64,000 bases of DNA from Alphaproteobacteria bacterium (GTDB lineage Bacteria > Pseudomonadota > Alphaproteobacteria > ATCC43930 > CGMCC-115725), in contig JAGWNF010000015.1 in the NCBI GenBank assembly GCA_028871455.1, forward strand, positions 1 through 64,000, read 5' to 3'. The position numbers and the translations under genes were made by a program. Below the pieces are notes generated by a model. The model was not told the origin of the DNA, ran no database searches, and worked only from the letters and a program-made list of their open reading frames with translations. Below, piece after piece: positions 1-64,000 of this stretch. Position 1 is the first letter of the stretch, and each line of letters begins with the position of its first letter.

Positions 1-57
1 CTCAGCCTGCCGCAACACGAACGCGATCTGCGCTTCCGAAAACTTCGATGCCTTCAT
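1..57 (-). CDS. IS3-family transposase OrfA, N-terminal fragment (cut by window edge)
   Basis: The first 19 codons are visible, reading MKASKFSEAQIAFVLRQAE, before the gene leaves the window. This is the typical start of the small OrfA (helix-turn-helix, transposase_8) subunit of IS3-family elements, which binds the IS ends and is made with OrfB by frameshifting. The start is the ATG at 55-57, with a purine-rich GGGGAAGG stretch just upstream on the minus strand. Whether the element is intact cannot be judged from this window. Confidence 0.75.
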   Translation of the reverse strand, partial: MKASKFSEAQIAFVLRQAE

Positions 58-120
58 CGTCCTTCCCCGTCCAACGGCCCTCAAAACACACACCGCTAAA
101 CTGGAATTTTCCAGCAAAGA
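1..120 (-). mobile_element. End of an IS3-family insertion sequence (partial)
   Basis: The OrfA start codon lies about 50-60 bases inside what should be the left end of the element. Upstream of the ATG is a non-coding leader and, at 101-114, a short inverted repeat with arms CTGGAA and TTCCAG around a central TT. The exact terminal inverted repeat and target duplication cannot be fixed without the other end, so the outer limit at 120 is an estimate. The element abuts the 3' end of the methyltransferase-like gene at 145 and marks the left boundary of the glycan locus. Confidence 0.45.
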
Positions 121-144
121 TCGGTCCAAGAACAGGGAGGCAGG

Positions 145-756
145 TCACTGGACGAAGGAATGAATTTCTAGAAGAACCATACGATGCAATCTGAGCTGCA
201 GCCTTAGTGCGCTTAAGTAGTGCTTATGAAAATGGGGGTCCAAGCTATATGCGTAGGATTGAACAATTAGCAGACCACCACGATTCAGTGCGCGAACGTG
301 GCGCATGATTATGCGGTGGAATGGCCCCCGCCAAATTGGCCATTGATCTGGATCAATACCAAATCCGTGCTTGGCCTTCCGGTCAAGCCAACTCGGGTTA
401 CTCGCGATTTGATGTCGCCTCACTTCGTCTGGCAGAAGACTTGAGACGTATAGAACATCGAAACTACCCGGCAATTTTTTACGCGCGTCTCCGATGATGT
501 AGATCATTTCCCCCGTGGGCGCTTTTCGCAAAATTGGCTCAATGTCCTTGTTGTTATCAATCGCGGTCATGCGATTTTTGCCTAATTCAACGAGGTGTCG
601 TTCCTCATATGCAAATCCTGATCCGAGTGAGAGAATATTTCGATTCTTGATGTCATAGCGCTCGATCAACTGCTCTATCGCCACCCGAATCGTCTCATCT
701 TTCGGATGGATGGCGCGCTGCGCTAGCCAATCCGGCTGAACATAATAGGTCGCCAT
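145..756 (-). CDS. Class I SAM-dependent methyltransferase-like protein
   Basis: A protein of about 203 residues. Near residue 42 it has a glycine-rich motif (LSLGSGFAYEERH) followed by an acidic IDNN turn, as in motif I and motif II of Rossmann-fold methyltransferases. A later GDARKKLPGSFDVLYVSSLLPDE segment resembles motifs III-IV. I start it at the ATG at 754-756 because the longer reading adds a low-quality leader; a GGA lies a few bases upstream. The substrate is unknown. It sits between an IS end and a degraded micro-gene, at the edge of a glycan locus, so it may tailor the glycan or be a stranded passenger. The C-terminus ends close to the IS and might be altered. Confidence 0.5.
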   Translation of the reverse strand: MATYYVQPDWLAQRAIHPKDETIRVAIEQLIERYDIKNRNILSLGSGFAYEERHLVELGKNRMTAIDNNKDIEPILRKAPTGEMIYIIGDARKKLPGSFDVLYVSSLLPDEVRRHQIASNPSWLDRKAKHGFGIDPDQWPIWRGPFHRIIMRHVRALNRGGLLIVQSYAYSLDPHFHKHYLSALRLQLRLHRMVLLEIHSFVQ

Positions 757-881
757 ATTATTTCCGCATACGCCCGCGCTGGTCATGGTGGCGCGACTCA
801 TTGCGATGAGAAGCATAGCTGGTATCGCCGCCAAGTTCCCGCTCGGCAGGGGCAAGAGTGTCCGCGCGCCCATCGTCCATT

Positions 882-1052
882 TCAGCAATAGTTCTTTTTA
901 GCCCTGATTGCACCTCCCTTACCTCCAAGGCTGACAGCGTCCTGGTTACGCCGAACCTCTAGCGTCTTGAGACCCGTACCCGTCACGACGTCGCCCACGA
1001 GCATGGCGAGGGCGACCGGATCGCGGGGGCATTTAAGGCGCTTTGCGACCAT
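882..1052 (-). pseudogene. Degraded 56-residue hypothetical micro-protein gene
   Basis: A short reading frame from ATG 1050-1052 to TGA 882-884. It starts MVAKRLKCPRDPVALAMLVGD and ends with a glycine/lysine-rich GGKGGAIRAKKN tail. The layout (KRPRDP, then LAxxIxDxxTG, then GGxGGxxRAK) resembles a small family of about 70-80 residues often found near mobile elements in Alphaproteobacteria. Here the middle is shortened and the conserved tail is cut off, so I read it as a remnant. No function is known to me. Its 3' end overlaps the region just upstream of the methyltransferase-like gene on the same strand. Confidence 0.4.
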
Positions 1053-1151
1053 GCCTACAACATGGCATGCCGTTTAAGGAAGCCAAGCCTGTGGAAAACT
1101 CGAACTGACCCCACTACCATCTCTGGCGCGCTTTGAGAGCCGATCGCTACA

Positions 1152-2234
1152 ATGTTAGCTTCGCGCATGACAAAAAAAGAAGCACTGCCGATAGGCTGCG
1201 GCAACCCGACATTTGTCGTCGCCGAAATGGCCTGGGCGCATGACGGCTCGATCGAGAAGGCAATGCGCATCGTCGACGGCGCCGCAGACGCCAAAGCCGA
1301 TGCAATCAACCTGCATCTGACGAAGCTTCTGGATTACATGGTGCCGTTTTACGGAGCTGGTCCGGGGCGCGTCTCGGGTAGCCGCACGACGACCGAGATC
1401 TATAAATATCTAGAGGGGATCAATCTCAGCTTTGACGCGGTCGCTGAGCTCGCCGCACATGCCAAGGCGCGAGGTTTGAAGGTTTCTGTCATGTGCAACG
1501 ACGAAGCCAGCGCTGCCTTCGCTGGCAAGTCGATCCACCCTGACATCCTGATGATCCATCCATCGTCGGTCGGCGATGAACGATTACTACGGATGATCGC
1601 GGCCCAGGGAACGCCGCTTGTCATATATACGGGGGCACTGAAACTCGGCGAGATCGAGACCGCAGTGCAATGGGCCACGGCCGAAGGCAACGGCGCGCTC
1701 ATCCTCCAGCACGGATTTCAGAGCTACCCGACGCCGCTCTCGGAAAACCGACTGCGTGCAATCGAGACGCTCAAGCGACAATTCGGGTTTCCAGTAGCGT
1801 TTGCCGACCACACCGATGGCGACGACCCTATGGCAATGATCGTCCCGCTTCTCGCGATCGCCATGGGTGCGGATGCCGTTGAGAAGCACATCACTTATGA
1901 CCGTGCGGCCAAAGGAGAAGATTACGAATCGTCGCTCGACCCGGCGCAATTCGCGGTGTTCGTGGACAGGCTGCGGAAGGCGGAAAGCACGTTCGGCAGC
2001 GCCAGTTGGCGCCCCTTATCGGACCGCGAACTGAAGTACCGCGAGGTGGTTCGCAAGCGTGCCGTTGCGGCGCGACCGATACGCGCCGGCACTCTGCTGA
2101 CGCGGGATCTCGTCGCCTTCAAGCGGTGTGACCGGGGCCTCTATCCCGAAGAGCTTACCGGCCTTCTCGGTTCTGTGTCGGTCGCGCAAGATCTCGACGC
2201 GAACGTACCGCTTGAGCGGGACCTGCTGAAATGA
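1152..2234 (+). CDS. Divergent NeuB-family (N-acetylneuraminate/SpsE-like) synthase
   Basis: 360 residues with the NeuB layout: a TIM-barrel synthase domain (about 15-285) and a C-terminal SAF/antifreeze-like domain (about 298-358). NeuB enzymes condense phosphoenolpyruvate with an N-acetyl-hexose to make a nonulosonic acid. The two metal-binding histidines are present (His220 in ADHT, His246 in EKHI). Other signatures differ: NHNG is AHDG (29-32), the KFQ lysine is Asn53, the KIASGD lysine position is Met134, and the LLHC cysteine is replaced (LQHG). The enzyme may therefore use another aldose or donor. No clear Shine-Dalgarno precedes either in-frame ATG (1152, 1167). Its stop overlaps the start of the cytidylyltransferase (ATGA), making it the first gene of a coupled operon. 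Confidence 0.8.
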   Translation: MLASRMTKKEALPIGCGNPTFVVAEMAWAHDGSIEKAMRIVDGAADAKADAINLHLTKLLDYMVPFYGAGPGRVSGSRTTTEIYKYLEGINLSFDAVAELAAHAKARGLKVSVMCNDEASAAFAGKSIHPDILMIHPSSVGDERLLRMIAAQGTPLVIYTGALKLGEIETAVQWATAEGNGALILQHGFQSYPTPLSENRLRAIETLKRQFGFPVAFADHTDGDDPMAMIVPLLAIAMGADAVEKHITYDRAAKGEDYESSLDPAQFAVFVDRLRKAESTFGSASWRPLSDRELKYREVVRKRAVAARPIRAGTLLTRDLVAFKRCDRGLYPEELTGLLGSVSVAQDLDANVPLERDLLK

Positions 2235-3034
2235 ACGGTCACACCGCCGCGTTCATATCGGTACGAAACAAGGCCACCCGCCTGCCAAACAAAAGCCTCC
2301 TCAAGATCCATGGGCGCAGTACGATCGAACATCTCATCGACCGGGTGAAGCGGTCGCAAAAAGCCGATTTGATCGTGATGACGACGTCGATCAGCCCCGA
2401 AGACGATCCGTTGGCCGAAATCGCCGCAGCCAACGGAATTGCCTGTTTTCGCGGCAGCGAAGCCGACAAGCTGCAGCGTTATCTCGATGCCGCCGATGCC
2501 CACGACGTCGATTTCTTCGCCGTGGTCGACGGCGACGACCTTTTTGCCGATGCCATCTTCATCGACCAGATCATCGCCGCATGGCAGGACACCCGGGCGG
2601 ACTATATCGTCGTCGATCGGCTGCCCGTGGGTGCTACGGCTTTCGGCGTACGGCGCAAGGCGATGCGCGAAATTGTCGCGCTGAAGGCGGAAAACGATAC
2701 TGAAGTCTGGGGCGGATATTTCACGGAAACCGGCATGTTCGACTGCCGGTTTCTCGTGCCGTCTGATTCGGAATTTGCCCGGCCGGAAATCCGGATGACG
2801 CTCGACTATCCCGAAGACTTCAAATTCTTTACACTGGTGTTCGACGAACTCTACGTCTCGGGCGAAGTCTTCTCGTTTCAGGCGATCATGATTCTGCTGC
2901 GTCAGCGGCCGGAAATCGCCGCAGTCAACCGCGACGTTCAACATCGATACGAAGCCCGCTTGCGCGAGTCGGCCCCCGTGCGGCTGAAGCCGGCTTCCGC
3001 GCGGATCGGCACTGGTGGGCAGCGCGGCCGATGA
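2231..3034 (+). CDS. SpsF/NeuA-type cytidylyltransferase
   Basis: 267 residues resembling the cytidylyltransferase family that activates 3-deoxy-ulosonic acids as CMP-sugars (NeuA, KdsB, SpsF). The nucleotide-binding start is SVRNKATRLPNKSLL at about 11-25, a variant of the ARxGSxRLPxK loop. It is followed by TTSISPEDDPL, the SpsF-like FRGSEADKLQRY segment and the VVDGDD acidic metal motif near residue 98. The start codon overlaps the stop of the NeuB-like gene, so the two products are probably made in step and act on the same sugar. It is the only cytidylyltransferase in the window and may have to serve both NeuB proteins. Substrate assignment is inference. Confidence 0.75.
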   Translation: MNGHTAAFISVRNKATRLPNKSLLKIHGRSTIEHLIDRVKRSQKADLIVMTTSISPEDDPLAEIAAANGIACFRGSEADKLQRYLDAADAHDVDFFAVVDGDDLFADAIFIDQIIAAWQDTRADYIVVDRLPVGATAFGVRRKAMREIVALKAENDTEVWGGYFTETGMFDCRFLVPSDSEFARPEIRMTLDYPEDFKFFTLVFDELYVSGEVFSFQAIMILLRQRPEIAAVNRDVQHRYEARLRESAPVRLKPASARIGTGGQRGR

Positions 3035-4050
3035 AATTCCTTGTCGTCGGCCTCGGCTCGATGGGCAAGCGTCGTATCCGCAATCTGAAGCGATTGAACG
3101 CCGGAGCGATCGTCGGCTTCGATCCACGGCCCGATCGCCGACGGGAGGTCGAGCAGCGCTATGGAATCGAGGTCGTTGCCGATCTCGATCGATCGCTCGG
3201 CCAGTCTTTTCTCGACGCGGTTGTAGTTTCGACGCCTCCCGATATGCACGTGGAAATCGCCAGGTCAGCGCTCGAGCGCGGACTGCATGTTTTCACGGAG
3301 GCGGGCACCAGCAGCGAAGGCATGGACGCCCTTGTCGCGCTGTCCAAGCGCCGGCGCCTCGTCGCCGCTCCGTCCTGCACCATGCGCTTTCATCCCTCAG
3401 TCAAGAAAATGCACGAGCTTGTTGAAGGCAACGCGATCGGAAAAGTACTGGCGTTCACGCACCATGCGGGCCAATACCTGCCGGATTGGCATCCCGCCGA
3501 AGACTACCGCAAATTTTACGTCAGCCGCCGCAAGACGGGAGCATGCCGGGAAATCGTGCCGTTCGAGCTGACCTGGCTCAACTGGCTCATGGGCGCCCAG
3601 CCAGAGCTTGTAACCGGTTTGCGCGGCAAGGTGTCCACCCTCGATTGCGACATTGACGATCTCTATCACACGCTGTTGCGGTATCCGGGCGGCGCGCTTT
3701 GCCATCTGCAAGTCGACGCGATCGCACAGCCCGCGGTTCGCGCCACCCGGCTGATCGGCCAAACCGGCACGATCGAATGGGTCGCCGCGGCAAACGCCGT
3801 TCGGGTCTATAATGCAGCAGCCAAGACGTGGACCGACTATCCTGAACCGGAGCCGATGGTTGAGCCCGGCTATAGCGAGATGTCGCCGGAGGGCATGTAT
3901 GTCGATGAAATGGCTGCATTTGCCGCGGCGTGCCGCGGTGAGCGGCCCTATCCCTACTCCTTCGACGAAGATATGCGCTGCCTTGAAGTGCTCTATGCCG
4001 CCGAGCGCGCGGCGGACGGCAAGTCCCAGGTAGAGCTGCCGCGAGCGTGA
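3031..4050 (+). CDS. Gfo/Idh/MocA-family NAD(P)-dependent sugar oxidoreductase
   Basis: 339 residues. The N-terminal Rossmann fold starts MKFLVVGLGSMGKRRIRNL, with the GxGxxG dinucleotide motif at about 8-13, and STPPDMH follows near residue 70. The TEAGTSSEG stretch around 90 sits where family members have the EKP motif, so the usual catalytic lysine is not obvious. The C-terminal domain binds the sugar. Family members oxidise or reduce a hydroxyl of a sugar or sugar nucleotide. The start ATG overlaps the preceding stop and its own stop overlaps the next start. A dehydrogenase directly before an aminotransferase suggests oxidation of a hydroxyl to a ketone or aldehyde that is then aminated. 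Confidence 0.75.
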   Translation: MKFLVVGLGSMGKRRIRNLKRLNAGAIVGFDPRPDRRREVEQRYGIEVVADLDRSLGQSFLDAVVVSTPPDMHVEIARSALERGLHVFTEAGTSSEGMDALVALSKRRRLVAAPSCTMRFHPSVKKMHELVEGNAIGKVLAFTHHAGQYLPDWHPAEDYRKFYVSRRKTGACREIVPFELTWLNWLMGAQPELVTGLRGKVSTLDCDIDDLYHTLLRYPGGALCHLQVDAIAQPAVRATRLIGQTGTIEWVAAANAVRVYNAAAKTWTDYPEPEPMVEPGYSEMSPEGMYVDEMAAFAAACRGERPYPYSFDEDMRCLEVLYAAERAADGKSQVELPRA

Positions 4051-5360
4051 TCATGCCGGATCAGATTTCCAACAATCCTGGGCGACTCACGCATGCCCTG
4101 ATCCCCGGTGGCGCCCATACCTACAGCAAGGGCGACGATCAGTTTCCGGCCAATGCGCCGCGCTATCTTGAGCGTGGCAAGGGCTGCCGCGTATGGGATG
4201 AATCCGGCCGCGAATTCATCGACTGGACTGCGGGACTGCGCAGCATGTCGCTCGGCTACGGCATCGAGGCGGTGAATCAGGCGGCGATGGCGCAGATCGG
4301 CAAGGGATCCAACTTCGGCCGGCCAAGCTACATTGAGACCGAGTTCGCCCAGGATCTCGTCAGTCTCGTGCCCTGCGCCGAGATGGCAAAATTCGCCAAG
4401 AACGGCTCGACCGTCACGACCGCCGCTGTCAAGCTCGCACGCGCATACACTGGCCGCGACTACGTCGCCTTGTGCAAGGATCATCCGTTCTTTTCCTACG
4501 ATGATTGGTTCATCGGGACAACACCGTGCAATGCTGGAATTCCCAAAGCCTTTTCGGATCTGTCGCTGACCTTCCGCTATAACGATAGCGCCAGCCTCGA
4601 GCGCCTGTTTGCCGAACATCCTTCCCAAATCGCCTGCGTCATATTGGAGGCCGCAACCACGGATCATCCGCGTGATGGCTTCCTGCAAACGGTAAAGGAG
4701 CTGTGCCGGACAAATGGCGCAGTTTTCATCCTCGACGAAATGATCACCGGGTTCCGCTGGCACCTGAATGGGGCTCAGCGCTACTACCATGTCGAGCCGG
4801 ACCTGGCGACTTTCGGCAAAGGGCTTGCGAATGGGTTTTCTGTCGCCGCGTTGGTTGGCAAGCGCGAGATCATGGATCTCGGCGGGCTCCGCCACGATCT
4901 GCCACGAGTTTTCTTGATCTCAACGACACACGGTGCCGAGAACCACGCCCTGGCGGCGGCTCGAGCGACCCTCAAGGTGTTCCGCGACGAACCTGTAATA
5001 GAACACATGTGGAAGACCGGACAGGCGTTGATCGACGGCCTCAGTGCCGCCGCGCGCGACACTGGTACTGCACCCTTCTTCGAAGCCGGGGGAATCGCCT
5101 GCAGCCCTTATTACGTCACTAAGGATCGGAGCGGTGTGGTGTCTCTCGCCATGCGCACCCTTTTTCTCCAGGAAATGATCAAAGCCGGCGTGCTCATCAA
5201 TTACCTCGCGCCGAATTTTAGCCATCACCCTGCGGACGTAGAGAAAACAGTTGAGGCGGCGCGCCGGTGCCTGAAAGTCTACGCACGCGCGCTTGAGGAC
5301 GGCTGGGAACGCTACCTCGATGGTCCGCCGATCAAACCGGTTTTCCGGCCCTACAACTGA
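4047..5360 (+). CDS. Class III (GSA-aminomutase-like) PLP aminotransferase
   Basis: 437 residues, fold type I, most like glutamate-1-semialdehyde 2,1-aminomutase relatives found in glycan loci. Visible are the N-terminal GGAHTYSKGDDQFP segment, the cofactor-binding ILDEMITGFR (about 228-237) and the Schiff-base lysine Lys258 in TFGKGLANGFS. The true hemL is a haem gene, but this copy sits inside a sugar operon, so amination of a keto or aldehydo sugar made by the adjacent dehydrogenase is more likely. The GTG at 4047 overlaps the preceding TGA; an ATG at 4053 is a possible alternative start. The NeuB/LegI gene begins 8 bases after its stop. Confidence 0.75.
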   Translation: MIMPDQISNNPGRLTHALIPGGAHTYSKGDDQFPANAPRYLERGKGCRVWDESGREFIDWTAGLRSMSLGYGIEAVNQAAMAQIGKGSNFGRPSYIETEFAQDLVSLVPCAEMAKFAKNGSTVTTAAVKLARAYTGRDYVALCKDHPFFSYDDWFIGTTPCNAGIPKAFSDLSLTFRYNDSASLERLFAEHPSQIACVILEAATTDHPRDGFLQTVKELCRTNGAVFILDEMITGFRWHLNGAQRYYHVEPDLATFGKGLANGFSVAALVGKREIMDLGGLRHDLPRVFLISTTHGAENHALAAARATLKVFRDEPVIEHMWKTGQALIDGLSAAARDTGTAPFFEAGGIACSPYYVTKDRSGVVSLAMRTLFLQEMIKAGVLINYLAPNFSHHPADVEKTVEAARRCLKVYARALEDGWERYLDGPPIKPVFRPYN

Positions 5361-5368
5361 TTGTCACG

Positions 5369-6454
5369 ATGCTCGCCGGCTCTCGAAATCGCGTTTTCGT
5401 CATCGCTGAGGCCGGTGTCAATCACAACGGCGATCCTGAACGCGCGCTGAACATGGTGGAAGCCGCGGCGCGCGCCGGCGCGGACGCGGTCAAGTTCCAG
5501 ACCTTTCGGGCGGAGCTGCTGGCCTCGCCAGAGGCTCCCAAGGCCCCGTACCAGGCACGCACGACCGACGCCGGTGAAACTCAGATCGAAATGCTGCGTC
5601 GGCTCGAGCTCGATGAGCGCGCACATCGCCGCCTCGCATCGGCGGCCAAGGATGCTGGTATTGAATTCATGTCGACGCCTTTCGATCTCAATAGCCTTGA
5701 GCTGCTGCTCGCGATCGGCATCAGGCGCATCAAGATTGCCTCCGGCGACATCACCAATGGCCCACTGCTGCTGAGGGCCGCGCGGTCGGGTTTGCCGACG
5801 ATCCTCTCGACGGGCATGGCATTACTGGGTGAAGTACGCGATGCACTCGGCGTCTTGGCTTGGGGGTATCGGCGACAAGCCGATCCGCCGTCGTTGGCGG
5901 CGCTGCGCGACGATTACGCGCGAGACTCCGGCGGAACAACGTTTGCCGAGAAGGTAATGCTATTGCAATGCGCAAGCGCCTATCCGGCGCCGCCTCAGGC
6001 GATCAATCTACGCGCCATGGATACGCTGGCGAACACCTTCCGTCTTGCCGTGGGCCTATCTGATCACAGCGTTGGCATCGCAATCGCAATCGCCGCCGCC
6101 GGCCGCGGCGCTGCAGTGATCGAGAAGCACTTCACACTCGACCGGACGCTGCCCGGCCCCGATCATGCCGCGTCGATCGAACCCGATGAGCTTGCCGCGA
6201 TGATCCGTGCCATTCGTGAAGTCGAGCGGGCCATGGGGAACGGTCGGAAAGAACCTGCCGAGGCAGAACAACCAAATATCCGAGCCGCACGCCGCGGCCT
6301 GATCGCCGCTCGCGATATCGCCGCCGGGACTCCAATCACCGTCGACATGTTTGTGGTAGTGCGCCCAGCGACCGGCATATCACCGATTCGCATCTGGGAC
6401 TTTCTCGGCAAGCCTGCAGCGAGGACGTATCGGATGGGTGAACCGATCGATTGA
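5369..6454 (+). CDS. neuB: N-acetylneuraminate/legionaminate synthase (NeuB/LegI type)
   Basis: 361 residues carrying the full canonical NeuB signature: AEAGVNHNGD (13-22), VKFQTF (41-46), MSTPFD (101-106), KIASGD (122-127), STGM (147-150), SDHS with His233, and EKHFTLDR with His254. A C-terminal SAF domain follows. It condenses phosphoenolpyruvate with an N-acetylated mannose derivative in the cytoplasm. With LegB, LegC, a LegH-like acetyltransferase and NeuC/LegG in the same locus, the likely product is a legionaminic-type acid (5,7-diamido-3,5,7,9-tetradeoxy-nonulosonate) rather than plain sialic acid. It is the last gene of the five-gene operon. About 200 bases without a convincing gene follow it. 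Confidence 0.88.
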   Translation: MLAGSRNRVFVIAEAGVNHNGDPERALNMVEAAARAGADAVKFQTFRAELLASPEAPKAPYQARTTDAGETQIEMLRRLELDERAHRRLASAAKDAGIEFMSTPFDLNSLELLLAIGIRRIKIASGDITNGPLLLRAARSGLPTILSTGMALLGEVRDALGVLAWGYRRQADPPSLAALRDDYARDSGGTTFAEKVMLLQCASAYPAPPQAINLRAMDTLANTFRLAVGLSDHSVGIAIAIAAAGRGAAVIEKHFTLDRTLPGPDHAASIEPDELAAMIRAIREVERAMGNGRKEPAEAEQPNIRAARRGLIAARDIAAGTPITVDMFVVVRPATGISPIRIWDFLGKPAARTYRMGEPID

Positions 6455-6651
6455 AAGCCAGGCACTGCCGAGAAAAAACACGCTCCACATGCCGAACGAA
6501 TTCGAGGTTCAGTGGCCTACTCATCGCGATAACGACCCACATCTGAAACAGCAACTCGCCGCACTTCTCCGGCCCCGCCGATGGCGGCGTGAACGACACC
6601 CGCCACTCCGCCACCAAAGACGGCTCATTCTTCTGTAAACAACGAACCGGT

Positions 6652-7890
6652 ATGGCAAACCGTATCGACAGTTGCCGAATCTGTGGCAGCAGAAATCTTC
6701 CGACGATCTTGGATCTTGGGATCCAGGTGATGACGGGTATATTCCCCCGCAATCGGGACGCATCGATCGAGGCAGGCCCGCTCGAGCTTGTCAAATGCAC
6801 AGGAACCGACGACGTCTGCGGGCTCGTGCAGCTTGCCCATAATTTCAACTTGAGAACGATGTACGGCGCTGACTATGGCTATCGGTCCGGGTTGAATGAG
6901 GGTATGGTCCGCCATCTGCGGAGAAAGGTTGCCCAGATTCTCGAACGTGCGCCGTTGCTCGATAAGGATATTATCATCGATATCGGCAGCAATGATGGTA
7001 CGTCGCTGGCCTCGTATCCGTCTGATCGCTTTCACTTGATCGGCATCGATCCTCTCATACCGAAGTTCGACGACTACTACCCGCTGCACGTCACGAAAAT
7101 CCCTCAATTTTTTTCAGGCGACGCGATCCGGCAATACATCGGCGACCGGCGGGCGCGTGTGATCTCTTCGGTGGCGATGTTCTACGATATCGAGAATCCC
7201 CTCGCCTTCTCGCGAGAAGTCATCGATCTTCTCGAAGACGACGGCATCTGGATCCTTGAGCAGAGCTATCTTCCTGCGATGCTGGCCACCACTGGTTATG
7301 ACACCGTGTGCCATGAGCATTTTGAATATTACGCGCTCACGCAGATCAAATGGATGCTCGATCGTGTTGATGCGAAGATCGTTGATGTCGAGCTTAATGA
7401 CGTCAATGGGGGCAGCTTTTCGCTCTGGGTTGCGAGAAGGAGCGCGCCGCTGCCGGAATTCATCGATCTCCCAGCACTGCTGGCCCGCGAGCGCGCTGCT
7501 GGTCTGGATGAGCCCGCTGTTTACCGTGATTTTGCAAAGCGCGTCGCGCGCAGCCGCGACACGGTACGCACATTCTTCGACTCCGCACGACGTGGTGGAA
7601 AACGGGTCGGAGGCATCGGTGCTTCAACGAAAGGCAATGTCCTGTTGCAGTACTGTAACGTAACCGCAGCCGATATGTTCGGTATTGGCGAGGTGAACGC
7701 GGACAAGTTCGGACACTTCACGCCCGGCAGCCTGATTCCGATCATTCCAGAAAGTGAAATGCTTGCGGCGCAGCCTGACTATCTCGTCGCCCTGCCGTGG
7801 CACTATCGCAAATTTTTCGAAACGAGCGAGACGTTCAAAGGAAGGTGCTTGGTTTTCCCGCTACCCGAGCTCAGTGTCGTCCAGCGCTAG
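6652..7890 (+). CDS. Sugar C-methyltransferase-type SAM-dependent methyltransferase
   Basis: About 412 residues in three parts: an N-terminal zinc-binding module (CRICGS at about 9-14 with later cysteines), a Rossmann methyltransferase domain (IIDIGSNDGTSL) and a C-terminal domain. The CHEHFEYY segment preceded by LEQSYLPAML is typical of the TylC3/NovU-like family, which adds methyl groups to carbon of NDP-keto-deoxysugars. I take the ATG at 6652 (MANRIDSC) because family members start just before the zinc motif. It faces the methyltransferase at 7887 and overlaps its 3' end by 4 bases. It implies a branched-chain deoxysugar, or a distant relative that N-, O- or C-methylates the glycan. Confidence 0.75.
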   Translation: MANRIDSCRICGSRNLPTILDLGIQVMTGIFPRNRDASIEAGPLELVKCTGTDDVCGLVQLAHNFNLRTMYGADYGYRSGLNEGMVRHLRRKVAQILERAPLLDKDIIIDIGSNDGTSLASYPSDRFHLIGIDPLIPKFDDYYPLHVTKIPQFFSGDAIRQYIGDRRARVISSVAMFYDIENPLAFSREVIDLLEDDGIWILEQSYLPAMLATTGYDTVCHEHFEYYALTQIKWMLDRVDAKIVDVELNDVNGGSFSLWVARRSAPLPEFIDLPALLARERAAGLDEPAVYRDFAKRVARSRDTVRTFFDSARRGGKRVGGIGASTKGNVLLQYCNVTAADMFGIGEVNADKFGHFTPGSLIPIIPESEMLAAQPDYLVALPWHYRKFFETSETFKGRCLVFPLPELSVVQR

Positions 7891-8582
7891 GCAGCCTTCG
7901 CCAAGTCGAGGTAGCCGGTCGCAAATTTCTGGCGTTCAATTAATTGCCAGTTATGTCGTGCGTAAAGCAAATCGACATCGTGCGGTCTGTGGAACTGTAG
8001 ATGACGAACGTTTAGCGCCGGCAAAAGCGTTCTGATTCGGTTTGCCCAGTGCGACGGGTCGACGTAGAGGCAATACATCAGTTTGGTGTTGGCCAACACA
8101 TTGGCGAAAAACGGTTCTAGTTCGGCTACGTACGGCGCAAGTCCCATCGCGAGCGTCACATCGGACCGAGGCAAAGCCTGCTGGCGCACATCTAGAGGAT
8201 AATAAGTCACCACACCAGTAGACGCATATTTGTTCACTCTGTCCTGGGTAATTTCCAGCGCCGACTGAGCAAAATCGATGGCATTGACAATTGCACCGCG
8301 CCGGAGCGCTTCTACCACAAAAATTCCGGTTCCACATCCAACATCGGAAAAAATGACCCCGGGTTTAATATGGGCATCTAAGAATGCGATGGTACGCCGG
8401 TAGCGATCCACCATGAGCTTACGCTCAAGCTTCCCAATTATGCGTCGATAAAGTTGAGAGCACCATCGCGGACCGGAAAGTTCCTCTTGGCCGTGAGAAA
8501 TATCGAAGTAGTAATCTCCCCATTTGTCGATATTGGCTTCCCAATAGTCACGGTAATTCAGTTGACGGCCCATTCCCGGCAT
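7887..8582 (-). CDS. Class I SAM-dependent methyltransferase
   Basis: 231 residues with a clear motif I, SDVGCGTGIFVVEALRRG, at about 79-96, then the acidic AIDFAQSALE and a LDVRQQALPRSDVTLAMG segment matching motifs II-IV. A leading WEANIDKWGDYYFDISHG region probably caps the active site. The base composition is visibly more AT-rich than the core genes further right, suggesting recent acquisition with the locus. It is convergent with the C-methyltransferase gene (4-base overlap at the 3' ends). The target is unknown; modification of a sugar of this locus is inferred from context only. Confidence 0.7.
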   Translation of the reverse strand: MPGMGRQLNYRDYWEANIDKWGDYYFDISHGQEELSGPRWCSQLYRRIIGKLERKLMVDRYRRTIAFLDAHIKPGVIFSDVGCGTGIFVVEALRRGAIVNAIDFAQSALEITQDRVNKYASTGVVTYYPLDVRQQALPRSDVTLAMGLAPYVAELEPFFANVLANTKLMYCLYVDPSHWANRIRTLLPALNVRHLQFHRPHDVDLLYARHNWQLIERQKFATGYLDLAKAA

Positions 8583-8714
8583 CCGCTATATGAGCTGGGG
8601 TGCAGACTGCAGCTTTGGCACAAGTTGCTGTTTGTTCCAAGTGAGCGGCGCCGGGACGCTACACGTTAACTGGTGCAAAACGCCAGCGAAAATAGGAGGT
8701 CGCGGAGATGTTTT

Positions 8715-9824
8715 GTGTCTGATCGCTTCATCCCATGGGCCGAGCCATCCCTTTGGGGCAACGAGGAGGCGTACGTCGTAGACGCGTTGCGTTCGACCTG
8801 GATATCCGGCGGACCCTATGTTGAACGCTTCGAACGCGACCTCGCGAGCTATCTCGGCGTGCGACATGCGGTGGCAGTGGCAAACGGCACAGCAGCATTA
8901 CATCTCGCCTATCTCGCGCTTGGCATCAATCCGAATGATGAGATCATTGTCCCCGGTTTTGCTTTTATGGCCGCCGCAAATATTGCGGTGCAGATGCGCG
9001 CAAGACCGACCTTTTCTGACGTCGATCCTGCCACATGGTGCCTCCATGCCGAAGATGTACGCCCATTAATCAGCCCGCGTACCAAGGCGATCGTCACCGT
9101 GCATACCTATGGGAATATGTGCGCGATGTCAGAGCTGTTGGATCTCGCTGACCGACATGGGATTCCAGTAATCGAGGATACCGCGGAAGCCCTTGGCTCA
9201 TCTATGTCATCACGTCAGGCTGGCACATTTGGCGCGATCGGCACGTTTAGTTTTCATGCGACAAAGTCGTTAACCACAGGTGAAGGCGGAATGCTCGTCA
9301 CCCAAAGTGACGAGCTTGCCGACAGCGTGCGCCTGTACCGCAGCCATGGTTTGCGCCGTTCGCGGCACTATTGGCACGAGGTTCCTGGGCATAATTTCAG
9401 GCTAACCAATCTGCAGGCAGCGCTGGGATGCGCACAATTCGAAAATTTCGAGCGGATGGCTAGGGAGCGGCAACGCGTCGTAGCAGCATACGCTCAGCAC
9501 CTTGCCGGAGTGCGCGGGATCACAATGCAAAAAATTACCTCCGAATGCACGCCATTGATCTGGGCCGTCGCGGTGCAACTTGACCCCGCAAGCTTCCCTC
9601 ACGGTCGCGACGCCGTTATGAATGCGATGTATACGGCCGGTGTTGAAACCCGGCCCGGATTTCAGCCGCCGTCGCAAATGAATTACCTGTCGTCCGCACC
9701 GCTTCCGACGAGTGAGAAACTTGGAGCGTGGGTTCTGAGCCTGCCGACCTCCCCGACGTTGGCCGATCAGGAAATTGAACGCGTTTGCGGGCTGCTGGCA
9801 GCGATCCGGGAGCGTGGGGTATGA
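8715..9824 (+). CDS. DegT/DnrJ/EryC1/StrS-family sugar aminotransferase
   Basis: About 369 residues of the PLP-dependent sugar aminotransferase family that converts keto-sugar nucleotides to amino sugars. Visible are the family start FIPWAEPSLWGNEE, ANGTAALHLA, VIEDTAEALG and the cofactor lysine in SFHATKSLTTGEGG (about residue 184), ending with a typical GVETRPGFQP region. The start is the GTG at 8715, supported by GGAG 7 bases upstream; longer frames lack a proper site. It is a second aminotransferase of this family beside LegC at 19208, so another amino sugar (for example a 4-amino-4,6-dideoxyhexose) is likely. Its stop overlaps the ATG of the next gene. Confidence 0.82.
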   Translation: MSDRFIPWAEPSLWGNEEAYVVDALRSTWISGGPYVERFERDLASYLGVRHAVAVANGTAALHLAYLALGINPNDEIIVPGFAFMAAANIAVQMRARPTFSDVDPATWCLHAEDVRPLISPRTKAIVTVHTYGNMCAMSELLDLADRHGIPVIEDTAEALGSSMSSRQAGTFGAIGTFSFHATKSLTTGEGGMLVTQSDELADSVRLYRSHGLRRSRHYWHEVPGHNFRLTNLQAALGCAQFENFERMARERQRVVAAYAQHLAGVRGITMQKITSECTPLIWAVAVQLDPASFPHGRDAVMNAMYTAGVETRPGFQPPSQMNYLSSAPLPTSEKLGAWVLSLPTSPTLADQEIERVCGLLAAIRERGV

Positions 9825-10627
9825 TACAGCTGACGCCTCCCGATTCCAGCGACCGCAACCTGTCGGTGATCTTACCGACATTCAATGAAAGCTTGAACAT
9901 CGTCACGTTAATCACGCTCATCAAGGCGGTGATACCACCCGGCTGGAAAGCTGAGATTCTTGTGGTCGATGACAACAGTCCTGACGGCACCTACGACCTT
10001 GTTCGTCGAACATTTGAGGATGATGGATCGGTCAGGCCGATTTTGCGAACCACGGACCGGGGATTCGCAAAGTCAATCCGCTGCGGAATCACCCAAGCCA
10101 AATTTGACCGCATCATCGTCATGGATAGCGACTTGACTCACGATCCCGCCGATATTCCGAGACTTCTGCATGTCGGCATGATCTTTGACCTCGTCAGCGG
10201 CTCACGCTTCGCTGCCGGAGGCAGCATGGCTGACATCGGTCACTATGTCGCGAGCATGCTGTACAATTGGATGCTGCGCTTGATTCTTCGGACGCAGCTT
10301 CAGGACAATCTCGGCGGCTATTTTTCGGCCAGCCGCGCCAAGATAATGGCCCTACCTGTAGATGAGATTTTCTTCGGATACGGTGAATATTATTTCCGGC
10401 TGCTTTATTTTGCTCAGCGTGCAGGCTATTCGGTCATCGAAATCCCGTCGAAATATCTTCCGCGTGGGCGGGGAACGAGCAAATCTACCTGGGTGAAAAT
10501 GGTTACCAATTATACGTGCGCCGCGATGCGGCTGCGTTGGCGGGGCCGAAACTTATCTGTCGCTACCGATGCATCGACACATGATTTGAGGCGACCGACC
10601 AAGATGCGCACTGGTCACGAGACGTAA
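9821..10627 (+). CDS. Family 2 glycosyltransferase, polyprenyl-phosphate mannosyltransferase-like
   Basis: About 268 residues starting at the ATG that overlaps the preceding stop (ATGA). The GT-A motifs SVILPTFNES, VVDDNSPDGT and the metal-binding IVMDSDLTHDP follow the order seen in dolichol/polyprenyl-phosphate mannosyltransferases. RGFAKSIRCGI replaces the more usual RGLGTAYRxGF. The gene is translationally coupled to a sugar aminotransferase. The enzyme may charge undecaprenyl phosphate with a sugar that the nearby GT-C-like membrane protein (11594-13456) then uses. The tail is basic and has no obvious membrane segment. Confidence 0.75.
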   Translation: MIQLTPPDSSDRNLSVILPTFNESLNIVTLITLIKAVIPPGWKAEILVVDDNSPDGTYDLVRRTFEDDGSVRPILRTTDRGFAKSIRCGITQAKFDRIIVMDSDLTHDPADIPRLLHVGMIFDLVSGSRFAAGGSMADIGHYVASMLYNWMLRLILRTQLQDNLGGYFSASRAKIMALPVDEIFFGYGEYYFRLLYFAQRAGYSVIEIPSKYLPRGRGTSKSTWVKMVTNYTCAAMRLRWRGRNLSVATDASTHDLRRPTKMRTGHET

Positions 10628-10711
10628 TTTCTAGCAAATGCGCCTCTCCCCTATCTAGCGATTGCAGCCTGTCGGCGAACCCAATGGTCTAATGGACGTC
10701 GGTCCCGCGAG

Positions 10712-11590
10712 TTACATTCCACTCCGCTTCGTAAGCGCATAAAACACGAGGCAACCGCCCTTGCGGCGTTTGAGGTTGGTGACCACCGATGCCAATACAG
10801 CGTGTATGACACCCGATGTTAACGACCGCAATCGAGACGACGATATCCAGCGTCCCCAAATGCGCCTGAAAAAAAACGACGGTAGCGCAACTGGCGTAAG
10901 GATATCACACAGGGTCGATAGGCCGTCGGGCACATACGGCAGTTCCTGTACAATCGCGAAACCGGCAGCTTCGAGCAGTTCTCTCCATTTCTGCTCATTG
11001 TAGGCGTGGTAGTGCCGCCAGAAACGATTGTAGAATTTTCTGAACCTGACAGAAAGCGAATGCAACCCGAGTGCAGACAGCGCTCGCGCTACGGCCGTGG
11101 CCAGCTCCACCCTATCTGTCGGGATGGTGATGTATAGCCGGCCACCGGGCGCGAGTATTCGATGGATTTCCTTCAGCACCGACGCGAGATCAGGGATGTG
11201 CTCGAGGACGCTGTTGGAGAACACTGTATTATAGCTAGCATCAGGCTTTGGAATCTTGTCAGCCCTGCAGACAATGAGCTCACGATAGGCGTTGCATTTC
11301 CTGGCGAGATCCACTTCGGTCGGATCTTTGTCGATACCAGTATCGATCGCGTCCTTGAACAGTTGTTGAACGAATATTCCGTCCCCACATCCGACGTCGA
11401 GTATGGGCCGCTGCCACTGCTGCTGGGCAAGAATATCGCACTCCATGCTACGCTCAAGTGCCAACGCCGCAGGCGCGATCATTAGGTATCGGCGCAGAAA
11501 ACCACCGGCTGCGGCGTTGAATCGAATCGGGGCTGCACGATCTGTCGCTGCCGCAAGGCGGTCTGCATTAGGCTGCGGATTTTCCGCCAT
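10712..11590 (-). CDS. SAM-dependent methyltransferase (Methyltransf_11 type)
   Basis: 292 residues. Motif I is ILDVGCGDGIFVQQL (about 63-77), followed by GIDKDPTEVDLAR and the SNSVLEHIPDLASVLKEIHRILAPGG stretch typical of ubiE-like methyltransferases. The C-terminal third carries hydrophobic segments around FFFRRIWGRW, suggesting membrane contact. It lies 3 bases downstream of the membrane protein gene on the same strand, so the two form an operon. A lipid-linked or membrane-anchored sugar substrate is plausible but unproven. The gene is AT-richer than the core genome. Confidence 0.72.
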   Translation of the reverse strand: MAENPQPNADRLAAATDRAAPIRFNAAAGGFLRRYLMIAPAALALERSMECDILAQQQWQRPILDVGCGDGIFVQQLFKDAIDTGIDKDPTEVDLARKCNAYRELIVCRADKIPKPDASYNTVFSNSVLEHIPDLASVLKEIHRILAPGGRLYITIPTDRVELATAVARALSALGLHSLSVRFRKFYNRFWRHYHAYNEQKWRELLEAAGFAIVQELPYVPDGLSTLCDILTPVALPSFFFRRIWGRWISSSRLRSLTSGVIHAVLASVVTNLKRRKGGCLVFYALTKRSGM

Positions 11591-11593
11591 GGT

Positions 11594-13456
11594 TCAATTC
11601 GGGCCGGCTTTGGGTTCGTAGATTACAACGCTCCGATTTCGGAATACTTCATGGAATCGCGACGGGTCCGATAACGCGTCGCCGGTTCGCACGATCAGGT
11701 ATCGATAGTGGTAGTGCCGATGAGGAGCCTCTTTAGCAATCGCGTCGAGGTTGGTCACGAAGCTCGGGGCGACACTACCGGACGCGAAAAGGTCTCGAAA
11801 CTGAGCATTGAAGGGGTAATAGACCACATACCAATAGAATGCCACGGCCTGGTAGGCATCGTAGTCGTATTGAGTGGAAACCGGACCAAAGATAAAGCGC
11901 AGCCACCGGTTCACATCGTCTTGTCGCGTATTCTTCAGCCGTTTGAGAATGCTTTGTCCGTCGGAAACGAGCTCCATTACGCAGACGTGTCGCATAAGCA
12001 TTTCCTGAAAAGGCAATGCTGTAAGTCCATAAAGCGGCCTGAACGGTTCGGCATGTGTGTAGAAGTCGATCAGAAAGCTATCCTCGATATCCGTCGAAGC
12101 AACTGTTTCTCCAGGCCGCGTATGCGCGTTCAACCACTCTAGGGCGTCATACTTTTCCCGATCAATGTAGCCGCGCCAACTCCCTGTATGGACTGGGCTT
12201 GCATACGAATACGCGCCAATCAAACAAGCCAAGATGCTCAATGCAGATATCCAGCGCATGTGTTTCGTTTGAACGAACGTGAGCATTATGCGAAGCCTGT
12301 CGACCTGGCGACGCTGCGATGCCCACGCGAGCAGCTTCTCGGAAGCTCCCATCGCAGTCACCCATAACCACGAGACCGTACAGGCAAGTGCGTATATGTC
12401 TGCGCCACGAATCCAGAGTCTGGAGCCCAAATCCACGCTGTTACAAAACGCACCGACGAGCGCAGCTGCGCCGAGTACGCACTTTGCCAGTGTCTCGACA
12501 ACCTTGTCCTTGGAACCCGTGATGCGACCCAAGCAAATGGGGAGTGCAAACCACACAAACGTCGGATTGAATCTGAGATCGGAAAAACCCGCGAATTTCC
12601 CAGTATTAATCTGTGAACCAAGCTCGGAGGCCCAGAAATGACGAAACTGAAACATCTGCCATGCCAACCCGACGCCCAGTGCCAAACCAACCAGGATAAA
12701 GTCTCGTCGACACTCGCGGCGCCTGAGAGCAATCACCGTGAAACACAGAAGCATACCTAATCCAAAAGAGAGCGCTACCGAGATACTCGACGCGCCGAGA
12801 AGAAAACTGCTCATGGCGGCCGCGGCTAACGCAAAATATTTCGGACGTTCCACGTAGTACACGAATGTCGCCAGGGCAACCAAGCCCATCGCCCAGAAAA
12901 TGCTTGGGTTAAGGAGACGTATCGGATTTGGCTCGGATGACCAGTCCGCTCGAAGATTGGTGTAGAGGTGCCCGGTGTAGAAAGTGAGGCCGAAGCTGTC
13001 GACAAGCAGCAGACCAAAGCCGCACATCGCCATCGCGGCAGCGATTGACAGGCGTCGATTCACCAGCACGGCTACGGCTAGGCAAAACGCCGCGGCTAGT
13101 ACGGTTGTATCGAGCAGCAAGAGCGCGACCAAGGCCAGCCTCGGCGAAGGCAAGACCCAGTACGCCACAGCCAACAAGAAATGATTGACGATGATTGCTG
13201 GCAAATACGTGCAAGCCAGTGCGTTGCCACCCGGATCTGCGTCGTCGGGCTCCGCCGATTGCCGGCAGGCAGATGCCCCACGCTTGGTCAGACTGAAATA
13301 GAGGTAATTGTCGCCGAGGTCAGTCCTCGAACTTGCTAAAGGGACACCTACTCTCTCCGCGTTTGCGACAGGCAAGCGCAACAACATCTGGTGTTGTGCA
13401 ATGATGGCCACGAAAAATGCGGCCGTAAGCACGACAGCTAACGACGACCACTTCAT
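11594..13456 (-). CDS. Polytopic membrane protein, GT-C glycosyltransferase-like
   Basis: About 620 residues with an N-terminal membrane anchor, roughly ten further hydrophobic segments and a soluble C-terminal domain of about 170 residues. An acidic motif in the first exported loop (SSRTDLGDNYLYF) and the YDALEWLNAHTRPGETVAS segment after the last helix are the pattern of GT-C enzymes that use polyprenyl-phosphate sugars at the periplasmic face. I choose the ATG at 13456 (MKWSSLAVV) over an upstream TTG at 13522. The neighbouring GT2 mannosyltransferase-like enzyme could supply its donor. Sequence similarity to a defined GT-C family is not evident to me, so the role stays tentative. Confidence 0.55.
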   Translation of the reverse strand: MKWSSLAVVLTAAFFVAIIAQHQMLLRLPVANAERVGVPLASSRTDLGDNYLYFSLTKRGASACRQSAEPDDADPGGNALACTYLPAIIVNHFLLAVAYWVLPSPRLALVALLLLDTTVLAAAFCLAVAVLVNRRLSIAAAMAMCGFGLLLVDSFGLTFYTGHLYTNLRADWSSEPNPIRLLNPSIFWAMGLVALATFVYYVERPKYFALAAAAMSSFLLGASSISVALSFGLGMLLCFTVIALRRRECRRDFILVGLALGVGLAWQMFQFRHFWASELGSQINTGKFAGFSDLRFNPTFVWFALPICLGRITGSKDKVVETLAKCVLGAAALVGAFCNSVDLGSRLWIRGADIYALACTVSWLWVTAMGASEKLLAWASQRRQVDRLRIMLTFVQTKHMRWISALSILACLIGAYSYASPVHTGSWRGYIDREKYDALEWLNAHTRPGETVASTDIEDSFLIDFYTHAEPFRPLYGLTALPFQEMLMRHVCVMELVSDGQSILKRLKNTRQDDVNRWLRFIFGPVSTQYDYDAYQAVAFYWYVVYYPFNAQFRDLFASGSVAPSFVTNLDAIAKEAPHRHYHYRYLIVRTGDALSDPSRFHEVFRNRSVVIYEPKAGPN

Positions 13457-14024
13457 GACGTATTCTCTGATTAAAATTCTAAGAATCGACACAACGAAGC
13501 CTGCTTGGTTCGCTCCGAACAAAGTCGCTGCCGTCTTTTAGGCGACAAATGAAGTGTACTGTGCATCGGACTCCGTAGGCCGCTACAATTCGGTTCCTTT
13601 CGCCACTGGGAATGGGTTTCCCGCGCGAGATGGCGCTAGAAGCAATCAGTTTGCGACAGGCCCGCCGGATCGGCGTTTACGCGCTGGAACGGTAACATTG
13701 AACCACCCACCATAAGAGCACTGTCGCAGAATTTTGATTTAAACTGCCGGGCACTGCAAATCGATTGGAAGGCCGCACCGTGCCGGAGTTATAGGCGGGC
13801 TTCGTCGCGACAGGCCGCAAGTCTGTGCGCTTCCAGACACTTCCAGCCTTAATTAATTATAGCCTGATCAATGCGATACCCGCTGTGTCCTGCACTTCCG
13901 CAACGCGGATACCCGGTCGCATACCCAGCGCTTCTTGACGCCGTCCGTAATAACGTTCGACACTGTTTCAAGACCTTTTTGGATTTTGGGCCTCACTTTG
14001 GATGCCAATATCAGCACGCTCAAT
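13457..14024. other. 568-base region without a convincing gene
   Basis: This spans the divergent interval between the GT-C-like gene and the PhyH-type gene, so it must carry both promoters. It is AT-richer than the flanks and contains an AT-rich block at about 13850-13862 (TTAATTAATTATA). Short frames are present (for example 13871-14062) but lack family features or ribosome-binding sites. No repeat, tRNA or terminator was recognised. Confidence 0.5.
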
Positions 14025-15059
14025 ATGAATGCAAACGAGCTTATCGAAACCGCGACGCATGACGACTTCTTCGTGCTGCGAGGGTTGCTTGCACCGGCGG
14101 ATGTGTTCGCAGCGCGCGCGGAACTCTTAGCCCTACTCGACGAGGATTTGGCTGAACGAGCCAAGCGGAATATTACGGCGGCGGATTGGACCAATGATGG
14201 TGGATTTTCCACGTCTCTCACCCTGTTGATGCATACCCGCCTCTTTCCGAGCTGGCAAAGTGCGCGGCTCGCTAGCTTGATTGTGCAAATTATCGAGGAA
14301 CCGAGCATCGCGGAGTTCGTTCGCCGCGTCATCGGTGAACATTATCGGCTCCGCGTTGACTTGGTGCGCCGCGCAAGCGGAATCAACGATGCGGCGAGCG
14401 ATGGCGGACCGCCACATACCTGGCATCGCGATACGCCGGGTGAATTTACCTTCGGGATCTTCCTCGACCACATGACCCCGCCGTTAAGCGGCGGCACCTG
14501 CGCCATGCGAGGAACTCATATGTTGCCCCTGCATCCTTTGTGGGATTTGGTTCTTGCCGAGGACACGTTAACCGCGGAAGAGCTCTACCTCCTGGGTGGA
14601 CCGACGCGAATTCCGCGCGCGGTTCAGGCTCTCATGCCATTCAACCGAGTGCTACGCCGGGCCATGGTGCCCCGCGCAGAGGAAATCCGTGGTATGATCG
14701 GCGACATCTATTTTTTCTTCAACGATGTTTGGCACGGACGCGCGCCGAATGCGCAAGGCAAGGCGTTCATGACCGTTCGCTTCGGCGGATTTCCGACTGA
14801 CTTTGCATTCAAAAATGATCTGCAGCTGCCGCCGGGCATCGAACGGCTGCCGCCGGCCTTGCGACGTTCTTACGCTCCAAGCCAACCCGTCAATGAACGG
14901 GGGCGGGCCTTGATTCACCGCAATCGAACGAAATCGCCGAGCCGCCTGATGAACCTTGCCCACATCGAGAAGCGGCTGGCCGTTGCCGGTTTGCAGTGTG
15001 CCGATTGGCGCCACGGTTTCGGGATTGGTCGTATGTTCGGCCCGAAGCGAGCAGCGTGA
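14025..15059 (+). CDS. Phytanoyl-CoA dioxygenase (PhyH)-family Fe(II)/2-oxoglutarate oxygenase
   Basis: About 344 residues. The Fe(II)-binding facial triad is visible: His134-X-Asp136 in TWHRDTPG and His237 in NDVWHGRAPN. A downstream arginine in MTVRFGG could bind 2-oxoglutarate. Family enzymes hydroxylate, or sometimes halogenate or desaturate, small molecules. I start at the ATG 14025 (MNANELIETATHDDFFVLRG), where the family's DGFxVLRG-like opening begins. It precedes neuC on the same strand with a 43-base gap. A hydroxylase inside a nonulosonic-acid locus suggests hydroxylation of the sugar or of an N-acyl substituent; this is inference. Confidence 0.7.
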   Translation: MNANELIETATHDDFFVLRGLLAPADVFAARAELLALLDEDLAERAKRNITAADWTNDGGFSTSLTLLMHTRLFPSWQSARLASLIVQIIEEPSIAEFVRRVIGEHYRLRVDLVRRASGINDAASDGGPPHTWHRDTPGEFTFGIFLDHMTPPLSGGTCAMRGTHMLPLHPLWDLVLAEDTLTAEELYLLGGPTRIPRAVQALMPFNRVLRRAMVPRAEEIRGMIGDIYFFFNDVWHGRAPNAQGKAFMTVRFGGFPTDFAFKNDLQLPPGIERLPPALRRSYAPSQPVNERGRALIHRNRTKSPSRLMNLAHIEKRLAVAGLQCADWRHGFGIGRMFGPKRAA

Positions 15060-15102
15060 TTCCTGATCGATACCTGCTGCGGCGTTTCCCCGTCGAGAAC
15101 CC

Positions 15103-16266
15103 ATGAATCGACGCAAGATCGCCGTTGTCACAGGCTCAAGGGCCGATTACGGGCTGCTAAGCAACATCATGGATTCGATCCGCAAAAGCTCGAAACTCAC
15201 GTTGCAGATCCTCGTCACCGGCATGCATCTCGACGACAAGTTCGGCGCCACCTGGCGGCAGATCGAAGCCGACGGATTCGTCGTCGATCGTAAGGTCCCA
15301 AGCGGAATTGCGGGCAGCCGACCGGCCGATATCGGCCGTGCCATGGGCAAGACGCTTTCCGGTTTTGCCGATGCATTCGAAACGTCACCGCCGGACATCG
15401 CATTAGTTCTGGGCGACCGCTTTGAAATCTTTTGCGCGGTCGCCGCCGCACTGCCGTTCAATATCCCGGTGGCGCATATCCACGGCGGCGAGCAAACGCA
15501 AGGCTCGATCGATGATTGCTTCAGAAACGCCATTTCGAAGATGGCGCACTTGCATTTTGTCGCGACGCCTCTCTACGGCAAACGCGTCATTCAGATGGGC
15601 GAATCGCCGGACCGCGTGCACGTCGTCGGTGCCCCCGGGCTCGACGCACTAGCGCGGATCAAGTTTCTGGGGCGTGCGGAGCTCGAACGTGCCATTGGTT
15701 TGCCTCTCCGACCGCCGGTCCTGCTGGCAACCTATCACCCGGTTACCGTCGAGCCCGAACGCATCGGTGCGCGCGTCGCAGCATTTCTCGACGGGCTTGC
15801 GCGGAGCGATGTCGGCACCATCGTCTTCACCGGGGTTAACGCGGATACGGGCCATGACGAGGTCATTCGCCGCATACAGGCCTTCGTCGCAGCCCGGCGT
15901 GACCGCGCCGTCTATCGCGTGTCACTGGGCCAGCAGCTCTATCTGAGCCTTGCGAAACTCAGCGATGCGATCGTGGGCAACTCTTCGAGCGGCATCATCG
16001 AAATGCCCTCGCTGGGCGTGCCCGTCGTCAACGTCGGCGACCGTCAAAGCGGACGCGTCAAGGCGCGATCGATCATCGACTGCGAGGAAACCGCGGATGC
16101 CGTCGCGAGCGCCATCCGGCAAGCATTGACGCCTGAATTTCGTTCCCTGGCGCAACGCACCGAGAACCCCTATGGCGCGCCTGGTGCGCCCGCGCGGATC
16201 GTGACAGTGCTCGAACGGGTCGATCTTGCTGGGCTGGCACGCAAAAAATTCCACGACTTGCCTTGA
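15103..16266 (+). CDS. neuC: Hydrolysing UDP-N-acetylglucosamine 2-epimerase (NeuC/LegG type)
   Basis: 387 residues, GT-B-fold epimerase. The signatures are VVTGSRADYGLL (8-19), LVTGMHL (37-43), LGDRFE (103-108), the catalytic HIHGGEQTQGSIDD (about 125-138) and the C-terminal NSSSGIIEMPSLGVPVVNVGDRQ. NeuC/LegG enzymes release UDP and invert C2 of UDP-GlcNAc or UDP-2,4-diacetamido-2,4,6-trideoxyglucose, giving the aldose for NeuB/LegI. Since legB and legC are nearby, the trideoxy substrate is more likely here. It acts in the cytoplasm. It is convergent with the ABC exporter gene, with 9 bases between the stops. Confidence 0.85.
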   Translation: MNRRKIAVVTGSRADYGLLSNIMDSIRKSSKLTLQILVTGMHLDDKFGATWRQIEADGFVVDRKVPSGIAGSRPADIGRAMGKTLSGFADAFETSPPDIALVLGDRFEIFCAVAAALPFNIPVAHIHGGEQTQGSIDDCFRNAISKMAHLHFVATPLYGKRVIQMGESPDRVHVVGAPGLDALARIKFLGRAELERAIGLPLRPPVLLATYHPVTVEPERIGARVAAFLDGLARSDVGTIVFTGVNADTGHDEVIRRIQAFVAARRDRAVYRVSLGQQLYLSLAKLSDAIVGNSSSGIIEMPSLGVPVVNVGDRQSGRVKARSIIDCEETADAVASAIRQALTPEFRSLAQRTENPYGAPGAPARIVTVLERVDLAGLARKKFHDLP

Positions 16267-16275
16267 GCTTGGCGG

Positions 16276-17058
16276 CTAGGCCTCGTCGCTTTCGATGTCA
16301 TTGGCTTCGATCATCCGCATCCGACCATATTCCTCGAGCACGGCTTCAACCTTGCCCTGCATAACAACGCGGCCCGAATCGAGGAGGACCGCCTTGTTGC
16401 AAATATCGCGAATGAGAGATTCGGCCGTCGAGGCCACGACGAGGATCTTTGACCTCTCAATGAGCCGGTCGATCCGCCGTTTAGCACGAACCGCGAAGCG
16501 CGAATCCCCCGAGCTCAAGCCCTCGTCGAGGAGAAGGATTTCCGGGTCGATGGCGGTTGCAAGTGCGAACCCGAAACGCACCATCATGCCCGCCGAATAA
16601 GTTCTCAGCGGCAGGTTCATGTACATGCCGAGTTCGGCAAATTGCTCGATGTCGGGTGTCTTGCGGATGATTTCCTCGCGCGTCATGCCGAGGAACATGC
16701 CGCATGTAATGAGGTTCTCATAACCGGTGTCGTCCATGTCGACACCCGGAACGGTGACGAAAAGTGGCGACACCTTGCCCGTAACGTCACACGCGCCTGC
16801 CGTCGGGTGATAAACGCCCGCCAAAACCCGCAGCAGGGTCGACTTGCCGGCGCCGTTGTGCCCGACGAGGCCCAGCCTGTCGCCATGTTCGATTTCGAGT
16901 GAGACATCGTCCAGGGCGCGCACGATATAGGTCCGTGCGTTATCGGCGTGCCGAATGAATCCGCCCACGGTCCGCGCAAAGAGTGATTTGCGAAAGCTCT
17001 TTTGTGGCCCATATATAGGGAAGTCGATGGTAACCCCGGACAGAGAAATCGAAGCCAA
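16276..17058 (-). CDS. Polysaccharide ABC exporter ATP-binding subunit (Wzt/KpsT type)
   Basis: About 260 residues. Walker [10 protein letters not shown] lies at about 66-74, the signature loop is [10 protein letters not shown] (about 154) and Walker B is [13 protein letters not shown] (about 173-185). The opening [16 protein letters not shown] is the hallmark of Wzt/RfbB-like ATPases. I place the start at the TTG at 17056-17058, because GTAGGAG sits 8 bases upstream and gives the family N-terminus MASISL; a GTG at 17067 has no usable spacing. There is no long C-terminal carbohydrate-binding domain, unlike O-antigen Wzt proteins of the E. coli O9a type. It follows the permease gene by 11 bases and probably powers export of the glycan. 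Confidence 0.82.
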
Positions 17059-17069
17059 CGACCGCACTC

Positions 17070-17942
17070 CTACAGCCAATACGGAATTCGCCGCCGAAAT
17101 CGGCCGTAAAAATAAATCGTCATGATCCATCCGAGAATCGTGATCGACCCGGTAACAACGTAACTGATCGGGGCCGGCGTAAAGCCGAGCAGCGGCGAGC
17201 GCACGATATCGACGTAGTGATAGAGGAAATTATAGGTCGCCATGACTGAAAGCCTGCCTGTCAGCTGATCCGGCCGATAGAAGATCGGCGTGACGAACGT
17301 CGAAATCTGCAGCAGGCTGATGACGATCTGCACGATGTCGCGATATCGCGCGCAAATCATCCCGAGTAGAATGCCTACCCAAACGCCGGTCAGACAAATC
17401 AAAGCCAGACCGGGCACGATGAGAAACGTGCTCCAACCGACGGGCACGCCTGCATAGATGCCGACAGCGACAAATATTACCGCGTTGTGGGCAAAGACGA
17501 TCAGATTCCGCCAGACGATTGAGCACGGCAGCATACTGTAACGAAAATTGAACTGTTTAATGAGCCCTTCGGCGGACGTGAACGTGGTACAGCCATCGGT
17601 AATGATGGTCGACACCAGAACCCACGTGATCATGCCGGCACACAGATACGGTAGATACGTCTTCGTATCTTGATGCCACAGGCGAGCCCAGAGAATTCCC
17701 AGCGTCAGAATAAAGACGCCCAGGCTCAATGTCGCCCAAAATGGGCCGATGAAGGTCCGGCGATAGCGCCGCTTAATCTCCTGCCAACCCATGCGGGTCC
17801 ACATGTGCCAATTGAGCATGCCCAGGGACAGATCACGCAGAACGTCCGCGCGGGCGCTGCACACGGCCGCCTTGCAGGACGACCGGGGATTACGCTTAGC
17901 CGCCGATACCCCACCAGGTGCGCTACGATCCAACGAACTCAT
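17070..17942 (-). CDS. Polysaccharide ABC exporter permease (Wzm/ABC-2 type)
   Basis: About 290 residues with six predicted membrane segments. A cytoplasmic amphipathic start ([26 protein letters not shown]) is the classic opening of ABC-2 polysaccharide permeases. Further family features are the [23 protein letters not shown] loop and the [15 protein letters not shown] helix before the end. The ATG at 17942 ([11 protein letters not shown]) is chosen; an upstream start would add an unrelated leader. With the ATPase gene downstream it forms an exporter for lipid-linked or diphosphate-linked polysaccharide. It is transcribed away from legB, with about 300 bases of shared upstream region. Confidence 0.8.
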
Positions 17943-18243
17943 AAAATCTGCCTGAATATGCGTTGTCGATTGCTGGGCACCGAATTTCCGGCATATTAGC
18001 CCAAGGCCACGCCACGGTTGCACTGGTTTGAATCTGGAGGTCACATCCGAATGGTAGGCCGGCCCGCCGATCGTGCTATCGTGCTACATGATCGGTGGCA
18101 CGTGAATTACCGATCGACCTTGACCGTCTCCATGATCAATCGAAAAATATGATCCTCGCTTGGTTTCCGCACGGCACCCGAACGCGTCACGATCCTGGCC
18201 GATCCGGCCTTTGGCAGCGGAAAATGAATGACAGGAGCTTGTA

Positions 18244-19227
18244 ATGAACTGGCAGGGGCGACGCGTCCTCGTCACCGGAGCCGGTGGCTTCATCGGCAGT
18301 CATCTCGTCGAGCATCTCGTTGCTGAAGGTGCACAGACGCGGGCGCTTATCCGATACACATCGGGTGGCAGCCGCGGCTGGCTCGAGGAGTCGACGGCGC
18401 GCAAGAATATCGAATTTGCGTTCGGCGATTTGCGGGACCGCGACAGCTTCCGGCATGCGATGAAGGGCGTTGACATCGTGTTCCATCTCGGTGCGTTGAT
18501 CGCGATCCCGTATTCGTATGACGCGCCGCTTAGCTACGTCGAGACCAACGTCGTCGGCACACTCAACGTTCTTGAGGCTGCGCGCACCGCTGGTGTTGGC
18601 CGGGTCGTTCACATCTCGACGAGCGAAACCTACGGAACAGCGCGCTACGTGCCGATCGATGAAACACATCCCTTGCAGGGGCAGTCGCCGTATTCGGCTT
18701 CGAAGATCGGCGCCGACATGCTGGCGCAATCTTATGGCTACTCGTTCGGACAAGAGGTCGTGATCATCCGTCCCTTCAACACTTTTGGCCCTCGTCAATC
18801 GACGCGTGCGGTGATTCCGACCATTATCAGCCAGGCATTGGCGTGTGATCGCATCCGGCTCGGCAATCTGTCACCGACCCGCGATCTCACGTTCGTTTCG
18901 GATACGGTTCTTGGAATTTTGGCGATTGGATCCTGCGACGACGCGGTGGGCCGAACAGTCAATCTCGGTTCGGGTCAGGAGATTTCGGTCGGCGATCTGA
19001 CCAAGCTGATCTGCAGAATGATCGGCCGCGAGGTTCCAATTCTCACCGACGCCGAACGCATCCGGCCAGAGAACAGCGAGGTGCAGCGCTTGGTTTCGAA
19101 TAACGCGCTGGCGCGCGAACTCGCCAATTGGACGCCCCGCACTTCGTTCCATGACGGACTCGCGGCCACGATCGCGTGGATCATGCGACACCTAGAGAGA
19201 TACAACTTTGGCCAATACACGAAGTGA
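18244..19227 (+). CDS. legB: NAD-dependent UDP-GlcNAc 4,6-dehydratase, LegB type
   Basis: 327 residues, extended short-chain dehydrogenase fold. The NAD motif is TGAGGFIGS (11-19), followed by GDLRDRDS, HLGALIAIPYSYDAP, STSETYG (125-131) and the catalytic YSASK (Tyr150, Lys154). The IAIPYSY and ARYVPIDETHPLQGQSPYSASKIGAD stretches are diagnostic of the LegB/Pen-type branch rather than PseB. It makes the UDP-4-keto-6-deoxy-GlcNAc substrate of LegC, the first step of legionaminic acid synthesis. AGGAG precedes the ATG at a good distance. The legC start lies inside its last codons (20-base overlap). Confidence 0.85.
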   Translation: MNWQGRRVLVTGAGGFIGSHLVEHLVAEGAQTRALIRYTSGGSRGWLEESTARKNIEFAFGDLRDRDSFRHAMKGVDIVFHLGALIAIPYSYDAPLSYVETNVVGTLNVLEAARTAGVGRVVHISTSETYGTARYVPIDETHPLQGQSPYSASKIGADMLAQSYGYSFGQEVVIIRPFNTFGPRQSTRAVIPTIISQALACDRIRLGNLSPTRDLTFVSDTVLGILAIGSCDDAVGRTVNLGSGQEISVGDLTKLICRMIGREVPILTDAERIRPENSEVQRLVSNNALARELANWTPRTSFHDGLAATIAWIMRHLERYNFGQYTK

Positions 19228-20407
19228 CGAGGCCCGCGTTTCTGCCGATGCGCCAATTCCTCTGAGCGTGCCGGTCTTGTCCGGACGCGAGTGGCAATAT
19301 GTGAAAGAGTGCCTCGACACGAATTGGGTTTCATCGGCCGGCCTGTTTATCGAGCGGTTCGAACGTGCCACCGCTGCCGCTCTCAACGCCGAGCACGCGG
19401 TCGCAGTCGTGAACGGTACGGCAGCTCTTCATCTGGCGATGGTTTTGCTTGGTGTCGGTCCCGGTGATGAAGTCGTAGTGCCGGCACTCACCTTCATCGC
19501 GACCGCAAACGCCGTTCGCTATACAGGCGCGGTACCAGCAATCCTTGATGTTGAGGCTGACTATTGGCAGCTCGATGCCGCCAAGCTTGAAGCCTTCTTG
19601 CGCGAAGGATGCATTCGACATAACGGCACCCTGTCGAACAAGGCAACGGGACGGCGGATCGCGGCGATTCTACCGGTGCACGCTCTCGGCCATCCTTGCG
19701 ACATGGACGCCATTATCGCTGTCGCTGATCCCTATGGAATTCCGGTCGTCGAGGATGCAGCCGAGGCAATTGGGGCGCGCTATAAGGGACGCTACGTCGG
19801 CACGATCGGCCGAATGGGCTGTCTCAGCTTCAACGGTAACAAGACAATCACGTGCGGCGGCGGCGGCATGATCCTGACCGGAGACGCAAAAATCGCCGCG
19901 CGGGCACGCTACTTGAGCAGTCAAGCCAAGGACGATGAGATTGCCTATGTCCACAGCGAGATCGGCTATAATTATCGACTGACGAACGTACTAGCCGCGA
20001 TCGGACTCGCTCAGATTGAGAAACTGGACGAACACATCGCGGCCAAAGAGAGGATTGCGCGCCGGTATTACGATGGCTTAGCGGGAATTCCCGGCCTAAC
20101 ACCGATGCTACAGGCAAATTGGGCTCAGAATGTCCACTGGCTGTTCACCATCCTCATCGATTCGACGCGCTTCGGCCTCGATAATATGACGCTCCTGAAC
20201 CGACTGCTCGAAGCGGGTATCGAGACGCGACCGCTGTGGCAGCCGATGCATCGCTCGTCGGCCCTGCGTGATGCCTTTGTGCACTCCGAAATTACGGTGG
20301 CCGATCGCGTGCATGCGCAGGCACTGAGTCTGCCCAGCTCGGTAAATCTGACACCCGAACAGCAGGATCGCGTGATCGCGAGCATCAAACAGGCTTCGCG
20401 AGCGTAA
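19208..20407 (+). CDS. legC: LegC-family PLP aminotransferase (UDP-4-amino-4,6-dideoxy-GlcNAc forming)
   Basis: 399 residues of the DegT/AHBA family. NGTAALHLAMVLLGVGPGDEV, VVEDAAEAIGA and the cofactor lysine Lys212 in SFNGNKTITCGGGGM identify the LegC subgroup, which has the FNGNK(T/I)ITxGGGGM motif. It transfers an amino group from glutamate to C4 of the LegB product. The start is a TTG at 19208 inside the legB 3' end, preceded by GAGAGA, so it is translationally coupled to legB. The GT42-like gene starts in its stop codon (TAATG). Confidence 0.85.
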   Translation: MANTRSDEARVSADAPIPLSVPVLSGREWQYVKECLDTNWVSSAGLFIERFERATAAALNAEHAVAVVNGTAALHLAMVLLGVGPGDEVVVPALTFIATANAVRYTGAVPAILDVEADYWQLDAAKLEAFLREGCIRHNGTLSNKATGRRIAAILPVHALGHPCDMDAIIAVADPYGIPVVEDAAEAIGARYKGRYVGTIGRMGCLSFNGNKTITCGGGGMILTGDAKIAARARYLSSQAKDDEIAYVHSEIGYNYRLTNVLAAIGLAQIEKLDEHIAAKERIARRYYDGLAGIPGLTPMLQANWAQNVHWLFTILIDSTRFGLDNMTLLNRLLEAGIETRPLWQPMHRSSALRDAFVHSEITVADRVHAQALSLPSSVNLTPEQQDRVIASIKQASRA

Positions 20408-21387
20408 TGATCGCTAACCGAGTAACCCGTGTCTGGCACGAAAGCGGCGTCCAAGGAACCGCTCGCCGCCTTGCCGCCTGGGCCTTAACCAAGATCGTAC
20501 ATCGCTGCGACCGCGCGGCCCGGGCGCTGCTTTCGCCACGATCGATGATGACCCTCGCCTCGCGCCAAACGGCGAGCCTCATCGCCGGAAACCGCGACCT
20601 CGCGGACCGCTATCGCGGTCAGCGCTGTTTCATTCTTGCCAGCGGTCCATCGACCTTGTCGCAGGATCTCACGCACCTCAGAGGCGAGTGTGTGATCGCC
20701 GTCAACGAAATGTTTCTTAGGACGCAACGTGATGGATTGAAGCCCATTACGCTGATGATACAGGACATCGAATATTTCGGGGACACGCCGGGCTACCGGA
20801 GGTTTCTCGAAGACCTCGAATTTGCCGCCCACAGTAGCGGCGCGGACGTCGTCTTTCCAGTTGGCGCGCATTGCGTGGTGACTGAACGGGGGCTCTTTCG
20901 CGATAATCCGCCGCGCTACTATTTGCCCGTTGGACGCCTTCTCAACTATCCGAGCGCTGAGGACGTGCCGCCGCTCGACTTCGCGGCCACGATTCCCGGC
21001 ATGCCCACAGTGACCCACACGGCAATTGCACTAGCGCTTTTCATGGGATTTTCCGAAATCTATCTCCTCGGAGTCGATCTAGACTTCATCGTAAACTCGA
21101 CGACCCCCATCCGTCACGGCTATGGTGCCAATCCGTACAACGAAAATGACCGCGTGCCAGCCGCAGCGCTATTCGCCAATAAAATGGGCTGGGATTATCC
21201 GACTCTCCTCGCTGAAGTCGCGGACCATCTGCGTAGTTACGCTCGGCTGCACGAGATCGCTGCATCGTCGGCGCAACGCCTCTACAACGCCAATCCGGGC
21301 GGCTTGTTAGAGACCGTCGAGCGGCGACCATACGAAAGCTTGTTTCAGCCGCCGGTCAGCCGCCGGACACTACAAGGATTGCCATAG
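20407..21387 (+). CDS. GT42/DUF115 (Maf)-like protein, candidate nonulosonosyltransferase
   Basis: 326 residues. An N-terminal basic, amphipathic stretch (1-70) is followed by CFILASGPSTLSQDL (74-88), matching the xGxGPSL nucleotide-binding loop of GT42 sialyltransferases, DUF115 and Maf flagellin glycosyltransferases. At 202-227 the segment VTHTAIALALFMGFSEIYLLGVDLDF corresponds to the conserved AIxxGYKEIYLxGxDF element of that superfamily. Start and stop (TAATG) overlap with legC, so it is co-translated with the pathway that makes the nonulosonic acid. I infer transfer of the CMP-activated sugar to a glycan or protein. It is shorter than typical Maf proteins. Its 3' end overlaps the convergent acetyltransferase gene by 43 bases. 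Confidence 0.55.
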   Translation: MIANRVTRVWHESGVQGTARRLAAWALTKIVHRCDRAARALLSPRSMMTLASRQTASLIAGNRDLADRYRGQRCFILASGPSTLSQDLTHLRGECVIAVNEMFLRTQRDGLKPITLMIQDIEYFGDTPGYRRFLEDLEFAAHSSGADVVFPVGAHCVVTERGLFRDNPPRYYLPVGRLLNYPSAEDVPPLDFAATIPGMPTVTHTAIALALFMGFSEIYLLGVDLDFIVNSTTPIRHGYGANPYNENDRVPAAALFANKMGWDYPTLLAEVADHLRSYARLHEIAASSAQRLYNANPGGLLETVERRPYESLFQPPVSRRTLQGLP

Positions 21388-21989
21388 GCAAGCGACCGCT
21401 CCGGCACGTCCTCGACAACAACGGAGCCGGCGCCGATCATTGCATGGGCGCCAACAGCACGGTTGTTGGAGACGACGGAGCCGGCGCCGATCATGGTCCA
21501 ATCACCGACCGCAACCGTTCCCGCCAGCACTACGCCGGGACAGAGATGCACACCCTCGCCGATTCGGCAATCGTGATCGACCCGCGCACCTGTGTTGATG
21601 ATTGCATGGCCACCGATGACGCTGTCGCAATTGATCACGGCGCCAGCGAAAACCACGGTTCCGGGACCGAAAGTCGACCGCGCCCCGACGATTGCGCTCG
21701 GATGGATAAGTGTTATCAGTTCCGCCCCTGAGCTGGCCAGTCGCCGGGCAATTTCACGGCGCACGCGTCCGTCGCCAATGGCAATTACGAAACGGCAGAC
21801 AGCCTTAAGCGCTTTATCGCCCAGTAGACTGTCATTGCCGAGGACGGGCACGCCATAAAACGACGCGTCGGGCGGCAGAGACGCATCGATCACACCGCGA
21901 ACTGGCAGGCTCGTCTTCTCGCACAAGTCGAGCACGACCTTCGCGTGCCCGCCAGCACCGATGAGAACCACCGGCTTTTGTGTCGTCAT
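21345..21989 (-). CDS. NeuD/PglD/LegH-like sugar N- or O-acetyltransferase
   Basis: 214 residues. The N-terminal PglD-type sugar-nucleotide domain starts VVLIGAGGHAKVVLDLCE (7-24), and a left-handed beta-helix of hexapeptide repeats runs from about 95 to 205. The catalytic histidine is expected in VDHDCRIGEG, matching PglD His125. LegH-type enzymes acetylate the 4-amino group of the LegC product; NeuD-type enzymes O-acetylate sialic acids. Because no other acetyltransferase is present, the LegH step is the best guess. It is convergent with, and overlaps, the GT42-like gene. Confidence 0.75.
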   Translation of the reverse strand: MTTQKPVVLIGAGGHAKVVLDLCEKTSLPVRGVIDASLPPDASFYGVPVLGNDSLLGDKALKAVCRFVIAIGDGRVRREIARRLASSGAELITLIHPSAIVGARSTFGPGTVVFAGAVINCDSVIGGHAIINTGARVDHDCRIGEGVHLCPGVVLAGTVAVGDWTMIGAGSVVSNNRAVGAHAMIGAGSVVVEDVPERSLAYGNPCSVRRLTGG

Positions 21990-22061
21990 CTATCTGCCGA
22001 TCCCGTCATAGGCTGACGGTATCGGCATTCGATAGGCCAGACAATATGCAAGGCGGCGGAT

Positions 22062-24290
22062 CTACGCTGCGGGCCCGCTAGCAAGGTCAACCAACCGGTC
22101 GAGTGCATGACCATCGTTCGGCCAAGCATAATCTTCGACAAACTTTCGGCGGGAGGCTACGAATGCTGGCGGCTCTACTTCAGCATCGAGGCTGTCCATC
22201 ACGGCTCTCTCGAGATCGCATTCTTGTGTTACCCCTCGGGCAACGCCAGCTTCGACATAGTCATTCGATGGAAATTTGCGCCCCGTGAGATTGACCACAA
22301 TCAGGCGTCTACCGAGCAGAACAGCGTCGGACCCCACGGTCGAAAAATCCGTGATCACAGCATCAGCAGCAACAATCATCTCATGGATTTCCAGCGCCTC
22401 CACCACGGCAACGGCCGGTAGGGTCTTCGACCATTCATAAGCCTCGCGGCCAAAGCTCGGATGTGGACGAATGACGAGGACAGTGTCACCGCGACGGGCG
22501 CAGATCGCAGCTAGCGTGCTCACCCAGAGTCGCTCGTTCGGATCGATATAGGATGTGGCTAAGAGCAACATCTTCACGTTAGAGCGCACCTGAGTTGACA
22601 TCGCCGCCAACTCTCGGCGTATAGCCGCGCGGTCGAGGCGGCGCGCCTCATCGAGAAAAACGTTGCCCACAGGGCGCAAGCGGCTTGGATCGTAACCCAT
22701 CGCCACGAACGCATCGCGGCACTGCCGGCCATAGGTCCCGATTACCGACAGATTCCCCCAACCGATGATTGAAGCTGGATTGCCGGCTACCGTCACGACT
22801 GGCATGCTCACGGTACGCACGTTTTCGAAATTGGCGGCAAGCTGCGCGACATGGGCAGCGGTTCCCCAGTGCGGGAAGACGTGCACCGCATCAGGACGGG
22901 CGATCCGCAGGAGCTCGCGCATCTGTAGCATCTGATCGCGCGCGATCCGCAGCAGGACCGTCACTGTCGGGTCGGTAAGCCAGCTCAGGAAGGCCGCGCG
23001 CAGACCTTCATCAGCCATTGGCAGTGGCTGCCTCGTGATGATCGCCGCCGCATTCCGAAAATCTTGCTCGCTCGCTTGTCCAGCCGTTGGCTTTAGGCTT
23101 ATTTTGATGAAATCGGCATAGGAGACCTGGGGTGCAAACTCGACGCACGCCTTGGCGCTAGCACTTATGAATATGACCGTGCGACCGCGCTTGCGCAGGT
23201 GCCGGACCAGAAGTGTGGTGAGCGTGCTGAACGGCGTGCGCGGCTGTGCGTCGCAAATCACGACGGTCACGGGACGTTGTTTAATGAGATGACGGAATTG
23301 CAACTGTTGCTGTCGCGAAATATCCGGGACCAACGGTAGGAACACGGTGAACAGGTTGAGCAACCGCATCCGCCACATTCGCCGCTTGATTGATACAGGA
23401 AGATCGAGATCACCTTCTGGATTCAGATCGGACACAATCCGATAGAATGACGGCTCATCCCAGCATACTAGCGCGTCTGGCGCCGCCAATTGCACTAGCA
23501 TCGGCGCCGCGTGCTGCAGTATGCGGTCACCCAAAAAATCCCCACTCTCAATGATGATCGCCCGATTTTCAGCGGCGATGAGGCGCTTTACCGCGTTTTC
23601 GACGCGCGCGAGCTGAGAGACAGCAGAGTAACAATCGATATAGAAAAGCGCGAACGGATTAAAGTCGGCGATCGGCGGCACATCAGGATCGCACAACAAC
23701 CGGTCCATGAATGCTTGCGATCGGCGGTGTACGCCGATGTCAACGTCGCCTTCCGTCCATAAATCCTGAAGCGAAATGACCTCAAGCGGAACATCGGACG
23801 ATGTGCGCGCGTTAGAACGGCCCGATACCACCAAGCCGACCTTCTCATGGCCTGCTGACCGCAAAATCCTCAGTAGGCGATCGAAACCAGACTGGTTGAC
23901 TCCACTGGCCAGGAGAAACACGGAGCCGCGCCATCCCTCCAGGTCCGCCACGCTCACGTTCCTTCGTGCCAATGCATCTATGAACGCCGGTTCGCGCAGA
24001 GTGGACATGCGCCAGAACCGAACAAGCCTCTGCAATGCGCGACCAAACTTCGACCCCTGTAGGGTGTCGAACATTAGACGCGCAATCCGCTTAACCTTAG
24101 GAAACCAACGGTACCGCGCACCGATGGACACGATCAGCTTATGAATCCCGCGTCGCAGGCGCTCCATGAGGGACAACCCAGTAGCAGCAAACTGCCACAT
24201 ACCGAAGATGAACCGTACGAACCGCAGCCCAAGTAGGTTGCTCCGCCGTGCGCGTTCTATGATTTCGTCGATGCCGACCCGCGCTGTCAT
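22062..24290 (-). CDS. Large GT-B-fold glycosyl/glycerophosphotransferase-like protein
   Basis: 742 residues with no signal peptide and only weak hydrophobic stretches. The C-terminal half (about 380-735) has a GT-B look: VLVIRPHPSFGREAYEW and then ADAVITDFSTVGSDAVLLGRRLIVVNLTG, which resembles the nucleotide-binding site of CDP-glycerol glycerophosphotransferases and capsule glycosyltransferases. The N-terminal half (GWRGSVFLLASGVNQSGFDRLL and onward) reads like a second Rossmann-type domain that I do not recognise. It could be a two-domain polymerase adding alternating residues. It is monocistronic, between the acetyltransferase and the divergent GT4 gene. Confidence 0.5.
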   Translation of the reverse strand: MTARVGIDEIIERARRSNLLGLRFVRFIFGMWQFAATGLSLMERLRRGIHKLIVSIGARYRWFPKVKRIARLMFDTLQGSKFGRALQRLVRFWRMSTLREPAFIDALARRNVSVADLEGWRGSVFLLASGVNQSGFDRLLRILRSAGHEKVGLVVSGRSNARTSSDVPLEVISLQDLWTEGDVDIGVHRRSQAFMDRLLCDPDVPPIADFNPFALFYIDCYSAVSQLARVENAVKRLIAAENRAIIIESGDFLGDRILQHAAPMLVQLAAPDALVCWDEPSFYRIVSDLNPEGDLDLPVSIKRRMWRMRLLNLFTVFLPLVPDISRQQQLQFRHLIKQRPVTVVICDAQPRTPFSTLTTLLVRHLRKRGRTVIFISASAKACVEFAPQVSYADFIKISLKPTAGQASEQDFRNAAAIITRQPLPMADEGLRAAFLSWLTDPTVTVLLRIARDQMLQMRELLRIARPDAVHVFPHWGTAAHVAQLAANFENVRTVSMPVVTVAGNPASIIGWGNLSVIGTYGRQCRDAFVAMGYDPSRLRPVGNVFLDEARRLDRAAIRRELAAMSTQVRSNVKMLLLATSYIDPNERLWVSTLAAICARRGDTVLVIRPHPSFGREAYEWSKTLPAVAVVEALEIHEMIVAADAVITDFSTVGSDAVLLGRRLIVVNLTGRKFPSNDYVEAGVARGVTQECDLERAVMDSLDAEVEPPAFVASRRKFVEDYAWPNDGHALDRLVDLASGPAA

Positions 24291-24449
24291 TGCCGCACCA
24301 TAAAATCTTGCCGCTTCTGCGTCGTTCGATATTTTCGTAGATTGATGCCCGTGAGGATACGCAAGTTATTGACGCCAAAGCGCCTCCGGCAGCATCGTGA
24401 CGGCCTAGACAGAGGCGGGTTTGACTTCATTCTATGACCCGGCACCGGT

Positions 24450-25583
24450 GTGAACGTCAGGCCCACTGTTCTCCACGTCATCACTGATCTCGGCTCCGGT
24501 GGCGCCGAACGCGTACTGGCTCGTCTCGCCGTTGCATCGAAGAAGTTCCAGCACGTTATCGTATCGCTCACTGGCGAGGGCGATCTCGGTCCGTCACTGC
24601 ATGCAAACGGCATATCGGTACATGCCCTTGATATGCGGCCTGGTGGCCTGCCGTCGCTAAGCGCGTTTTTGCACCTTGTCCGCATAATCCGCGAAGCCAG
24701 ACCAGTGGCAGTACAGACCTGGCTTTACCATGCCGATCTCCTGGGCCTTTTTGCAGCGCGATTGGCAGGATGTCGTACGGTCGCCTGGAATTTGCGCTGC
24801 TCGAACATGGATCTGTCGCGCTATCGTTGGTCAACGCGGCTGGTTGTCAGACTTTTAGCGGCGCTTTCGCCCTGGCCCGCGTTTGTCCTGGTGAATTCCG
24901 AGGCGGGCCGGCGGTGGCACGCGGCACTTGGTTACCGGCCACGACACTGGCAGCTGACACCCAATGGCATTGATACGTCCCTCTTCCGCCCGGATTCCGT
25001 CGCGCGCGACGCATGGCGGCGACGGTTGGGTATCCCGCCTGAGACCGTTCTAGTCGGCATGGTAGCGCGACGTGACCCGATGAAAGACCATGCAACCATA
25101 CTGGCGGCGGCAGCGCGAGCTGTGCGCGATAGCCACAATCTCGAATTTGTTCTGGCTGGACAAGGAATCACGCGCCACGATCCTGAACTTGCACGCTTGG
25201 CCGATGTCGTGGCCGCGCCCGTCCATCTCATCGGTCCCTGTGATGAAGTGCCAACTTTGACCGCGGCGTTCGATATAGCTGTTCTGTCGGCCGCCTTTGG
25301 CGAGGGCTTTCCCAATGTCGTCGCCGAAGCAATGGCCACAGGCGTGCCGTGCATCGTCACCGATGTTGGCGATGCTGCGGCAATCGTCGATGCAACCGGT
25401 CTCGTCGTGCCACCGCGCGACCCCGAGGCGCTCGCCCGTGCGATATCGACGCTGGCAGCTGATTCCACGTTGCGCGCCCGACTCGGTACGGCGGCGCGCC
25501 AGCGCATCGAGCAGCATTATAAACTGTCCGATATGGTCTCAGCATACGAAGAGCTGTGGCAGCGTCTCGCCGCACCCGCTTGA
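24450..25583 (+). CDS. Family 4 glycosyltransferase
   Basis: 377 residues. The GT-B opening is VLHVITDLGSGGAERVLARL (7-26), with PNGIDTSLFRP in the linker and the C-terminal donor-site motif FGEGFPNVVAEAMATGVPCIVTDVGD, which includes the EX7E glutamates. This is the retaining GT4 pattern common in capsule and O-antigen assembly. The start is a GTG at 24450; no strong ribosome-binding site is visible. It is the last clearly glycan-related gene, so the locus probably ends near 25.6 kb. Donor and acceptor are unknown. Confidence 0.82.
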   Translation: MNVRPTVLHVITDLGSGGAERVLARLAVASKKFQHVIVSLTGEGDLGPSLHANGISVHALDMRPGGLPSLSAFLHLVRIIREARPVAVQTWLYHADLLGLFAARLAGCRTVAWNLRCSNMDLSRYRWSTRLVVRLLAALSPWPAFVLVNSEAGRRWHAALGYRPRHWQLTPNGIDTSLFRPDSVARDAWRRRLGIPPETVLVGMVARRDPMKDHATILAAAARAVRDSHNLEFVLAGQGITRHDPELARLADVVAAPVHLIGPCDEVPTLTAAFDIAVLSAAFGEGFPNVVAEAMATGVPCIVTDVGDAAAIVDATGLVVPPRDPEALARAISTLAADSTLRARLGTAARQRIEQHYKLSDMVSAYEELWQRLAAPA

Positions 25584-25724
25584 AAAAGACCATAATCGTA
25601 ACGCCGACGACGCAAACCTGTCACCCGCCCGATCCGTGCGCGCGAACGGTCAGTTACCAAACGATCGATGAAGTGATGGCGGATTATCGGCCTTGATCTA
25701 CGGGTAGGCCGCAATCGCCGCTCT

Positions 25725-26027
25725 TTACGCCGCGCGAACAGGTTTGATTCGTTTGATATCTTCAGGTCGGAGATTTCGTTGTGCCATCTTCAAGTCATAG
25801 TGGGCTTGGAGATTCATCCAGAATTCAGGACTGTTGCCAAAATACAAACTCAACCGAAGCGCCGTATCGGCTGTGATGCGCCGCCGATTGTTCACGATCT
25901 CGGCAATGCGGTTTGGCGAGATTCCAATCGCTTTCGCGAGCTGGCTTTGCGATAGACCGTACGCCGCCAGGAACTCTTCCTTCAGCATCTCGCCCGGCGT
26001 AACCGGCGCAAATTCATTTGCCGCCAC
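25725..26027 (-). CDS. higA: HigA-type antitoxin (XRE-family HTH)
   Basis: 100 residues. A helix-turn-helix of the addiction-module antidote family lies at about 24-62 (LSQSQLAKAIGISPNRIAEIVNNRRRITADTALRL), followed by the typical YFGNSPEFWMNLQAHYDL segment. It should bind and neutralise HigB and repress the shared promoter. It starts 12 bases downstream of the higB stop, giving the toxin-first order typical of higBA. A palindromic operator candidate is at 26329-26348. The module sits just after the glycan locus, a usual place for stabilising addiction modules. Confidence 0.88.
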   Translation of the reverse strand: MAANEFAPVTPGEMLKEEFLAAYGLSQSQLAKAIGISPNRIAEIVNNRRRITADTALRLSLYFGNSPEFWMNLQAHYDLKMAQRNLRPEDIKRIKPVRAA

Positions 26028-26039
26028 CGTCGTCTCCTC

Positions 26040-26318
26040 TCAATGATAATCCACGATCCGAACGTCACGAGCTTCGCCATTGTTCCATTTGAAGATCACC
26101 CGCCACTGGTTGTTAATCCGGATCGAATAAAAATCCGTCAGATCGCCTTTGAGCTTTTCCAATCGGTTTGCCCTGGGTATCGTCAAATCCGTCAACCGGC
26201 TCGCCGCGTTTAGCGCCTCAAGTTTACGTTTGGCAGCACGGGCGATGCCCTCGAAATGACTCACCCGCTCATCGTGGAACAGCGCCTCGGTGCGCTTGTC
26301 ACCAAACGAACGGATCAT
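26040..26318 (-). CDS. higB: HigB-type toxin (RelE superfamily mRNA interferase)
   Basis: 92 residues, full length for HigB. The opening MIRSFGDKRTEALFHDE and the core KLKGDLTDFYSIRINNQWRVIFKW are characteristic of ribosome-dependent HigB RNases that cleave mRNA in the A site. It ends with the usual VDYH. The start ATG at 26316-26318 lies only 5 bases downstream of a perfect TATAAT, so the transcript appears almost leaderless. It forms a toxin-first operon with higA. Confidence 0.88.
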   Translation of the reverse strand: MIRSFGDKRTEALFHDERVSHFEGIARAAKRKLEALNAASRLTDLTIPRANRLEKLKGDLTDFYSIRINNQWRVIFKWNNGEARDVRIVDYH

Positions 26319-26323
26319 GGCGC

Positions 26324-26351
26324 ATTATACCGTATACCGGTATGCGGTCAA
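26324..26351 (-). promoter_or_regulatory. higBA promoter with overlapping palindromic operator
   Basis: On the minus strand: -35 TTGACC (26346-26351), a 16-base spacer and -10 TATAAT (26324-26329). The spacer holds the perfect palindrome ATACCGGTAT (26334-26343), which extends to a 20-base inverted repeat (26329-26348) with one mismatched pair. It overlaps both promoter elements, as expected for HigA autorepression. The -10 ends 5 bases before the higB ATG. Confidence 0.75.
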
Positions 26352-26404
26352 GCTGTCGCCCTTTTTACGAAGACGAAAGCGCCAAGCGAAGTTCGACGGC
26401 CCCT

Positions 26405-26704
26405 CTACGGCGCGAAAATTTCCTTCAGCCGCCGGACCATCTGCTGGTGGCGCGGCGCGTCGGCCACATTGACGCCCTTGCCGACGCCGAGATAGCGCTC
26501 GGTGACCGCCGGATCGTGCAGCAAGTCCTTGCCGCTGCCGGCGCGGAGCGCCAGCAGGCCGACGACGACCTTGACCAGCGTCGACTTGCCGGCGCCATTG
26601 GCACCGACCCGCGCCACGATCTCGCCTGGCGCGCCCGTCAGGTCGATGCCGTGAATGACGTTGGCCGCCTTGTGGCCGGTGGAGACGCGTTTCAGTTCGA
26701 GCAT
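26405..26704 (-). pseudogene. Internally deleted livF-like branched-chain amino acid ABC ATPase remnant
   Basis: About 99 codons. The first part is a good LivF N-terminus: MLELKRVSTG, then HGIDLTGAPGEIV and Walker [13 protein letters not shown]. After GLLALRAGSG the frame jumps directly to a LivF-like C-terminus (DLLHDPAVTERYLGVG). The Q-loop, signature motif and Walker B, roughly 130-140 residues, are missing, so it cannot be a working ATPase. The frame stays open across the junction. GGAGG upstream of the ATG survives. No liv partner genes are nearby, so it is probably a leftover of a rearrangement at the edge of the glycan locus. Confidence 0.75.
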
Positions 26705-26827
26705 CACGCCTCCGCACCGATTTTGCGAGATCGATGCTCTCCTCACGTGAGGCGCCCCTAATCTCGAATACCGCAGCTTAGAAGACAGGCCGCATCAGCA
26801 GTCTTTCAGAGACCGCGCCGAAAATAT

Positions 26828-27796
26828 TCAGCTAGTGTGTCTCCCCGATATGCATTCCATTTCCACCAGAAGATCCTCGCGGCAAATGTCTGCGCGTTTG
26901 TATGTGATTGGACAGCGAACGTGATTCTGGATCGTCTTGCGAACGCAATCGAAATGCTCGGCTCGTTTGACGTAAACGTGCATGCTTTTCATGTCATCTA
27001 ACGTAAATTCACCTTCATAGCCGCACCGGCGACAATTATCGCCATCGATCAACTGGCGAATGTTGGTTAGAGATTCTTCAGTTTGCAAAACGGGATTCCC
27101 GATATATGTCGCATCCTCACCGACGATCGATGCGGTTCCCGACACAAACAACTGATGCCGTTCCGGCTTTAAAAGGATGGAAGCCCTGGAAAAAACAGGC
27201 GGCAGCGGACCATATTTTCTTGAATACTTATCTGGCGAGATCTGGCGAGGATTTTGAAGTCGAATGACGGAATGCGGAGAAAATAGCGCTCGGATAAAGA
27301 AAAAGGATTCTACGGTGCCAATCCCCGTGGCCGCGGGAAACAACAACTGTCCATCGGCATTTTTTGGGCCAAACATCTCCCATGCTTTCTTTCGCCCGAT
27401 GTTGAACCGGTGATAGCGGATAACCGATTTATCTTTCGAAAGAATGCGCGGTATATAATTCCATATGCGAACGAGGCTGCCCACCTTATCCTTGATGCAG
27501 GAAAACAAATCCCTGTAAGAGGCGAAAACAACGTCGTCCAGCGATTCATCGCCGGTTTGATGACGTGCGATTTGCAGCCACGTGTCGCCTTCGGAAGTTT
27601 CGTGAATCAATACTTTGTCATGTCCGGAGGAAGGCGTTGGGAGATGTTCGCAATGTAAATGAGAAGTTGCGCCATGAAGCTCAAGATCGACGGAACTGTC
27701 TATCGCGGAGTTTTCAACCAGACCCAAAACGGATTCTCTTCTACGAGGCTCCAAATTCTCCCCGCCTGGTTCGCCCACCGGCATTTGCGTGTTCAT
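26828..27796 (-). CDS. FkbO/Hyg5-type chorismatase family protein
   Basis: About 322 residues. The family landmarks are in order: VRIWNYIPRILSK, YHRFNIGRKKAWEMF, LFPAATGIGTVE, RLQNPRQISPDKY, YGPLPPVFSRAS and the FVSGTASIVGEDATYIGN core near the active site. Chorismatases split chorismate into pyruvate and either 3,4-dihydroxycyclohexadienoate, 3-hydroxybenzoate or 4-hydroxybenzoate. The start is the ATG at 27796. The gene is distinctly AT-richer than its neighbours and stands alone, without polyketide or xanthomonadin genes, which points to transfer. An extra CRRCGYEG cysteine pair near residue 260 is unusual. Which of the products it forms cannot be read from sequence alone. Confidence 0.72.
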   Translation of the reverse strand: MNTQMPVGEPGGENLEPRRRESVLGLVENSAIDSSVDLELHGATSHLHCEHLPTPSSGHDKVLIHETSEGDTWLQIARHQTGDESLDDVVFASYRDLFSCIKDKVGSLVRIWNYIPRILSKDKSVIRYHRFNIGRKKAWEMFGPKNADGQLLFPAATGIGTVESFFFIRALFSPHSVIRLQNPRQISPDKYSRKYGPLPPVFSRASILLKPERHQLFVSGTASIVGEDATYIGNPVLQTEESLTNIRQLIDGDNCRRCGYEGEFTLDDMKSMHVYVKRAEHFDCVRKTIQNHVRCPITYKRADICREDLLVEMECISGRHTS

Positions 27797-27943
27797 GCGC
27801 GCAATTCTAGCACCAAGTGGCAATGATACGACACCTGCGCATCTACGATACCTGCATGACGATCCCGGCATTCGCCGACGCCGCGCCGCCGAAGCAGCCG
27901 GACGCCGAAAAAGCCGCCTAAACGCCGCCGGCGCCGCGGCGTA

Positions 27944-28810
27944 TTAGGCTCTCGTCGACGCCAACGCCGCGAACGTAATCGGTTGCATGCCGGCGTGTTT
28001 CAGCGTCGTGACGACCCGTTCGTCAACCAGGGCCTCGAACTCGCCGCGGCAGGCATAATTCAACGGCCACGAATCGGCGCCGTCCCATCGGTCGGTTGCG
28101 GCATGGACGTAGAGCTCGGACACCCCGTCCGGCAGATTGGCAACATAGCGCGCAACGCGTTCGGCACGCATGTCGCCGGTATCGCTCAGGCCAAGGACGC
28201 GATCGTTGACCCGGATACCGGCCCGAAGGAGTTGCCGGCGGAGCGACGCCACCCATGGCCCTTGGCTCGCCCAAGCGACTAGACGCGGCACAAGACGATC
28301 ACCGACGGTGCGCCAACTTTCGATCGGTTGCTCGTGCGGTACACGCACCGCCTTGATTCTATATTCCGACGCAAGGCGAACCAGCGTCGCAGCAACGGTA
28401 GGGTGGACGTGGAAGTGGTGATGCGAATTGACATGGTCGAGGGGCAGGCCGCTTTGGTGAAAGAGATCGAGTTGGGCCCGGATTTCCCGCTCGAGTTGTG
28501 CGCGGGCGCGCGGCTGACAGAAAAAGTCGATGCCGGCTTTGGTCACGTTTGCCGGAAAGCGACCATCCGCACCAACGAGATCGGGGATTTCCTCTGGCGG
28601 CAATGCCGGCTGCCCGTCGACCAGGACGAGGTGAAGACCCACACCAAGTCGCGGCAAGCGCTTTGCGCGGGCGATGGCATCGGCCGCGGCGGACGCTGTC
28701 ACCATTAAGCTGGCCGCCGACAGGATGCCGCGGCGGTGCGCTTCCTCGACGGCGGCGTTCACGGGCGGTGCCAGACCGAAGTCGTCAGCGGTCACAATCA
28801 ACTGCTTCAC
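27944..28810 (-). CDS. hpnK: HpnK-like YdjC/ChbG-family deacetylase (hopanoid-associated)
   Basis: 288 residues. The metal-site motifs of the YdjC/ChbG carbohydrate deacetylase family are visible: TADDFGL (7-13), LDHVNSHHHFHVHPTV (about 124-139) and the late ELYVHAATD. The wording TADDFGLAPPVNAAVEEAHRRGILSAASLMVTA is typical of the hopanoid-linked HpnK branch. HpnK genes usually lie in hopanoid biosynthesis clusters, but no other hpn gene is in the window, so the symbol rests on sequence resemblance only. It may remove an acetyl group from a glycosylated hopanoid. Confidence 0.75.
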   Translation of the reverse strand: MKQLIVTADDFGLAPPVNAAVEEAHRRGILSAASLMVTASAAADAIARAKRLPRLGVGLHLVLVDGQPALPPEEIPDLVGADGRFPANVTKAGIDFFCQPRARAQLEREIRAQLDLFHQSGLPLDHVNSHHHFHVHPTVAATLVRLASEYRIKAVRVPHEQPIESWRTVGDRLVPRLVAWASQGPWVASLRRQLLRAGIRVNDRVLGLSDTGDMRAERVARYVANLPDGVSELYVHAATDRWDGADSWPLNYACRGEFEALVDERVVTTLKHAGMQPITFAALASTRA

Positions 28811-28971
28811 AATGCGGTCCTAGGTTGCGTTGAACAGAGTTCCTATCAAGTTGTCAGCATAAATTGGCCGCGCGCATCAATGACGAATCCGTGGTCACAC
28901 GAGCATTTGCGACCGGCGAAGCTTGCCCAACGTCCACTGCAAGTCAATTCCTGCATCGGGTGACAGCTGTC

Positions 28972-29391
28972 TCACTCCCCGATCAGGTGCATGACGATCA
29001 CTCGCGAATGGGGGTGCCGCCGGTGTTCGACGAGATATACGCCCTGCCAGGTGCCGAGCATCAGTTGTCCACCCGCCACCGGGATCGACAGTTGGGTCGG
29101 CAGGAGCGCGGCCCGGGCGTGCGCCGGCATGTCATCCGGCCCCTCGTCGTCGTGGCGCCAGCGCGCTGGATCCTCCGGCGCAAGCCGATGCAGGAAATCC
29201 GCCAAATCGGCCTGTACCGCCGGCGCCGCGTTCTCCTGAATGAGCAGCGAGGCCGAGGTGTGGCGGAGGAAAAGCGTCAATAGCCCGGCAGCGATTCCCT
29301 GTTGTGCGAGCCAGGCGGCAACCTTATCGGTCAGTTCGTAAAAGCCCTGGTCGGAAGTCGCGATTTCGAGCCGTCCCTGAGCTATCCGCAT
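28972..29391 (-). CDS. YjbQ-family (UPF0047) secondary thiamine-phosphate synthase-like protein
   Basis: 139 residues, full family length. Characteristic parts are GLLTLFLRHTSASLLIQENA (about 36-55), HDDEGPDDMPAHARA and the end YLVEHRRHPHSRVIVMHLIGE with its conserved histidines. Members form a small beta-fold trimer; thiamine-phosphate synthase side activity has been shown for E. coli YjbQ, but the physiological role is unclear. It lies between hpnK on the same strand and the divergent rpmG. Confidence 0.85.
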   Translation of the reverse strand: MRIAQGRLEIATSDQGFYELTDKVAAWLAQQGIAAGLLTLFLRHTSASLLIQENAAPAVQADLADFLHRLAPEDPARWRHDDEGPDDMPAHARAALLPTQLSIPVAGGQLMLGTWQGVYLVEHRRHPHSRVIVMHLIGE

Positions 29392-29426
29392 GATCGCCGT
29401 TTCCCGCGGTTGTTCCGCCAGCGCGC

Positions 29427-29455
29427 TTGAATTGCGGGCGAACCAAAGCTATGGT
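29427..29455 (+). promoter_or_regulatory. Candidate sigma-70 promoter of rpmG
   Basis: -35 TTGAAT (29427-29432), a 17-base spacer and -10 TATGGT (29450-29455). Transcription would start near 29462, about 30 bases before the rpmG ATG. Spacing is optimal and the hexamers are close to consensus. Confidence 0.5.
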
Positions 29456-29490
29456 CCGCCCCTCTTTCCATTCTTTCGCGGATCGACGCC

Positions 29491-29661
29491 ATGGCCAAGG
29501 GCGGCTCTATCATCGTTAAGCTCGTCAGCAGCGCGGACACGGGGTTCTTTTACGTCACCCATAAGAACCCGCGTGGCACCAAAACCGAAAAGATCGCGCT
29601 GAAGAAGTACGATCCGATCGCCAAGAAGCACGTTGTCTTCAAGGAATCCAAGATCAAATAG
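29491..29661 (+). CDS. rpmG: 50S ribosomal protein L33 (bL33)
   Basis: 56 residues starting [20 protein letters not shown]. It has the conserved [22 protein letters not shown] core and ends FKESKIK. It lacks the CxxC pairs, so it is the zinc-independent (C-minus) form usual in Alphaproteobacteria. bL33 sits near the E site of the large subunit. It is a monocistronic gene with a promoter candidate upstream and a strong hairpin terminator 26 bases after the stop. Confidence 0.95.
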
Positions 29662-29686
29662 CGCGGACACCGAAACGCGCAAATGA

Positions 29687-29714
29687 AAAAGCCGCATCCT
29701 GGGATGCGGCTTTT
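29687..29714. terminator. Intrinsic terminator, probably bidirectional (rpmG / pleD)
   Basis: A near-perfect hairpin with arms AAAAGCCGCATCC and GGATGCGGCTTTT around a very short loop. The A-tract and T-tract make it work in both directions, between the convergent rpmG and pleD genes. Confidence 0.85.
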
Positions 29715-29736
29715 CGTTGCGAGGGACGGGCCGGCG

Positions 29737-31131
29737 TCAGGCGGCGGCGCCGTTGGCCATGGCGGCATCCGCCGGGAAGGTCATCACACAGTTGCGGCCG
29801 TGTCCCTTGGCGGCGTAGAGCGCCTCGTCGGCACGACGCATCAACGAAGCCGCGGTCTCGGTGGCGTCCCGCGTCACGGCGACGCCGACGCTGATCGAGA
29901 CATTGATCTCGGCGCCATCGCCGACGACGATCGGCTTCTCGGCGACCACCGCCCGCAGGCGCTCGGCGACCACGACGGCGATCGGCAGCGGCGTCTCGGG
30001 CAGGACCACGACGAATTCCTCGCCGCCGTACCGCGACACCAAGTCGAAAGCGCGTACATTGCGCGCGACGCGGGCGGCAACCTCGCGCAGCACTGCGTCT
30101 CCCGCGGCGTGGCCGTAGCCGTCGTTCACACGCTTGAAGAAGTCGATGTCGAACATGAGAAGCCCGGGACCTTTTGCGCCGTCGGCGACATGCGGCAGCA
30201 GGCTGTCCAGATGTGCAGAAAGATAGCGGCGGTTGTAAAGGCCGGTCAGGCTATCGGTAAGGGCGAGCGACAGGCTCTTCTGATAGTTCTCCTGCAGACG
30301 GTCCTGCACCCGCTTGCGACGGATGCTGGTGCGAGCGCGCGCGATCAACTCGTTGCGGTCGAGCGGCCGAACGAGATAATCAGTGGCACCGAGGTCGAGG
30401 CCTTTCGCCAACCGCGGCAGCTCCGACGGATCGGCGATCAGCAGGATGGGCACAAGGCGGCTCTGCTCCTGCGCTCGCAGTTGCGAGACTAGGCGCAATG
30501 CGTCGAGCTTGCCGGCCAAAGAGAGGATGACCAACTCGATCGACTGGTCACAATTCTGGATGAGCTCTTCGGCGCCGGTCGGCCGCGTCACCTCGCTGGC
30601 AATTGGCGCCAGCAACTCGGCGATGCGCGCGCCGGCGAAGCTGTTCTCTTCCCACAGTAGGATACGCGCGGGGCCGCGATCCTCGGCCGTCGCTTCCTTG
30701 TCAAAGAGAGCGTTGAACTGATCGTAGACTTCCTCGCGGTGACGCCACTCCTCCATCATGCGGCGCAGACGCACGAGCGACCGCACGCGCGCAAACAGCG
30801 CGATATCATTGACCGGCTTCGACAGAAAGTCGTCCGCACCGGCCTCGAGCCCGCGCACGCGATCTGATGTTTCGGTAAGCGCGGTTACCATCACGACCGG
30901 AATGTCGGCGGTGCGCGGATCGGCCTTCAGCCGACGGCAGACTTCGAAACCGTCCATGCGGGGCATCATCACGTCGAGCAGGATGAGATCGGGGCGCTCT
31001 TCCTGGGCGATGCGGAGCGCGCCGTCACCGTCGTTGGCGGCAAGCACGTTGAAATATTCGCTCGCGAGCTTCGCTTCGAGCAGCTTGACGTTCACATCGA
31101 CGTCGTCAACAACGAGTATTCGCGCGGACAT
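29737..31131 (-). CDS. pleD: PleD-type response regulator diguanylate cyclase
   Basis: 464 residues arranged receiver, pseudo-receiver, GGDEF. The first receiver has the acidic pocket and phospho-acceptor Asp53 (LILLDVMMP). The second has VILSLAGKLD where the aspartate should be, so it is an adaptor, as in Caulobacter PleD. The cyclase domain has RYGGEEFVVVLPE, with the RxxD inhibitory site RAFD five residues upstream. It makes c-di-GMP when phosphorylated and drives the motile-to-sessile switch. It lies 10 bases downstream of divK, the conserved alphaproteobacterial operon. Confidence 0.92.
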   Translation of the reverse strand: MSARILVVDDVDVNVKLLEAKLASEYFNVLAANDGDGALRIAQEERPDLILLDVMMPRMDGFEVCRRLKADPRTADIPVVMVTALTETSDRVRGLEAGADDFLSKPVNDIALFARVRSLVRLRRMMEEWRHREEVYDQFNALFDKEATAEDRGPARILLWEENSFAGARIAELLAPIASEVTRPTGAEELIQNCDQSIELVILSLAGKLDALRLVSQLRAQEQSRLVPILLIADPSELPRLAKGLDLGATDYLVRPLDRNELIARARTSIRRKRVQDRLQENYQKSLSLALTDSLTGLYNRRYLSAHLDSLLPHVADGAKGPGLLMFDIDFFKRVNDGYGHAAGDAVLREVAARVARNVRAFDLVSRYGGEEFVVVLPETPLPIAVVVAERLRAVVAEKPIVVGDGAEINVSISVGVAVTRDATETAASLMRRADEALYAAKGHGRNCVMTFPADAAMANGAAA

Positions 31132-31141
31132 GTCGGTTTGC

Positions 31142-31510
31142 TCAATTCAGAAAGCGGGCGACGGTCTGGAGGAAGTGGGCGACCGAAATCGGTTTGGCGA
31201 TGTAGGCCTCGCATCCGCCCTCGCGGATCTTCTCCTCGTCGCCCTTCATGGCGAAGGCTGTGACGGCGATCACCGGAATCGCGCGCAGATCCTCGTCTTC
31301 CTTGATCCATTTCGTGACCTCGAGGCCAGACACCTCGGGCAGCTGGATGTCCATGAGAATGAGGTCGGGATGGTGCTGTCGCGCGAGTTTGAGCGCTTCC
31401 ATGCCGTCCTTGGTCTGAAGGATATCGTAGCCGTGCGCTTCCAGAAGATCGTGGAAGAGCTTCATGTTGAGGTCGTTGTCCTCCACGATGAGGACCCGCT
31501 TGCTGGTCAT
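31142..31510 (-). CDS. divK: Single-domain response regulator DivK
   Basis: 122 residues, a receiver only. [21 protein letters not shown], the phospho-acceptor Asp54 ([16 protein letters not shown]), [14 protein letters not shown] and the KPI lysine loop match DivK closely. In Caulobacter and relatives DivK links the PleC/DivJ kinases to CckA-CtrA cell-cycle control. It is first in an operon with pleD. A TATAAT box at 31587-31592 on the minus strand is a candidate promoter. Confidence 0.93.
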
Positions 31511-31586
31511 GGAAAAGTTCCTGTCCCCGTCCGCTGCTCGATGGAACCCTCGGCAGAACCGTATCCTAGGGATAAGTAGTTAAAAG

Positions 31587-31592
31587 ATTATA
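31587..31592 (-). promoter_or_regulatory. Candidate -10 element of the divK-pleD promoter
   Basis: A perfect TATAAT on the minus strand, 76-81 bases upstream of the divK ATG. The -35 region is weak (GACGTA at 17-base spacing), so an activator may be needed. A CtrA-like motif (TTAA-N7-TAAC) lies further upstream at 31666-31680. Confidence 0.35.
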
Positions 31593-31707
31593 CGGCCGAC
31601 GCCGGAATTTACGTCGTCTAGCCTACTCCCCGGCCCCACATGACCGTTTCATACATTCACGTGTCTTAACAATTGGTAACTATGCCCGCGGCCCGCGGTA
31701 GACCCCG

Positions 31708-32571
31708 TCAGCAGCCTGGCCGCGGCAGGGCTTTGATATCGCTGAGCGTCGCGGCGATCACATAGTCGCCGTAATCGAGCTTCATGTCCTGTGACACGCC
31801 GTTTTCCAGGAGACGCATGCTGAGCTCGTAATCAGGCTCAGTCTGGTCGGAGGAGCCGCTGTCGCTTGCCGGGAAAAATGCGAGCCGCATCCGCCAGGAT
31901 TTGTGCTGTAGCAAGGGGGCGTTGAGCGGTTTGGGCGCTTGCGGCCCGGGAGGCGTGAGCGGCGCGCCGATGAATGCCGAAATCTCGCCGGCGTTCTCGA
32001 CCTCGGAACCGTCGAAGACATAGCGCGAGATAAACTGCTGATGCGCCTCGGCCGCTGCGATCAGGGCCAAGGTGTGCGCCGTCGGAAACAACACCCCGGG
32101 CCGGAGTCTGAGCGTTGCCGCCTCGGGCTTGGTGAACTCCGCAATGCCACCTTTGCCTGGACCATCGAGATGCGCCTCGCCGCGGATTTCCGCATCGAGT
32201 TCGCCGTTGCGCAGCCGGCGCTCGTTGAAGCGATAACGCAGGCCGTCTTTTGATTCGAAGGTCACCAGGGTCGAGCTGATATCGGTCGGATCTTCCTCGG
32301 CGTACGAGATTCGCAGGCGAAACCGCTGCTCGAGTGTCCAGCCGTCGCAGGTCTCGCCCCATTTGTAGAACATCGCGCCATTGGCGGCGACCACCCCGCT
32401 GGCGGCCCGCGCCGACTGAAGCGTCAGGTTGTAAAGCGCCTCGTGCGGATCGACCGCGAGGGGCGCTGCCCACGCCGGGGCGCCAGCTAGCGCCAAGGCC
32501 AGAACTGCGGCAAACCGCCGACCTTGCCGCGCGATCCCGGTGTGTTGCCGCGCCTCTGTTTTCACGTCCAT
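31708..32571 (-). CDS. eipB: EipB-family periplasmic cell-envelope integrity protein (DUF1849)
   Basis: 287 residues with a signal peptide: a basic start, hydrophobic FAAVLALALAGAPAWA and a cleavage near residue 36. The mature part shows DUF1849 landmarks: DPHEALYNLTLQSAR, GAMFYKWGETCDGWTLEQRFRL and ESKDGLRYRFNE. EipB is a beta-spiral periplasmic protein needed for envelope integrity in Brucella. Two cysteines (in ETCDGW and at the C-terminus, PRPGC) match the conserved disulfide pair. It stands alone between divK and aspS. Confidence 0.85.
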   Translation of the reverse strand: MDVKTEARQHTGIARQGRRFAAVLALALAGAPAWAAPLAVDPHEALYNLTLQSARAASGVVAANGAMFYKWGETCDGWTLEQRFRLRISYAEEDPTDISSTLVTFESKDGLRYRFNERRLRNGELDAEIRGEAHLDGPGKGGIAEFTKPEAATLRLRPGVLFPTAHTLALIAAAEAHQQFISRYVFDGSEVENAGEISAFIGAPLTPPGPQAPKPLNAPLLQHKSWRMRLAFFPASDSGSSDQTEPDYELSMRLLENGVSQDMKLDYGDYVIAATLSDIKALPRPGC

Positions 32572-32638
32572 CCGCTACCGACTTGTCGCCGGCGAGGCTA
32601 GCACGGCCCGAAGCGGCGCTCTAGCGCGCCAGGGTCAC

Positions 32639-34435
32639 TCATCCGGGCTTCTTGCCCTCCTTTTGCGGCGGCAGAACAACGCGGATATGGAGCTCGCGCA
32701 GCCGCTCGGGCGGCACGGGCGCCGGCGCCTGCATGAGCAGGTCCTGTGCCTGTTGATTCATCGGAAACGCCACCACCTCGCGGATGTTGGGCGTATCCGC
32801 CAGCAGCATGACGATGCGGTCGATCCCCGGCGCCGAACCGCCATGCGGCGGCGAGCCATACTTGAACGCGTTGAGCATGCCACCGAACCGGCTCTCGACA
32901 TCGGCCGCGCTGTAGCCGGCGATCGCGAAGGCCTTGTACATGATGTCCGGCCGGTGGTTCCGGATGGCGCCCGACGACAGCTCGACGCCGTTGCAGACGA
33001 TGTCGTATTGGAACGCCTTGATCGTCAGCGGATCTTGGCTCTCGAGCGCCGTGAGCCCGCCCTGCGGCATCGAGAAGGGATTGTGCGAGAACTCGATCTT
33101 GCCAGTCTCCTCGTTGCGCTCGTACATCGGAAAATCGACGATCCAGCAAAACTCGAAGACGCCGTCGCGGACGAGTTTGAGATCATGGCCAAGCTTGAGG
33201 CGCGCCGCGGCCGCGAAGGGGCGAAAGGTTTCCGGCCGGCCGGCGACGAAGAACACGGCGTCGCCGTCCTTGAGGTCGAGCTGCGCACGCAATGCCTCGG
33301 TGCGGTCCGAACCGAGGTTGGTCGCGATCGGTCCTGCGCCTTCGGCGCCACGGAAGAAGATATAGCCCATACCGGGCTGCCCTTCGTCCTGCGCCCAGGA
33401 ATTCATCCGGTCGCAGAAGGCGCGGTTGCCACCACCCGGCGCGGGGATCGCCCAGACACGGGCCGCCGTGTCCTTGGCGATGATATTGGCGAACAGCTTG
33501 AACCCTGAACCACGGAAAATTTCGGTCACATCGGACATGACGATCGGATTGCGCAGGTCCGGCTTGTCGGTGCCGTATTTGGCCAGCGCATCGTCGTAAG
33601 CGATACGCGGGAACGGTGGCTTGGTCACCGCCCGGTCGCCGCCGAATTCCTCGAACACGCCGGCTAGGACCGGCTCGATTGCGGTGAACACGTCGTCCTG
33701 GGTGACGAAGCTCATCTCGAAATCAAGCTGGTAAAACTCGCCGGGCGAGCGGTCGGCGCGGCTTGCCTCGTCGCGGAAACACGGCGCGATCTGGAAATAG
33801 CGGTCGAACCCGGCGACCATCAGGAGTTGTTTGAACTGCTGCGGCGCCTGCGGTAGGGCATAGAACTCGCCAGGATGAAGGCGACTCGGCACCAGGTAGT
33901 CGCGCGCGCCTTCCGGTGACGACGCCGTCAGGATCGGGGTTTGGAACTCGGTGAAGCCGGCCTCGATCATGCGGCGGCGGATCGAGGCGATGACCTGGGC
34001 GCGCAGCATGATGTTGGCGTGTACCGATTCGCGCCGGAGGTCGAGAAACCGGTATTTCAGCCGCATGTCCTCGGGATATTCGGCCTCGGTATTGACCGGG
34101 AACGGCAACGGCTCGGCGTCCGATTGGATGGCGAGTTCCCCGATCTGCACCTCGACTTCGCCGGTCGGCAATTTCGGATTGACGGTATCCGGCGAGCGCC
34201 GGACCAGCTTGCCGGTGACCGTGACGACACTCTCGAGCCTCAGACCATCCGCCTGCTTGAACAGTGGGCTCGCCACGTCGATCACGCACTGCGTGACGCC
34301 GAAATGATCGCGCAAATCGATGAAGAGAAGCTGGCCGTGATCGCGCTTGCGATGTACCCAGCCGGAGAGGCGAACGGTCTTGCCTTCGTCGTGCGACCGC
34401 AATGCGCTGCAATTATGCGTCCGATAGAGATGCAT
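32639..34435 (-). CDS. aspS: Aspartyl-tRNA synthetase
   Basis: 598 residues, class II synthetase with the bacterial layout: an OB-fold anticodon domain (about 1-110, [14 protein letters not shown]), a catalytic core with motif 2 [16 protein letters not shown], a GAD insertion (about 290-410) and motif 3 [12 protein letters not shown] near 545. The [18 protein letters not shown] wording is typical of alphaproteobacterial enzymes, many of which are non-discriminating and also charge tRNA-Asn for GatCAB; that property is inferred. It is divergent from rnd. Confidence 0.95.
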
Positions 34436-34550
34436 CCGCCGATAGATCCTTTGCGCGAGCGAGGCGAAAAGCGCATGGGAGCGGGCTTTTTGTCAAGCCG
34501 CGCGTCCTTCGCGGTTTCTGGCAGCCGGCGATTCGGTGTATGAAGGCCGC

Positions 34551-35726
34551 ATGACCGCCCTGATCTCCGATCGCGCCGGCCTTGATGCGTTTTGCCGCAC
34601 CCTTGCCGGCGTGCCCTACGTCACCGTCGACACCGAGTTCATGCGCGACCGGACGTACTGGCCGCAACTCTGCCTCGTCCAAGTTGCCAGCCCGGCAGCG
34701 GCCGTCGCCATCGACCCGCTCGCACCCGACATGGACCTCGCGCTCCTTTATGCGGTGATGAACGATTCGTCGATTCTCAAGGTCTTCCATGCGGCGCGCC
34801 AGGACATCGAGATCTTCTACAACGCGACCGGCAAGGTGCCGGCACCGATCTTCGACACCCAAGTGGCGGCGATGGTCTGCGGTTTCGGCGAATCGGCGAG
34901 CTATGAGACGCTCGCGGCCAAGCTGGCGGGCGCACATATCGACAAGACGTCGCGCTTTACCGATTGGTCGCACCGGCCGCTCACCGAGCGCCAGCTCAAA
35001 TATGCCATCGCCGACGTCGCCCATCTGCGCATGGTCTATGACAAGCTGTCGGCGCAGCTCGACCGCACCGACCGCCATGGCTGGCTTGACGAAGAAATGG
35101 CGGTTCTCACCGATCCCGCCACTTATCGTCTCGCTCCGGCCGATGCGTGGAAACGGCTGAAAGTTCGCAGCAGCAACCGCCGGATGCTGGCGCTGGTGCG
35201 CGAGCTCGCAGCCTGGCGCGAGACTGCGGCGCAGCAGCGCGATCTGCCGCGCAGCCGCATCATTCGCGACGAGGCGCTGCTCGAAATCGCGGCGCACGCG
35301 CCGGCGACGATCGACGAGTTGGCGCGCACCCGCGGCCTGGGACGCGGTTTTGCCGAGGGTCGGTTCGGCGGCGAGGTGCTGGCGGTCGTGGCACGCGTCG
35401 CCAAGCTGCCGGAAAGCGATTACCCGATGCCAGTGCCGCGGCGTGATCTGCCACAAGGCATCGGTCCGCTGGTCGAACTTTTGCGCGTGCTGCTGAAACT
35501 CCGCTGCGAGGAGCATCACGTTGCCGCCAAGCTGGTCGCGGACAGCGAGGACCTCGAGCTGATCGCCGGCGATGACGCCGCACCGGTGCGAGCGCTGCAC
35601 GGCTGGCGGGCCGAGATTTTTGGCAAGGACGCAATCGACCTCAAGCACGGGCGGCTCGCTCTCACCGCCGCCGGCAAGCGCATCAAGCTGGTACGGACGG
35701 CGGGTGCCACCGCCGTGGCGCAATAG
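34551..35726 (+). CDS. rnd: Ribonuclease D
   Basis: About 391 residues. The DEDD 3'-5' exonuclease domain shows VDTEFMRD (Asp and Glu of Exo I), KVFHAARQDIE (Exo II) and YAIADVAHLRMVYD (Exo III). A first HRDC domain follows at about 205-285 (LVRELAAWRETAAQQRDLPRSRIIRDEALLEIA) and a second, weaker one. RNase D trims the 3' ends of tRNA and other stable RNAs. The start is the ATG at 34551, with AAGG a few bases upstream; a GTG at 34536 is less likely. Confidence 0.92.
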   Translation: MTALISDRAGLDAFCRTLAGVPYVTVDTEFMRDRTYWPQLCLVQVASPAAAVAIDPLAPDMDLALLYAVMNDSSILKVFHAARQDIEIFYNATGKVPAPIFDTQVAAMVCGFGESASYETLAAKLAGAHIDKTSRFTDWSHRPLTERQLKYAIADVAHLRMVYDKLSAQLDRTDRHGWLDEEMAVLTDPATYRLAPADAWKRLKVRSSNRRMLALVRELAAWRETAAQQRDLPRSRIIRDEALLEIAAHAPATIDELARTRGLGRGFAEGRFGGEVLAVVARVAKLPESDYPMPVPRRDLPQGIGPLVELLRVLLKLRCEEHHVAAKLVADSEDLELIAGDDAAPVRALHGWRAEIFGKDAIDLKHGRLALTAAGKRIKLVRTAGATAVAQ

Positions 35727-35729
35727 CGC

Positions 35730-37229
35730 TCAGGCGCGCTTCAACACGCCCTTGCGACCAAGCGCCTTGGCCAGCGCATCCAGCCGACGCTGTACGCTTT
35801 CGCCGAAACGTTGCGCGCCGTCGCCGTTCAACTGCAACTGGACCTCGTGGCCTTGCAGTGCCAATGCACTGCCGTGCAATGCGGCCGGCACGCCGCCGCT
35901 GACCGTATAGGCCAAGCGCATAGCCAGCCCCACGGTGCGCGCCGCCGACAGCTCCGACTCGTCAAGGAGCTCAAGCGGCGCCAGCAACTCGACCGTACCG
36001 CGGCCACCATAGCGCGCGTGCAAGGCCGCCGCGACAAACGCCCGGCCCGGATGCTCGATGCCGGCGACCGGCATGTAGAGCGCATGGCGCACGGCCTGCT
36101 CCGCGCGATAATCCGGATGGTCGTTCCAGGCAATATCGGACAGCAAGGCTGCAGCATGGCGCAGGCGCTTTTGCTCCGGCCGCTCCTTAGGAAAAAGCGG
36201 ATTCATCCAGGCAAACAGCGCGCTGCCGATGTCGCCGAAGCGCGTGTAGGCGCGTGCCGTCTCGAGGCAGGCCGTGATCAGCGGATCGGCCGCGCGTTCG
36301 GCCGGGTCGAGCAGGCTGAAATGATGGCCCTCGCGCAATCCCCAAGCCGAGAACACGACGCGCTTGGGATCCATGCGCTTCATGATCCGGGCGAGCACGC
36401 GGCCCGCCAGCGGCACGACCTCGAGGCGCTTTTTCGACAATCCGGCGATACTGTCGAGCGATTTGCGCGTCTGCTTGGCGACGAAATCGAGAAATTTCTC
36501 GGCCTCGCCGCGCGACATCGTGTAGTTCTGGATGATGTGCAGCGGATACTGGCTTTCAGCCATATGGATTCGCGCGAGCGCACGCCACGAGCCGCCGACC
36601 GCGTAAAAGTTGCCGCCGTCGGCCGCGGTCAGCCACGGCACCGTGGTGAGCAACCGATCAATGACATCCTTGAGCTTCTTGTCGTCGTCGGCGAGGTCCG
36701 CAAGCCGCAAAGGACCCAGCGGCAACGTTGCGGCGCGGCCGACCGCGCCTTTGCCGATCTCGATCAGCTCGATCGATCCGCCGCCCAGATCACCAACGAT
36801 CCCGCTTGCCTCAGGCATGCTCGCCAGCACACCCATGGCCGACAGCCGTCCCTCCTCCTCGCCCGATAGGACCCGGACGCGAAGGTTGAAGCGCTTTTCG
36901 ATCTCCTGCACGAAGGCGGGCCCGTCCGCAGCGTCGCGCACGGCCGCCGTCGCCAGCACGTCGAATCGAGTCGCGCCGAGCGCGCGAGCCAGCGCCACGA
37001 ACCGTTGCAGATTCGCGCGCGCCATCTCGACGCCCTCGATATCGAGTTTGCCGGTCTTGTTCAGGCTGCGGCCGAGGCCGCACATCACCTTTTCATTGAA
37101 CAGCGTGCGCGCCGGGCGCCTCAGCCCGTCGAATACCACCAACCGAAGGGAATTGGAGCCGATATCGACGACGGCGACCGCATCGCGCCGGACGGCTCCT
37201 TCGACCGCCACGGCAAAACGCTGCGCCAT
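35730..37229 (-). CDS. ppx: Exopolyphosphatase / Ppx-GppA family
   Basis: 499 residues. The actin-like ATPase fold opens with VAVVDIGSNSLRLVVFD, followed by EEEGRLSAMGVLASMPEASGIVGDLGGGSIELIEI, which carries the second phosphate-binding loop. The C-terminal HD-like domain contains LLSDIAWNDHPDYRAEQA. It releases phosphate from polyphosphate (and possibly pppGpp). It starts right after the ppk stop, so ppk and ppx form an operon for synthesis and breakdown of polyphosphate. Confidence 0.9.
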   Translation of the reverse strand: MAQRFAVAVEGAVRRDAVAVVDIGSNSLRLVVFDGLRRPARTLFNEKVMCGLGRSLNKTGKLDIEGVEMARANLQRFVALARALGATRFDVLATAAVRDAADGPAFVQEIEKRFNLRVRVLSGEEEGRLSAMGVLASMPEASGIVGDLGGGSIELIEIGKGAVGRAATLPLGPLRLADLADDDKKLKDVIDRLLTTVPWLTAADGGNFYAVGGSWRALARIHMAESQYPLHIIQNYTMSRGEAEKFLDFVAKQTRKSLDSIAGLSKKRLEVVPLAGRVLARIMKRMDPKRVVFSAWGLREGHHFSLLDPAERAADPLITACLETARAYTRFGDIGSALFAWMNPLFPKERPEQKRLRHAAALLSDIAWNDHPDYRAEQAVRHALYMPVAGIEHPGRAFVAAALHARYGGRGTVELLAPLELLDESELSAARTVGLAMRLAYTVSGGVPAALHGSALALQGHEVQLQLNGDGAQRFGESVQRRLDALAKALGRKGVLKRA

Positions 37230-37231
37230 CC

Positions 37232-39409
37232 TCAGGATTCACCTCGTTCGGCCACTAAGCGCGGCGACGGTCGTGGGCGCTGTTGCAGCGCGCTGCCGCG
37301 GCCCGAGAGGCTCGGATTGGTCATGAAGTATGTATGCGCGCTCGGCGCCTGAGGGTCAACACTCGCCCGCTCGTAAACGCCATCCGGACCGAGCCGCCAC
37401 GTCTGGGCCTCGTCCTTGAGCGAGGTCTGCATGATTTCGACCAGGACTTGGCGGTGCACGGTTTCATTCTCGATCGGCACCAGCGCCTCGACTCGCCAAT
37501 CGAAGTTGCGCGGCATCCAATCGGCCGACGAGATGAAGACCAGGGCATCGCGCGACGGCAGCGCCTTGCCGTTGCCGAAACACACGATTCGCCCATGCTC
37601 GAGGAAGCGGCCGATGAGGCTTTTGACCCGAATGTTCTCCGATAGGCCCTTGACGCCCGGCCGCAGGCAGCAGATGCCGCGGACGATCAGGTCGATTTTC
37701 ACGCCGTCCTGCGACGCTTCGTAGAGTTTGTCGATCATCGCCGGGTCGACCAGCGAGTTGAGCTTGGCCCAGATCTGCGCTGGCCGGCCGGCACGTGCAT
37801 AGGCAATTTCGGCGTCGATCAGCTGCGTCAGGCGCTGCCGCAAATTGATCGGCGCGATCGCGATCTTCTCGAGTTTGGCCGGCGTCGCATAGCCGGTCAT
37901 GTAGTTGAACAGCTGTTGCGCGTCGCGGCAAAGTGCCGGGTCGCTGGTGAAGAAGCTGAGGTCGGTATAAACCTTCGCTGTGTACGGGTGATAATTGCCC
38001 GTGCCGTAATGAACATAGAGTCGCAGCTCGCCGCCTTCGCGCCGGGCCACCAGCGAGACCTTGGCGTGGGTCTTGAGCTCGAGGAAGCCGTAGACCACCT
38101 GCACGCCCGCGCGCTCAAGGTCGCGCGCCCACCGGATGTTGCGCTCTTCGTCGAAACGCGCCTTGAGCTCGACCAGCGCGGTGACCGACTTGCCCGCCTC
38201 GGCGGCCTCGATCAGCGCCCGCACGATGGGGCTGTCATCGCTGGTGCGATAGAGCGTCTGCTTGATCGCGACCACCGCGGGGTCGTGCGCCGCCTGACGG
38301 ACGAACTGCACCACCACGTCGAAGCTTTCGTAGGGATGGTGGACGATGATGTCCTTTTGCCGGATCGCGGCGAAGCAATCGCCCCCGAAATCGCGGATGC
38401 GCTCGGGGAAGCGCGGGTTGTACGGTGTGAAGACCAGATCCGGGCGCTCGTCGATGATGAGCTGGCGCGTATCGGCGAGCCCCAGGATGCCATCCAGCGG
38501 AAAGACGTCATCCGCCGACGCGCCGAGCTTCTCGATCAGGAACCGGCGTAGATCCTCCGGCATCGCGGCTTCGACGCCGAGATAGATGACGTGACCACGG
38601 CGGCGGCGCTTGAGCGCGGTTTCGAACAGCCGCGCAAGATCCTCGGCCTCTTCCTCGATTTCGACCTCGCTGTCGCGCAGAACGCGGAACATGCCCTTCC
38701 CGACGACGGCGAATCCCGGAAAAAGTTGATGAAGGAACTCACCGATCACCTGCTCGACGGGAATGAAGCGGACCTCCTTGCCCGGCAGCCGCACGAAGCG
38801 GGCGATCGACGGCGGGATCAGAATCAGCGCCTGCATGCGATTGCCATCGCTTTTGCGCGATAGCTCGAGCATCAGGCCGAAGCCGAGATTCGCGACGAAC
38901 GGGAACGGATGCGCCGGATCTATTGCCAGCGGCGTCAGCACCGGAAATATCTCGGCCATGAAGCGCTCGGCAAGAAACGCCCGGTCGGCGGATGTCAGGT
39001 CCTCGGGACCGACGACGGCGATACCGCGTTCGGTCATTTCCTGGCGCAGCGCGCGCCAGGTCACCTGTTGGTCCTGCATGAGCTTGCCGCCGCGGCGATT
39101 GATCGCAGCGAGCTGCTGAGCGGGCGTCAGGCCGTCCTGACTCGGCGTCGTGATCCCGGCCTGGACCTGACCCTTGAGTCCGGCGACGCGCACCATGTAG
39201 AACTCGTCGAGATTGTTCGCGGAGATCGACAGGAACCGCAGACGCTCCAGCAAGGGATGGCGGTGATGGTCGGCCTCGGCGAGGACGCGCTCATTGAATG
39301 CCAGCCACGAAAGCTCGCGATTGATGAACCGATCGGGCGAACGCTCACCCGCCGGCGCGCCTGCCGAGCGCCGTTGCGCTTCCGGCCTGACCGCCATTTC
39401 CCGCTCCAT
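37232..39409 (-). CDS. ppk: Polyphosphate kinase 1
   Basis: 725 residues in the four-domain PPK1 layout: an N-terminal helical domain ([20 protein letters not shown]), a head domain and two PLD-like catalytic domains. Visible are the ATP-site and autophosphorylation regions [12 protein letters not shown] and [15 protein letters not shown], the latter with the catalytic-histidine signature, and [19 protein letters not shown]. It reversibly makes polyphosphate from ATP at the membrane. It is the first gene of the ppk-ppx operon and divergent from sixA. Confidence 0.95.
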
Positions 39410-39463
39410 GCCGCAAGTTTATAAAGCCTATGTGAACATGTTATTGCATTGCGGAGCAAGGGA

Positions 39464-39982
39464 TTGAGCGCGCTCTTCCTTTTGCGGCATGCCAAAGCCG
39501 TGGCCCAACATGCGGACGGCGACCGCGCCCGCGGCTTAACGGAGGGGGGGCGCGACGCCGCCCGCGCCATCGCCGCTGCGATCGCCGAGCGCCGGATCAT
39601 GCCGTCGCTCGTTCTATGCTCGGATTCGGCCCGGACCCGCGAAACGCTCGAGATCGTGCTTCCGGTGTTCAAGCCGCAGCCGGAGGTTCTTTACGAGGAG
39701 GCGCTGTATCTCGCCGACGCCAAGCAGATGCTGCAGCGCCTGCGGCGGGTCGCCGAAGACGTCCGCTCGGTCATGCTCGTCGGCCACAATCCCGGCCTCC
39801 AGGAGCTGGCGGTGATGTTGTCCGACCAGCCGACCGGTCCGCTGATGTCGCGGCTGACCACGGATTTTCCCACCGCAACCTTGGCGCGCTTCGAGGTCAA
39901 TCTCGCCTGGTCCGCGCTTGAGCGCGGCGGCGCCCGGCTGATGGCGATCCTCGTGCCGAACGCGGCACCGGTGAAGCGCTAA
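39464..39982 (+). CDS. sixA: SixA-type phosphohistidine phosphatase
   Basis: About 172 residues of the histidine phosphatase superfamily. The catalytic start is LFLLRHAKA (the RH of the usual RHG motif), with LCSDSARTRETLEI and the second histidine in VMLVGHNPGLQEL. SixA removes phosphate from phosphohistidine proteins such as HPt domains or PTS components. I choose the TTG at 39464 with GGAG 7 bases upstream; a TTG at 39449 would add five residues. The stop overlaps the convergent hdaA stop by 4 bases. Confidence 0.85.
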   Translation: MSALFLLRHAKAVAQHADGDRARGLTEGGRDAARAIAAAIAERRIMPSLVLCSDSARTRETLEIVLPVFKPQPEVLYEEALYLADAKQMLQRLRRVAEDVRSVMLVGHNPGLQELAVMLSDQPTGPLMSRLTTDFPTATLARFEVNLAWSALERGGARLMAILVPNAAPVKR

Positions 39983-40647
39983 AGGCGCAACACGCGCCGG
40001 GCAAGCGGCACGGTAATGGGACGTTTCTCGGCGAGCGCCGCCGCATCGAGCGCCGCCGCCGTTGCCCGCGCCACCGCGAACGAGCGTTCGATGCGCGGCA
40101 CGAGATACGCGATAACGTCGACTGCGACCGTGACCTGGCGATCGGCGAAAAGCTTCACCAGGACGGCACCGAGCAAGGCATCGTCCGGCGGGCTCAGGGC
40201 GACCGCCGGCGCCGCCAGGAGCCGCGAGCGCAGATCAGGCAGCAGAATCGACCAATGCGACGGCGACTCCGGCGCGACGATCAGTAGATGGCCGCGTCGC
40301 TCCGCAACGAAATTATAGAGATGCAGCAGCGCCTGTTCCGCGGCGAGGTTGGCGCCGTCGACAACGACGGCGCGCGAGGCGCCGACGAGTGCCGGCACCG
40401 TCTCGACCTCAAGGCCAGCGGGCTCAATCAAGATCGGCGTCGCCCCGGTCGCGCGCACGCGCGCCGCAAACACATGCGCGAGATGCGTTTTGCCGGCACC
40501 GGGGGGGCCGTAGATCGCGAGTGCCGGCTGCGGCCAATCCGGCCAGCGCTCGAGCCACCCGACTGCGATCTCGTTCGATGCCGCGATTAAAAAATCCTCG
40601 CGACCGAGCGCCGGTAGATGGCCGAGGTCCAGCGGCAGCTGCGCCAC
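39979..40647 (-). CDS. hdaA: HdaA, DnaA-related regulator of replication initiation
   Basis: 222 residues. The N-terminal QLPLDL (3-8) is the clamp-binding peptide of Hda/HdaA proteins. The AAA+ domain has Walker A GPPGAGKTH (about 48-56) and a weakened Walker B (AVVVDGAN). HdaA with the DNA-loaded sliding clamp stimulates ATP hydrolysis by DnaA and prevents over-initiation in Alphaproteobacteria. It begins 1-2 bases after the upstream permease gene ends, so it belongs to the perM-hdaA operon. Confidence 0.85.
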   Translation of the reverse strand: MAQLPLDLGHLPALGREDFLIAASNEIAVGWLERWPDWPQPALAIYGPPGAGKTHLAHVFAARVRATGATPILIEPAGLEVETVPALVGASRAVVVDGANLAAEQALLHLYNFVAERRGHLLIVAPESPSHWSILLPDLRSRLLAAPAVALSPPDDALLGAVLVKLFADRQVTVAVDVIAYLVPRIERSFAVARATAAALDAAALAEKRPITVPLARRVLRL

Positions 40648-40648
40648 G

Positions 40649-41734
40649 CTAGCTCCGTTTGCGCGTCGGCGTCTGGTGCGGGTCGTAAAACGGGCTTTCC
40701 CGGTAGCGACTCATGCCAAAGCGTACCAGCACACCGGTCACCGCCGCCGCTGGCAGCGCCAACAGCACGCCGAGGAAGCCGAACAGTTTGCCGAACGCCA
40801 GCAGAGCGAAGATCACCCAAAGCGGATGGAGATTGACCCGATCGCCCACTAGTTTCGGCGACAGGACATTGGCCTCGACGGTCTGGCCGATGGCGAAAAT
40901 CACGAGCACGCTACCGGCGGCCATCCAGGTCGGCGTGTGAACCAGGGTTAGACCCATCGCCAAAACGAAACCAATCGCGCTGCCGATGATCGGAATGAAC
41001 GACAGGATGCCAATCAGCAGGCCGATGACGATTGCAAATTGAGTGCCGACGACACTGAGCGTCGCCGCGTACCAGACCGCCAGGATGAATCCGACGAGAA
41101 TCTGACCGCGGATGAATCCTGCCAGTGTCTGGTTCACCGTTTCGGCCTGCCGGCGCACCGTGGCCACATATTCCCGCGGTATCCAGCTTTCGACGTGAGC
41201 GACGAAGCCATGCCAGTCGCGCATCAGATAGAACGCGACCAACGGCGTGATGAAGATGATCGACAGCAGATTGGCGAGCGCGACGCCACTACTAAGGACG
41301 TCTTTGGCGACCGTCGCCGCCCAGCCGAGCACAGCCGAGGACCAATTGCCGATCATCGCGCGCAGCTTGTCGACATCGGCCGGCGATAGCCGCTCCCGCG
41401 CCAGCTGGACGAGCTGCTGCACGACGTGGCGGCCCTGGTCCATGGCGGTCGGCGCGACCTTGGCGAGCTCCGTCACCTGGACTTCGACCAGCGGTGCCAA
41501 CATCAAAACGATCAATGCGATGATCAACACGAACGCGACCAGCACCGCCAGCGCCGCCAGATTGCGCGACCACCGCCAGTGTTCGAGGCGATCGACCAGC
41601 GGCGCCAGGAAATAGGCGATGCCGAATCCAGCGACGAAAGGCACCAGTACCGAACCAAGGCGGTTAATCGCATAGAGCAGGACGAGAAAAATCGCTGCCC
41701 AGAACAACGCCACCATCCGCGGCGACGGCGTCAT
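40649..41734 (-). CDS. AI-2E family (PerM/YdgG-like) membrane transporter
   Basis: About 361 residues with seven to eight predicted membrane segments: FWAAIFLVLLYAINRLG, then VPFVAGFGIAYFLAPLVDRLE, which is the family opening. A central extended region precedes FIRGQILVGFILAVWYAATLSVVGTQFAIVIGLLIGILSFIPIIG. The substrate is unknown in most members. The start is the ATG at 41734 with GGAAGAG upstream, one base after the stop of the phosphatidyltransferase gene. Next to hdaA this is a conserved alphaproteobacterial order. Confidence 0.88.
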   Translation of the reverse strand: MTPSPRMVALFWAAIFLVLLYAINRLGSVLVPFVAGFGIAYFLAPLVDRLEHWRWSRNLAALAVLVAFVLIIALIVLMLAPLVEVQVTELAKVAPTAMDQGRHVVQQLVQLARERLSPADVDKLRAMIGNWSSAVLGWAATVAKDVLSSGVALANLLSIIFITPLVAFYLMRDWHGFVAHVESWIPREYVATVRRQAETVNQTLAGFIRGQILVGFILAVWYAATLSVVGTQFAIVIGLLIGILSFIPIIGSAIGFVLAMGLTLVHTPTWMAAGSVLVIFAIGQTVEANVLSPKLVGDRVNLHPLWVIFALLAFGKLFGFLGVLLALPAAAVTGVLVRFGMSRYRESPFYDPHQTPTRKRS

Positions 41735-41735
41735 G

Positions 41736-42278
41736 TCACGACTCTTCCGTGCCGGCGAAGCCACGCATCCAGCGGACGAGATAGACCGCGCCCGATAGCA
41801 CAGTCGTCGCGGCGACCGCGTCGATCAGGATCGCCGTAATGCCGCGGTCCGCGACCTTGAGCCCGAGATGCGCAAGCGTCCACGCCACCAGCACGATCTG
41901 CAGCGCCGTGTTGACCTTGCTGATCATCAATGGGCGCGCGTTAAGTGGCTCCGCCGCGAACTGCGTCAGGACGAAGCCGCCGATGATCAGCACATCGCGG
42001 AACACGACCAGGATCACCAGCCAATTGGGCAGATAGCCAGCGAGACCGAGCGTTACCACCATGCTGACGATCAGCGCCTTATCGGCGATCGGATCGAGCA
42101 GCGCGCCAAGCTCGGAACGGCTGTTGAAGCGCTTGGCGACGAAGCCATCGACGGCATCGGATGCGCCGGCCACCAGGAACAGCCAAAACGCGCTGGTCAG
42201 GTCGCCGTTGAGAATGAACCAGATGCCGATCGGCGCAGACAATAGCCGTGCCAGAGATATGTAGTTCGGCAGGTTCAT
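41736..42278 (-). CDS. CDP-alcohol phosphatidyltransferase (PgsA/ClsB-like)
   Basis: About 180 residues with five or six membrane helices. It starts MNLPNYISLARLLSAPIGIWF and holds the CDP-alcohol signature D-x2-DG-x2-A-x8-G-x3-D-x3-D as DAVDGFVAKRFNSRSELGALLDPIAD (about residues 38-63, shown here in outline). The second aspartate pair binds metal and CDP-diacylglycerol. It transfers a phosphatidyl group to glycerol phosphate or a similar alcohol. A longer reading frame upstream is a proline/arginine-rich shadow of the DUF2066 gene and is not used. Confidence 0.85.
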   Translation of the reverse strand: MNLPNYISLARLLSAPIGIWFILNGDLTSAFWLFLVAGASDAVDGFVAKRFNSRSELGALLDPIADKALIVSMVVTLGLAGYLPNWLVILVVFRDVLIIGGFVLTQFAAEPLNARPLMISKVNTALQIVLVAWTLAHLGLKVADRGITAILIDAVAATTVLSGAVYLVRWMRGFAGTEES

Positions 42279-42291
42279 CCGGGTGTCGCGT

Positions 42292-43551
42292 TCAGTGCAG
42301 CGTGGCGGGCGCGCCGGAGGCCGCGGGCGTGGTGGGGTTGGCGGGCGCAGCGGGTACGGTGGGCGCGGTGAACCCCTGAGGCGCAGCGGATGAAGCAGGC
42401 GCGATCGACCCCGAGGATGCGGCTTCCGAATGCGGCGCGAGAACATAGGCCGGCGGATTGCCGGTAAGGGAGAGATTGTTCTGCGCGAGCGCCAGCTGGA
42501 GCTGTGCCAAATCGCCGACATAATGGATCACGATGTCGGCCTGCTGGCGGTTGATTTCCATCAGATCGGCCTTCTGCACCGCCGGTATGGCGCCGAGCTT
42601 CCGTCGTACGCCCACCCAGTCCTGGAGGCTGCTGATTGGCACCGTGGCGGTCACGGTCGCGACCTGGTTGAGATCGAGGATGTTCGCCGCCTTCCAGGCG
42701 TCCTCGACCTGCGCCACGGTGCCGGCAACCGCGCGCGCCAGCAGTGCGGCTTCGTCCTCGCCCGTGCCGAGCGTGTAAGAGCCGGTCCAGTTTTGCGGTG
42801 CCGCGCCGGAACCGGGCGAAAACCGCGTCGCCGTCACCGCGACGGTCTCGTTGGCCGCGCCAGCATTTGTGACCGTCGCCTTCGCGACCAAGACGTCAGC
42901 GCCGTCATAGCGCTGCGAGATCGCCGTCAATGCAGCGCTATCGCCGCTCAAAGCGCGTGGCGCGTCGATCGCGGCGATATCCTCGGCGCCGCCGAACGGC
43001 ATCACCAGCGGCACCAGCCCAGCCGGCGCATTGCGCTGGTTCCATGCCACCCGCCAGGGATTCGGATCCTCCCATAGCGTGGTCGTCGCACCGTTCGCGA
43101 ACACCGGCAAGACCACCAGCGGCTTGGACGGCGTCTCGGCGAACGGCACACCGGCACCGCGCAACAGCTGCCGAACGGCATCGGGCCGGAAGTGAAAGGT
43201 GTAATTGGCGAGATAGCGCACCGCCGAGTGGCGCTCGTTGCCAACCTCGAAGCCCTGGATCAGGTCGTTGAGCATGGCGTCGCTCGCCGACGGCAGTCGG
43301 CTCGCGTCCGAGGCACGGGTCAGGCGCGCGAGTAGAATGTTATAGGCTTGGCGCTCACCCTGGAGCCGTGCCGCCTCGCGTGCGGCGTCGGCCGAAGCCG
43401 CGGTCGCATCGACCGGCACGTTGGCGACGGTATAGACGCCCGCGGCCGTGCCGGGGGTTTGCGCCGGCGCCGGGCTCCCCGCCAGAACGAGGCCGATCAC
43501 CACCGCTGCCGCCCGCCAGTATCGCCCCAACCTGTGCGCTCGCCCGTCCAT
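42292..43551 (-). CDS. DUF2066 domain secreted protein
   Basis: About 419 residues. A signal peptide (YWRAAAVVIGLVLAGSPAPAQ) follows the ATG at 43551; an ATG at 43614 is also possible. The conserved DUF2066 region starts with VANVPVDATAASADAARE and continues with RLTRASDASRLP, FEVGNERHSAVRYLANYTFHFRPDAVRQLL and LPVFA. The C-terminus (last about 60 residues) is a low-complexity Ala/Pro/Ser/Thr tail. Function is unknown. It lies 13 bases upstream of the phosphatidyltransferase and begins the operon that runs to hdaA. Confidence 0.8.
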   Translation of the reverse strand: MDGRAHRLGRYWRAAAVVIGLVLAGSPAPAQTPGTAAGVYTVANVPVDATAASADAAREAARLQGERQAYNILLARLTRASDASRLPSASDAMLNDLIQGFEVGNERHSAVRYLANYTFHFRPDAVRQLLRGAGVPFAETPSKPLVVLPVFANGATTTLWEDPNPWRVAWNQRNAPAGLVPLVMPFGGAEDIAAIDAPRALSGDSAALTAISQRYDGADVLVAKATVTNAGAANETVAVTATRFSPGSGAAPQNWTGSYTLGTGEDEAALLARAVAGTVAQVEDAWKAANILDLNQVATVTATVPISSLQDWVGVRRKLGAIPAVQKADLMEINRQQADIVIHYVGDLAQLQLALAQNNLSLTGNPPAYVLAPHSEAASSGSIAPASSAAPQGFTAPTVPAAPANPTTPAASGAPATLH

Positions 43552-43836
43552 CCTGTGGCCTGTGCGTCGGTCATAGCCCAGAACCGGGCGGCACGCCAGT
43601 GAACCTACGGCCATGGTGGCGGCGCCGTTACGGCCGTTAAAGTCGCCGCCGGACTCAGAAAACGGCGACAATTTCGCCGCGCACGCAATCATCGACGGAC
43701 ACTGTTGCGATATTACCCGATTACCCGCAATTTCGTCGCCAACAACGTCGAACCATTGGCAGCGCCCGGAGGGAGCGAGACGAACTCGGCGAGAGCAACG
43801 ATAGGCTGGTGCCGGCTGGGTGAAATCGCGAGCCTG

Positions 43837-44094
43837 TCAGACGCCGACCCGTTTCATTTGCGGCTCGGGATAACGCGTGCCGGCCGCCGCCCCTTTCGGA
43901 AACGCCCTGTCGAGCGCCGCCAACGTAGCCGGCGACACTGCAAGCGCCGCCGCCTTGACGTTCTGCTCCAGCCATTTGCGGTGGATGGTGGCAATGGCTT
44001 CGTTGGGATCGGGATCGCCGTAAATCGGCGTCATGCTCATGCAGCCGAGACCGATGCACGACACTTCGAGCGAGCCGAGTTTGCGGCGTTTCAT
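43837..44094 (-). pseudogene. Internally deleted aldo/keto reductase remnant
   Basis: 85 codons. It begins as an aldo/keto reductase (MKRRKLGSLEVSCIGLGCMS, about 38 residues up to AIATIHR) and ends as one (KAAALAVSPATLAALDRAFPKG, GTRYPEPQMKRVGV). The middle, about 240 residues with the catalytic tyrosine, lysine and histidine, is missing, yet the frame is intact. It cannot have reductase activity. It lies between the DUF2066 operon and the CYTH-CHAD gene. The form of the damage is the same as in the livF remnant at 26405. Confidence 0.78.
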
Positions 44095-44172
44095 CGCAAG
44101 CCTCTCTGAGCTTTGGCGGAACGCGGCCAGCGGGGCGCGCGGTTAGAAGCCTAAATTATAAGGAAAAACGCC

Positions 44173-45780
44173 GTGCTTGCCAGACACGATTCGGCACGCA
44201 AAGCTAATCGGATGGCCGACAAGAAGTCCGCGATCCCGCCGGTCACCGCCGCTGAAATGCGCTATGTGCTGGCGCTGTCCGTCGCTCCGGAGGATGCGGC
44301 GCGGCTCTGGCAGAGTGACCTCGTGCGCGGCGGGCGCCTGACCCAGCGGCACGTTTCCACCACCTATTACGACACGCCCAATCAGGATTTTCGGCAGCGG
44401 ACGCTCGCCCTTTCGGTGCGCCGCGAGGGTGGTCGAGTAGTCGAGGTACTCGAAGCGATGCCGCCGCTGGCGGCGCTAGACGGCGAGCGGCCATGCTGGC
44501 AGGCACCACTGACGCGACCGGTCCCCGACCTGAAACGGTTTGCGAAGGTAGACGGCGTCGACGATCTCGACGAGGCGCCGCTGAGGCCGGTGTTCACCTG
44601 TCGGTTGCGGCGTAGTCGGACGGTTCTCGAGCCGGATGGCGCGGCTGTCACGCTATCGTTCGACGAAGGCGAAATCCGTGCGGCAGGCGGCCGTCGACTG
44701 CCGGTCTCCGAGATCGAACTCGAACTGCAGCAGGGCACACCGCGCGCCGTGTTCGAGCTGGCGAACGCGCTGACCGAAGAGGCACCGCTGCGGATCGAGT
44801 TGCGCAGCAAGGCGGCGCGCGGCTATGCGCTGGCCCAGCGCGGCGAGCCGCGCGGCACGCCAGCCGCTCCAAAATTCGGACGCGTCGCCCTGCATCGCAG
44901 CATGGCAGCCGAGGATGCGCTGGCGATGATCCTCGGACGGTGCCTCGCCCACATGCTGGCGAACGAGCGCGCCGCATCCTCCGGTACGGAGGAAGGCGTC
45001 CACCAGATGCGCGTTGCCCTGCGACGGCTGCGCGTCGCGCTGGCGCTGTTCAAATCCATGCTGCCGGACACCGAGCGTCAATGGATCATTGGCGAAGTCA
45101 AATGGCTCAACGGCGCGCTCGGTCGTGCGCGCAATTGGGACATCGCCGCCGGTTTGGTGGAGCACGTGCGCGGCGGCCTGAGCGACGATCGCGACCTGGC
45201 CGCGCTCGCGCGCGCCGTCGGGCGCGAGCGGCGCCGGGCCTATGTCGCGCTGCGGGGCGTGCTACATGCGCGCCGCTATGCGCTATTCACCCTCGGCCTT
45301 CTCGGGATGATCGAGACACGAGCTTGGCGCCGGCCGGGCGCGCTGGCTACGTCGATCCTCCAGGTGTCGGTCGTCGGCAAGCTCGCCGATCAGGTGCTGG
45401 AGCGACGCTACCGCAAAGCGCGCGACCGCGTGCGCAACTTCGACCGGCTCGGCGCGGTGGGCCGTCATCGCCTGCGCATTGCGCTCAAGAAGATGCGCTA
45501 CGCCGCGGAATCGTTCGCCTCGATCTATCCGGCAAAAGCCGTCCGCCGCTACAGCAAGCGGCTCGCAAGGTTGCAGGACGGATTAGGGCTGCTCAATGAC
45601 ATTGCCTCGACGGAGCGGTTGCTGCGGACGGTGGTCCAGCGACGGCCGTCGCACGCGCTGGTTCGCGGCGCGGCTCTGGTCCGCGGTTGGTCCGCGCGCG
45701 TCGCCGTCGAATGCGAGGGCGAGCTACAGCAGGGATTGAAGCGGCTGAAGAAAGCCGAGCCGTTCTGGCGACGGCCCTAG
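44173..45780 (+). CDS. CYTH and CHAD domain protein (polyphosphate-associated)
   Basis: 535 residues. The N-terminal CYTH (triphosphate tunnel) domain spans about 25-220 and the C-terminal CHAD domain about 245-520. CHAD shows its conserved histidine/arginine helices EGVHQMRVALRRLRVALALFKS and GRHRLRIALKKMRYAAESF, which bind polyphosphate. The CYTH ExExK opening is weak (AEMRYVLAL), so triphosphatase activity is doubtful. The GTG at 44173 has AAGGA 7-10 bases upstream and is preferred to the ATG at 44212. A functional link to ppk/ppx in the same window is likely. Confidence 0.85.
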   Translation: MLARHDSARKANRMADKKSAIPPVTAAEMRYVLALSVAPEDAARLWQSDLVRGGRLTQRHVSTTYYDTPNQDFRQRTLALSVRREGGRVVEVLEAMPPLAALDGERPCWQAPLTRPVPDLKRFAKVDGVDDLDEAPLRPVFTCRLRRSRTVLEPDGAAVTLSFDEGEIRAAGGRRLPVSEIELELQQGTPRAVFELANALTEEAPLRIELRSKAARGYALAQRGEPRGTPAAPKFGRVALHRSMAAEDALAMILGRCLAHMLANERAASSGTEEGVHQMRVALRRLRVALALFKSMLPDTERQWIIGEVKWLNGALGRARNWDIAAGLVEHVRGGLSDDRDLAALARAVGRERRRAYVALRGVLHARRYALFTLGLLGMIETRAWRRPGALATSILQVSVVGKLADQVLERRYRKARDRVRNFDRLGAVGRHRLRIALKKMRYAAESFASIYPAKAVRRYSKRLARLQDGLGLLNDIASTERLLRTVVQRRPSHALVRGAALVRGWSARVAVECEGELQQGLKRLKKAEPFWRRP

Positions 45781-45796
45781 AACGCGCCGTCGCCGC

Positions 45797-46054
45797 TCAG
45801 CTGCAGATCCAATCCCGCAGCGGCAGCGCCGCGGCCACCGCCGCCAAGATGCCCAGCATCAGGAATGTCATGTTGCCATCGGCGGCGGCGATCTTCAGAC
45901 ACACGGCAGACAGTAGCGCCTCGCCGAGGAAGATGGCGAGGTCGGTCATGAAATTGCGCAAGACCATGTCGCGGTCGACGTCGTCTTCGACATGGTGCCG
46001 AAGGAACAGACGGCGGGCCCACTGCTCGCTGATTTTCATTGCACTGACCTTCAT
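45797..46054 (-). CDS. Small membrane protein of unknown function
   Basis: 85 residues starting at the ATG that overlaps the stop of the upstream gene (ATGA), which strongly supports the frame. A charged N-terminal part (ISEQWARRLFLRHHVEDDVDRD) is followed by two hydrophobic segments (about 38-58 and 62-80) and ends LPLRDWICS. I do not recognise a family. It is the last of three small genes running toward the convergent CYTH-CHAD gene. Confidence 0.6.
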   Translation of the reverse strand: MKVSAMKISEQWARRLFLRHHVEDDVDRDMVLRNFMTDLAIFLGEALLSAVCLKIAAADGNMTFLMLGILAAVAAALPLRDWICS

Positions 46055-46326
46055 TGGAGCGCGCTCGTCGCCGCGGCGTGCCACATATGGACTGCGAGGA
46101 CCTGCAACGCGAGACGGTGGCCGCGTTCGCGTGCCTCTTTGCTCATCGGCTCGATCGGCGCGCCGGCGACAGAATGCATCACCGGAAGCGGCTCGACGTT
46201 CCACGGTGCCAAGTGACGCATGCGTTGATGCGCGATCTTGATGTCGTCGACGGGCGATAGCGAGGCTTCCGGATCGCGCGACACCGCCCTCAAGCGGGTG
46301 CGCGAGCGGCGTAGGATCGAATTCAT
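46051..46326 (-). CDS. Small soluble protein of unknown function
   Basis: 91 residues, basic at the start (MNSILRRSRTRLRAVSRD) and rich in histidine and methionine later (MRHLAPWNVEPLPVMHSVAG). There is no membrane segment or known motif. Its stop overlaps the start of the membrane protein gene and it lies 38 bases after the upstream small gene, so the three are probably co-transcribed. It could be a regulator or partner of the membrane protein; this is speculative. Confidence 0.5.
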   Translation of the reverse strand: MNSILRRSRTRLRAVSRDPEASLSPVDDIKIAHQRMRHLAPWNVEPLPVMHSVAGAPIEPMSKEARERGHRLALQVLAVHMWHAAATSALQ

Positions 46327-46364
46327 GGTCGGCCTTCCCTCCTGCGTGATGAAGACGCCGAAGT

Positions 46365-46601
46365 TCAGAAGCTATGCGATATCCTGATCGTGAATGTCGG
46401 GACATCCGGTAGCCGCACTTCCATGTGGACGCGACGCGCGCCCCGCCACAGTTCGATGCCGTGGTAATGGGGTCGACGTTCGAGCATATCGCGCGCGGTC
46501 TCGACTGCATCCTGCTCGCGGATGCACTCGATCATCTCGTCCGAACCGATCGAGCCCGTGGAGTCGAGAAAATAGCATCGATACTGGGTCAGATTCGCCA
46601 T
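46365..46601 (-). CDS. Small conserved hypothetical protein
   Basis: About 78 residues from ATG 46601: MANLTQYRCYFLDSTGSIG, then EMIECIREQDAVETARDMLE and ELWRGARRVH. This pattern (YRCYFxD, a helix of Asp/Ala/Glu, then xEVWxxxRxVH) belongs to small uncharacterised proteins common in Bradyrhizobium and Rhodospirillales, often in several copies. A longer frame from 46673 adds a poor leader and is not used. It heads the three-gene small operon. Confidence 0.6.
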   Translation of the reverse strand: MANLTQYRCYFLDSTGSIGSDEMIECIREQDAVETARDMLERRPHYHGIELWRGARRVHMEVRLPDVPTFTIRISHSF

Positions 46602-46881
46602 CGCCCTCAGCCCCCTCGTCGTATCGAGCCAAGGACACGGCCTTGGCGCCGGGAAATGAAGGCACGCGTTCACTCTTCTGCCGCGGCCGCCGTCTGGGGT
46701 GTGACAGGGTTATTTTCATTGCCCCATGGCGAAGGCGGCACGAGCCTCCGGTTCCATTGAAGACAGTGTCGTCCGGGGCCGGCGAGGTCAATTCAGCCGG
46801 TCCCTGAGGCGCGACACGGAATCTATTGAGGTGCGAGAGGCGCTTTTCGGCCGCGATTCGCTCGAGGTTGCGGCAAATTCG

Positions 46882-47538
46882 TTATTTTTCGGGCGAAACC
46901 AAGCCGTGACGAATGGCGAAGCGTACTAAGCCGGCGACGTCGTGGATATCAAGCCGCTCCATAAGGCTGGCCCGGTGGGACTCGATAGTCTTCACGCTGG
47001 CATCGAGCAATTGGGCGATCTGCTTGGACGATTTGCCCTCGGCGATCAATTGCAGTATCTCGCGTTGCCGCGGTGTGAGCAGGTCGAGTGAGTTGGTCTG
47101 CCCCTCGGCACGATTGAGATAGACGTCGATGACATGCTTGGAGATCGCGGGGCTGAGGAAAATCTCGCCGCGCGCCACGGCTTCGATGGCCATCTCCAGT
47201 TCGCGCGGCGCCGAGCCCTTGAGGACATAGCCCGACGCACCGGCGCGTAACGCCTGCAGCACGTGGCTTTCATCCGCGTGCATCGAGAGCATGACGACGT
47301 GTACCTGCGGGTGGTCCTTGACCAAGCGACGGGTGGCTTCGAGACCGTTGAGCCCCGGCATGGCGATGTCCATGACCACGACGTTGGGGCGCAGCTTGAT
47401 CACGTGCTCCAGGGCTTCGCGCCCGTCGCCGGCCTCGCCGACAACCTCGATACCTGGAAACTCGCCGATCAGCGACTTCAGGCTGGCTCGGATGAGCAGG
47501 TGGTCGTCGCACAAAAGGATACGGATAGGATTGTTCAT
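46882..47538 (-). CDS. NarL/FixJ-family response regulator (LuxR-type HTH)
   Basis: 218 residues. The receiver (1-120) has the acidic pocket CDDH, phospho-acceptor Asp57 (VVVMDIAMPG) and the lysine in YVLKGS. The LuxR-type DNA-binding domain (about 152-212) reads LTPRQREILQLIAEGKSSKQIAQLLDASVKTIESHRASLMERL. It should be phosphorylated by a histidine kinase and act as a transcription factor. It is divergently placed, with 470 bases of upstream region shared with the hybrid kinase at 48009, so the two may be linked. Confidence 0.88.
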   Translation of the reverse strand: MNNPIRILLCDDHLLIRASLKSLIGEFPGIEVVGEAGDGREALEHVIKLRPNVVVMDIAMPGLNGLEATRRLVKDHPQVHVVMLSMHADESHVLQALRAGASGYVLKGSAPRELEMAIEAVARGEIFLSPAISKHVIDVYLNRAEGQTNSLDLLTPRQREILQLIAEGKSSKQIAQLLDASVKTIESHRASLMERLDIHDVAGLVRFAIRHGLVSPEK

Positions 47539-48008
47539 CGATTGAAACGGGCCCTACTGGCGCCGCGCGCAGCCCGGACCGCGGCCTCCGGAGCGTCTAC
47601 TGGTCATCAGGGCTCCCCCCATGAGGAAATATCAGTATATGCCCCGATTCGGTCCGCCAGTGAGGCCTTTGCAGCCAACCAGGGTGTCGAGCATCGCTGG
47701 ATTGGCCGAAAATTACCGGTTTTTCCGCAGCAATCTCAGGGTTTCCCCGATAAGCGGTTCGGGACGAAAGGCCTACCCTCGGCGCTAACTGGGACGCCGC
47801 CGTCAACACATCACAACGCCAGCCACGCCGCCGGCAGCGGCGACCGGTAATTGAGACGCAGGAGCGGCCAGAAGCCGCCGAAGCGCCACCAGCCGCCGGG
47901 CGTTTTCGCCAATTTGATTGCGGTGGTACCGGGCTTAAGCGATGTATTTTATCAGCGCATAAGCCAAACAGACCCGCGCGAGGAACGCGAGAGCGAGCAG
48001 ACCGGCCC
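47539..48008. other. 470-base divergent intergenic region
   Basis: This lies between the LuxR-type regulator and the hybrid kinase, which are transcribed away from each other. It must hold both promoters. No tRNA, clear palindromic operator or strong -35/-10 pair was recognised. Reading frames that cross it (for example 47597-48010 minus) have composition and content typical of antisense shadows. Confidence 0.45.
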
Positions 48009-49487
48009 ATGAACGACAGCGCCGATTGGCTGACCCTGATCGCGGCTTTTCTGCCGGTGGCACTCTATTCCGCAGATGCCGAGGCGCGACTGGCCGGCCC
48101 GCGCACTTTGAGCGAGGAGTTGGCGGCTTCGCTGGGATACCGCGCGGCCGATTTCATCCACGATCCGGATTTGTGGATGTCCCGGGTCCACGCCGCCGAT
48201 CAGCCGAAGCTGTTGGCGCATGCCCGCGCGATCGCAACCGAAGGTTCATTTGCGCTCGAGTACCGGTGGCTTGCCGCCGACGGTGGTGAGCGGATCTTCT
48301 CGGATCGGGCGGTGTTGGTGACCGATCGGCTGGGACGCCCGTCCCGCGTCCAGGGCATCGCACTGGATGTCACCGATCGTTCTTTCATGCGCCATCAGCT
48401 CGATCAAGCCCAGCGTATGGCAGCCGTCGGCCGCATCACCGGCAACGTGGCGCACGAGCTCAACAATCTGCTCACGGTCATCATGTGGAATCTCGATTTG
48501 ATGACGCGCTCGTTGGATGGGACCAGCAAGGATTTCGACCGCGCTCATATCGCGCTCAGCGCGGCACTCAACGGTACCGGACTGCTCAAGCAGCTCCTCA
48601 ATTTTGCGCACAAAGACAGCGAGGCGACCCGCGTCGAGATCGGCAGCGTCCTCGGCCATGCCGCACAAGCGCTCCGCCTGGTCATCGGCGCCGACATTAC
48701 GGTCGAGATCAAGTCACCGCCCGGATTATGGCCGATCGAAGCCGGCACCGATCAGCTCGAGCTGGCTCTGGTCAGCCTTGCGATCCATGCGCGTCAATCC
48801 ATGCCCGAGGGTGGCCGCCTCGTGGTCGAGGCGAGTAATCTTCCGGCGGGCGCCAGCGCGCTCGACGATGACGCGGTCGCCTTGTCGGTCAGCGCGATCG
48901 CTTCGGGCCCGGTCACGGCCCTGCCGTCCGACGGTCGCGCAAGCGACGCGATCACCACCGTTCGGAGCGTCGTCGAAGCTTCTGGTGGTCAGCTCGTTGT
49001 CGCGCCGTCCGGTGCCTCGGGGCCGTTCGCGCGCCTGCTGTTCCGGCGGTTAGCGGTCAAGCCGGCCGTCAGCTCGGACACCGATAGTAAGCAGATCGAA
49101 CATGAGGGCGCCACCCGCACGGTTCTGGTCGTCGAAGACGACCCGGATGTCCGGAACGTTACGGTGGCACGGGTCGGCGAGCTCGGCCATCACGTGCTCG
49201 AGGCCGGCAATGCCAGAACGGCGCTCGATATCCTCGGCCGCGACGAGCCAATCGATCTGCTATTTACCGATATCGCCATGCCCGGCGGCATGAACGGCCT
49301 CGAGCTGGCACGACGCGCGCGCCAGCTACGACCAGGAATCCGCATTCTTTTCGTGTCGGGATATACCTCGGCGACGCATCACGAGGGCAGCACGCCGGGC
49401 GAATTCCTGCAAAAGCCCTATCGCCAAGAAGACCTGGGCCGGGCGTTGAGCCGGGCGCTCAACCGCGGCGCAACCGCCGCCGCCTGA
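48009..49487 (+). CDS. Hybrid sensor kinase with degenerate ATPase domain plus receiver
   Basis: 492 residues: a PAS-like domain (about 15-125), HisKA with His149 (NVAHELNNLLTVI), a region where HATPase_c should be (about 215-345), and a C-terminal receiver (about 370-485, LVVEDDPDVRN, LLFTDIAMPG, KPY). The N-box position reads ALVSLAIHARQSM with no asparagine, and no DxGxG, FEPF or GLGL boxes follow. The protein therefore looks unable to bind ATP in the normal way and may act as a phosphotransfer, phosphatase or scaffold protein. It is divergent from the LuxR regulator and convergent with the MASE1 kinase (3 bases between the stops). Confidence 0.8.
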   Translation: MNDSADWLTLIAAFLPVALYSADAEARLAGPRTLSEELAASLGYRAADFIHDPDLWMSRVHAADQPKLLAHARAIATEGSFALEYRWLAADGGERIFSDRAVLVTDRLGRPSRVQGIALDVTDRSFMRHQLDQAQRMAAVGRITGNVAHELNNLLTVIMWNLDLMTRSLDGTSKDFDRAHIALSAALNGTGLLKQLLNFAHKDSEATRVEIGSVLGHAAQALRLVIGADITVEIKSPPGLWPIEAGTDQLELALVSLAIHARQSMPEGGRLVVEASNLPAGASALDDDAVALSVSAIASGPVTALPSDGRASDAITTVRSVVEASGGQLVVAPSGASGPFARLLFRRLAVKPAVSSDTDSKQIEHEGATRTVLVVEDDPDVRNVTVARVGELGHHVLEAGNARTALDILGRDEPIDLLFTDIAMPGGMNGLELARRARQLRPGIRILFVSGYTSATHHEGSTPGEFLQKPYRQEDLGRALSRALNRGATAAA

Positions 49488-49490
49488 GTC

Positions 49491-52145
49491 TCACGGCGGG
49501 TTGGCGAGCGCGCGGCCGACCGCGCGGGCGAGATCGTCACGCGTGAACGGCTTGCGCAGCACCGGCGCCTGATCACCGAGACCATCCGGCGGGGCCGGCC
49601 CCGCACCGTGACCGGTGGTGAACAACACACGCAGCCTCGGACAGCGCCGCATAGCCTCGACCGCGAGACTGGTACCGTCGAATCGCGGCAGACCGACGTC
49701 CACGAAGAGCAACTCGATGCCCGGCTCGGCCGCGATGAGCCCGAGCGCCTGCTCGCCGTCGGCAGCGCTGATCACGCGATAGCCCAGGCCGCGCAGCGCG
49801 CCGACGGCGAGATCGCGGACCTCGGCGTTGTCTTCGACCACAAGAACCAGCGCGCCCATTCGGTGTTCGATGACCAGTTCGGACGCCGGCGTCGGCGCGG
49901 TGGCAATGGGGCGGTCCGCCTCGCGCGGCAGGTACAGCGTGACGATCGTGCCCTTGCCTGGCTCGCTTTCCACCCGGATATGGCCCTGCGACTGCTTGAC
50001 GAAGCCGTAGACCATGCTGAGGCCGAGGCCGCTGCCCTTTCCCACCTCCTTGGTGGTGAAAAACGGCTCGAAGACGCGGGCGCGCACATCCGGCCGCATG
50101 CCGATGCCGTTGTCGCTGACGCGTACGACGATATAGCGGCCTGGCTTGACGTCGTCCTCGTCCGGCGCCGGGCTCAGCTGCTCTTCACTCGTCGCGACGA
50201 CCACCTTGCCACCCTCCGGCATGGCGTCGCGCGCATTGAGCACCAGGTTGAGCAGCGCGGTCTCGAGCTGATTGGCGTCGCAAAAGCATCGCGGCGCGAC
50301 TTCAGCAAATCGCATTTCGCGCGTTACCGATTCGCCGAGCACGCGATCGAATAGCCCATTCATCTCGGCAACCAGCACGTTGACATCGACCGGTCGGGGA
50401 TCGAGCGGCTGCCGTCGGGCGAAAGCCAGCAATCGCTGGGTCACCGCCGCCGCCCGCATTGCGCCGCGCATGGCGGCATGCGCCGCATCGCGCAGCTTCG
50501 CCTGGGTGTCGCCGACGCCGCGCTGGATGATTTCGACGTTGCCGATAATGACCGTCAGAATGTTGTTGAAATCGTGCGCGATACCGCCGGTCAGCTGGCC
50601 GATCGCCTCCATCTTTTGCGCTTGGGCGAGCGACGCGCGTGCCAATTCGAGCGCCTCCTTCTGGCGCACCTGCTGCGTAATGTCGCGCGTGATCTTCGCA
50701 AAGCCGACGAGCCGGCCGGCCTCGTCCCGCAAGGCGTCGAGCACGATATTGGCATAGAACCGCCCGCCGTCCTTGCGCACGCGCCAGGCCTCGATCTCGA
50801 ATTTGCCGTCGCGCGCGGCGATATCCAGCTCCCGCTGCGGCATTTGCGCAGCGCGGTCCTCGGGCGTATAGAAAATCGAGAAGTGCTGGCCGATGATTTC
50901 CTCCGCGGTATAGCCCTTGATGCGCTGGGCACCCGCGTTCCAATTGATGACGTGCCCTTCCGGATCGAGCAGGTAGATGGCGTAATCGGTCACACCCTCG
51001 ACCAGCGTCCGATAGCGCGTCTCGCTCTCTGCCAGAGCCGCAGTGCGGCGCTCGACGCGGCGCTCGAGTTGCTCGCGCGACCAAGTCAGTTCTTGGATCG
51101 CCTGCCGTCGCTCGCCGAGCGCACCGGCGATCAGCATCATCGTCACCGTTACGACGCTGACAAAGCCCTGCAGCGCCAGCAGCGAGCCGTTCGTCGTGCC
51201 GGCGGCGAACGGGCCGGCACCGCTGAGCGTGCCGGCTGCGGCGATGACGGCGGTGAGCAGCCGGCCGAAGGCGCCGGTCGCGGGCCCGAGGCGAAATTCG
51301 ATCCACAGCAGCGCCGGCGCGACGACATAGGGCCCGAGCGGAATTTCATTCCCGAGGAAGCGCTGCACCGCCGCCGGCAGGTGAGCCGTCAAGCCCGCGA
51401 ACCAATGCGTAAAAACCGCTGCGGCAACCGCAACCAAGGTCGCGAGTGCCGCCAGCATCTCAGCCCAGCGAACAGACCGCCACGATACCGAACCGAGATG
51501 GGCCCACGCGAGCACCAGCGGTGTCACGACCAGGATTCCCGTCACGTCACCCAACCACCACGTGAACCACGCGACTGCCGCGACCGGTTTGTGGATCACG
51601 TCGATTGCCGCCAACGCGCCAACACCGACCGTGCTGGCGACGAGCGGGGCAATCACCGCGGCCATGACGAAAATGACGACATCCGGCGCATTGTCGAGCC
51701 GAGCCATGCCGGTGCCGTAGCGCCGAACGATCACACTCGCCGCCAGCGCCTCGAGCGCATTGCCGAACCCGACCACGGCGGCGGCAACGACTTCGCTGAC
51801 ATGCGCGGCGGCGAAGGCGGTCAGGGCGACCGCACTTGCCGCGGCACCCGGGCTCGCCTTACCGAACAGATCGACGAAATTGGCCAAGAAAGCGCCGACG
51901 ACCACGCCGGCGAGCGCCCGCGGACCGAACAGCAGGACCGCCGCCAGCGCGAGACCGGATGGTGGCCACAGCGCGCTGGCTTGCGTCCCTTCGAATTCGA
52001 CGCGCAGCCCAAGACGCGCCGCGAGGAAATAAGTGGCGGCGACTATCGCGATCTGCGCCACCGCCATCGCGAGGGCAAGAACCTGCGGCTTTCGCCGCGG
52101 CGCAGTCACGGCGTGGCCCGGACGACTGAGCGGCGTATCCGTCAC
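49491..52145 (-). CDS. MASE1-PAS hybrid histidine kinase
   Basis: 884 residues. MASE1, an eight-helix membrane sensor domain, spans about 20-320 (LAARLGLRVEFEGTQASALWPPSGLALAAVLLFGPRA). A short coiled segment, a PAS domain with PAC (about 370-490, DYAIYLLDPEGHVINWNAGAQRIKGY), HisKA (GGIAHDFNNILTVI), a full HATPase_c (ALLNLVLNARDAMPEGG, VSDNGIGM, FEPFFTTKEVGKGSGLGLSM) and a C-terminal receiver (about 765-880, LVVEDN, LLFVDVGLPR, RKPF) follow. The signal is unknown. Next to a kinase lacking ATPase boxes and a lone receiver, it could be the phosphate source for a local phosphorelay. Confidence 0.9.
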   Translation of the reverse strand: MTDTPLSRPGHAVTAPRRKPQVLALAMAVAQIAIVAATYFLAARLGLRVEFEGTQASALWPPSGLALAAVLLFGPRALAGVVVGAFLANFVDLFGKASPGAAASAVALTAFAAAHVSEVVAAAVVGFGNALEALAASVIVRRYGTGMARLDNAPDVVIFVMAAVIAPLVASTVGVGALAAIDVIHKPVAAVAWFTWWLGDVTGILVVTPLVLAWAHLGSVSWRSVRWAEMLAALATLVAVAAAVFTHWFAGLTAHLPAAVQRFLGNEIPLGPYVVAPALLWIEFRLGPATGAFGRLLTAVIAAAGTLSGAGPFAAGTTNGSLLALQGFVSVVTVTMMLIAGALGERRQAIQELTWSREQLERRVERRTAALAESETRYRTLVEGVTDYAIYLLDPEGHVINWNAGAQRIKGYTAEEIIGQHFSIFYTPEDRAAQMPQRELDIAARDGKFEIEAWRVRKDGGRFYANIVLDALRDEAGRLVGFAKITRDITQQVRQKEALELARASLAQAQKMEAIGQLTGGIAHDFNNILTVIIGNVEIIQRGVGDTQAKLRDAAHAAMRGAMRAAAVTQRLLAFARRQPLDPRPVDVNVLVAEMNGLFDRVLGESVTREMRFAEVAPRCFCDANQLETALLNLVLNARDAMPEGGKVVVATSEEQLSPAPDEDDVKPGRYIVVRVSDNGIGMRPDVRARVFEPFFTTKEVGKGSGLGLSMVYGFVKQSQGHIRVESEPGKGTIVTLYLPREADRPIATAPTPASELVIEHRMGALVLVVEDNAEVRDLAVGALRGLGYRVISAADGEQALGLIAAEPGIELLFVDVGLPRFDGTSLAVEAMRRCPRLRVLFTTGHGAGPAPPDGLGDQAPVLRKPFTRDDLARAVGRALANPP

Positions 52146-52367
52146 CGTTCGGCTCCTCCGGTGCCCTTCATCCGTTCGCGCCCGCTCGGCAGCGGAAGCT
52201 GCCCTCTGCTGTTATGGATGTCACAAAACGTGCCGGAGAAGCGAAGGCGATTCAAGCATCGCCTCCGGCTGCCCGGCGAAACCGGCCCGGCGGGCCAAAT
52301 TGAGCCCGATCACGTCCTGTGGTCTACTTTGCGCCGAGATCGCGCAGCGGACGAGCGGTGAACCAGT

Positions 52368-52736
52368 ATGAGCGAGGCACTTTCCGTCCTGGTTGTCGAG
52401 GACGACGAGCTGGTTCGCGAAGCGACCGTCGGCAGCGTCATCGATCTGGGACACCGTGTCCTCGAAGCCGCCGACGCCGATGCCGCGCTGCAGATGCTCA
52501 ACGGCGATACCACGATCGACGTGCTGTTCACGGACGTCCGGCTGCCTGGGAAAAGCGGCGAGCAGCTGGCGCGCGAAGCGTGGCGGCGGCGACCTAGTCT
52601 CCGGGTGATCTTCACCAGCGGCGGTCAGGTGCCCGAGACGACGCCCGAAGTTCCCGGTCCGGCCGTGTGGCTCGGCAAACCCTACAAGTGGGACGACCTC
52701 AAGCGCGCGTTCGAGCGGCTCGCGCGGCGGCGCTGA
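52368..52736 (+). CDS. Single-domain response regulator
   Basis: 122 residues, a receiver only. LSVLVVEDDELVREATVG, phospho-acceptor Asp56 (VLFTDVRLPGKSGEQLA), the FTSGG threonine/serine position and the lysine in WLGKPYKWDDL are present. It has no output domain and resembles the receivers of the two nearby hybrid kinases (same LEAADADAAL and LFTD wording). It is divergent from the MASE1 kinase, with a 222-base shared upstream region. A shuttle or phosphate-sink role is possible. Confidence 0.85.
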   Translation: MSEALSVLVVEDDELVREATVGSVIDLGHRVLEAADADAALQMLNGDTTIDVLFTDVRLPGKSGEQLAREAWRRRPSLRVIFTSGGQVPETTPEVPGPAVWLGKPYKWDDLKRAFERLARRR

Positions 52737-52925
52737 CGTCCGCCACCGACACATAAAAGTCACCGTTTGTCACAGGCGGGTTCGCTACGCTTTGGCTGGC
52801 GTTCGTCTCCGTCCGTCCACGCCCGGCCCACGGGCAGAGAGCTGAAAATGCATTCTGTTCGACGTGTCGCATCGAGGTGATCGTCGCAAGCTGAGGGCGC
52901 AATCGGCTTCCGATCATGGATTATT

Positions 52926-52941
52926 GCGGCCGCTCGGCCGC
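52926..52941. terminator. Possible terminator hairpin between convergent genes
   Basis: A GC-rich inverted repeat (GCGGCCG, two-base loop, CGGCCGC) followed on the plus strand by TCATTTTT. It lies right at the 3' end of the FMN reductase-like gene and 190 bases downstream of the single-domain regulator. The loop is tight and the T-run is interrupted, so this is tentative. Confidence 0.35.
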
Positions 52942-52943
52942 CG

Positions 52944-54029
52944 TCATTTTTCGCGCGAGTCATGCAGGTTCGCATCTGGCTGCTTGAGCGCGCCGGCACG
53001 ATTGAGCTTCACCGCCTCCACCAGGGCCAAGGCCGCATTCACGGTCTCAGCCTGGAGATCGGTGTCCTCGTCGAGATCGGCGTGACTGGTCGCATAGGGC
53101 CGGTAATAGCCGAGATAAGCGCCGACGACGGCTTGGCGCGCAGCCTGGATCAGGCCGATATCGGTGAGCCAGTCGACCAGGATGCGCCGCAGATTTTCGA
53201 CGCCGGCCGCGTCACCATGCACCACGACGGCGAACACGCGGCCGGCGAGATGCTTGGGATAGGGCCAGCCGGCAAACTCGAGCGCCTTGGCGCGCACCGG
53301 ATCCTTGCCATGGGTCGAGGTCTGATCGGGGTTGCCGCCGTCCGCGCAAACCAGGCGATCGATCATCAGCTTCAGCACGGATGGCGCCTGATACCAGTTG
53401 ACCGGCGTCACGACCATCACGCCGTGCGCCGCCGCCCAGCGTGGATAGAGCTCGGCCATCCAGTCGCCTTCCTGGCCGAGCGCGTGATTGGGATAGCAGC
53501 TACACGGCCAGTGGCAGAGCGGCTGTGCGGTCGAAACGCAGGCCTTGCACGGATAGATGACGCGGCCGCGTTCGGCCGTGAGCGCGCTCAGGTCGAGAAA
53601 ATCGACTTCGAAGCCGGCGACCTTTTCGATCGCCTGCCGCGCCAACGTCGCCAGTCGGAATGTTTTGGAAATCTCGCCGGGACAGGTCTGGTCGCTGCGC
53701 GCCGAGGCGTTGACCAGTAGGATGCGCGACGGCGACCCCGGGTCTTTCTGGCGCCTCTCGGCCTCCTGAATCGCGCGCCGCGTCTCGAGCCACTCGATCG
53801 CGACCTCGTACGTCGGGTCGGCGAAACCTGCACCGGCAGGTCGGGTACGTGGCGTCTTGCGATATTTGTCATAGGCGTCCCAGGCCGCCTCTTCGAGCCT
53901 GGCGATCTCGGCGCTCAGCGCATCGAAGACCGGATCGTAGAACCGCGCCCGGTAGCGCCGCGAGAATTCGGCACGGTCGATCTGAACCGAAGGCATGCCC
54001 TTGCGAACGTCGATTTTCGGATCAGCCAT
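52944..54029 (-). CDS. NADPH-dependent FMN reductase / flavodoxin-fold protein
   Basis: About 361 residues. An N-terminal helical extension (about 1-95) precedes a flavodoxin-like domain: RILLVNASARSDQTCPGEISKTFRLA (phosphate-binding loop), VMVVTPVNWYQAPSVLKLMIDRLVCADGG (flavin and dimer region) and RVFAVVVHGDAAG. A CKACVSTAQPLCHWPCSCYP cluster of cysteines is inserted near residue 165 and could bind metal or form disulfides; it is unusual for the family. The start is the ATG at 54029, with GGGAGGGAG upstream. The electron acceptor is unknown. Confidence 0.75.
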   Translation of the reverse strand: MADPKIDVRKGMPSVQIDRAEFSRRYRARFYDPVFDALSAEIARLEEAAWDAYDKYRKTPRTRPAGAGFADPTYEVAIEWLETRRAIQEAERRQKDPGSPSRILLVNASARSDQTCPGEISKTFRLATLARQAIEKVAGFEVDFLDLSALTAERGRVIYPCKACVSTAQPLCHWPCSCYPNHALGQEGDWMAELYPRWAAAHGVMVVTPVNWYQAPSVLKLMIDRLVCADGGNPDQTSTHGKDPVRAKALEFAGWPYPKHLAGRVFAVVVHGDAAGVENLRRILVDWLTDIGLIQAARQAVVGAYLGYYRPYATSHADLDEDTDLQAETVNAALALVEAVKLNRAGALKQPDANLHDSREK

Positions 54030-54162
54030 CGGCTCCCTCCCCGCCAGCTCGGTCATCGTAACCCGGCGGCATCGGGTCGCCTACCGCCCGGGCATCACAA
54101 TCCTGCGAACCGTTGGCTGCCCCTTGGGCTAAGATTGAGTACATGGTGCTCGGGAGGTCGAC

Positions 54163-54315
54163 ATGATCCGCAAGCTGAAATCGGGCGGGTATCGCCTCTA
54201 TTCACGCAAGAAAAACCCGAAAACCGGCAAGCGTCGCAACCTCGGCACGTTTCCAACACGCGCCGCAGCGATGAAGCACGAGCGCGCGATCCAGTTTTTC
54301 AAGCGCCAGGGCTAG
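54163..54315 (+). CDS. 50-residue basic conserved micro-protein
   Basis: The frame runs from ATG 54163, with GGGAGG 6-9 bases upstream, to TAG 54313. It begins MIRKLKSGGYRLYSRKKNPK and ends HERAIQFFKRQG. About a third of its residues are Lys or Arg. Nearly identical small proteins (MIRKLxSGxYRLYSRKKxPKTGKRRNLGTF) occur widely in Rhizobiales and Rhodospirillales. The family looks nucleic-acid binding, but its function is unknown to me. Confidence 0.8.
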   Translation: MIRKLKSGGYRLYSRKKNPKTGKRRNLGTFPTRAAAMKHERAIQFFKRQG

Positions 54316-54429
54316 GCCGTATGCTGGACTTGGCGCGAAAACCGGAGCCCCGGAGCGACCGACCGAGGATGCTTACGGTGCATTGCTCCCTTTCACCCGC
54401 AGCGCCTTCGCTGCGATGCACTGACGGCG

Positions 54430-56268
54430 TTATTGCGCCGCCGCCGGTTGGTCCAGCGGCAACATCTCCTGGCGCAGCGAGTGCAGTGCCGCCTCGTCGA
54501 GCGTCTCGCGCTCCAGCAGCAGCGCCGCGCCGTGATCGAGGACCGGGCGCTGCTGTTTCAGGACGGCGATCGCGCGCGCCAGCGTACGCTCAATGATCTG
54601 GCGCACCGCGTCATCGATCGCATGGGCAGTTTCGTCGCTGTAGCGCCGCTGCTGCCATTGCAGCGCAGTCGGCGTGCCAAGAAACGTCGGCCGCTCGCTG
54701 TCGTACGACACCGGACCGAGTTTTTCCTCCATGCCGTAGCGCACCACCATATCGCGCGCCATGTCGGTCGCTTTGGCAAGGTCATCGGCGGCGCCGGTCG
54801 AAAGCTCGCCGAAGACCACGAGCTCGGCGGCGCGGCCGCCGAGCAGCACCGCCATGCGATTCTCGATTTCGTCCCGCGTCATGATGAACCGGTCCTCGCT
54901 CGGCCGCTGGATGGTGTAGCCGAGCGCACCGATGCCGCGCGGAATGATCGAGACCTTATGCACGGTGTCGGCGCCCGGCAGGATCATGCCGAGTAACGCA
55001 TGACCCATCTCGTGGTGGGCAACCACGCGGCGCTCTTTCGGACTCAAGATGCGCTTGCGCTTCTCCAGGCCGGCGACGATGCGCTCGACCGCGGCAGTGA
55101 AGTCGGCCATGGCGATCGCCTCGGCGTGCCGGCGGGTGGCGACAACCGCCGCTTCATTGACCAGATTGGCGAGATCGGCGCCGGTGAAGCCCGGCGTCAG
55201 ACCCGCCACTTTCTCGGGATCGACGTCCTCGGCCAGCTTGTGACCCTTGAGGTGTACCTTGAGGATGTCGATGCGGCCCGCCTTGTCCGGGCGATCGACG
55301 AGAACCTGGCGATCGAAGCGGCCGGCGCGGAGCAACGCCGGATCGAGGATCTCCGGACGATTGGTTGCGGCCAGAAGCACTAGGCCGGCGCGCGTGTCGA
55401 AACCGTCGAGTTCCGACAAGAGCTGGTTGAGCGTCTGCTCCTTTTCATCGTTGCCACCCGACGGAAACGCCGTGCGCGCCCGACCCAGTGCGTCGAGTTC
55501 GTCGATGAAGATGATGGCAGGCGCCTTCTCCCGCGCCTGCGCAAACAGATCGCGGACGCGTGCCGCTCCGACGCCGACGAACATCTCGACGAATTCGGAG
55601 CCATTGATGGAGAAAAATGGCACGCCGGCCTCTCCTGCGACCGCCCGGGCGAGCAGTGTCTTGCCGGTTCCGGGTGGACCGACGAGCAGAATGCCCTTCG
55701 GCGCACGCGCGCCGAGCCGGCTGTACTCGCCTGGATTCTTTAGAAACGCGACGACTTCCTTGAGCTCGTCCTTGGCTTCGTCGACACCGGCGACATCGTC
55801 GAAGGTCACCTTGGTGTCAGTCTCGACATAGACCTTGGCCTTGCTGCGGCCGATCGCCATGAATCCGCCGCCGAGGCCCTGCTGATTGGCGATCCGTCGG
55901 AAGACGAAATACCACATGCCGAAGAACAATAGCGTCGGCAATACCCAGGACAACACGTTGGCGAGAAAGTGGTTCTGGATCGCACCGGAGAACTCGACGT
56001 GGTACTGCGCCAGTTCCTGGGCGACATCGGCCGGCACGCGCGTCGTGACGAACTGCTTGCGGCCGTTCTGGGCCTCCTTGTACTGCCCGTCGATGTAATC
56101 GCCCGAGACTTCGACTTGCGCGATCTTGCCCGCCTTCAAATCGCCGAGAAACTGGCTGTAAGGAATGACCGCGACTTGTTGGCTCTCGGTCCAGAGCTGC
56201 TGCAGCAGCAGCACGCCGACGATCGCAGCGATGACGTACCAGACATGGAATTGCGTGCGCTTGTCCAC
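54430..56268 (-). CDS. ftsH: ATP-dependent zinc metalloprotease FtsH (second-type copy)
   Basis: About 612 residues. An N-terminal helix ([20 protein letters not shown]), a periplasmic domain and a second helix (near 110-125) precede the AAA domain with Walker A GPPGTGKT (197-204), Walker B IIFIDE (252-257) and [24 protein letters not shown]. The zinc-protease site is HEMGH (419-423) instead of the usual HEAGH. The GTG at 56268 with GGAGG upstream gives the typical [12 protein letters not shown] start. This is probably not the housekeeping ftsH (no tilS or folP neighbours) but an accessory copy. An FNR-type box lies 163 bases upstream. Confidence 0.92.
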
Positions 56269-56430
56269 CGCCGCCTCCGCCAGCCATTCACACCGAACCT
56301 CGATGCTCGACGTCATCCGGACGCCGTGCCGCACGCGACGTGCGGTCGTATAACCGGCTCAATAACCCGACATGCTCCCGTAATTTGGGTCAGCGTGCAT
56401 GACCCGCGCCATCCGGGCAACTACGTATCC

Positions 56431-56444
56431 TTGATCGAGATCAA
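56431..56444. promoter_or_regulatory. FNR/FixK-type box (TTGAT-N4-ATCAA)
   Basis: TTGATCGAGATCAA is a perfect palindromic match to the FNR/FixK/Anr consensus. It lies between the divergent ftsH (163 bases to the GTG) and the small membrane protein gene (87 bases to the ATG), so it may control either or both under low oxygen. Confidence 0.65.
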
Positions 56445-56531
56445 AAAGCTGCATTCCCCGCCACGGCACTCCTTTTCCATACGGCGTGTGAGGCCGATAG
56501 CGCCTTTCGCCGCAGTGGAGACGGCAAGACG

Positions 56532-56729
56532 ATGAAACGATTCGCATGGCGCCGGCGGATTGACGTCCTGTGTGGATGGCTCAATGTCGGCTTGGCGGCG
56601 GTGGCGATTACATTGAGCGTCATCGTCGCGATCCGGCTGACGGCGCGAGCGGCGATCTTGCTTGACGACGCACAGCAGCAGATCACGGCGCACGGCGACT
56701 ACGCAGTGCTGACTGGCACCATGAATTGA
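56532..56729 (+). CDS. Small single-pass membrane protein
   Basis: 65 residues. A basic start (MKRFAWRRRIDVL) is followed by one hydrophobic helix (about 14-36, GWLNVGLAAVAITLSVIVAI) and a polar tail, giving an N-in orientation. GGAG lies about 10 bases before the ATG. No family is recognised. An FNR-type box 87 bases upstream and the phasin-like gene 115 bases downstream suggest it belongs to the low-oxygen group. Confidence 0.5.
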   Translation: MKRFAWRRRIDVLCGWLNVGLAAVAITLSVIVAIRLTARAAILLDDAQQQITAHGDYAVLTGTMN

Positions 56730-56771
56730 TCGCGGGGCGTTCGGAAACCCCAGTCGATTCGGACGCCCGTA

Positions 56772-56785
56772 TTGATCTGGATCAA
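56772..56785 (+). promoter_or_regulatory. FNR/FixK-type box upstream of the phasin-like gene
   Basis: TTGATCTGGATCAA, a full consensus palindrome, ends 59 bases before the ATG at 56845. That spacing fits activation with the box centred near -41 of a promoter and a short leader. Confidence 0.7.
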
Positions 56786-56844
56786 GGCGCAGCTTCGGGA
56801 TCGGCGTTCCATCAGTCGAAACGAGAACTTGGAGGAGATTCGCC

Positions 56845-57207
56845 ATGCCGGACGATGGCAAAACTGCCCGTGGATCGCGTCCATCACCCCTTCCCTTGCC
56901 GGGATTGAGCTTTGGCGGCGTCTCGCTCGCGAGCCAGCGCGCTTTCGAAAGCTGGGCCCACGGCATGTCGAAACTCTCCCACGAGATGGCGGAGTTCATG
57001 CAGGCTCGTCTGCTCGAGGATGCCGCGATGTGGGAGAAGCTTGCCGCCTGCCGCGATCCGAATGCGGCGCTCGATCTTCAGCGCCAATTCACGGCGAGAG
57101 CGAGCGCGGACTACCTCGCCGCCAGCCAGAAATTTGCCCGTTTGGTCATCGAGATTGGCCAGGCCTGCAGCGCCGGGCTGGGTCAAACGCCGCCGGAGAC
57201 CGATTGA
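56845..57207 (+). CDS. Phasin-like protein
   Basis: 120 residues. After a Pro-rich start (RPSPLPLPGLSFGG), two amphipathic helical stretches rich in Ala, Leu, Glu and Gln run from about 28 to 110 (RAFESWAHGMSKLSHEMAEFMQARLLEDA, SADYLAASQKFARLVIEIGQ). This resembles short phasins that coat polyhydroxyalkanoate granules. GGAGGAG sits 9 bases before the ATG. An FNR-type box upstream and phaC 1.7 kb downstream support a granule role, but the family call is by general resemblance. Confidence 0.6.
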   Translation: MPDDGKTARGSRPSPLPLPGLSFGGVSLASQRAFESWAHGMSKLSHEMAEFMQARLLEDAAMWEKLAACRDPNAALDLQRQFTARASADYLAASQKFARLVIEIGQACSAGLGQTPPETD

Positions 57208-57247
57208 GCCGCTGGCGTTTGCGCGCCCGCACTTTTACGGCCGTGAT

Positions 57248-57433
57248 ATGCCCAAATCCGCCAAGGCCGAAACCCTACGCCAGCGCATCGCGCTTTACCG
57301 CAGTTATCTGCGCGACGGCGTCAACGCGGGCCTGGCGCGAGAATACCTGAAAGAGATCGCCAAGGCTGAAGCGGCGCTTGCGGCCCTCGTCGAGAGCGAC
57401 GGCAAAAGCTCCGGCGACAATTCCGGCGACTGA
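57248..57433 (+). CDS. Small helical conserved hypothetical protein
   Basis: 61 residues: MPKSAKAETLRQRIALYRSY, LREYLKEIAKAEAALAAL-like helices and a short Gly/Ser/Asp tail. The TLRxRIALYRxYLRxG pattern recurs in small proteins of Rhodospirillales and Rhizobiales, function unknown. It starts 41 bases after the phasin-like stop and is probably in the same transcript. No strong ribosome-binding site is seen. It faces the DUF155 gene, with 8 bases between the stops. Confidence 0.55.
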   Translation: MPKSAKAETLRQRIALYRSYLRDGVNAGLAREYLKEIAKAEAALAALVESDGKSSGDNSGD

Positions 57434-57441
57434 GTCGGGCG

Positions 57442-58260
57442 TCAAAGCAACGCGTACACGGCCACGATCAGTTCCGCGATGATCAGGATGACAATGTACC
57501 ATTCCAACCTGATCGAGCTCCGCTGCTGAACGAGTCCGAGCATCGTCTCCATCGTCCGGAGAATGATCTCCTGTTGGTGATCGAGCGCGCGATCACGCTC
57601 CCGCAGCTCGTATTCGTCGGCAAGGCGCGAATAGAGACGCTCAAGCTCGGGATGGTCCCACAACAGGTCGGGCTTCTCGCTGGTCGCGACGCGCCCGACC
57701 AGATTGTGCTGCACCAGCAGCGCATTGCCGATCTGGCGCAGCAGCGGCCGTCCGCTGATGCCCAACCGGCCGTGACGGCGCAGCATCTGCGCCATCGGTT
57801 CGATGCGGTCGAAGGCATGAGCGACGCGGCTTTCGTAGTGGGCTAGAATTAGACTCTTGGCTACCACGTCGGCGACGACCTGGATGCGCTCAGTGGTCAG
57901 CTCCTTGAGGACGATAGTCCCGTCAACGTCGACCTGATCGTCGCCTTCGGCGCGAACGACGATGCGAATGTCGTCGGACTCATGCGGCGCGAAGGGCTCG
58001 CGGATCAGGGGCCCGAGACGTTCGAGCAAGGCTTGTTCGGCCTCGGTCACGACATCGAGGAGAACGATGACGCCGTAGCGAAACAACACGGCGACGCCGC
58101 CTTCGCGAACGCGGATAATCAGAGGCGCGCGGCCCAGCGTCTCTTGTTGCTCGAGCCCGCGCGTGTCAATCCGCTCGCCAGCCAAAATAGCGCGCACACT
58201 GATCGCGCCCTGGCTCAACAGCGCGCCGATCGGCTCCGGCGACGGGCTTACATCGGGCAT
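57442..58260 (-). CDS. RMD1/DUF155 family protein with C-terminal membrane anchor
   Basis: 272 residues. The DUF155 core includes VAVLFRYGVIVLLDV, ELTTERIQVVADVVAKSLILAHYE and LRRHGRLGISGRPLLRQIGNALLVQHNL; a C-terminal helix (EWYIVILIIAELIVAVYALL) anchors it. Bacterial and mitochondrial RMD1/YagE-like proteins share this plan, with a soluble domain and a terminal membrane segment. Yeast RMD proteins affect meiosis and mitochondria; the bacterial role is not known. It is downstream of the DUF3775 gene on the same strand (76-base gap). Confidence 0.8.
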   Translation of the reverse strand: MPDVSPSPEPIGALLSQGAISVRAILAGERIDTRGLEQQETLGRAPLIIRVREGGVAVLFRYGVIVLLDVVTEAEQALLERLGPLIREPFAPHESDDIRIVVRAEGDDQVDVDGTIVLKELTTERIQVVADVVAKSLILAHYESRVAHAFDRIEPMAQMLRRHGRLGISGRPLLRQIGNALLVQHNLVGRVATSEKPDLLWDHPELERLYSRLADEYELRERDRALDHQQEIILRTMETMLGLVQQRSSIRLEWYIVILIIAELIVAVYALL

Positions 58261-58336
58261 GACCGGTTCATCAGCATCCTGCAGCCGGATGCTATCAAAT
58301 ATGGAATCTAATGCCTGTCGGTGGCGCGACGCTAGG

Positions 58337-58777
58337 TCACAGGTGGCCGGTCATCTGATCCGGCAGGGAGTGCCCTAGCGTGGCCAACCCCTCTTCGAGA
58401 TAATCGCCGAGCGCCGGCATGCCGACGAGGTAGTCAGCGGAACGTGGCCGGTGCCGTTCGCTCGCGAGACGTTGTGCCGCCGGCCATTCACTCCGGTCGA
58501 AATCGCCGCGGCCCACCCACGCGAGTGCGATCAGGTCGATGACCTCGTCATCATCGAGCGCGTCGATCGCGCCGCGCAGCTCTTCAAGGGTCGGGTCGTC
58601 CCCGTAATCCTCGAGAATGTCGCGCTCGGCGTCATCCGTCGGGTTGGAACCCGACTCTAACTCTTCCTCCGGTTCAACCTTGGCGTCAAATTCACGCGCC
58701 TTGAGGATGATAAACCCGACCTTATCGGGATTGATGTTGAGCGCGACCGGGTTCTTGGTCTGATCGCTGGTCCGCAT
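58337..58777 (-). CDS. DUF3775 domain protein
   Basis: 146 residues, acidic. The family pattern VGFIILKAREFDAKVEPEE, then LEELRGAIDALDDDEVIDLIALAWVGRGDF and the late DYLVGMPALGDYLEEGL are all present. It is a small helical protein of unknown function, often near polyhydroxyalkanoate or stress genes in Alphaproteobacteria. An FNR-type box sits 54 bases upstream of the ATG, suggesting induction at low oxygen. Confidence 0.82.
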   Translation of the reverse strand: MRTSDQTKNPVALNINPDKVGFIILKAREFDAKVEPEEELESGSNPTDDAERDILEDYGDDPTLEELRGAIDALDDDEVIDLIALAWVGRGDFDRSEWPAAQRLASERHRPRSADYLVGMPALGDYLEEGLATLGHSLPDQMTGHL

Positions 58778-58830
58778 GGCTGTCTCCGTCGTCGTTGCCA
58801 GCTAACGTATCGGCTGCCGCTGCACCCGCC

Positions 58831-58844
58831 TTGATTCAGGTCAA
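58831..58844 (-). promoter_or_regulatory. FNR/FixK-type box upstream of the DUF3775 gene
   Basis: TTGATTCAGGTCAA matches TTGAT-N4-RTCAA. It lies 54-67 bases upstream of the ATG at 58777 on the minus strand, the same distance as at the phasin-like and phaC genes. Confidence 0.68.
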
Positions 58845-58864
58845 ACGCCGGCGGCGGCCGATAG

Positions 58865-60697
58865 TCAGGGTTCGAGCACGTACCGCCCTGGTGCGTCGGC
58901 CAACGCCGGATAGCCCTTGTCCGCCGCACCCAAAGACGGCGGCGCGGCCGGCGCCGACGAATGTTCGGCCAACCAAGCGATCCACTGCGGCCACCACGAT
59001 CCCTGCGCCGCCGGCGCGGTTGCCTGCCAGGTTTCCGGATCGATATAGCGGCCGTCCTGATCGCGCCGTGAGATCTGATAGGTGCGGCCCGGATGGCCGG
59101 GCTCGCTGACAATGCCGGCATTGTGTCCGCCCGAGGTCAGAACGAATGTCAAGGCCGCGTCAGTCAAAAGGTGAATCTTGTAGACGGAGTGCCACGGCGC
59201 GACGTGATCGGTCTGCGTCGCGACGACGAACAGTGGCGTGTGAATATCCGCCAGCGCGATGGGACGTCCCTCGACCTCGTACTGTCCCTCCGCAAGTCGG
59301 TTTTCGGCGAAGAGGTGGCGCAGGTATTCGGAATGCATGCGATATGGCATGCGCGTGGCATCGGCGTTCCAGGCCATCAGATCGATCATCGGTGGTCGCT
59401 CGCCCTTAAGGTATTGGCGAACGCCCCGGGACCAGATGAGGTCGTTGGAACGGAGCAGCTGGAACGCACCCGCCATTTGGCGCGTATCGAGGTAACCCTG
59501 CTCCCACATCGTGTCTTCGAGGTAGGCGATCTGACCGTCGCCGAGGAAGAGCGTCAGCTCGCCGGCCTCGGTGAAATCCGTCTCGGACGCAAACAGCGTG
59601 ATCGACTTGAGCCGCTCATCGTTGTCGCGCGCCATGGTGGCGGCGGCAATGGCGAGCAACGTGCCACCGAGGCAATAGCCGCAGGCATGAACTTTTTGGT
59701 CCGGACAGATTGCGTTGATCGCTTCAAGCGCGCGCGCGATGCCGAGCCGGCGATAGTCATCCATCCCGAGGTCGCGCTGCTCGGCGGTCGGATTTCGCCA
59801 GGAAATCATGAATACCGTGAAGCCCTGGCCGACAAGGTAGCGAACCAGCGAATTCCCAGGCGACAGGTCGAGGATGTAATACTTCATGATCCAGGCCGGC
59901 ACGATCAAAACTGGTTCCGGCCGAACCGTGTCGGTGGTCGGCGCATATTGGATCAGCTCGATGAGTTCGTTGCGATAGACCACCTTGCCCGGCGAGATCG
60001 CGACATCGCGGCCGACGGCGAAGGCCTCGGTGCCGACCGGCTTCCGGCCGGCGACTGCACGCTCCCAATCTTCGACAAGATTCTGTGCGCCTCGCACGAA
60101 GTTCTGGCCACCCTCCGCCAGCGTCTGGCGCAGGATTTCGGGATTGGTAAGCGGAAAATTCGAGGGCGCAAAGACATCGAGGATCTGACGCATCACGAAC
60201 GCCGCCACGCGTTCATGCTGCGGCGCGACGCCGCGAATACCGGTCGTGGCGTTGTGCCACCACTGTTGTTGCAGCAGGAATGCCTGGTAAATCGCCGAAA
60301 ACGGCATCTGGGCCCACTCCGGCGCCGAAAACCGTTTGTCATACGGCAGCGGCTCGATGCACGGCGGACAATCGGTGCCCTTGCATATGCGCGAAAGATA
60401 CAGCCCGAGCCGCGTCCATTTGCGCATCGCCTTTTCGACGAGATTCGCCTGCTTGCCGGGCGCGTTGGCGAGATGAAGACCCCAATCGAAGAAGGCCAAG
60501 GTCAGCGCCGCTGGCGATATCGACGCCGTGAAGCGACCCTGCCAGGCGTGCACCAATCGGTCGAAAACCTCGGCACGCGCCGTATCCGCTGCCGGTTCGT
60601 CCGGCAGCAACGACGCGTCGGCCAGCGGCGTACCTGGTTCGGTTGCGGCGGGTGACGGTATAGGCTCCGGTTGACGGTGCAGACGGGTATCGGGCAT
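58865..60697 (-). CDS. phaC: Poly(3-hydroxyalkanoate) synthase (class I-like PhaC)
   Basis: About 610 residues. An N-terminal domain (about 55-240) leads to the alpha/beta-hydrolase core with the lipase-like box GYCLGG carrying the catalytic cysteine. PAWIMKYYILDLSPGNSLVRYLVGQG and FMISWRNPTAEQRDLGMDDY come before it, and the late SGGHNAGIVSEPG has the catalytic histidine. It polymerises hydroxyacyl-CoA on granules. I prefer the ATG at 60697 over 60766, since the longer start would place the FNR-type box inside the coding region. It is divergent from the flavin reductase. Confidence 0.9.
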   Translation of the reverse strand: MPDTRLHRQPEPIPSPAATEPGTPLADASLLPDEPAADTARAEVFDRLVHAWQGRFTASISPAALTLAFFDWGLHLANAPGKQANLVEKAMRKWTRLGLYLSRICKGTDCPPCIEPLPYDKRFSAPEWAQMPFSAIYQAFLLQQQWWHNATTGIRGVAPQHERVAAFVMRQILDVFAPSNFPLTNPEILRQTLAEGGQNFVRGAQNLVEDWERAVAGRKPVGTEAFAVGRDVAISPGKVVYRNELIELIQYAPTTDTVRPEPVLIVPAWIMKYYILDLSPGNSLVRYLVGQGFTVFMISWRNPTAEQRDLGMDDYRRLGIARALEAINAICPDQKVHACGYCLGGTLLAIAAATMARDNDERLKSITLFASETDFTEAGELTLFLGDGQIAYLEDTMWEQGYLDTRQMAGAFQLLRSNDLIWSRGVRQYLKGERPPMIDLMAWNADATRMPYRMHSEYLRHLFAENRLAEGQYEVEGRPIALADIHTPLFVVATQTDHVAPWHSVYKIHLLTDAALTFVLTSGGHNAGIVSEPGHPGRTYQISRRDQDGRYIDPETWQATAPAAQGSWWPQWIAWLAEHSSAPAAPPSLGAADKGYPALADAPGRYVLEP

Positions 60698-60752
60698 CGC
60701 GGCATATCCCTTTGACAGGGTTAGAGTTTCAGCCAGGCTCGCCCATCGCGCC

Positions 60753-60766
60753 TTGATCTGGGTCAA
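60753..60766 (-). promoter_or_regulatory. FNR/FixK-type box upstream of phaC
   Basis: TTGATCTGGGTCAA matches TTGAT-N4-RTCAA. It lies 56-69 bases upstream of the ATG at 60697. Its position argues for the shorter PhaC start. Confidence 0.68.
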
Positions 60767-60982
60767 GACGCGAAATCAACGGCCGTGTAGCTTCTGGCCG
60801 TCGCCGTCGCCATCGCGGCGGGAACCTCGTCGTGTCCTACCTCTCCGGCCACCCAGCGCAAGCATCGTGGCGAACCCAAGGCCGCGGAAAACGCGGTCGA
60901 AGTCAGGCGGATCGCGGTGCTAGATTGGCGCCGCTGTGCGCGCCGCGAAGCGCCCGTCCCACGCCTGTTCCGGGGAGCCGTC

Positions 60983-61486
60983 ATGAATCAGGATGCCAAG
61001 AAAACCGCGCTGCGCATGATTCCCTACGGCATCTACGTTCTCACCGCCGATGATCGCAAAGGCAATGTCGCAGCGGCCACGGTGAACTGGGTGACGCAGA
61101 CCGCCTTCGCGCCGCCGCTCGTCATGATCGGCATCAAAGCCGATGCCGCGTCCCTGCGGACGGTCCGGGACGCGCAGGCTTTCGCGCTCAACATGCTGGG
61201 CAAGGATCAGAAGCCGCTGGCCTTCACCTTCTTCCGTCCGGCAGATGTCAGCGAGGGCAAGCTCAGCGGTCAGAGCTTTCACATCGGTACCACCGGCGCA
61301 CCAATCCTGAACGACGTACCCGCCGCCGTCGAATGCCGCGTCAAGACGATCATTGCCGAGGGCGATCACCACATCGTTGTCGGCGAGGTCGTCGAGGCCC
61401 ACGTGATGAAGCCGCCTGCCGGACGGCCCGATGCCGCGATCCTCGAGATGAAGGACCTCGGCGACAACGTTTTCTACGGCGGATGA
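60983..61486 (+). CDS. Flavin reductase-like (FMN-binding split-barrel) protein
   Basis: About 167 residues. The split-barrel flavin-binding pattern is RMIPYGIYVLTADDRKGNVAAATVNWVTQTAFAPPLVMIGIK in outline, then FALNMLGKDQKPLAFTFF and VECRVKTIIAEGDHHIVVGEVVEAHV. These proteins reduce FMN or FAD with NAD(P)H or act as bound-flavin oxidoreductases. GGGGAG precedes the ATG at 60983; a longer frame from 60917 has no such site. The partner is unknown. Confidence 0.85.
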   Translation: MNQDAKKTALRMIPYGIYVLTADDRKGNVAAATVNWVTQTAFAPPLVMIGIKADAASLRTVRDAQAFALNMLGKDQKPLAFTFFRPADVSEGKLSGQSFHIGTTGAPILNDVPAAVECRVKTIIAEGDHHIVVGEVVEAHVMKPPAGRPDAAILEMKDLGDNVFYGG

Positions 61487-61521
61487 CGCGCGCGTCACCC
61501 CGCAAGCGCTGAGCACATCCG

Positions 61522-62793
61522 GTGCCGCTCGATCCGCTGCTTATCAAATTTGTGCTGATCATCGGCCTGTCGCTGTTCTTCGGCCTCGCCTTCGAAGATT
61601 TTCATGCCCACACCGGATTATCGCAGCCGGGCGGCATCCGTACCTTTCCGCTCCTCGCACTCACCGGCGGACTGCTCTACCAGCTCGATCCCAATCGACG
61701 GCTGCTGTTGGTCGCCGGCCTACTCGTCCTCGGCGCCTGGCTGGTGGTGGCTTATCGGCGACAGCTGCGCGACACCGGTGCCGACCAGCCACTCAACTTC
61801 GAGTTGGTCGCGCCGATTTGCAACGTGCTGGCCTATCTCATCGGGCCGGCGGCGCTCGTATTACCACCTTGGCTCGTTGTCGGCATCACGGTTGCCGCAG
61901 TTCTGCTGTTGACCGGCCGCAAGCGCCTCCACAATTTGGCGCAGCGGATGCCGATCGGCGAAATCGTCACCGCGGCCGAGTTCCTTATTCTGACGGGAAT
62001 CGTCCTACCGCTCCTGCCCGATCGACCGGTGACCACATTGACTGCGATCACGCCTTACAAGGCGTGGCTGGCGCTGCTGGTCGTGTGCACGCTGTCCTAC
62101 GCGAGCTATCTGCTGCAGCGGTTCATCGCGCCGGCGCGCGGCGATCTCGCCGTTGCGCTGCTCGGCGGACTCTATTCATCGACCGCGACCACGGTGGTTC
62201 TGGCGCGCGCTTCGGCGGCCGAACCGATGCACAATGCAGCCACGCAGGCCGGAATCATACTCGCGACTTCGATCATGTATCTGCGGATACTGGCGATCGT
62301 CGCCATCTTCGATCCGAGTCTGGCGATCGGCATCGCGCCGGCGACGATCCTCCTATGTGTTGCCGCCCTGGCGTTGGCAGGATTGCAGTATCGTCGAGCG
62401 CCGGGACGCGACTCGATTTCCTCGACGGGCAAGGGCGCGTCGCCCCGCAATCCGCTTGAGCTCACGGCAGCGGCGGTTTTCGCCGTGTTGTTCGTCGTCA
62501 CTTCGATTGCGACGCAATGGGCGGAGAACCATTTCGGCGCTCTCGGCGTCAACGCCCTCGCCGCGGTCGTTGGCTTCGTCGACATCGACCCCTTCGTCCT
62601 CAGCCTGGCGCAGGGCGCCGGTGCCATGCCGCTCCACGCCCTGACCAGCGCCGTGCTGATCGCGATGTCCTCCAACAACGTGCTAAAGGCGGCCTACGCG
62701 GTCGCGTTCGCCGGCTGGCGCGCGAGCCGGCCGTCGGCGATCGCCCTCGTCGTCCTGGCAGCGGGCGGTGTTGCAGCGGCGGTCGTCGCCTAG
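61522..62793 (+). CDS. MgtC/SapB-DUF4010 polytopic membrane protein
   Basis: 423 residues with about eleven to twelve hydrophobic segments. The N-terminal 140 residues are MgtC/SapB-like (IGLSLFFGLAFEDFHAHTG, GIRTFPLLALTGGLLYQL); the rest is the DUF4010 domain (SSTATTVVLARASA, GLYSSTAT, MPLHALTSAVLIAMSSNNVLKAAYAV). Function is uncertain; magnesium or general ion homeostasis is often suggested. The start is the GTG at 61522, 35 bases after the flavin reductase stop, so the two may be co-transcribed. Confidence 0.82.
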   Translation: MPLDPLLIKFVLIIGLSLFFGLAFEDFHAHTGLSQPGGIRTFPLLALTGGLLYQLDPNRRLLLVAGLLVLGAWLVVAYRRQLRDTGADQPLNFELVAPICNVLAYLIGPAALVLPPWLVVGITVAAVLLLTGRKRLHNLAQRMPIGEIVTAAEFLILTGIVLPLLPDRPVTTLTAITPYKAWLALLVVCTLSYASYLLQRFIAPARGDLAVALLGGLYSSTATTVVLARASAAEPMHNAATQAGIILATSIMYLRILAIVAIFDPSLAIGIAPATILLCVAALALAGLQYRRAPGRDSISSTGKGASPRNPLELTAAAVFAVLFVVTSIATQWAENHFGALGVNALAAVVGFVDIDPFVLSLAQGAGAMPLHALTSAVLIAMSSNNVLKAAYAVAFAGWRASRPSAIALVVLAAGGVAAAVVA

Positions 62794-62829
62794 CCGGCGT
62801 TGAGCCGGCCGCACTGGCGACCAGGACTG

Positions 62830-62843
62830 ATGCGATATAACAT
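62830..62843 (+). promoter_or_regulatory. Candidate Zur box
   Basis: ATGCGATATAACAT fits the Zur-type palindrome ATGTTATATAACAT with a perfect right half and two changes in the left. A second ATAACAT follows at once (62842-62848). It overlaps the region just upstream of zur and could mediate zinc-dependent autoregulation. Confidence 0.45.
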
Positions 62844-62872
62844 AACATATGGCATCCGCTTCAAAGGCGGGC

Positions 62873-63337
62873 ATGGGCGCGAAGCGACGCCGCCGCGTTA
62901 TGGCGCAGCTGGATCAAGCGGCACAGGCCTGCGTCCGCGCCGGTGCGCAGATGACCGATCTGCGCCGCACGGTCCTGCGATTGATCCTCGAAGCGGAGGG
63001 ACCGGCGACCGCCTACGAGCTCCTCGATCGCCTCAAACGGACACGCAAAGGCGCCGTGCCGCCGACAGTCTACCGCGCGCTCGATTTCCTGATGGCGCAG
63101 CGGCTGGTTCACAAACTCGAGCGATTGAATGCATTCGTGCCCTGCGCCGAGACTGGCCACCAACACATGGCTCAGTTCCTGATCTGCCGCGAATGCGGCA
63201 CGGTCGCCGAAATCGAAGATCGCGCGGCCGCTCGAGCACTCGAACATGCGGCCGGGCGCGAAGGCTTTCAGCCGCGCCATACCGTCATCGAACTCGAAGG
63301 GACCTGCGCCGCCTGCTCGCATCCGGCTTCGGGCTGA
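62873..63337 (+). CDS. zur: Fur-family zinc uptake regulator (Zur)
   Basis: About 154 residues. The winged-helix domain (MTDLRRTVLRLILEAEGPATAYELLDRLKR, PPTVYRALDFLMAQRLVHKLERLNAFVPC) is followed by a dimer domain with the zinc-binding HQHMAQFLICRECGTVAEI and a final CAAC pair. AYELLDRL and the NAFVPC start point to Zur rather than Fur. I favour the ATG at 62873, which has AAAGG 6 bases upstream; an ATG at 62849 would abut the operator without a ribosome site. A znuB gene lies convergently downstream. Confidence 0.88.
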   Translation: MGAKRRRRVMAQLDQAAQACVRAGAQMTDLRRTVLRLILEAEGPATAYELLDRLKRTRKGAVPPTVYRALDFLMAQRLVHKLERLNAFVPCAETGHQHMAQFLICRECGTVAEIEDRAAARALEHAAGREGFQPRHTVIELEGTCAACSHPASG

Positions 63338-63356
63338 TCACGCGCGGTCATTGCCT

Positions 63357-64000
63357 TCAGGCCCGCGGCAGCGCAAGCCGATCGTTCGCCGGCAATCGCA
63401 GATTGGCGAGCAGGTATATGCCCACGCTGAGCGCGGTGATCCAGAAGCTTGTCGGCCAGTCGGTGTAGAAGGCGAACGCAAGGCCGAGCCAGGCTTCAAC
63501 GACGGCCAGCACTGCCGACAGCAAGACGCCAATGGCCACGGTCCGAGCAAGGCGCAATGCGGCTGCGGCCGGGCCGACCATCAAGGCGAACACCAGCAGG
63601 ACACCCACGATCTGCGCACATTCGGCCGTCGTCAGGGCGACGATCGCCAGAAACAACACGCCATAGCGCCGCAGCGACACACCTTTCGCCTCGGCGACCT
63701 CAGGTTGGAGAGTCGCGAACAGCAGCGGACGCGAGATACCCGCGAGCAAAACGAGGCTGAGCGCACTCAACACAAGCAGCATCCACACGGTATGAACATC
63801 GACGGCAAGAACGTTGCCGAACAGCAGCGCGGTCGCCTGCGTTGCATAGGCGGTGAAGAAGTGCAGGAACAGAAGCCCAAGACCGAGCGACAGCGCCAGC
63901 ACAAGGCCAATGGCGACGTCACGCTGCGCCAATCGCTCGCCGATGAAGCCCATGCCGATGCCGGCCGCCACGGTCATCACGACGAGGCCCCAGAGCGGCG
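63357..64000 (-). CDS. znuB: Zinc ABC transporter permease ZnuB (5' end outside window)
   Basis: About 214 residues visible, continuing past the right edge. At least six hydrophobic segments and the family landmarks GERLAQRDVAIGLVLALSLGLGLLFL, LFGNVLAVDVHTVWML, EVAEAKGVSLRRYGVLFLAIVALTTAECAQIVGVLLVFALMVGPAAAALRLA (in outline) mark the ZnuB/ABC-3 family. It forms the membrane channel of the high-affinity zinc importer, with ZnuC and ZnuA expected beyond the edge. The position next to zur supports zinc over manganese or iron. Confidence 0.85.
   Translation of the reverse strand, partial: PLWGLVVMTVAAGIGMGFIGERLAQRDVAIGLVLALSLGLGLLFLHFFTAYATQATALLFGNVLAVDVHTVWMLLVLSALSLVLLAGISRPLLFATLQPEVAEAKGVSLRRYGVLFLAIVALTTAECAQIVGVLLVFALMVGPAAAALRLARTVAIGVLLSAVLAVVEAWLGLAFAFYTDWPTSFWITALSVGIYLLANLRLPANDRLALPRA

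What the first reader, a model, noticed from the sequence alone, without database searches (positions are those of the whole stretch)
1152..5360. Coupled synthase-cytidylyltransferase-dehydrogenase-aminotransferase cassette: possible undescribed amino-ulosonic acid
Seen: four genes overlap stop to start (ATGA, ATGA, GTGA) and encode a divergent NeuB, an SpsF-type cytidylyltransferase, a Gfo/Idh/MocA dehydrogenase and a class III aminotransferase. Known: NeuB plus NeuA make CMP-nonulosonic acids, and in the Kdo8N pathway a dehydrogenase/aminotransferase pair turns a hydroxyl into an amine on a ulosonic acid. Inference: this cassette may make a CMP-activated acid with an extra amino group, distinct from the legionaminic acid of the same locus.
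Basis: partly seen in the sequence, partly recalled or inferred. Interest (0 to 1): 0.75.

Follow-up and report, generated by a model that had tools for sequence, protein, structure and literature searches.

The report
Four-gene amino-nonulosonic acid cassette
Four tightly packed genes, found together in scattered bacteria and archaea and often near genes for a sialic-acid-like sugar, look like a kit that adds an amino group to such a sugar and activates it for the cell surface; one of them is a sugar synthase relative that has lost the site for its usual partner molecule.

Summary
The four genes are real, in the stated order, and form a conserved cassette: a NeuB paralog ("NeuBx"), an SpsF-type cytidylyltransferase, a Gfo/Idh/MocA-fold protein and a class III aminotransferase. 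A named scan found 22 NeuBx loci in bacteria and archaea, Asgard included; 10 keep the whole order and others show fusions among the parts. (1) NeuBx is one clade (support 100/99) with the NeuB fold and metal histidines, but 22 of 23 lack both presumed PEP-binding lysines and one lacks one, so an ordinary PEP-dependent synthase is doubtful. GfoX likewise lacks the usual EKP lysine. (2) 17 of 22 NeuBx genomes also carry a canonical NeuB. In both Legionella genomes examined, the cassette's cytidylyltransferase is the only CTP_transf_3 member besides KdsB, so it most likely activates the legionaminic-type acid or a derivative. Best reading: a tailoring and activation module that makes a CMP-activated amino derivative of a legionaminic-type acid, rather than a second, parallel acid. 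The window's own genome has another NeuA-like enzyme, so two products remain possible there. Product, aminated carbon and NeuBx reaction are untested. My paper searches did not surface this cassette.

The parts
1152..2234 (+). NeuBx: NeuB-fold paralog with barrel and SAF domain; PEP-site lysine positions hold N53 and M134; metal histidines H220 and H246 and SAF Arg325 kept (ATG at 1167 is another possible start)
2231..3034 (+). SpsFx: SpsF/KdsB-type cytidylyltransferase (CTP_transf_3)
3031..4050 (+). GfoX: Gfo/Idh/MocA-fold protein with E-A in place of the EKP motif and a conserved GQYLPDWHP...CREIVPFE stretch
4047..5360 (+). AT3x: class III aminotransferase, NF004856/PRK06209 type; PLP lysine kept (possible ATG start at 4053)
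5369..6454 (+). canonical NeuB (legionaminic/sialic acid synthase type), presumed source of the acid that the cassette acts on
   Evidence: (429 bits, cut-off 400)
15103..16266 (+). NeuC/LegG-type UDP-sugar 2-epimerase/hydrolase
   Evidence: 431 bits, cut-off 236
18244..19227 (+). LegB-type 4,6-dehydratase
   Evidence: 441 bits, under its cut-off of 475
19208..20407 (+). LegC-type aminotransferase
   Evidence: 452 bits, cut-off 420
21345..21989 (-). NeuD/LegH-type acetyltransferase
   Evidence: 215 bits, cut-off 161

Best explanation
The cassette is a tailoring and activation module of a legionaminic-type (nonulosonic acid) pathway. The neighbouring LegB, LegC, NeuD, NeuC and canonical NeuB make a di-N-acyl nonulosonic acid (inferred from families). 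GfoX, by NAD-dependent oxidation of a hydroxyl, and AT3x, by PLP-dependent transamination of the ketone, then replace a hydroxyl by an amine (inferred). SpsFx transfers CMP to the acid (inferred from family, residues and, in Legionella, from being the only candidate found). NeuBx, a metal-dependent NeuB-fold enzyme that has lost the usual PEP site, probably acts on the acid or its open-chain sugar without PEP, for example by retro-aldol/aldol epimerisation at C4 or by condensation with a donor other than PEP (speculation). The product would be a CMP-activated amino-nonulosonic acid for a surface polysaccharide; C8 is favoured only by analogy with published C8 tailoring enzymes and with a reported 8-amino nonulosonic acid.
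For: Same four genes in the same order in 10 of 22 named NeuBx loci across Pseudomonadota, Nitrospirota, Chloroflexota and Thermoplasmatota. A cytidylyltransferase directly follows NeuBx in 18 of 19 rows tested, against 6 of 49 other NeuB rows. Fusions tie the parts together: SpsF-Gfo (L104), SpsF-AT3 (L114 and 10 of 27 class-wide loci), Gfo-AT3 (L065). Aminotransferases of another lineage stand in the same place in L110 and L112 (quick tree), so an amination step seems kept by function. Canonical NeuB over 250 bits in 17 of 22 NeuBx genomes, on the same contig as NeuBx in L. moravica, L. bononiensis and Azospirillum soli. In both Legionella genomes the only CTP_transf_3 matches are KdsB and SpsFx; their NeuB-NeuC-NeuD-LegC loci show no NeuA. 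PEP-site lysines: second absent in 23 of 23 NeuBx rows, first in 22 of 23; both present in 46 of 46 rows outside the NeuBx and HGxQ groups. AT3 keeps the PLP lysine in 48 of 48. Precedent: EpaA, a cytidylyltransferase-reductase fusion, with EpaB, an SDR, converts pseudaminic acid to its C8 epimer (PMC12053666 passages); an SDR of the same Pfam family (checked for L109) has relatives in 9 of 22 NeuBx loci.
Against: The window's own genome has a further NeuA/PseF-like cytidylyltransferase on contig C1 beside a CBS-nucleotidyltransferase gene, and Azospirillum soli has six CTP_transf_3 members, so plain CMP-legionaminic acid could be made separately there. GfoX lacks the EKP lysine in 12 of 12 aligned proteins, which weakens a simple dehydrogenase role. 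Asgard loci L103 and L106 have NeuBx-SpsFx without GfoX or AT3 in the stretches held, and L113 has a Gfo with EKP and no AT3, so NeuBx-SpsFx can work without amination. L101 has NeuBx without SpsFx beside it. Relatives nearest to the NeuBx clade keep at least one lysine and can be paired or fused with SpsF, so the old role of the pair was probably synthase plus activator. Five of 22 NeuBx genomes show no canonical NeuB over 250 bits.
Confidence: 0.5

Rival explanations
1. One reading: NeuBx still condenses PEP with another aldose, binding PEP in a new way, and SpsFx, GfoX and AT3x turn that second ulosonic acid into a separate CMP-activated amino acid, parallel to CMP-legionaminic acid.
For: Fold match to NeuB over 339 residues with SAF domain, Z 34.7, rmsd 3.3; metal histidines kept in 23 of 23; 13 of the 17 aligned members outside the window's subclade carry Arg where canonical NeuB has the Ser of STGM, a possible substitute; relatives with at least one lysine pair or fuse with SpsF; the window genome has another NeuA-like enzyme for the canonical product.
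Against: The Arg is Tyr in the window's subclade and Ala in Asgards, so no one positive residue replaces the lysines; in two Legionella genomes no other CTP_transf_3 enzyme but KdsB is left for the canonical NeuB product.
Confidence: 0.25
2. GfoX and AT3x act before NeuB, making an amino-sugar precursor (a nucleotide sugar or free aldose) that NeuBx or NeuB then uses, as WlbA/WbpB with their aminotransferases do for 3-amino sugars (recalled).
For: The GfoX model matches dehydrogenases that act on sugars, GenD2, KanD2 and WlbA among them, at Z 34 to 36, tied with many others; three annotated AT3 relatives sit in polysaccharide clusters without NeuB.
Against: Fusions join AT3 and Gfo to the cytidylyltransferase, the last step; gene order puts them after it.
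Confidence: 0.12
3. NeuBx has no catalytic role of its own (a binding or scaffold protein) and the cassette is otherwise an ordinary CMP-nonulosonate synthetase with accessory enzymes.
For: Loss of PEP lysines.
Against: Metal histidines, the N-terminal Glu, the Tyr and the SAF Arg are invariant over 22 rows from bacteria and archaea, and the model is confident, mean pLDDT 90.8, which suggests a working active site.
Confidence: 0.08

Closest known systems
EpaA/EpaB (pseudaminic to 8-epipseudaminic acid, Acinetobacter prophages; PMC12053666, passages)
   Same: A cytidylyltransferase domain joined to redox tailoring of a nonulosonic acid; CTP_transf_3 fusions; adh_short_C2-like SDR in several NeuBx loci.
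   Different: No aminotransferase, no NeuB paralog; EpaA's second domain is an aldo-keto reductase; no member of that SDR family was found in the window's first 24.5 kb.
lga + ela/aci modules (8-epilegionaminic and acinetaminic acids; PMC9676051, PMC5595891, passages)
   Same: A legionaminic pathway followed by a few extra genes that alter the acid; in the listed ela and aci modules lgaG (the CMP-Leg synthetase) is not named.
   Different: ElaA-C and AciA-E sequences were not compared here; the known products are epimers, not amines.
KdnB/KdnA Kdo8N pathway (Shewanella; PMC5125639 passage, otherwise recalled)
   Same: Oxidation then transamination of a ulosonic acid.
   Different: KdnB is an iron-containing alcohol dehydrogenase, not Gfo-fold; eight-carbon acid; no NeuB paralog (recalled).
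Canonical NeuB/LegI (TIGR03569)
   Same: Barrel plus SAF fold, metal histidines, sugar-side residues.
   Different: NeuBx lacks one or both PEP-site lysines and the window's copy scores 191 against a cut-off of 400.
PRK06209/NF004856 'glutamate-1-semialdehyde 2,1-aminomutase'
   Same: AT3x passes this model (638 bits, cut-off 486).
   Different: Annotated relatives lie in polysaccharide clusters; the name is unlikely to state the function.

Membership tests
PEP-dependent nonulosonate synthase (NeuB) | barrel plus SAF fold | tested here: met
   PF03102 and SAF matches; VIA-align Z 34.7, rmsd 3.3, 339 residues to 2wqp
PEP-dependent nonulosonate synthase (NeuB) | two metal-binding histidines (His215, His236 of the meningococcal enzyme) | tested here: met
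   23 of 23 NeuBx rows; that they bind the metal is recalled
PEP-dependent nonulosonate synthase (NeuB) | PEP-site lysines (Lys53, Lys129) | tested here: not met
   Lys129 position: 0 of 23; Lys53 position: 1 of 23 (L099); 46 of 46 for both in rows outside the NeuBx and HGxQ groups. Lys129 is in the active-site list of PMC6795526 (passages); that both bind PEP is recalled
PEP-dependent nonulosonate synthase (NeuB) | condensation of PEP with an aldose | not testable with these tools
   needs an assay
CMP-ulosonate cytidylyltransferase (KdsB/NeuA/SpsF) | CTP_transf_3 domain and its N-terminal R..R-L/F-P-x-K and C-terminal D-Y-x-x-D residues | tested here: met
   44 bits, cut-off 22.6; residues kept in the 18 aligned SpsFx; that these residues define the family is recalled
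CMP-ulosonate cytidylyltransferase (KdsB/NeuA/SpsF) | transfer of CMP to a ulosonic acid | not testable with these tools
   needs an assay; in two Legionella genomes it is the only CTP_transf_3 match besides KdsB
Gfo/Idh/MocA dehydrogenase | Rossmann domain and C-terminal domain | tested here: met
   PF01408, PF22725; Z 36.0, rmsd 2.1, 309 residues to 6nor
Gfo/Idh/MocA dehydrogenase | EKP motif lysine (recalled as catalytic) | tested here: not met
   E-A invariant in 12 of 12 aligned GfoX, one of which (L098) lies outside the cassette place; the Asgard L113 Gfo, not in that set, keeps EKP; L099 and the cut L118 were not aligned
Class III aminotransferase, PRK06209 type | model score over cut-off and PLP lysine | tested here: met
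   638 bits, cut-off 486; Lys 48 of 48, Asp 48 of 48; their roles are recalled
Kdo8N pathway (KdnA/KdnB) | dehydrogenase of the iron-containing alcohol dehydrogenase family | tested here: not met
   the cassette's only dehydrogenase-like gene is Gfo-fold; KdnB is FeADH (PMC5125639 passage)
EpaA/EpaB-type C8 tailoring | cytidylyltransferase fused to a tailoring enzyme plus adh_short_C2 SDR | tested here: inconclusive
   not fused in the window and no such SDR family member found in its first 24.5 kb; fusions in L104, L114 and SDR in 9 of 22 relatives

The most novel reading that the evidence does not exclude
NeuBx is a NeuB-fold enzyme that no longer uses PEP: a metal-dependent enzyme acting on nonulosonic acids (a retro-aldol/aldol C4 epimerase or a synthase with another donor), which together with a cytidylyltransferase, an atypical Gfo protein and a class III aminotransferase makes a CMP-activated amino-nonulosonic acid in bacteria and archaea, with its NeuBx-SpsFx core present in Asgard archaea.
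Probability: 0.35. Interest if true: 0.8.

Novelty: new variant of a known kind. Interest (0 to 1): 0.62.

Why it matters
Nonulosonic acids decorate bacterial and archaeal surfaces and flagella, and new ones are predicted from gene clusters by family names. Here two such names would mislead: a "sialic acid synthase" without the expected PEP site and a "glutamate-1-semialdehyde aminomutase" that seems to belong to a surface-sugar pathway. If confirmed, the cassette gives a marker for amino-nonulosonic acids, a new chemistry for the NeuB fold, and candidate genes for amino-modified nonulosonic acids already seen by chemistry, such as the 8-amino acid reported for Flexibacter maritimus (PMC3210612 passages).

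Tried and rejected
Literature: ten searches listed no paper on a NeuB-SpsF-Gfo-class III aminotransferase cassette; I saw listings for most and passages of eleven papers, and most subscription journals are not held, so absence is weak. The L. pneumophila serogroup 6 and 12 O-antigen cluster lists a class III aminotransferase next to a cytidylyltransferase with a NeuB and two dehydrogenases some genes away (PMC3694923 passages); I could not tell whether its NeuB is of the NeuBx kind. Serogroup 1 has a second NeuB-family gene, ORF 9, of unproven role (PMC3766260, section 10 and passages); not compared.

Considered and dropped: a role of AT3x in haem synthesis (annotated relatives lie in polysaccharide clusters; whether the genome has another hemL was not tested). 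Sinorhizobium plasmids gave the closest plasmid aminotransferases (54 percent); the two stretches fetched show no NeuB, so they say nothing of the cassette. The Flexibacter/Tenacibaculum maritimum link could not be tested: no such genome was reached. Fold searches are second looks at Foldseek hits and GfoX rows are tied, so no nearest enzyme is claimed.

Errors made and corrected: L104's Gfo was first read in a wrong frame and replaced. One search's map let antisense frames mask genes in L110, L111 and L115-L118; the genes were read. The 22-row NeuBx alignment left out L112 and used L090 for L097; one search includes L112. Rows under 280 aa and duplicates were dropped before the tree, and the columns of the lysines were not removed from it. 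The five NeuBx genomes without canonical NeuB over 250 bits were not given to the cytidylyltransferase search (18 genomes, 17 of the 22 plus the window's).
Full report
What is there. The window holds four + strand genes at 1152-2234, 2231-3034, 3031-4050 and 4047-5360 with stop-start overlaps, followed 8 bases later by a canonical NeuB gene at 5369-6454. Pfam and NCBIfam name them NeuB-like with SAF, CTP_transf_3, Gfo/Idh/MocA and class III aminotransferase. I call them NeuBx, SpsFx, GfoX and AT3x. AT3x passes the model NF004856/PRK06209 (638 bits, cut-off 486), whose name, glutamate-1-semialdehyde aminomutase, is unlikely to be its function. NeuC, LegB-like, LegC and NeuD genes lie at 15-22 kb, and a Wzt/Wzm-like export pair, under the models' cut-offs, at 16.3-18.0 kb. 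The window starts at the end of its contig.

The cassette is conserved. Within the order, 1 of 42 other genomes (G312) has a NeuBx at 67 percent identity; the other six matches listed at E up to 1e-30 have 31-36 percent. In a sample of 398 genomes of the phylum, four besides the window's match at E up to 1e-38, at 31-34 percent. G312 carries all four genes in order. A scan of a collection of 84,980 species genomes with two peptide patterns from two aligned NeuBx gave 46 pattern matches, of which 22 encode a relative, at 40-73 percent identity; relatives without those exact patterns would be missed. They come from Alpha-, Beta- and Gammaproteobacteria, a Deltaproteobacteria assembly, Nitrospirae, Chloroflexi, Thermoplasmatota, Hadesarchaea, Methanomethylicales, Asgard archaea and two unnamed bacteria. 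Ten of the 22 keep NeuBx-SpsFx-GfoX-AT3 in order (L097, L102, L104, L105, L108, L109, L110, L112, L115, L117); three end at the contig edge just after NeuBx (L100, L111, L116), L118 ends within GfoX; eight differ (L098, L099, L101, L103, L106, L107, L113, L114). L097 is the same stretch as G312's L090. A cytidylyltransferase directly follows NeuBx in 18 of 19 rows tested, against 6 of 49 other NeuB rows; 3 and 1 rows at contig ends and the G312 row were skipped, and one of the six, L075, is of the neighbouring HGxQ group.

Fusions. SpsF and Gfo are one frame in L104; SpsF and the aminotransferase are one frame in L114 and in 10 of 27 class-wide aminotransferase loci (L048-L074); Gfo and the aminotransferase in L065; a lysine-bearing NeuB relative and SpsF in L095. 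Those 27 loci are from the best hits of a search in which 245 of 289 genomes had some match and 2 of 289 passed the cut-off; 20 of the 27 hold a NeuB in the stretch fetched, one of them (L061) a short fragment. The aminotransferases of L110, L112 and L114 belong to a lineage apart from the window's (quick tree without bootstrap), as if amination had been supplied more than once.

NeuBx is not an ordinary NeuB. In a tree of 73 NeuB rows the 23 NeuBx form one side of a branch with support 100/99. The lysine that aligns with Lys129 of the meningococcal synthase is absent in 23 of 23 NeuBx and the one aligning with Lys53 in 22 of 23 (L099 keeps it); both are present in 46 of 46 rows outside the NeuBx and HGxQ groups. 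Lys129 is in the list of active-site residues of PMC6795526 (passages); that both lysines bind PEP is recalled. The threonine of STPF is changed in 22 of 22 aligned rows, the serines of ASG and STG in 20 and 21 of 22. Kept in 22 of 22 are both metal histidines, the glutamate of the N-terminal motif, the tyrosine and the SAF arginine. A model from the 22-row alignment has mean pLDDT 90.8 and matches NeuB structures over the whole length, Z 34.7, rmsd 3.3, 339 residues for 2wqp. Four neighbouring sequences (HGxQ group) share the HGxQ motif but keep one or both lysines, and some pair or fuse with SpsF, so the pair is probably old and the loss derived; the tree is unrooted, so this is inference. 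In 13 of 17 aligned NeuBx outside the window's subclade the STG serine is Arg, which could in principle bind a phosphate; the window's subclade has Tyr and Asgards Ala. Loss of the known site is shown by alignment; loss of PEP use is inferred.

GfoX and AT3x. GfoX has E-A where the family has E-K-P (recalled) in 12 of 12 aligned proteins and shares an invariant GQYLPDWHP stretch; L113, an Asgard, has a lower-scoring Gfo with EKP. Its model (pLDDT 91.9) matches many sugar dehydrogenases at tied Z, GenD2 and KanD2 among them. AT3 proteins keep the PLP lysine and aspartate in 48 of 48.

One line or two. Seventeen of 22 NeuBx genomes hold a canonical NeuB over 250 bits; the other five are metagenome assemblies. 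In L. moravica, L. bononiensis and Azospirillum soli it lies 18-33 kb away on the same contig, with NeuC and LegC, in Legionella also NeuD, but no NeuA in the stretches read. A whole-genome search of 18 genomes (17 of the 22 and the window's) found only KdsB and SpsFx in both Legionella species, SpsFx alone in G705 and G710, and only the SpsF-AT3 fusion in G711; the others have two to seven matches, Azospirillum soli six and the window's genome three (KdsB identities of the Legionella matches). So in these Legionella genomes, as far as the drafts go, the product of the canonical NeuB has no other CTP_transf_3 enzyme than SpsFx to activate it besides KdsB. This favours a single line from a legionaminic-type acid through the cassette. 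Against it, the window's genome has a PseF/NeuA-like enzyme on contig C1 (140 bits, under that model's cut-off of 206).

Mechanism and analogies. Published tailoring of nonulosonic acids uses similar parts: EpaA joins a cytidylyltransferase to a reductase and with the SDR EpaB inverts C8 of pseudaminic acid (PMC12053666, passages); lga-ela and lga-aci modules in Acinetobacter modify legionaminic acid (PMC9676051, PMC5595891, passages); B. subtilis spsF is needed for legionaminic acid to reach the spore surface (PMC7439481, passages). An SDR whose L109 member is adh_short_C2 has relatives in 9 of 22 NeuBx loci, in five of them after AT3 and in L114 after the SpsF-AT3 fusion. An 8-amino nonulosonic acid was reported from Flexibacter maritimus (PMC3210612, passages). 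On this basis I propose oxidation and transamination of a hydroxyl, C8 by analogy only, and CMP activation by SpsFx; NeuBx may invert C4 by retro-aldol/aldol chemistry or use another donor. Steps shown: gene order, families, residues, co-occurrence. Steps inferred: every reaction.

Verdict.

Noticed in passing
L090:17475-18647 (same gene in L097), L104:11550-13460, L065:232-1317: Another aberrant NeuB paralog keeps both PEP-site lysines but has Pro or Thr at the second metal histidine and Asp at the STG serine, the mirror image of NeuBx; in L097 and L104 it lies downstream of the cassette.
   Followed up: partly
L100:8230-9237, L107:2590-3681, L115:8907-9941; also L101 and L112 further off: A radical SAM/SPASM gene lies next to or within about 10 kb of NeuBx in five loci; role unknown.
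   Followed up: partly
L102, L104, L105, L109, after AT3: A carbon-nitrogen hydrolase gene followed by an SDR gene sits directly after the aminotransferase, perhaps trimming or adding an acyl or amidine group.
   Followed up: partly
G000:C1, L187:7377-9136: The window's genome has a NeuA/PseF-like cytidylyltransferase beside a CBS-nucleotidyltransferase gene in another polysaccharide cluster, though both of its NeuB matches are in the window.
   Followed up: yes
L043-L045 (plasmids): Close relatives of AT3x named glutamate-1-semialdehyde aminomutase lie in polysaccharide clusters beside glycosyltransferase, GDP-fucose or CDP-glucose type genes and DUF4910 genes without NeuB; the family name looks wrong for them.
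   Followed up: partly
window 22062-24290, minus strand: A 742 aa protein with weak matches to surface carbohydrate proteins (TIGR04396, Glyphos_transf, Epimerase_2) could be the transferase that uses the CMP sugar.
   Followed up: no
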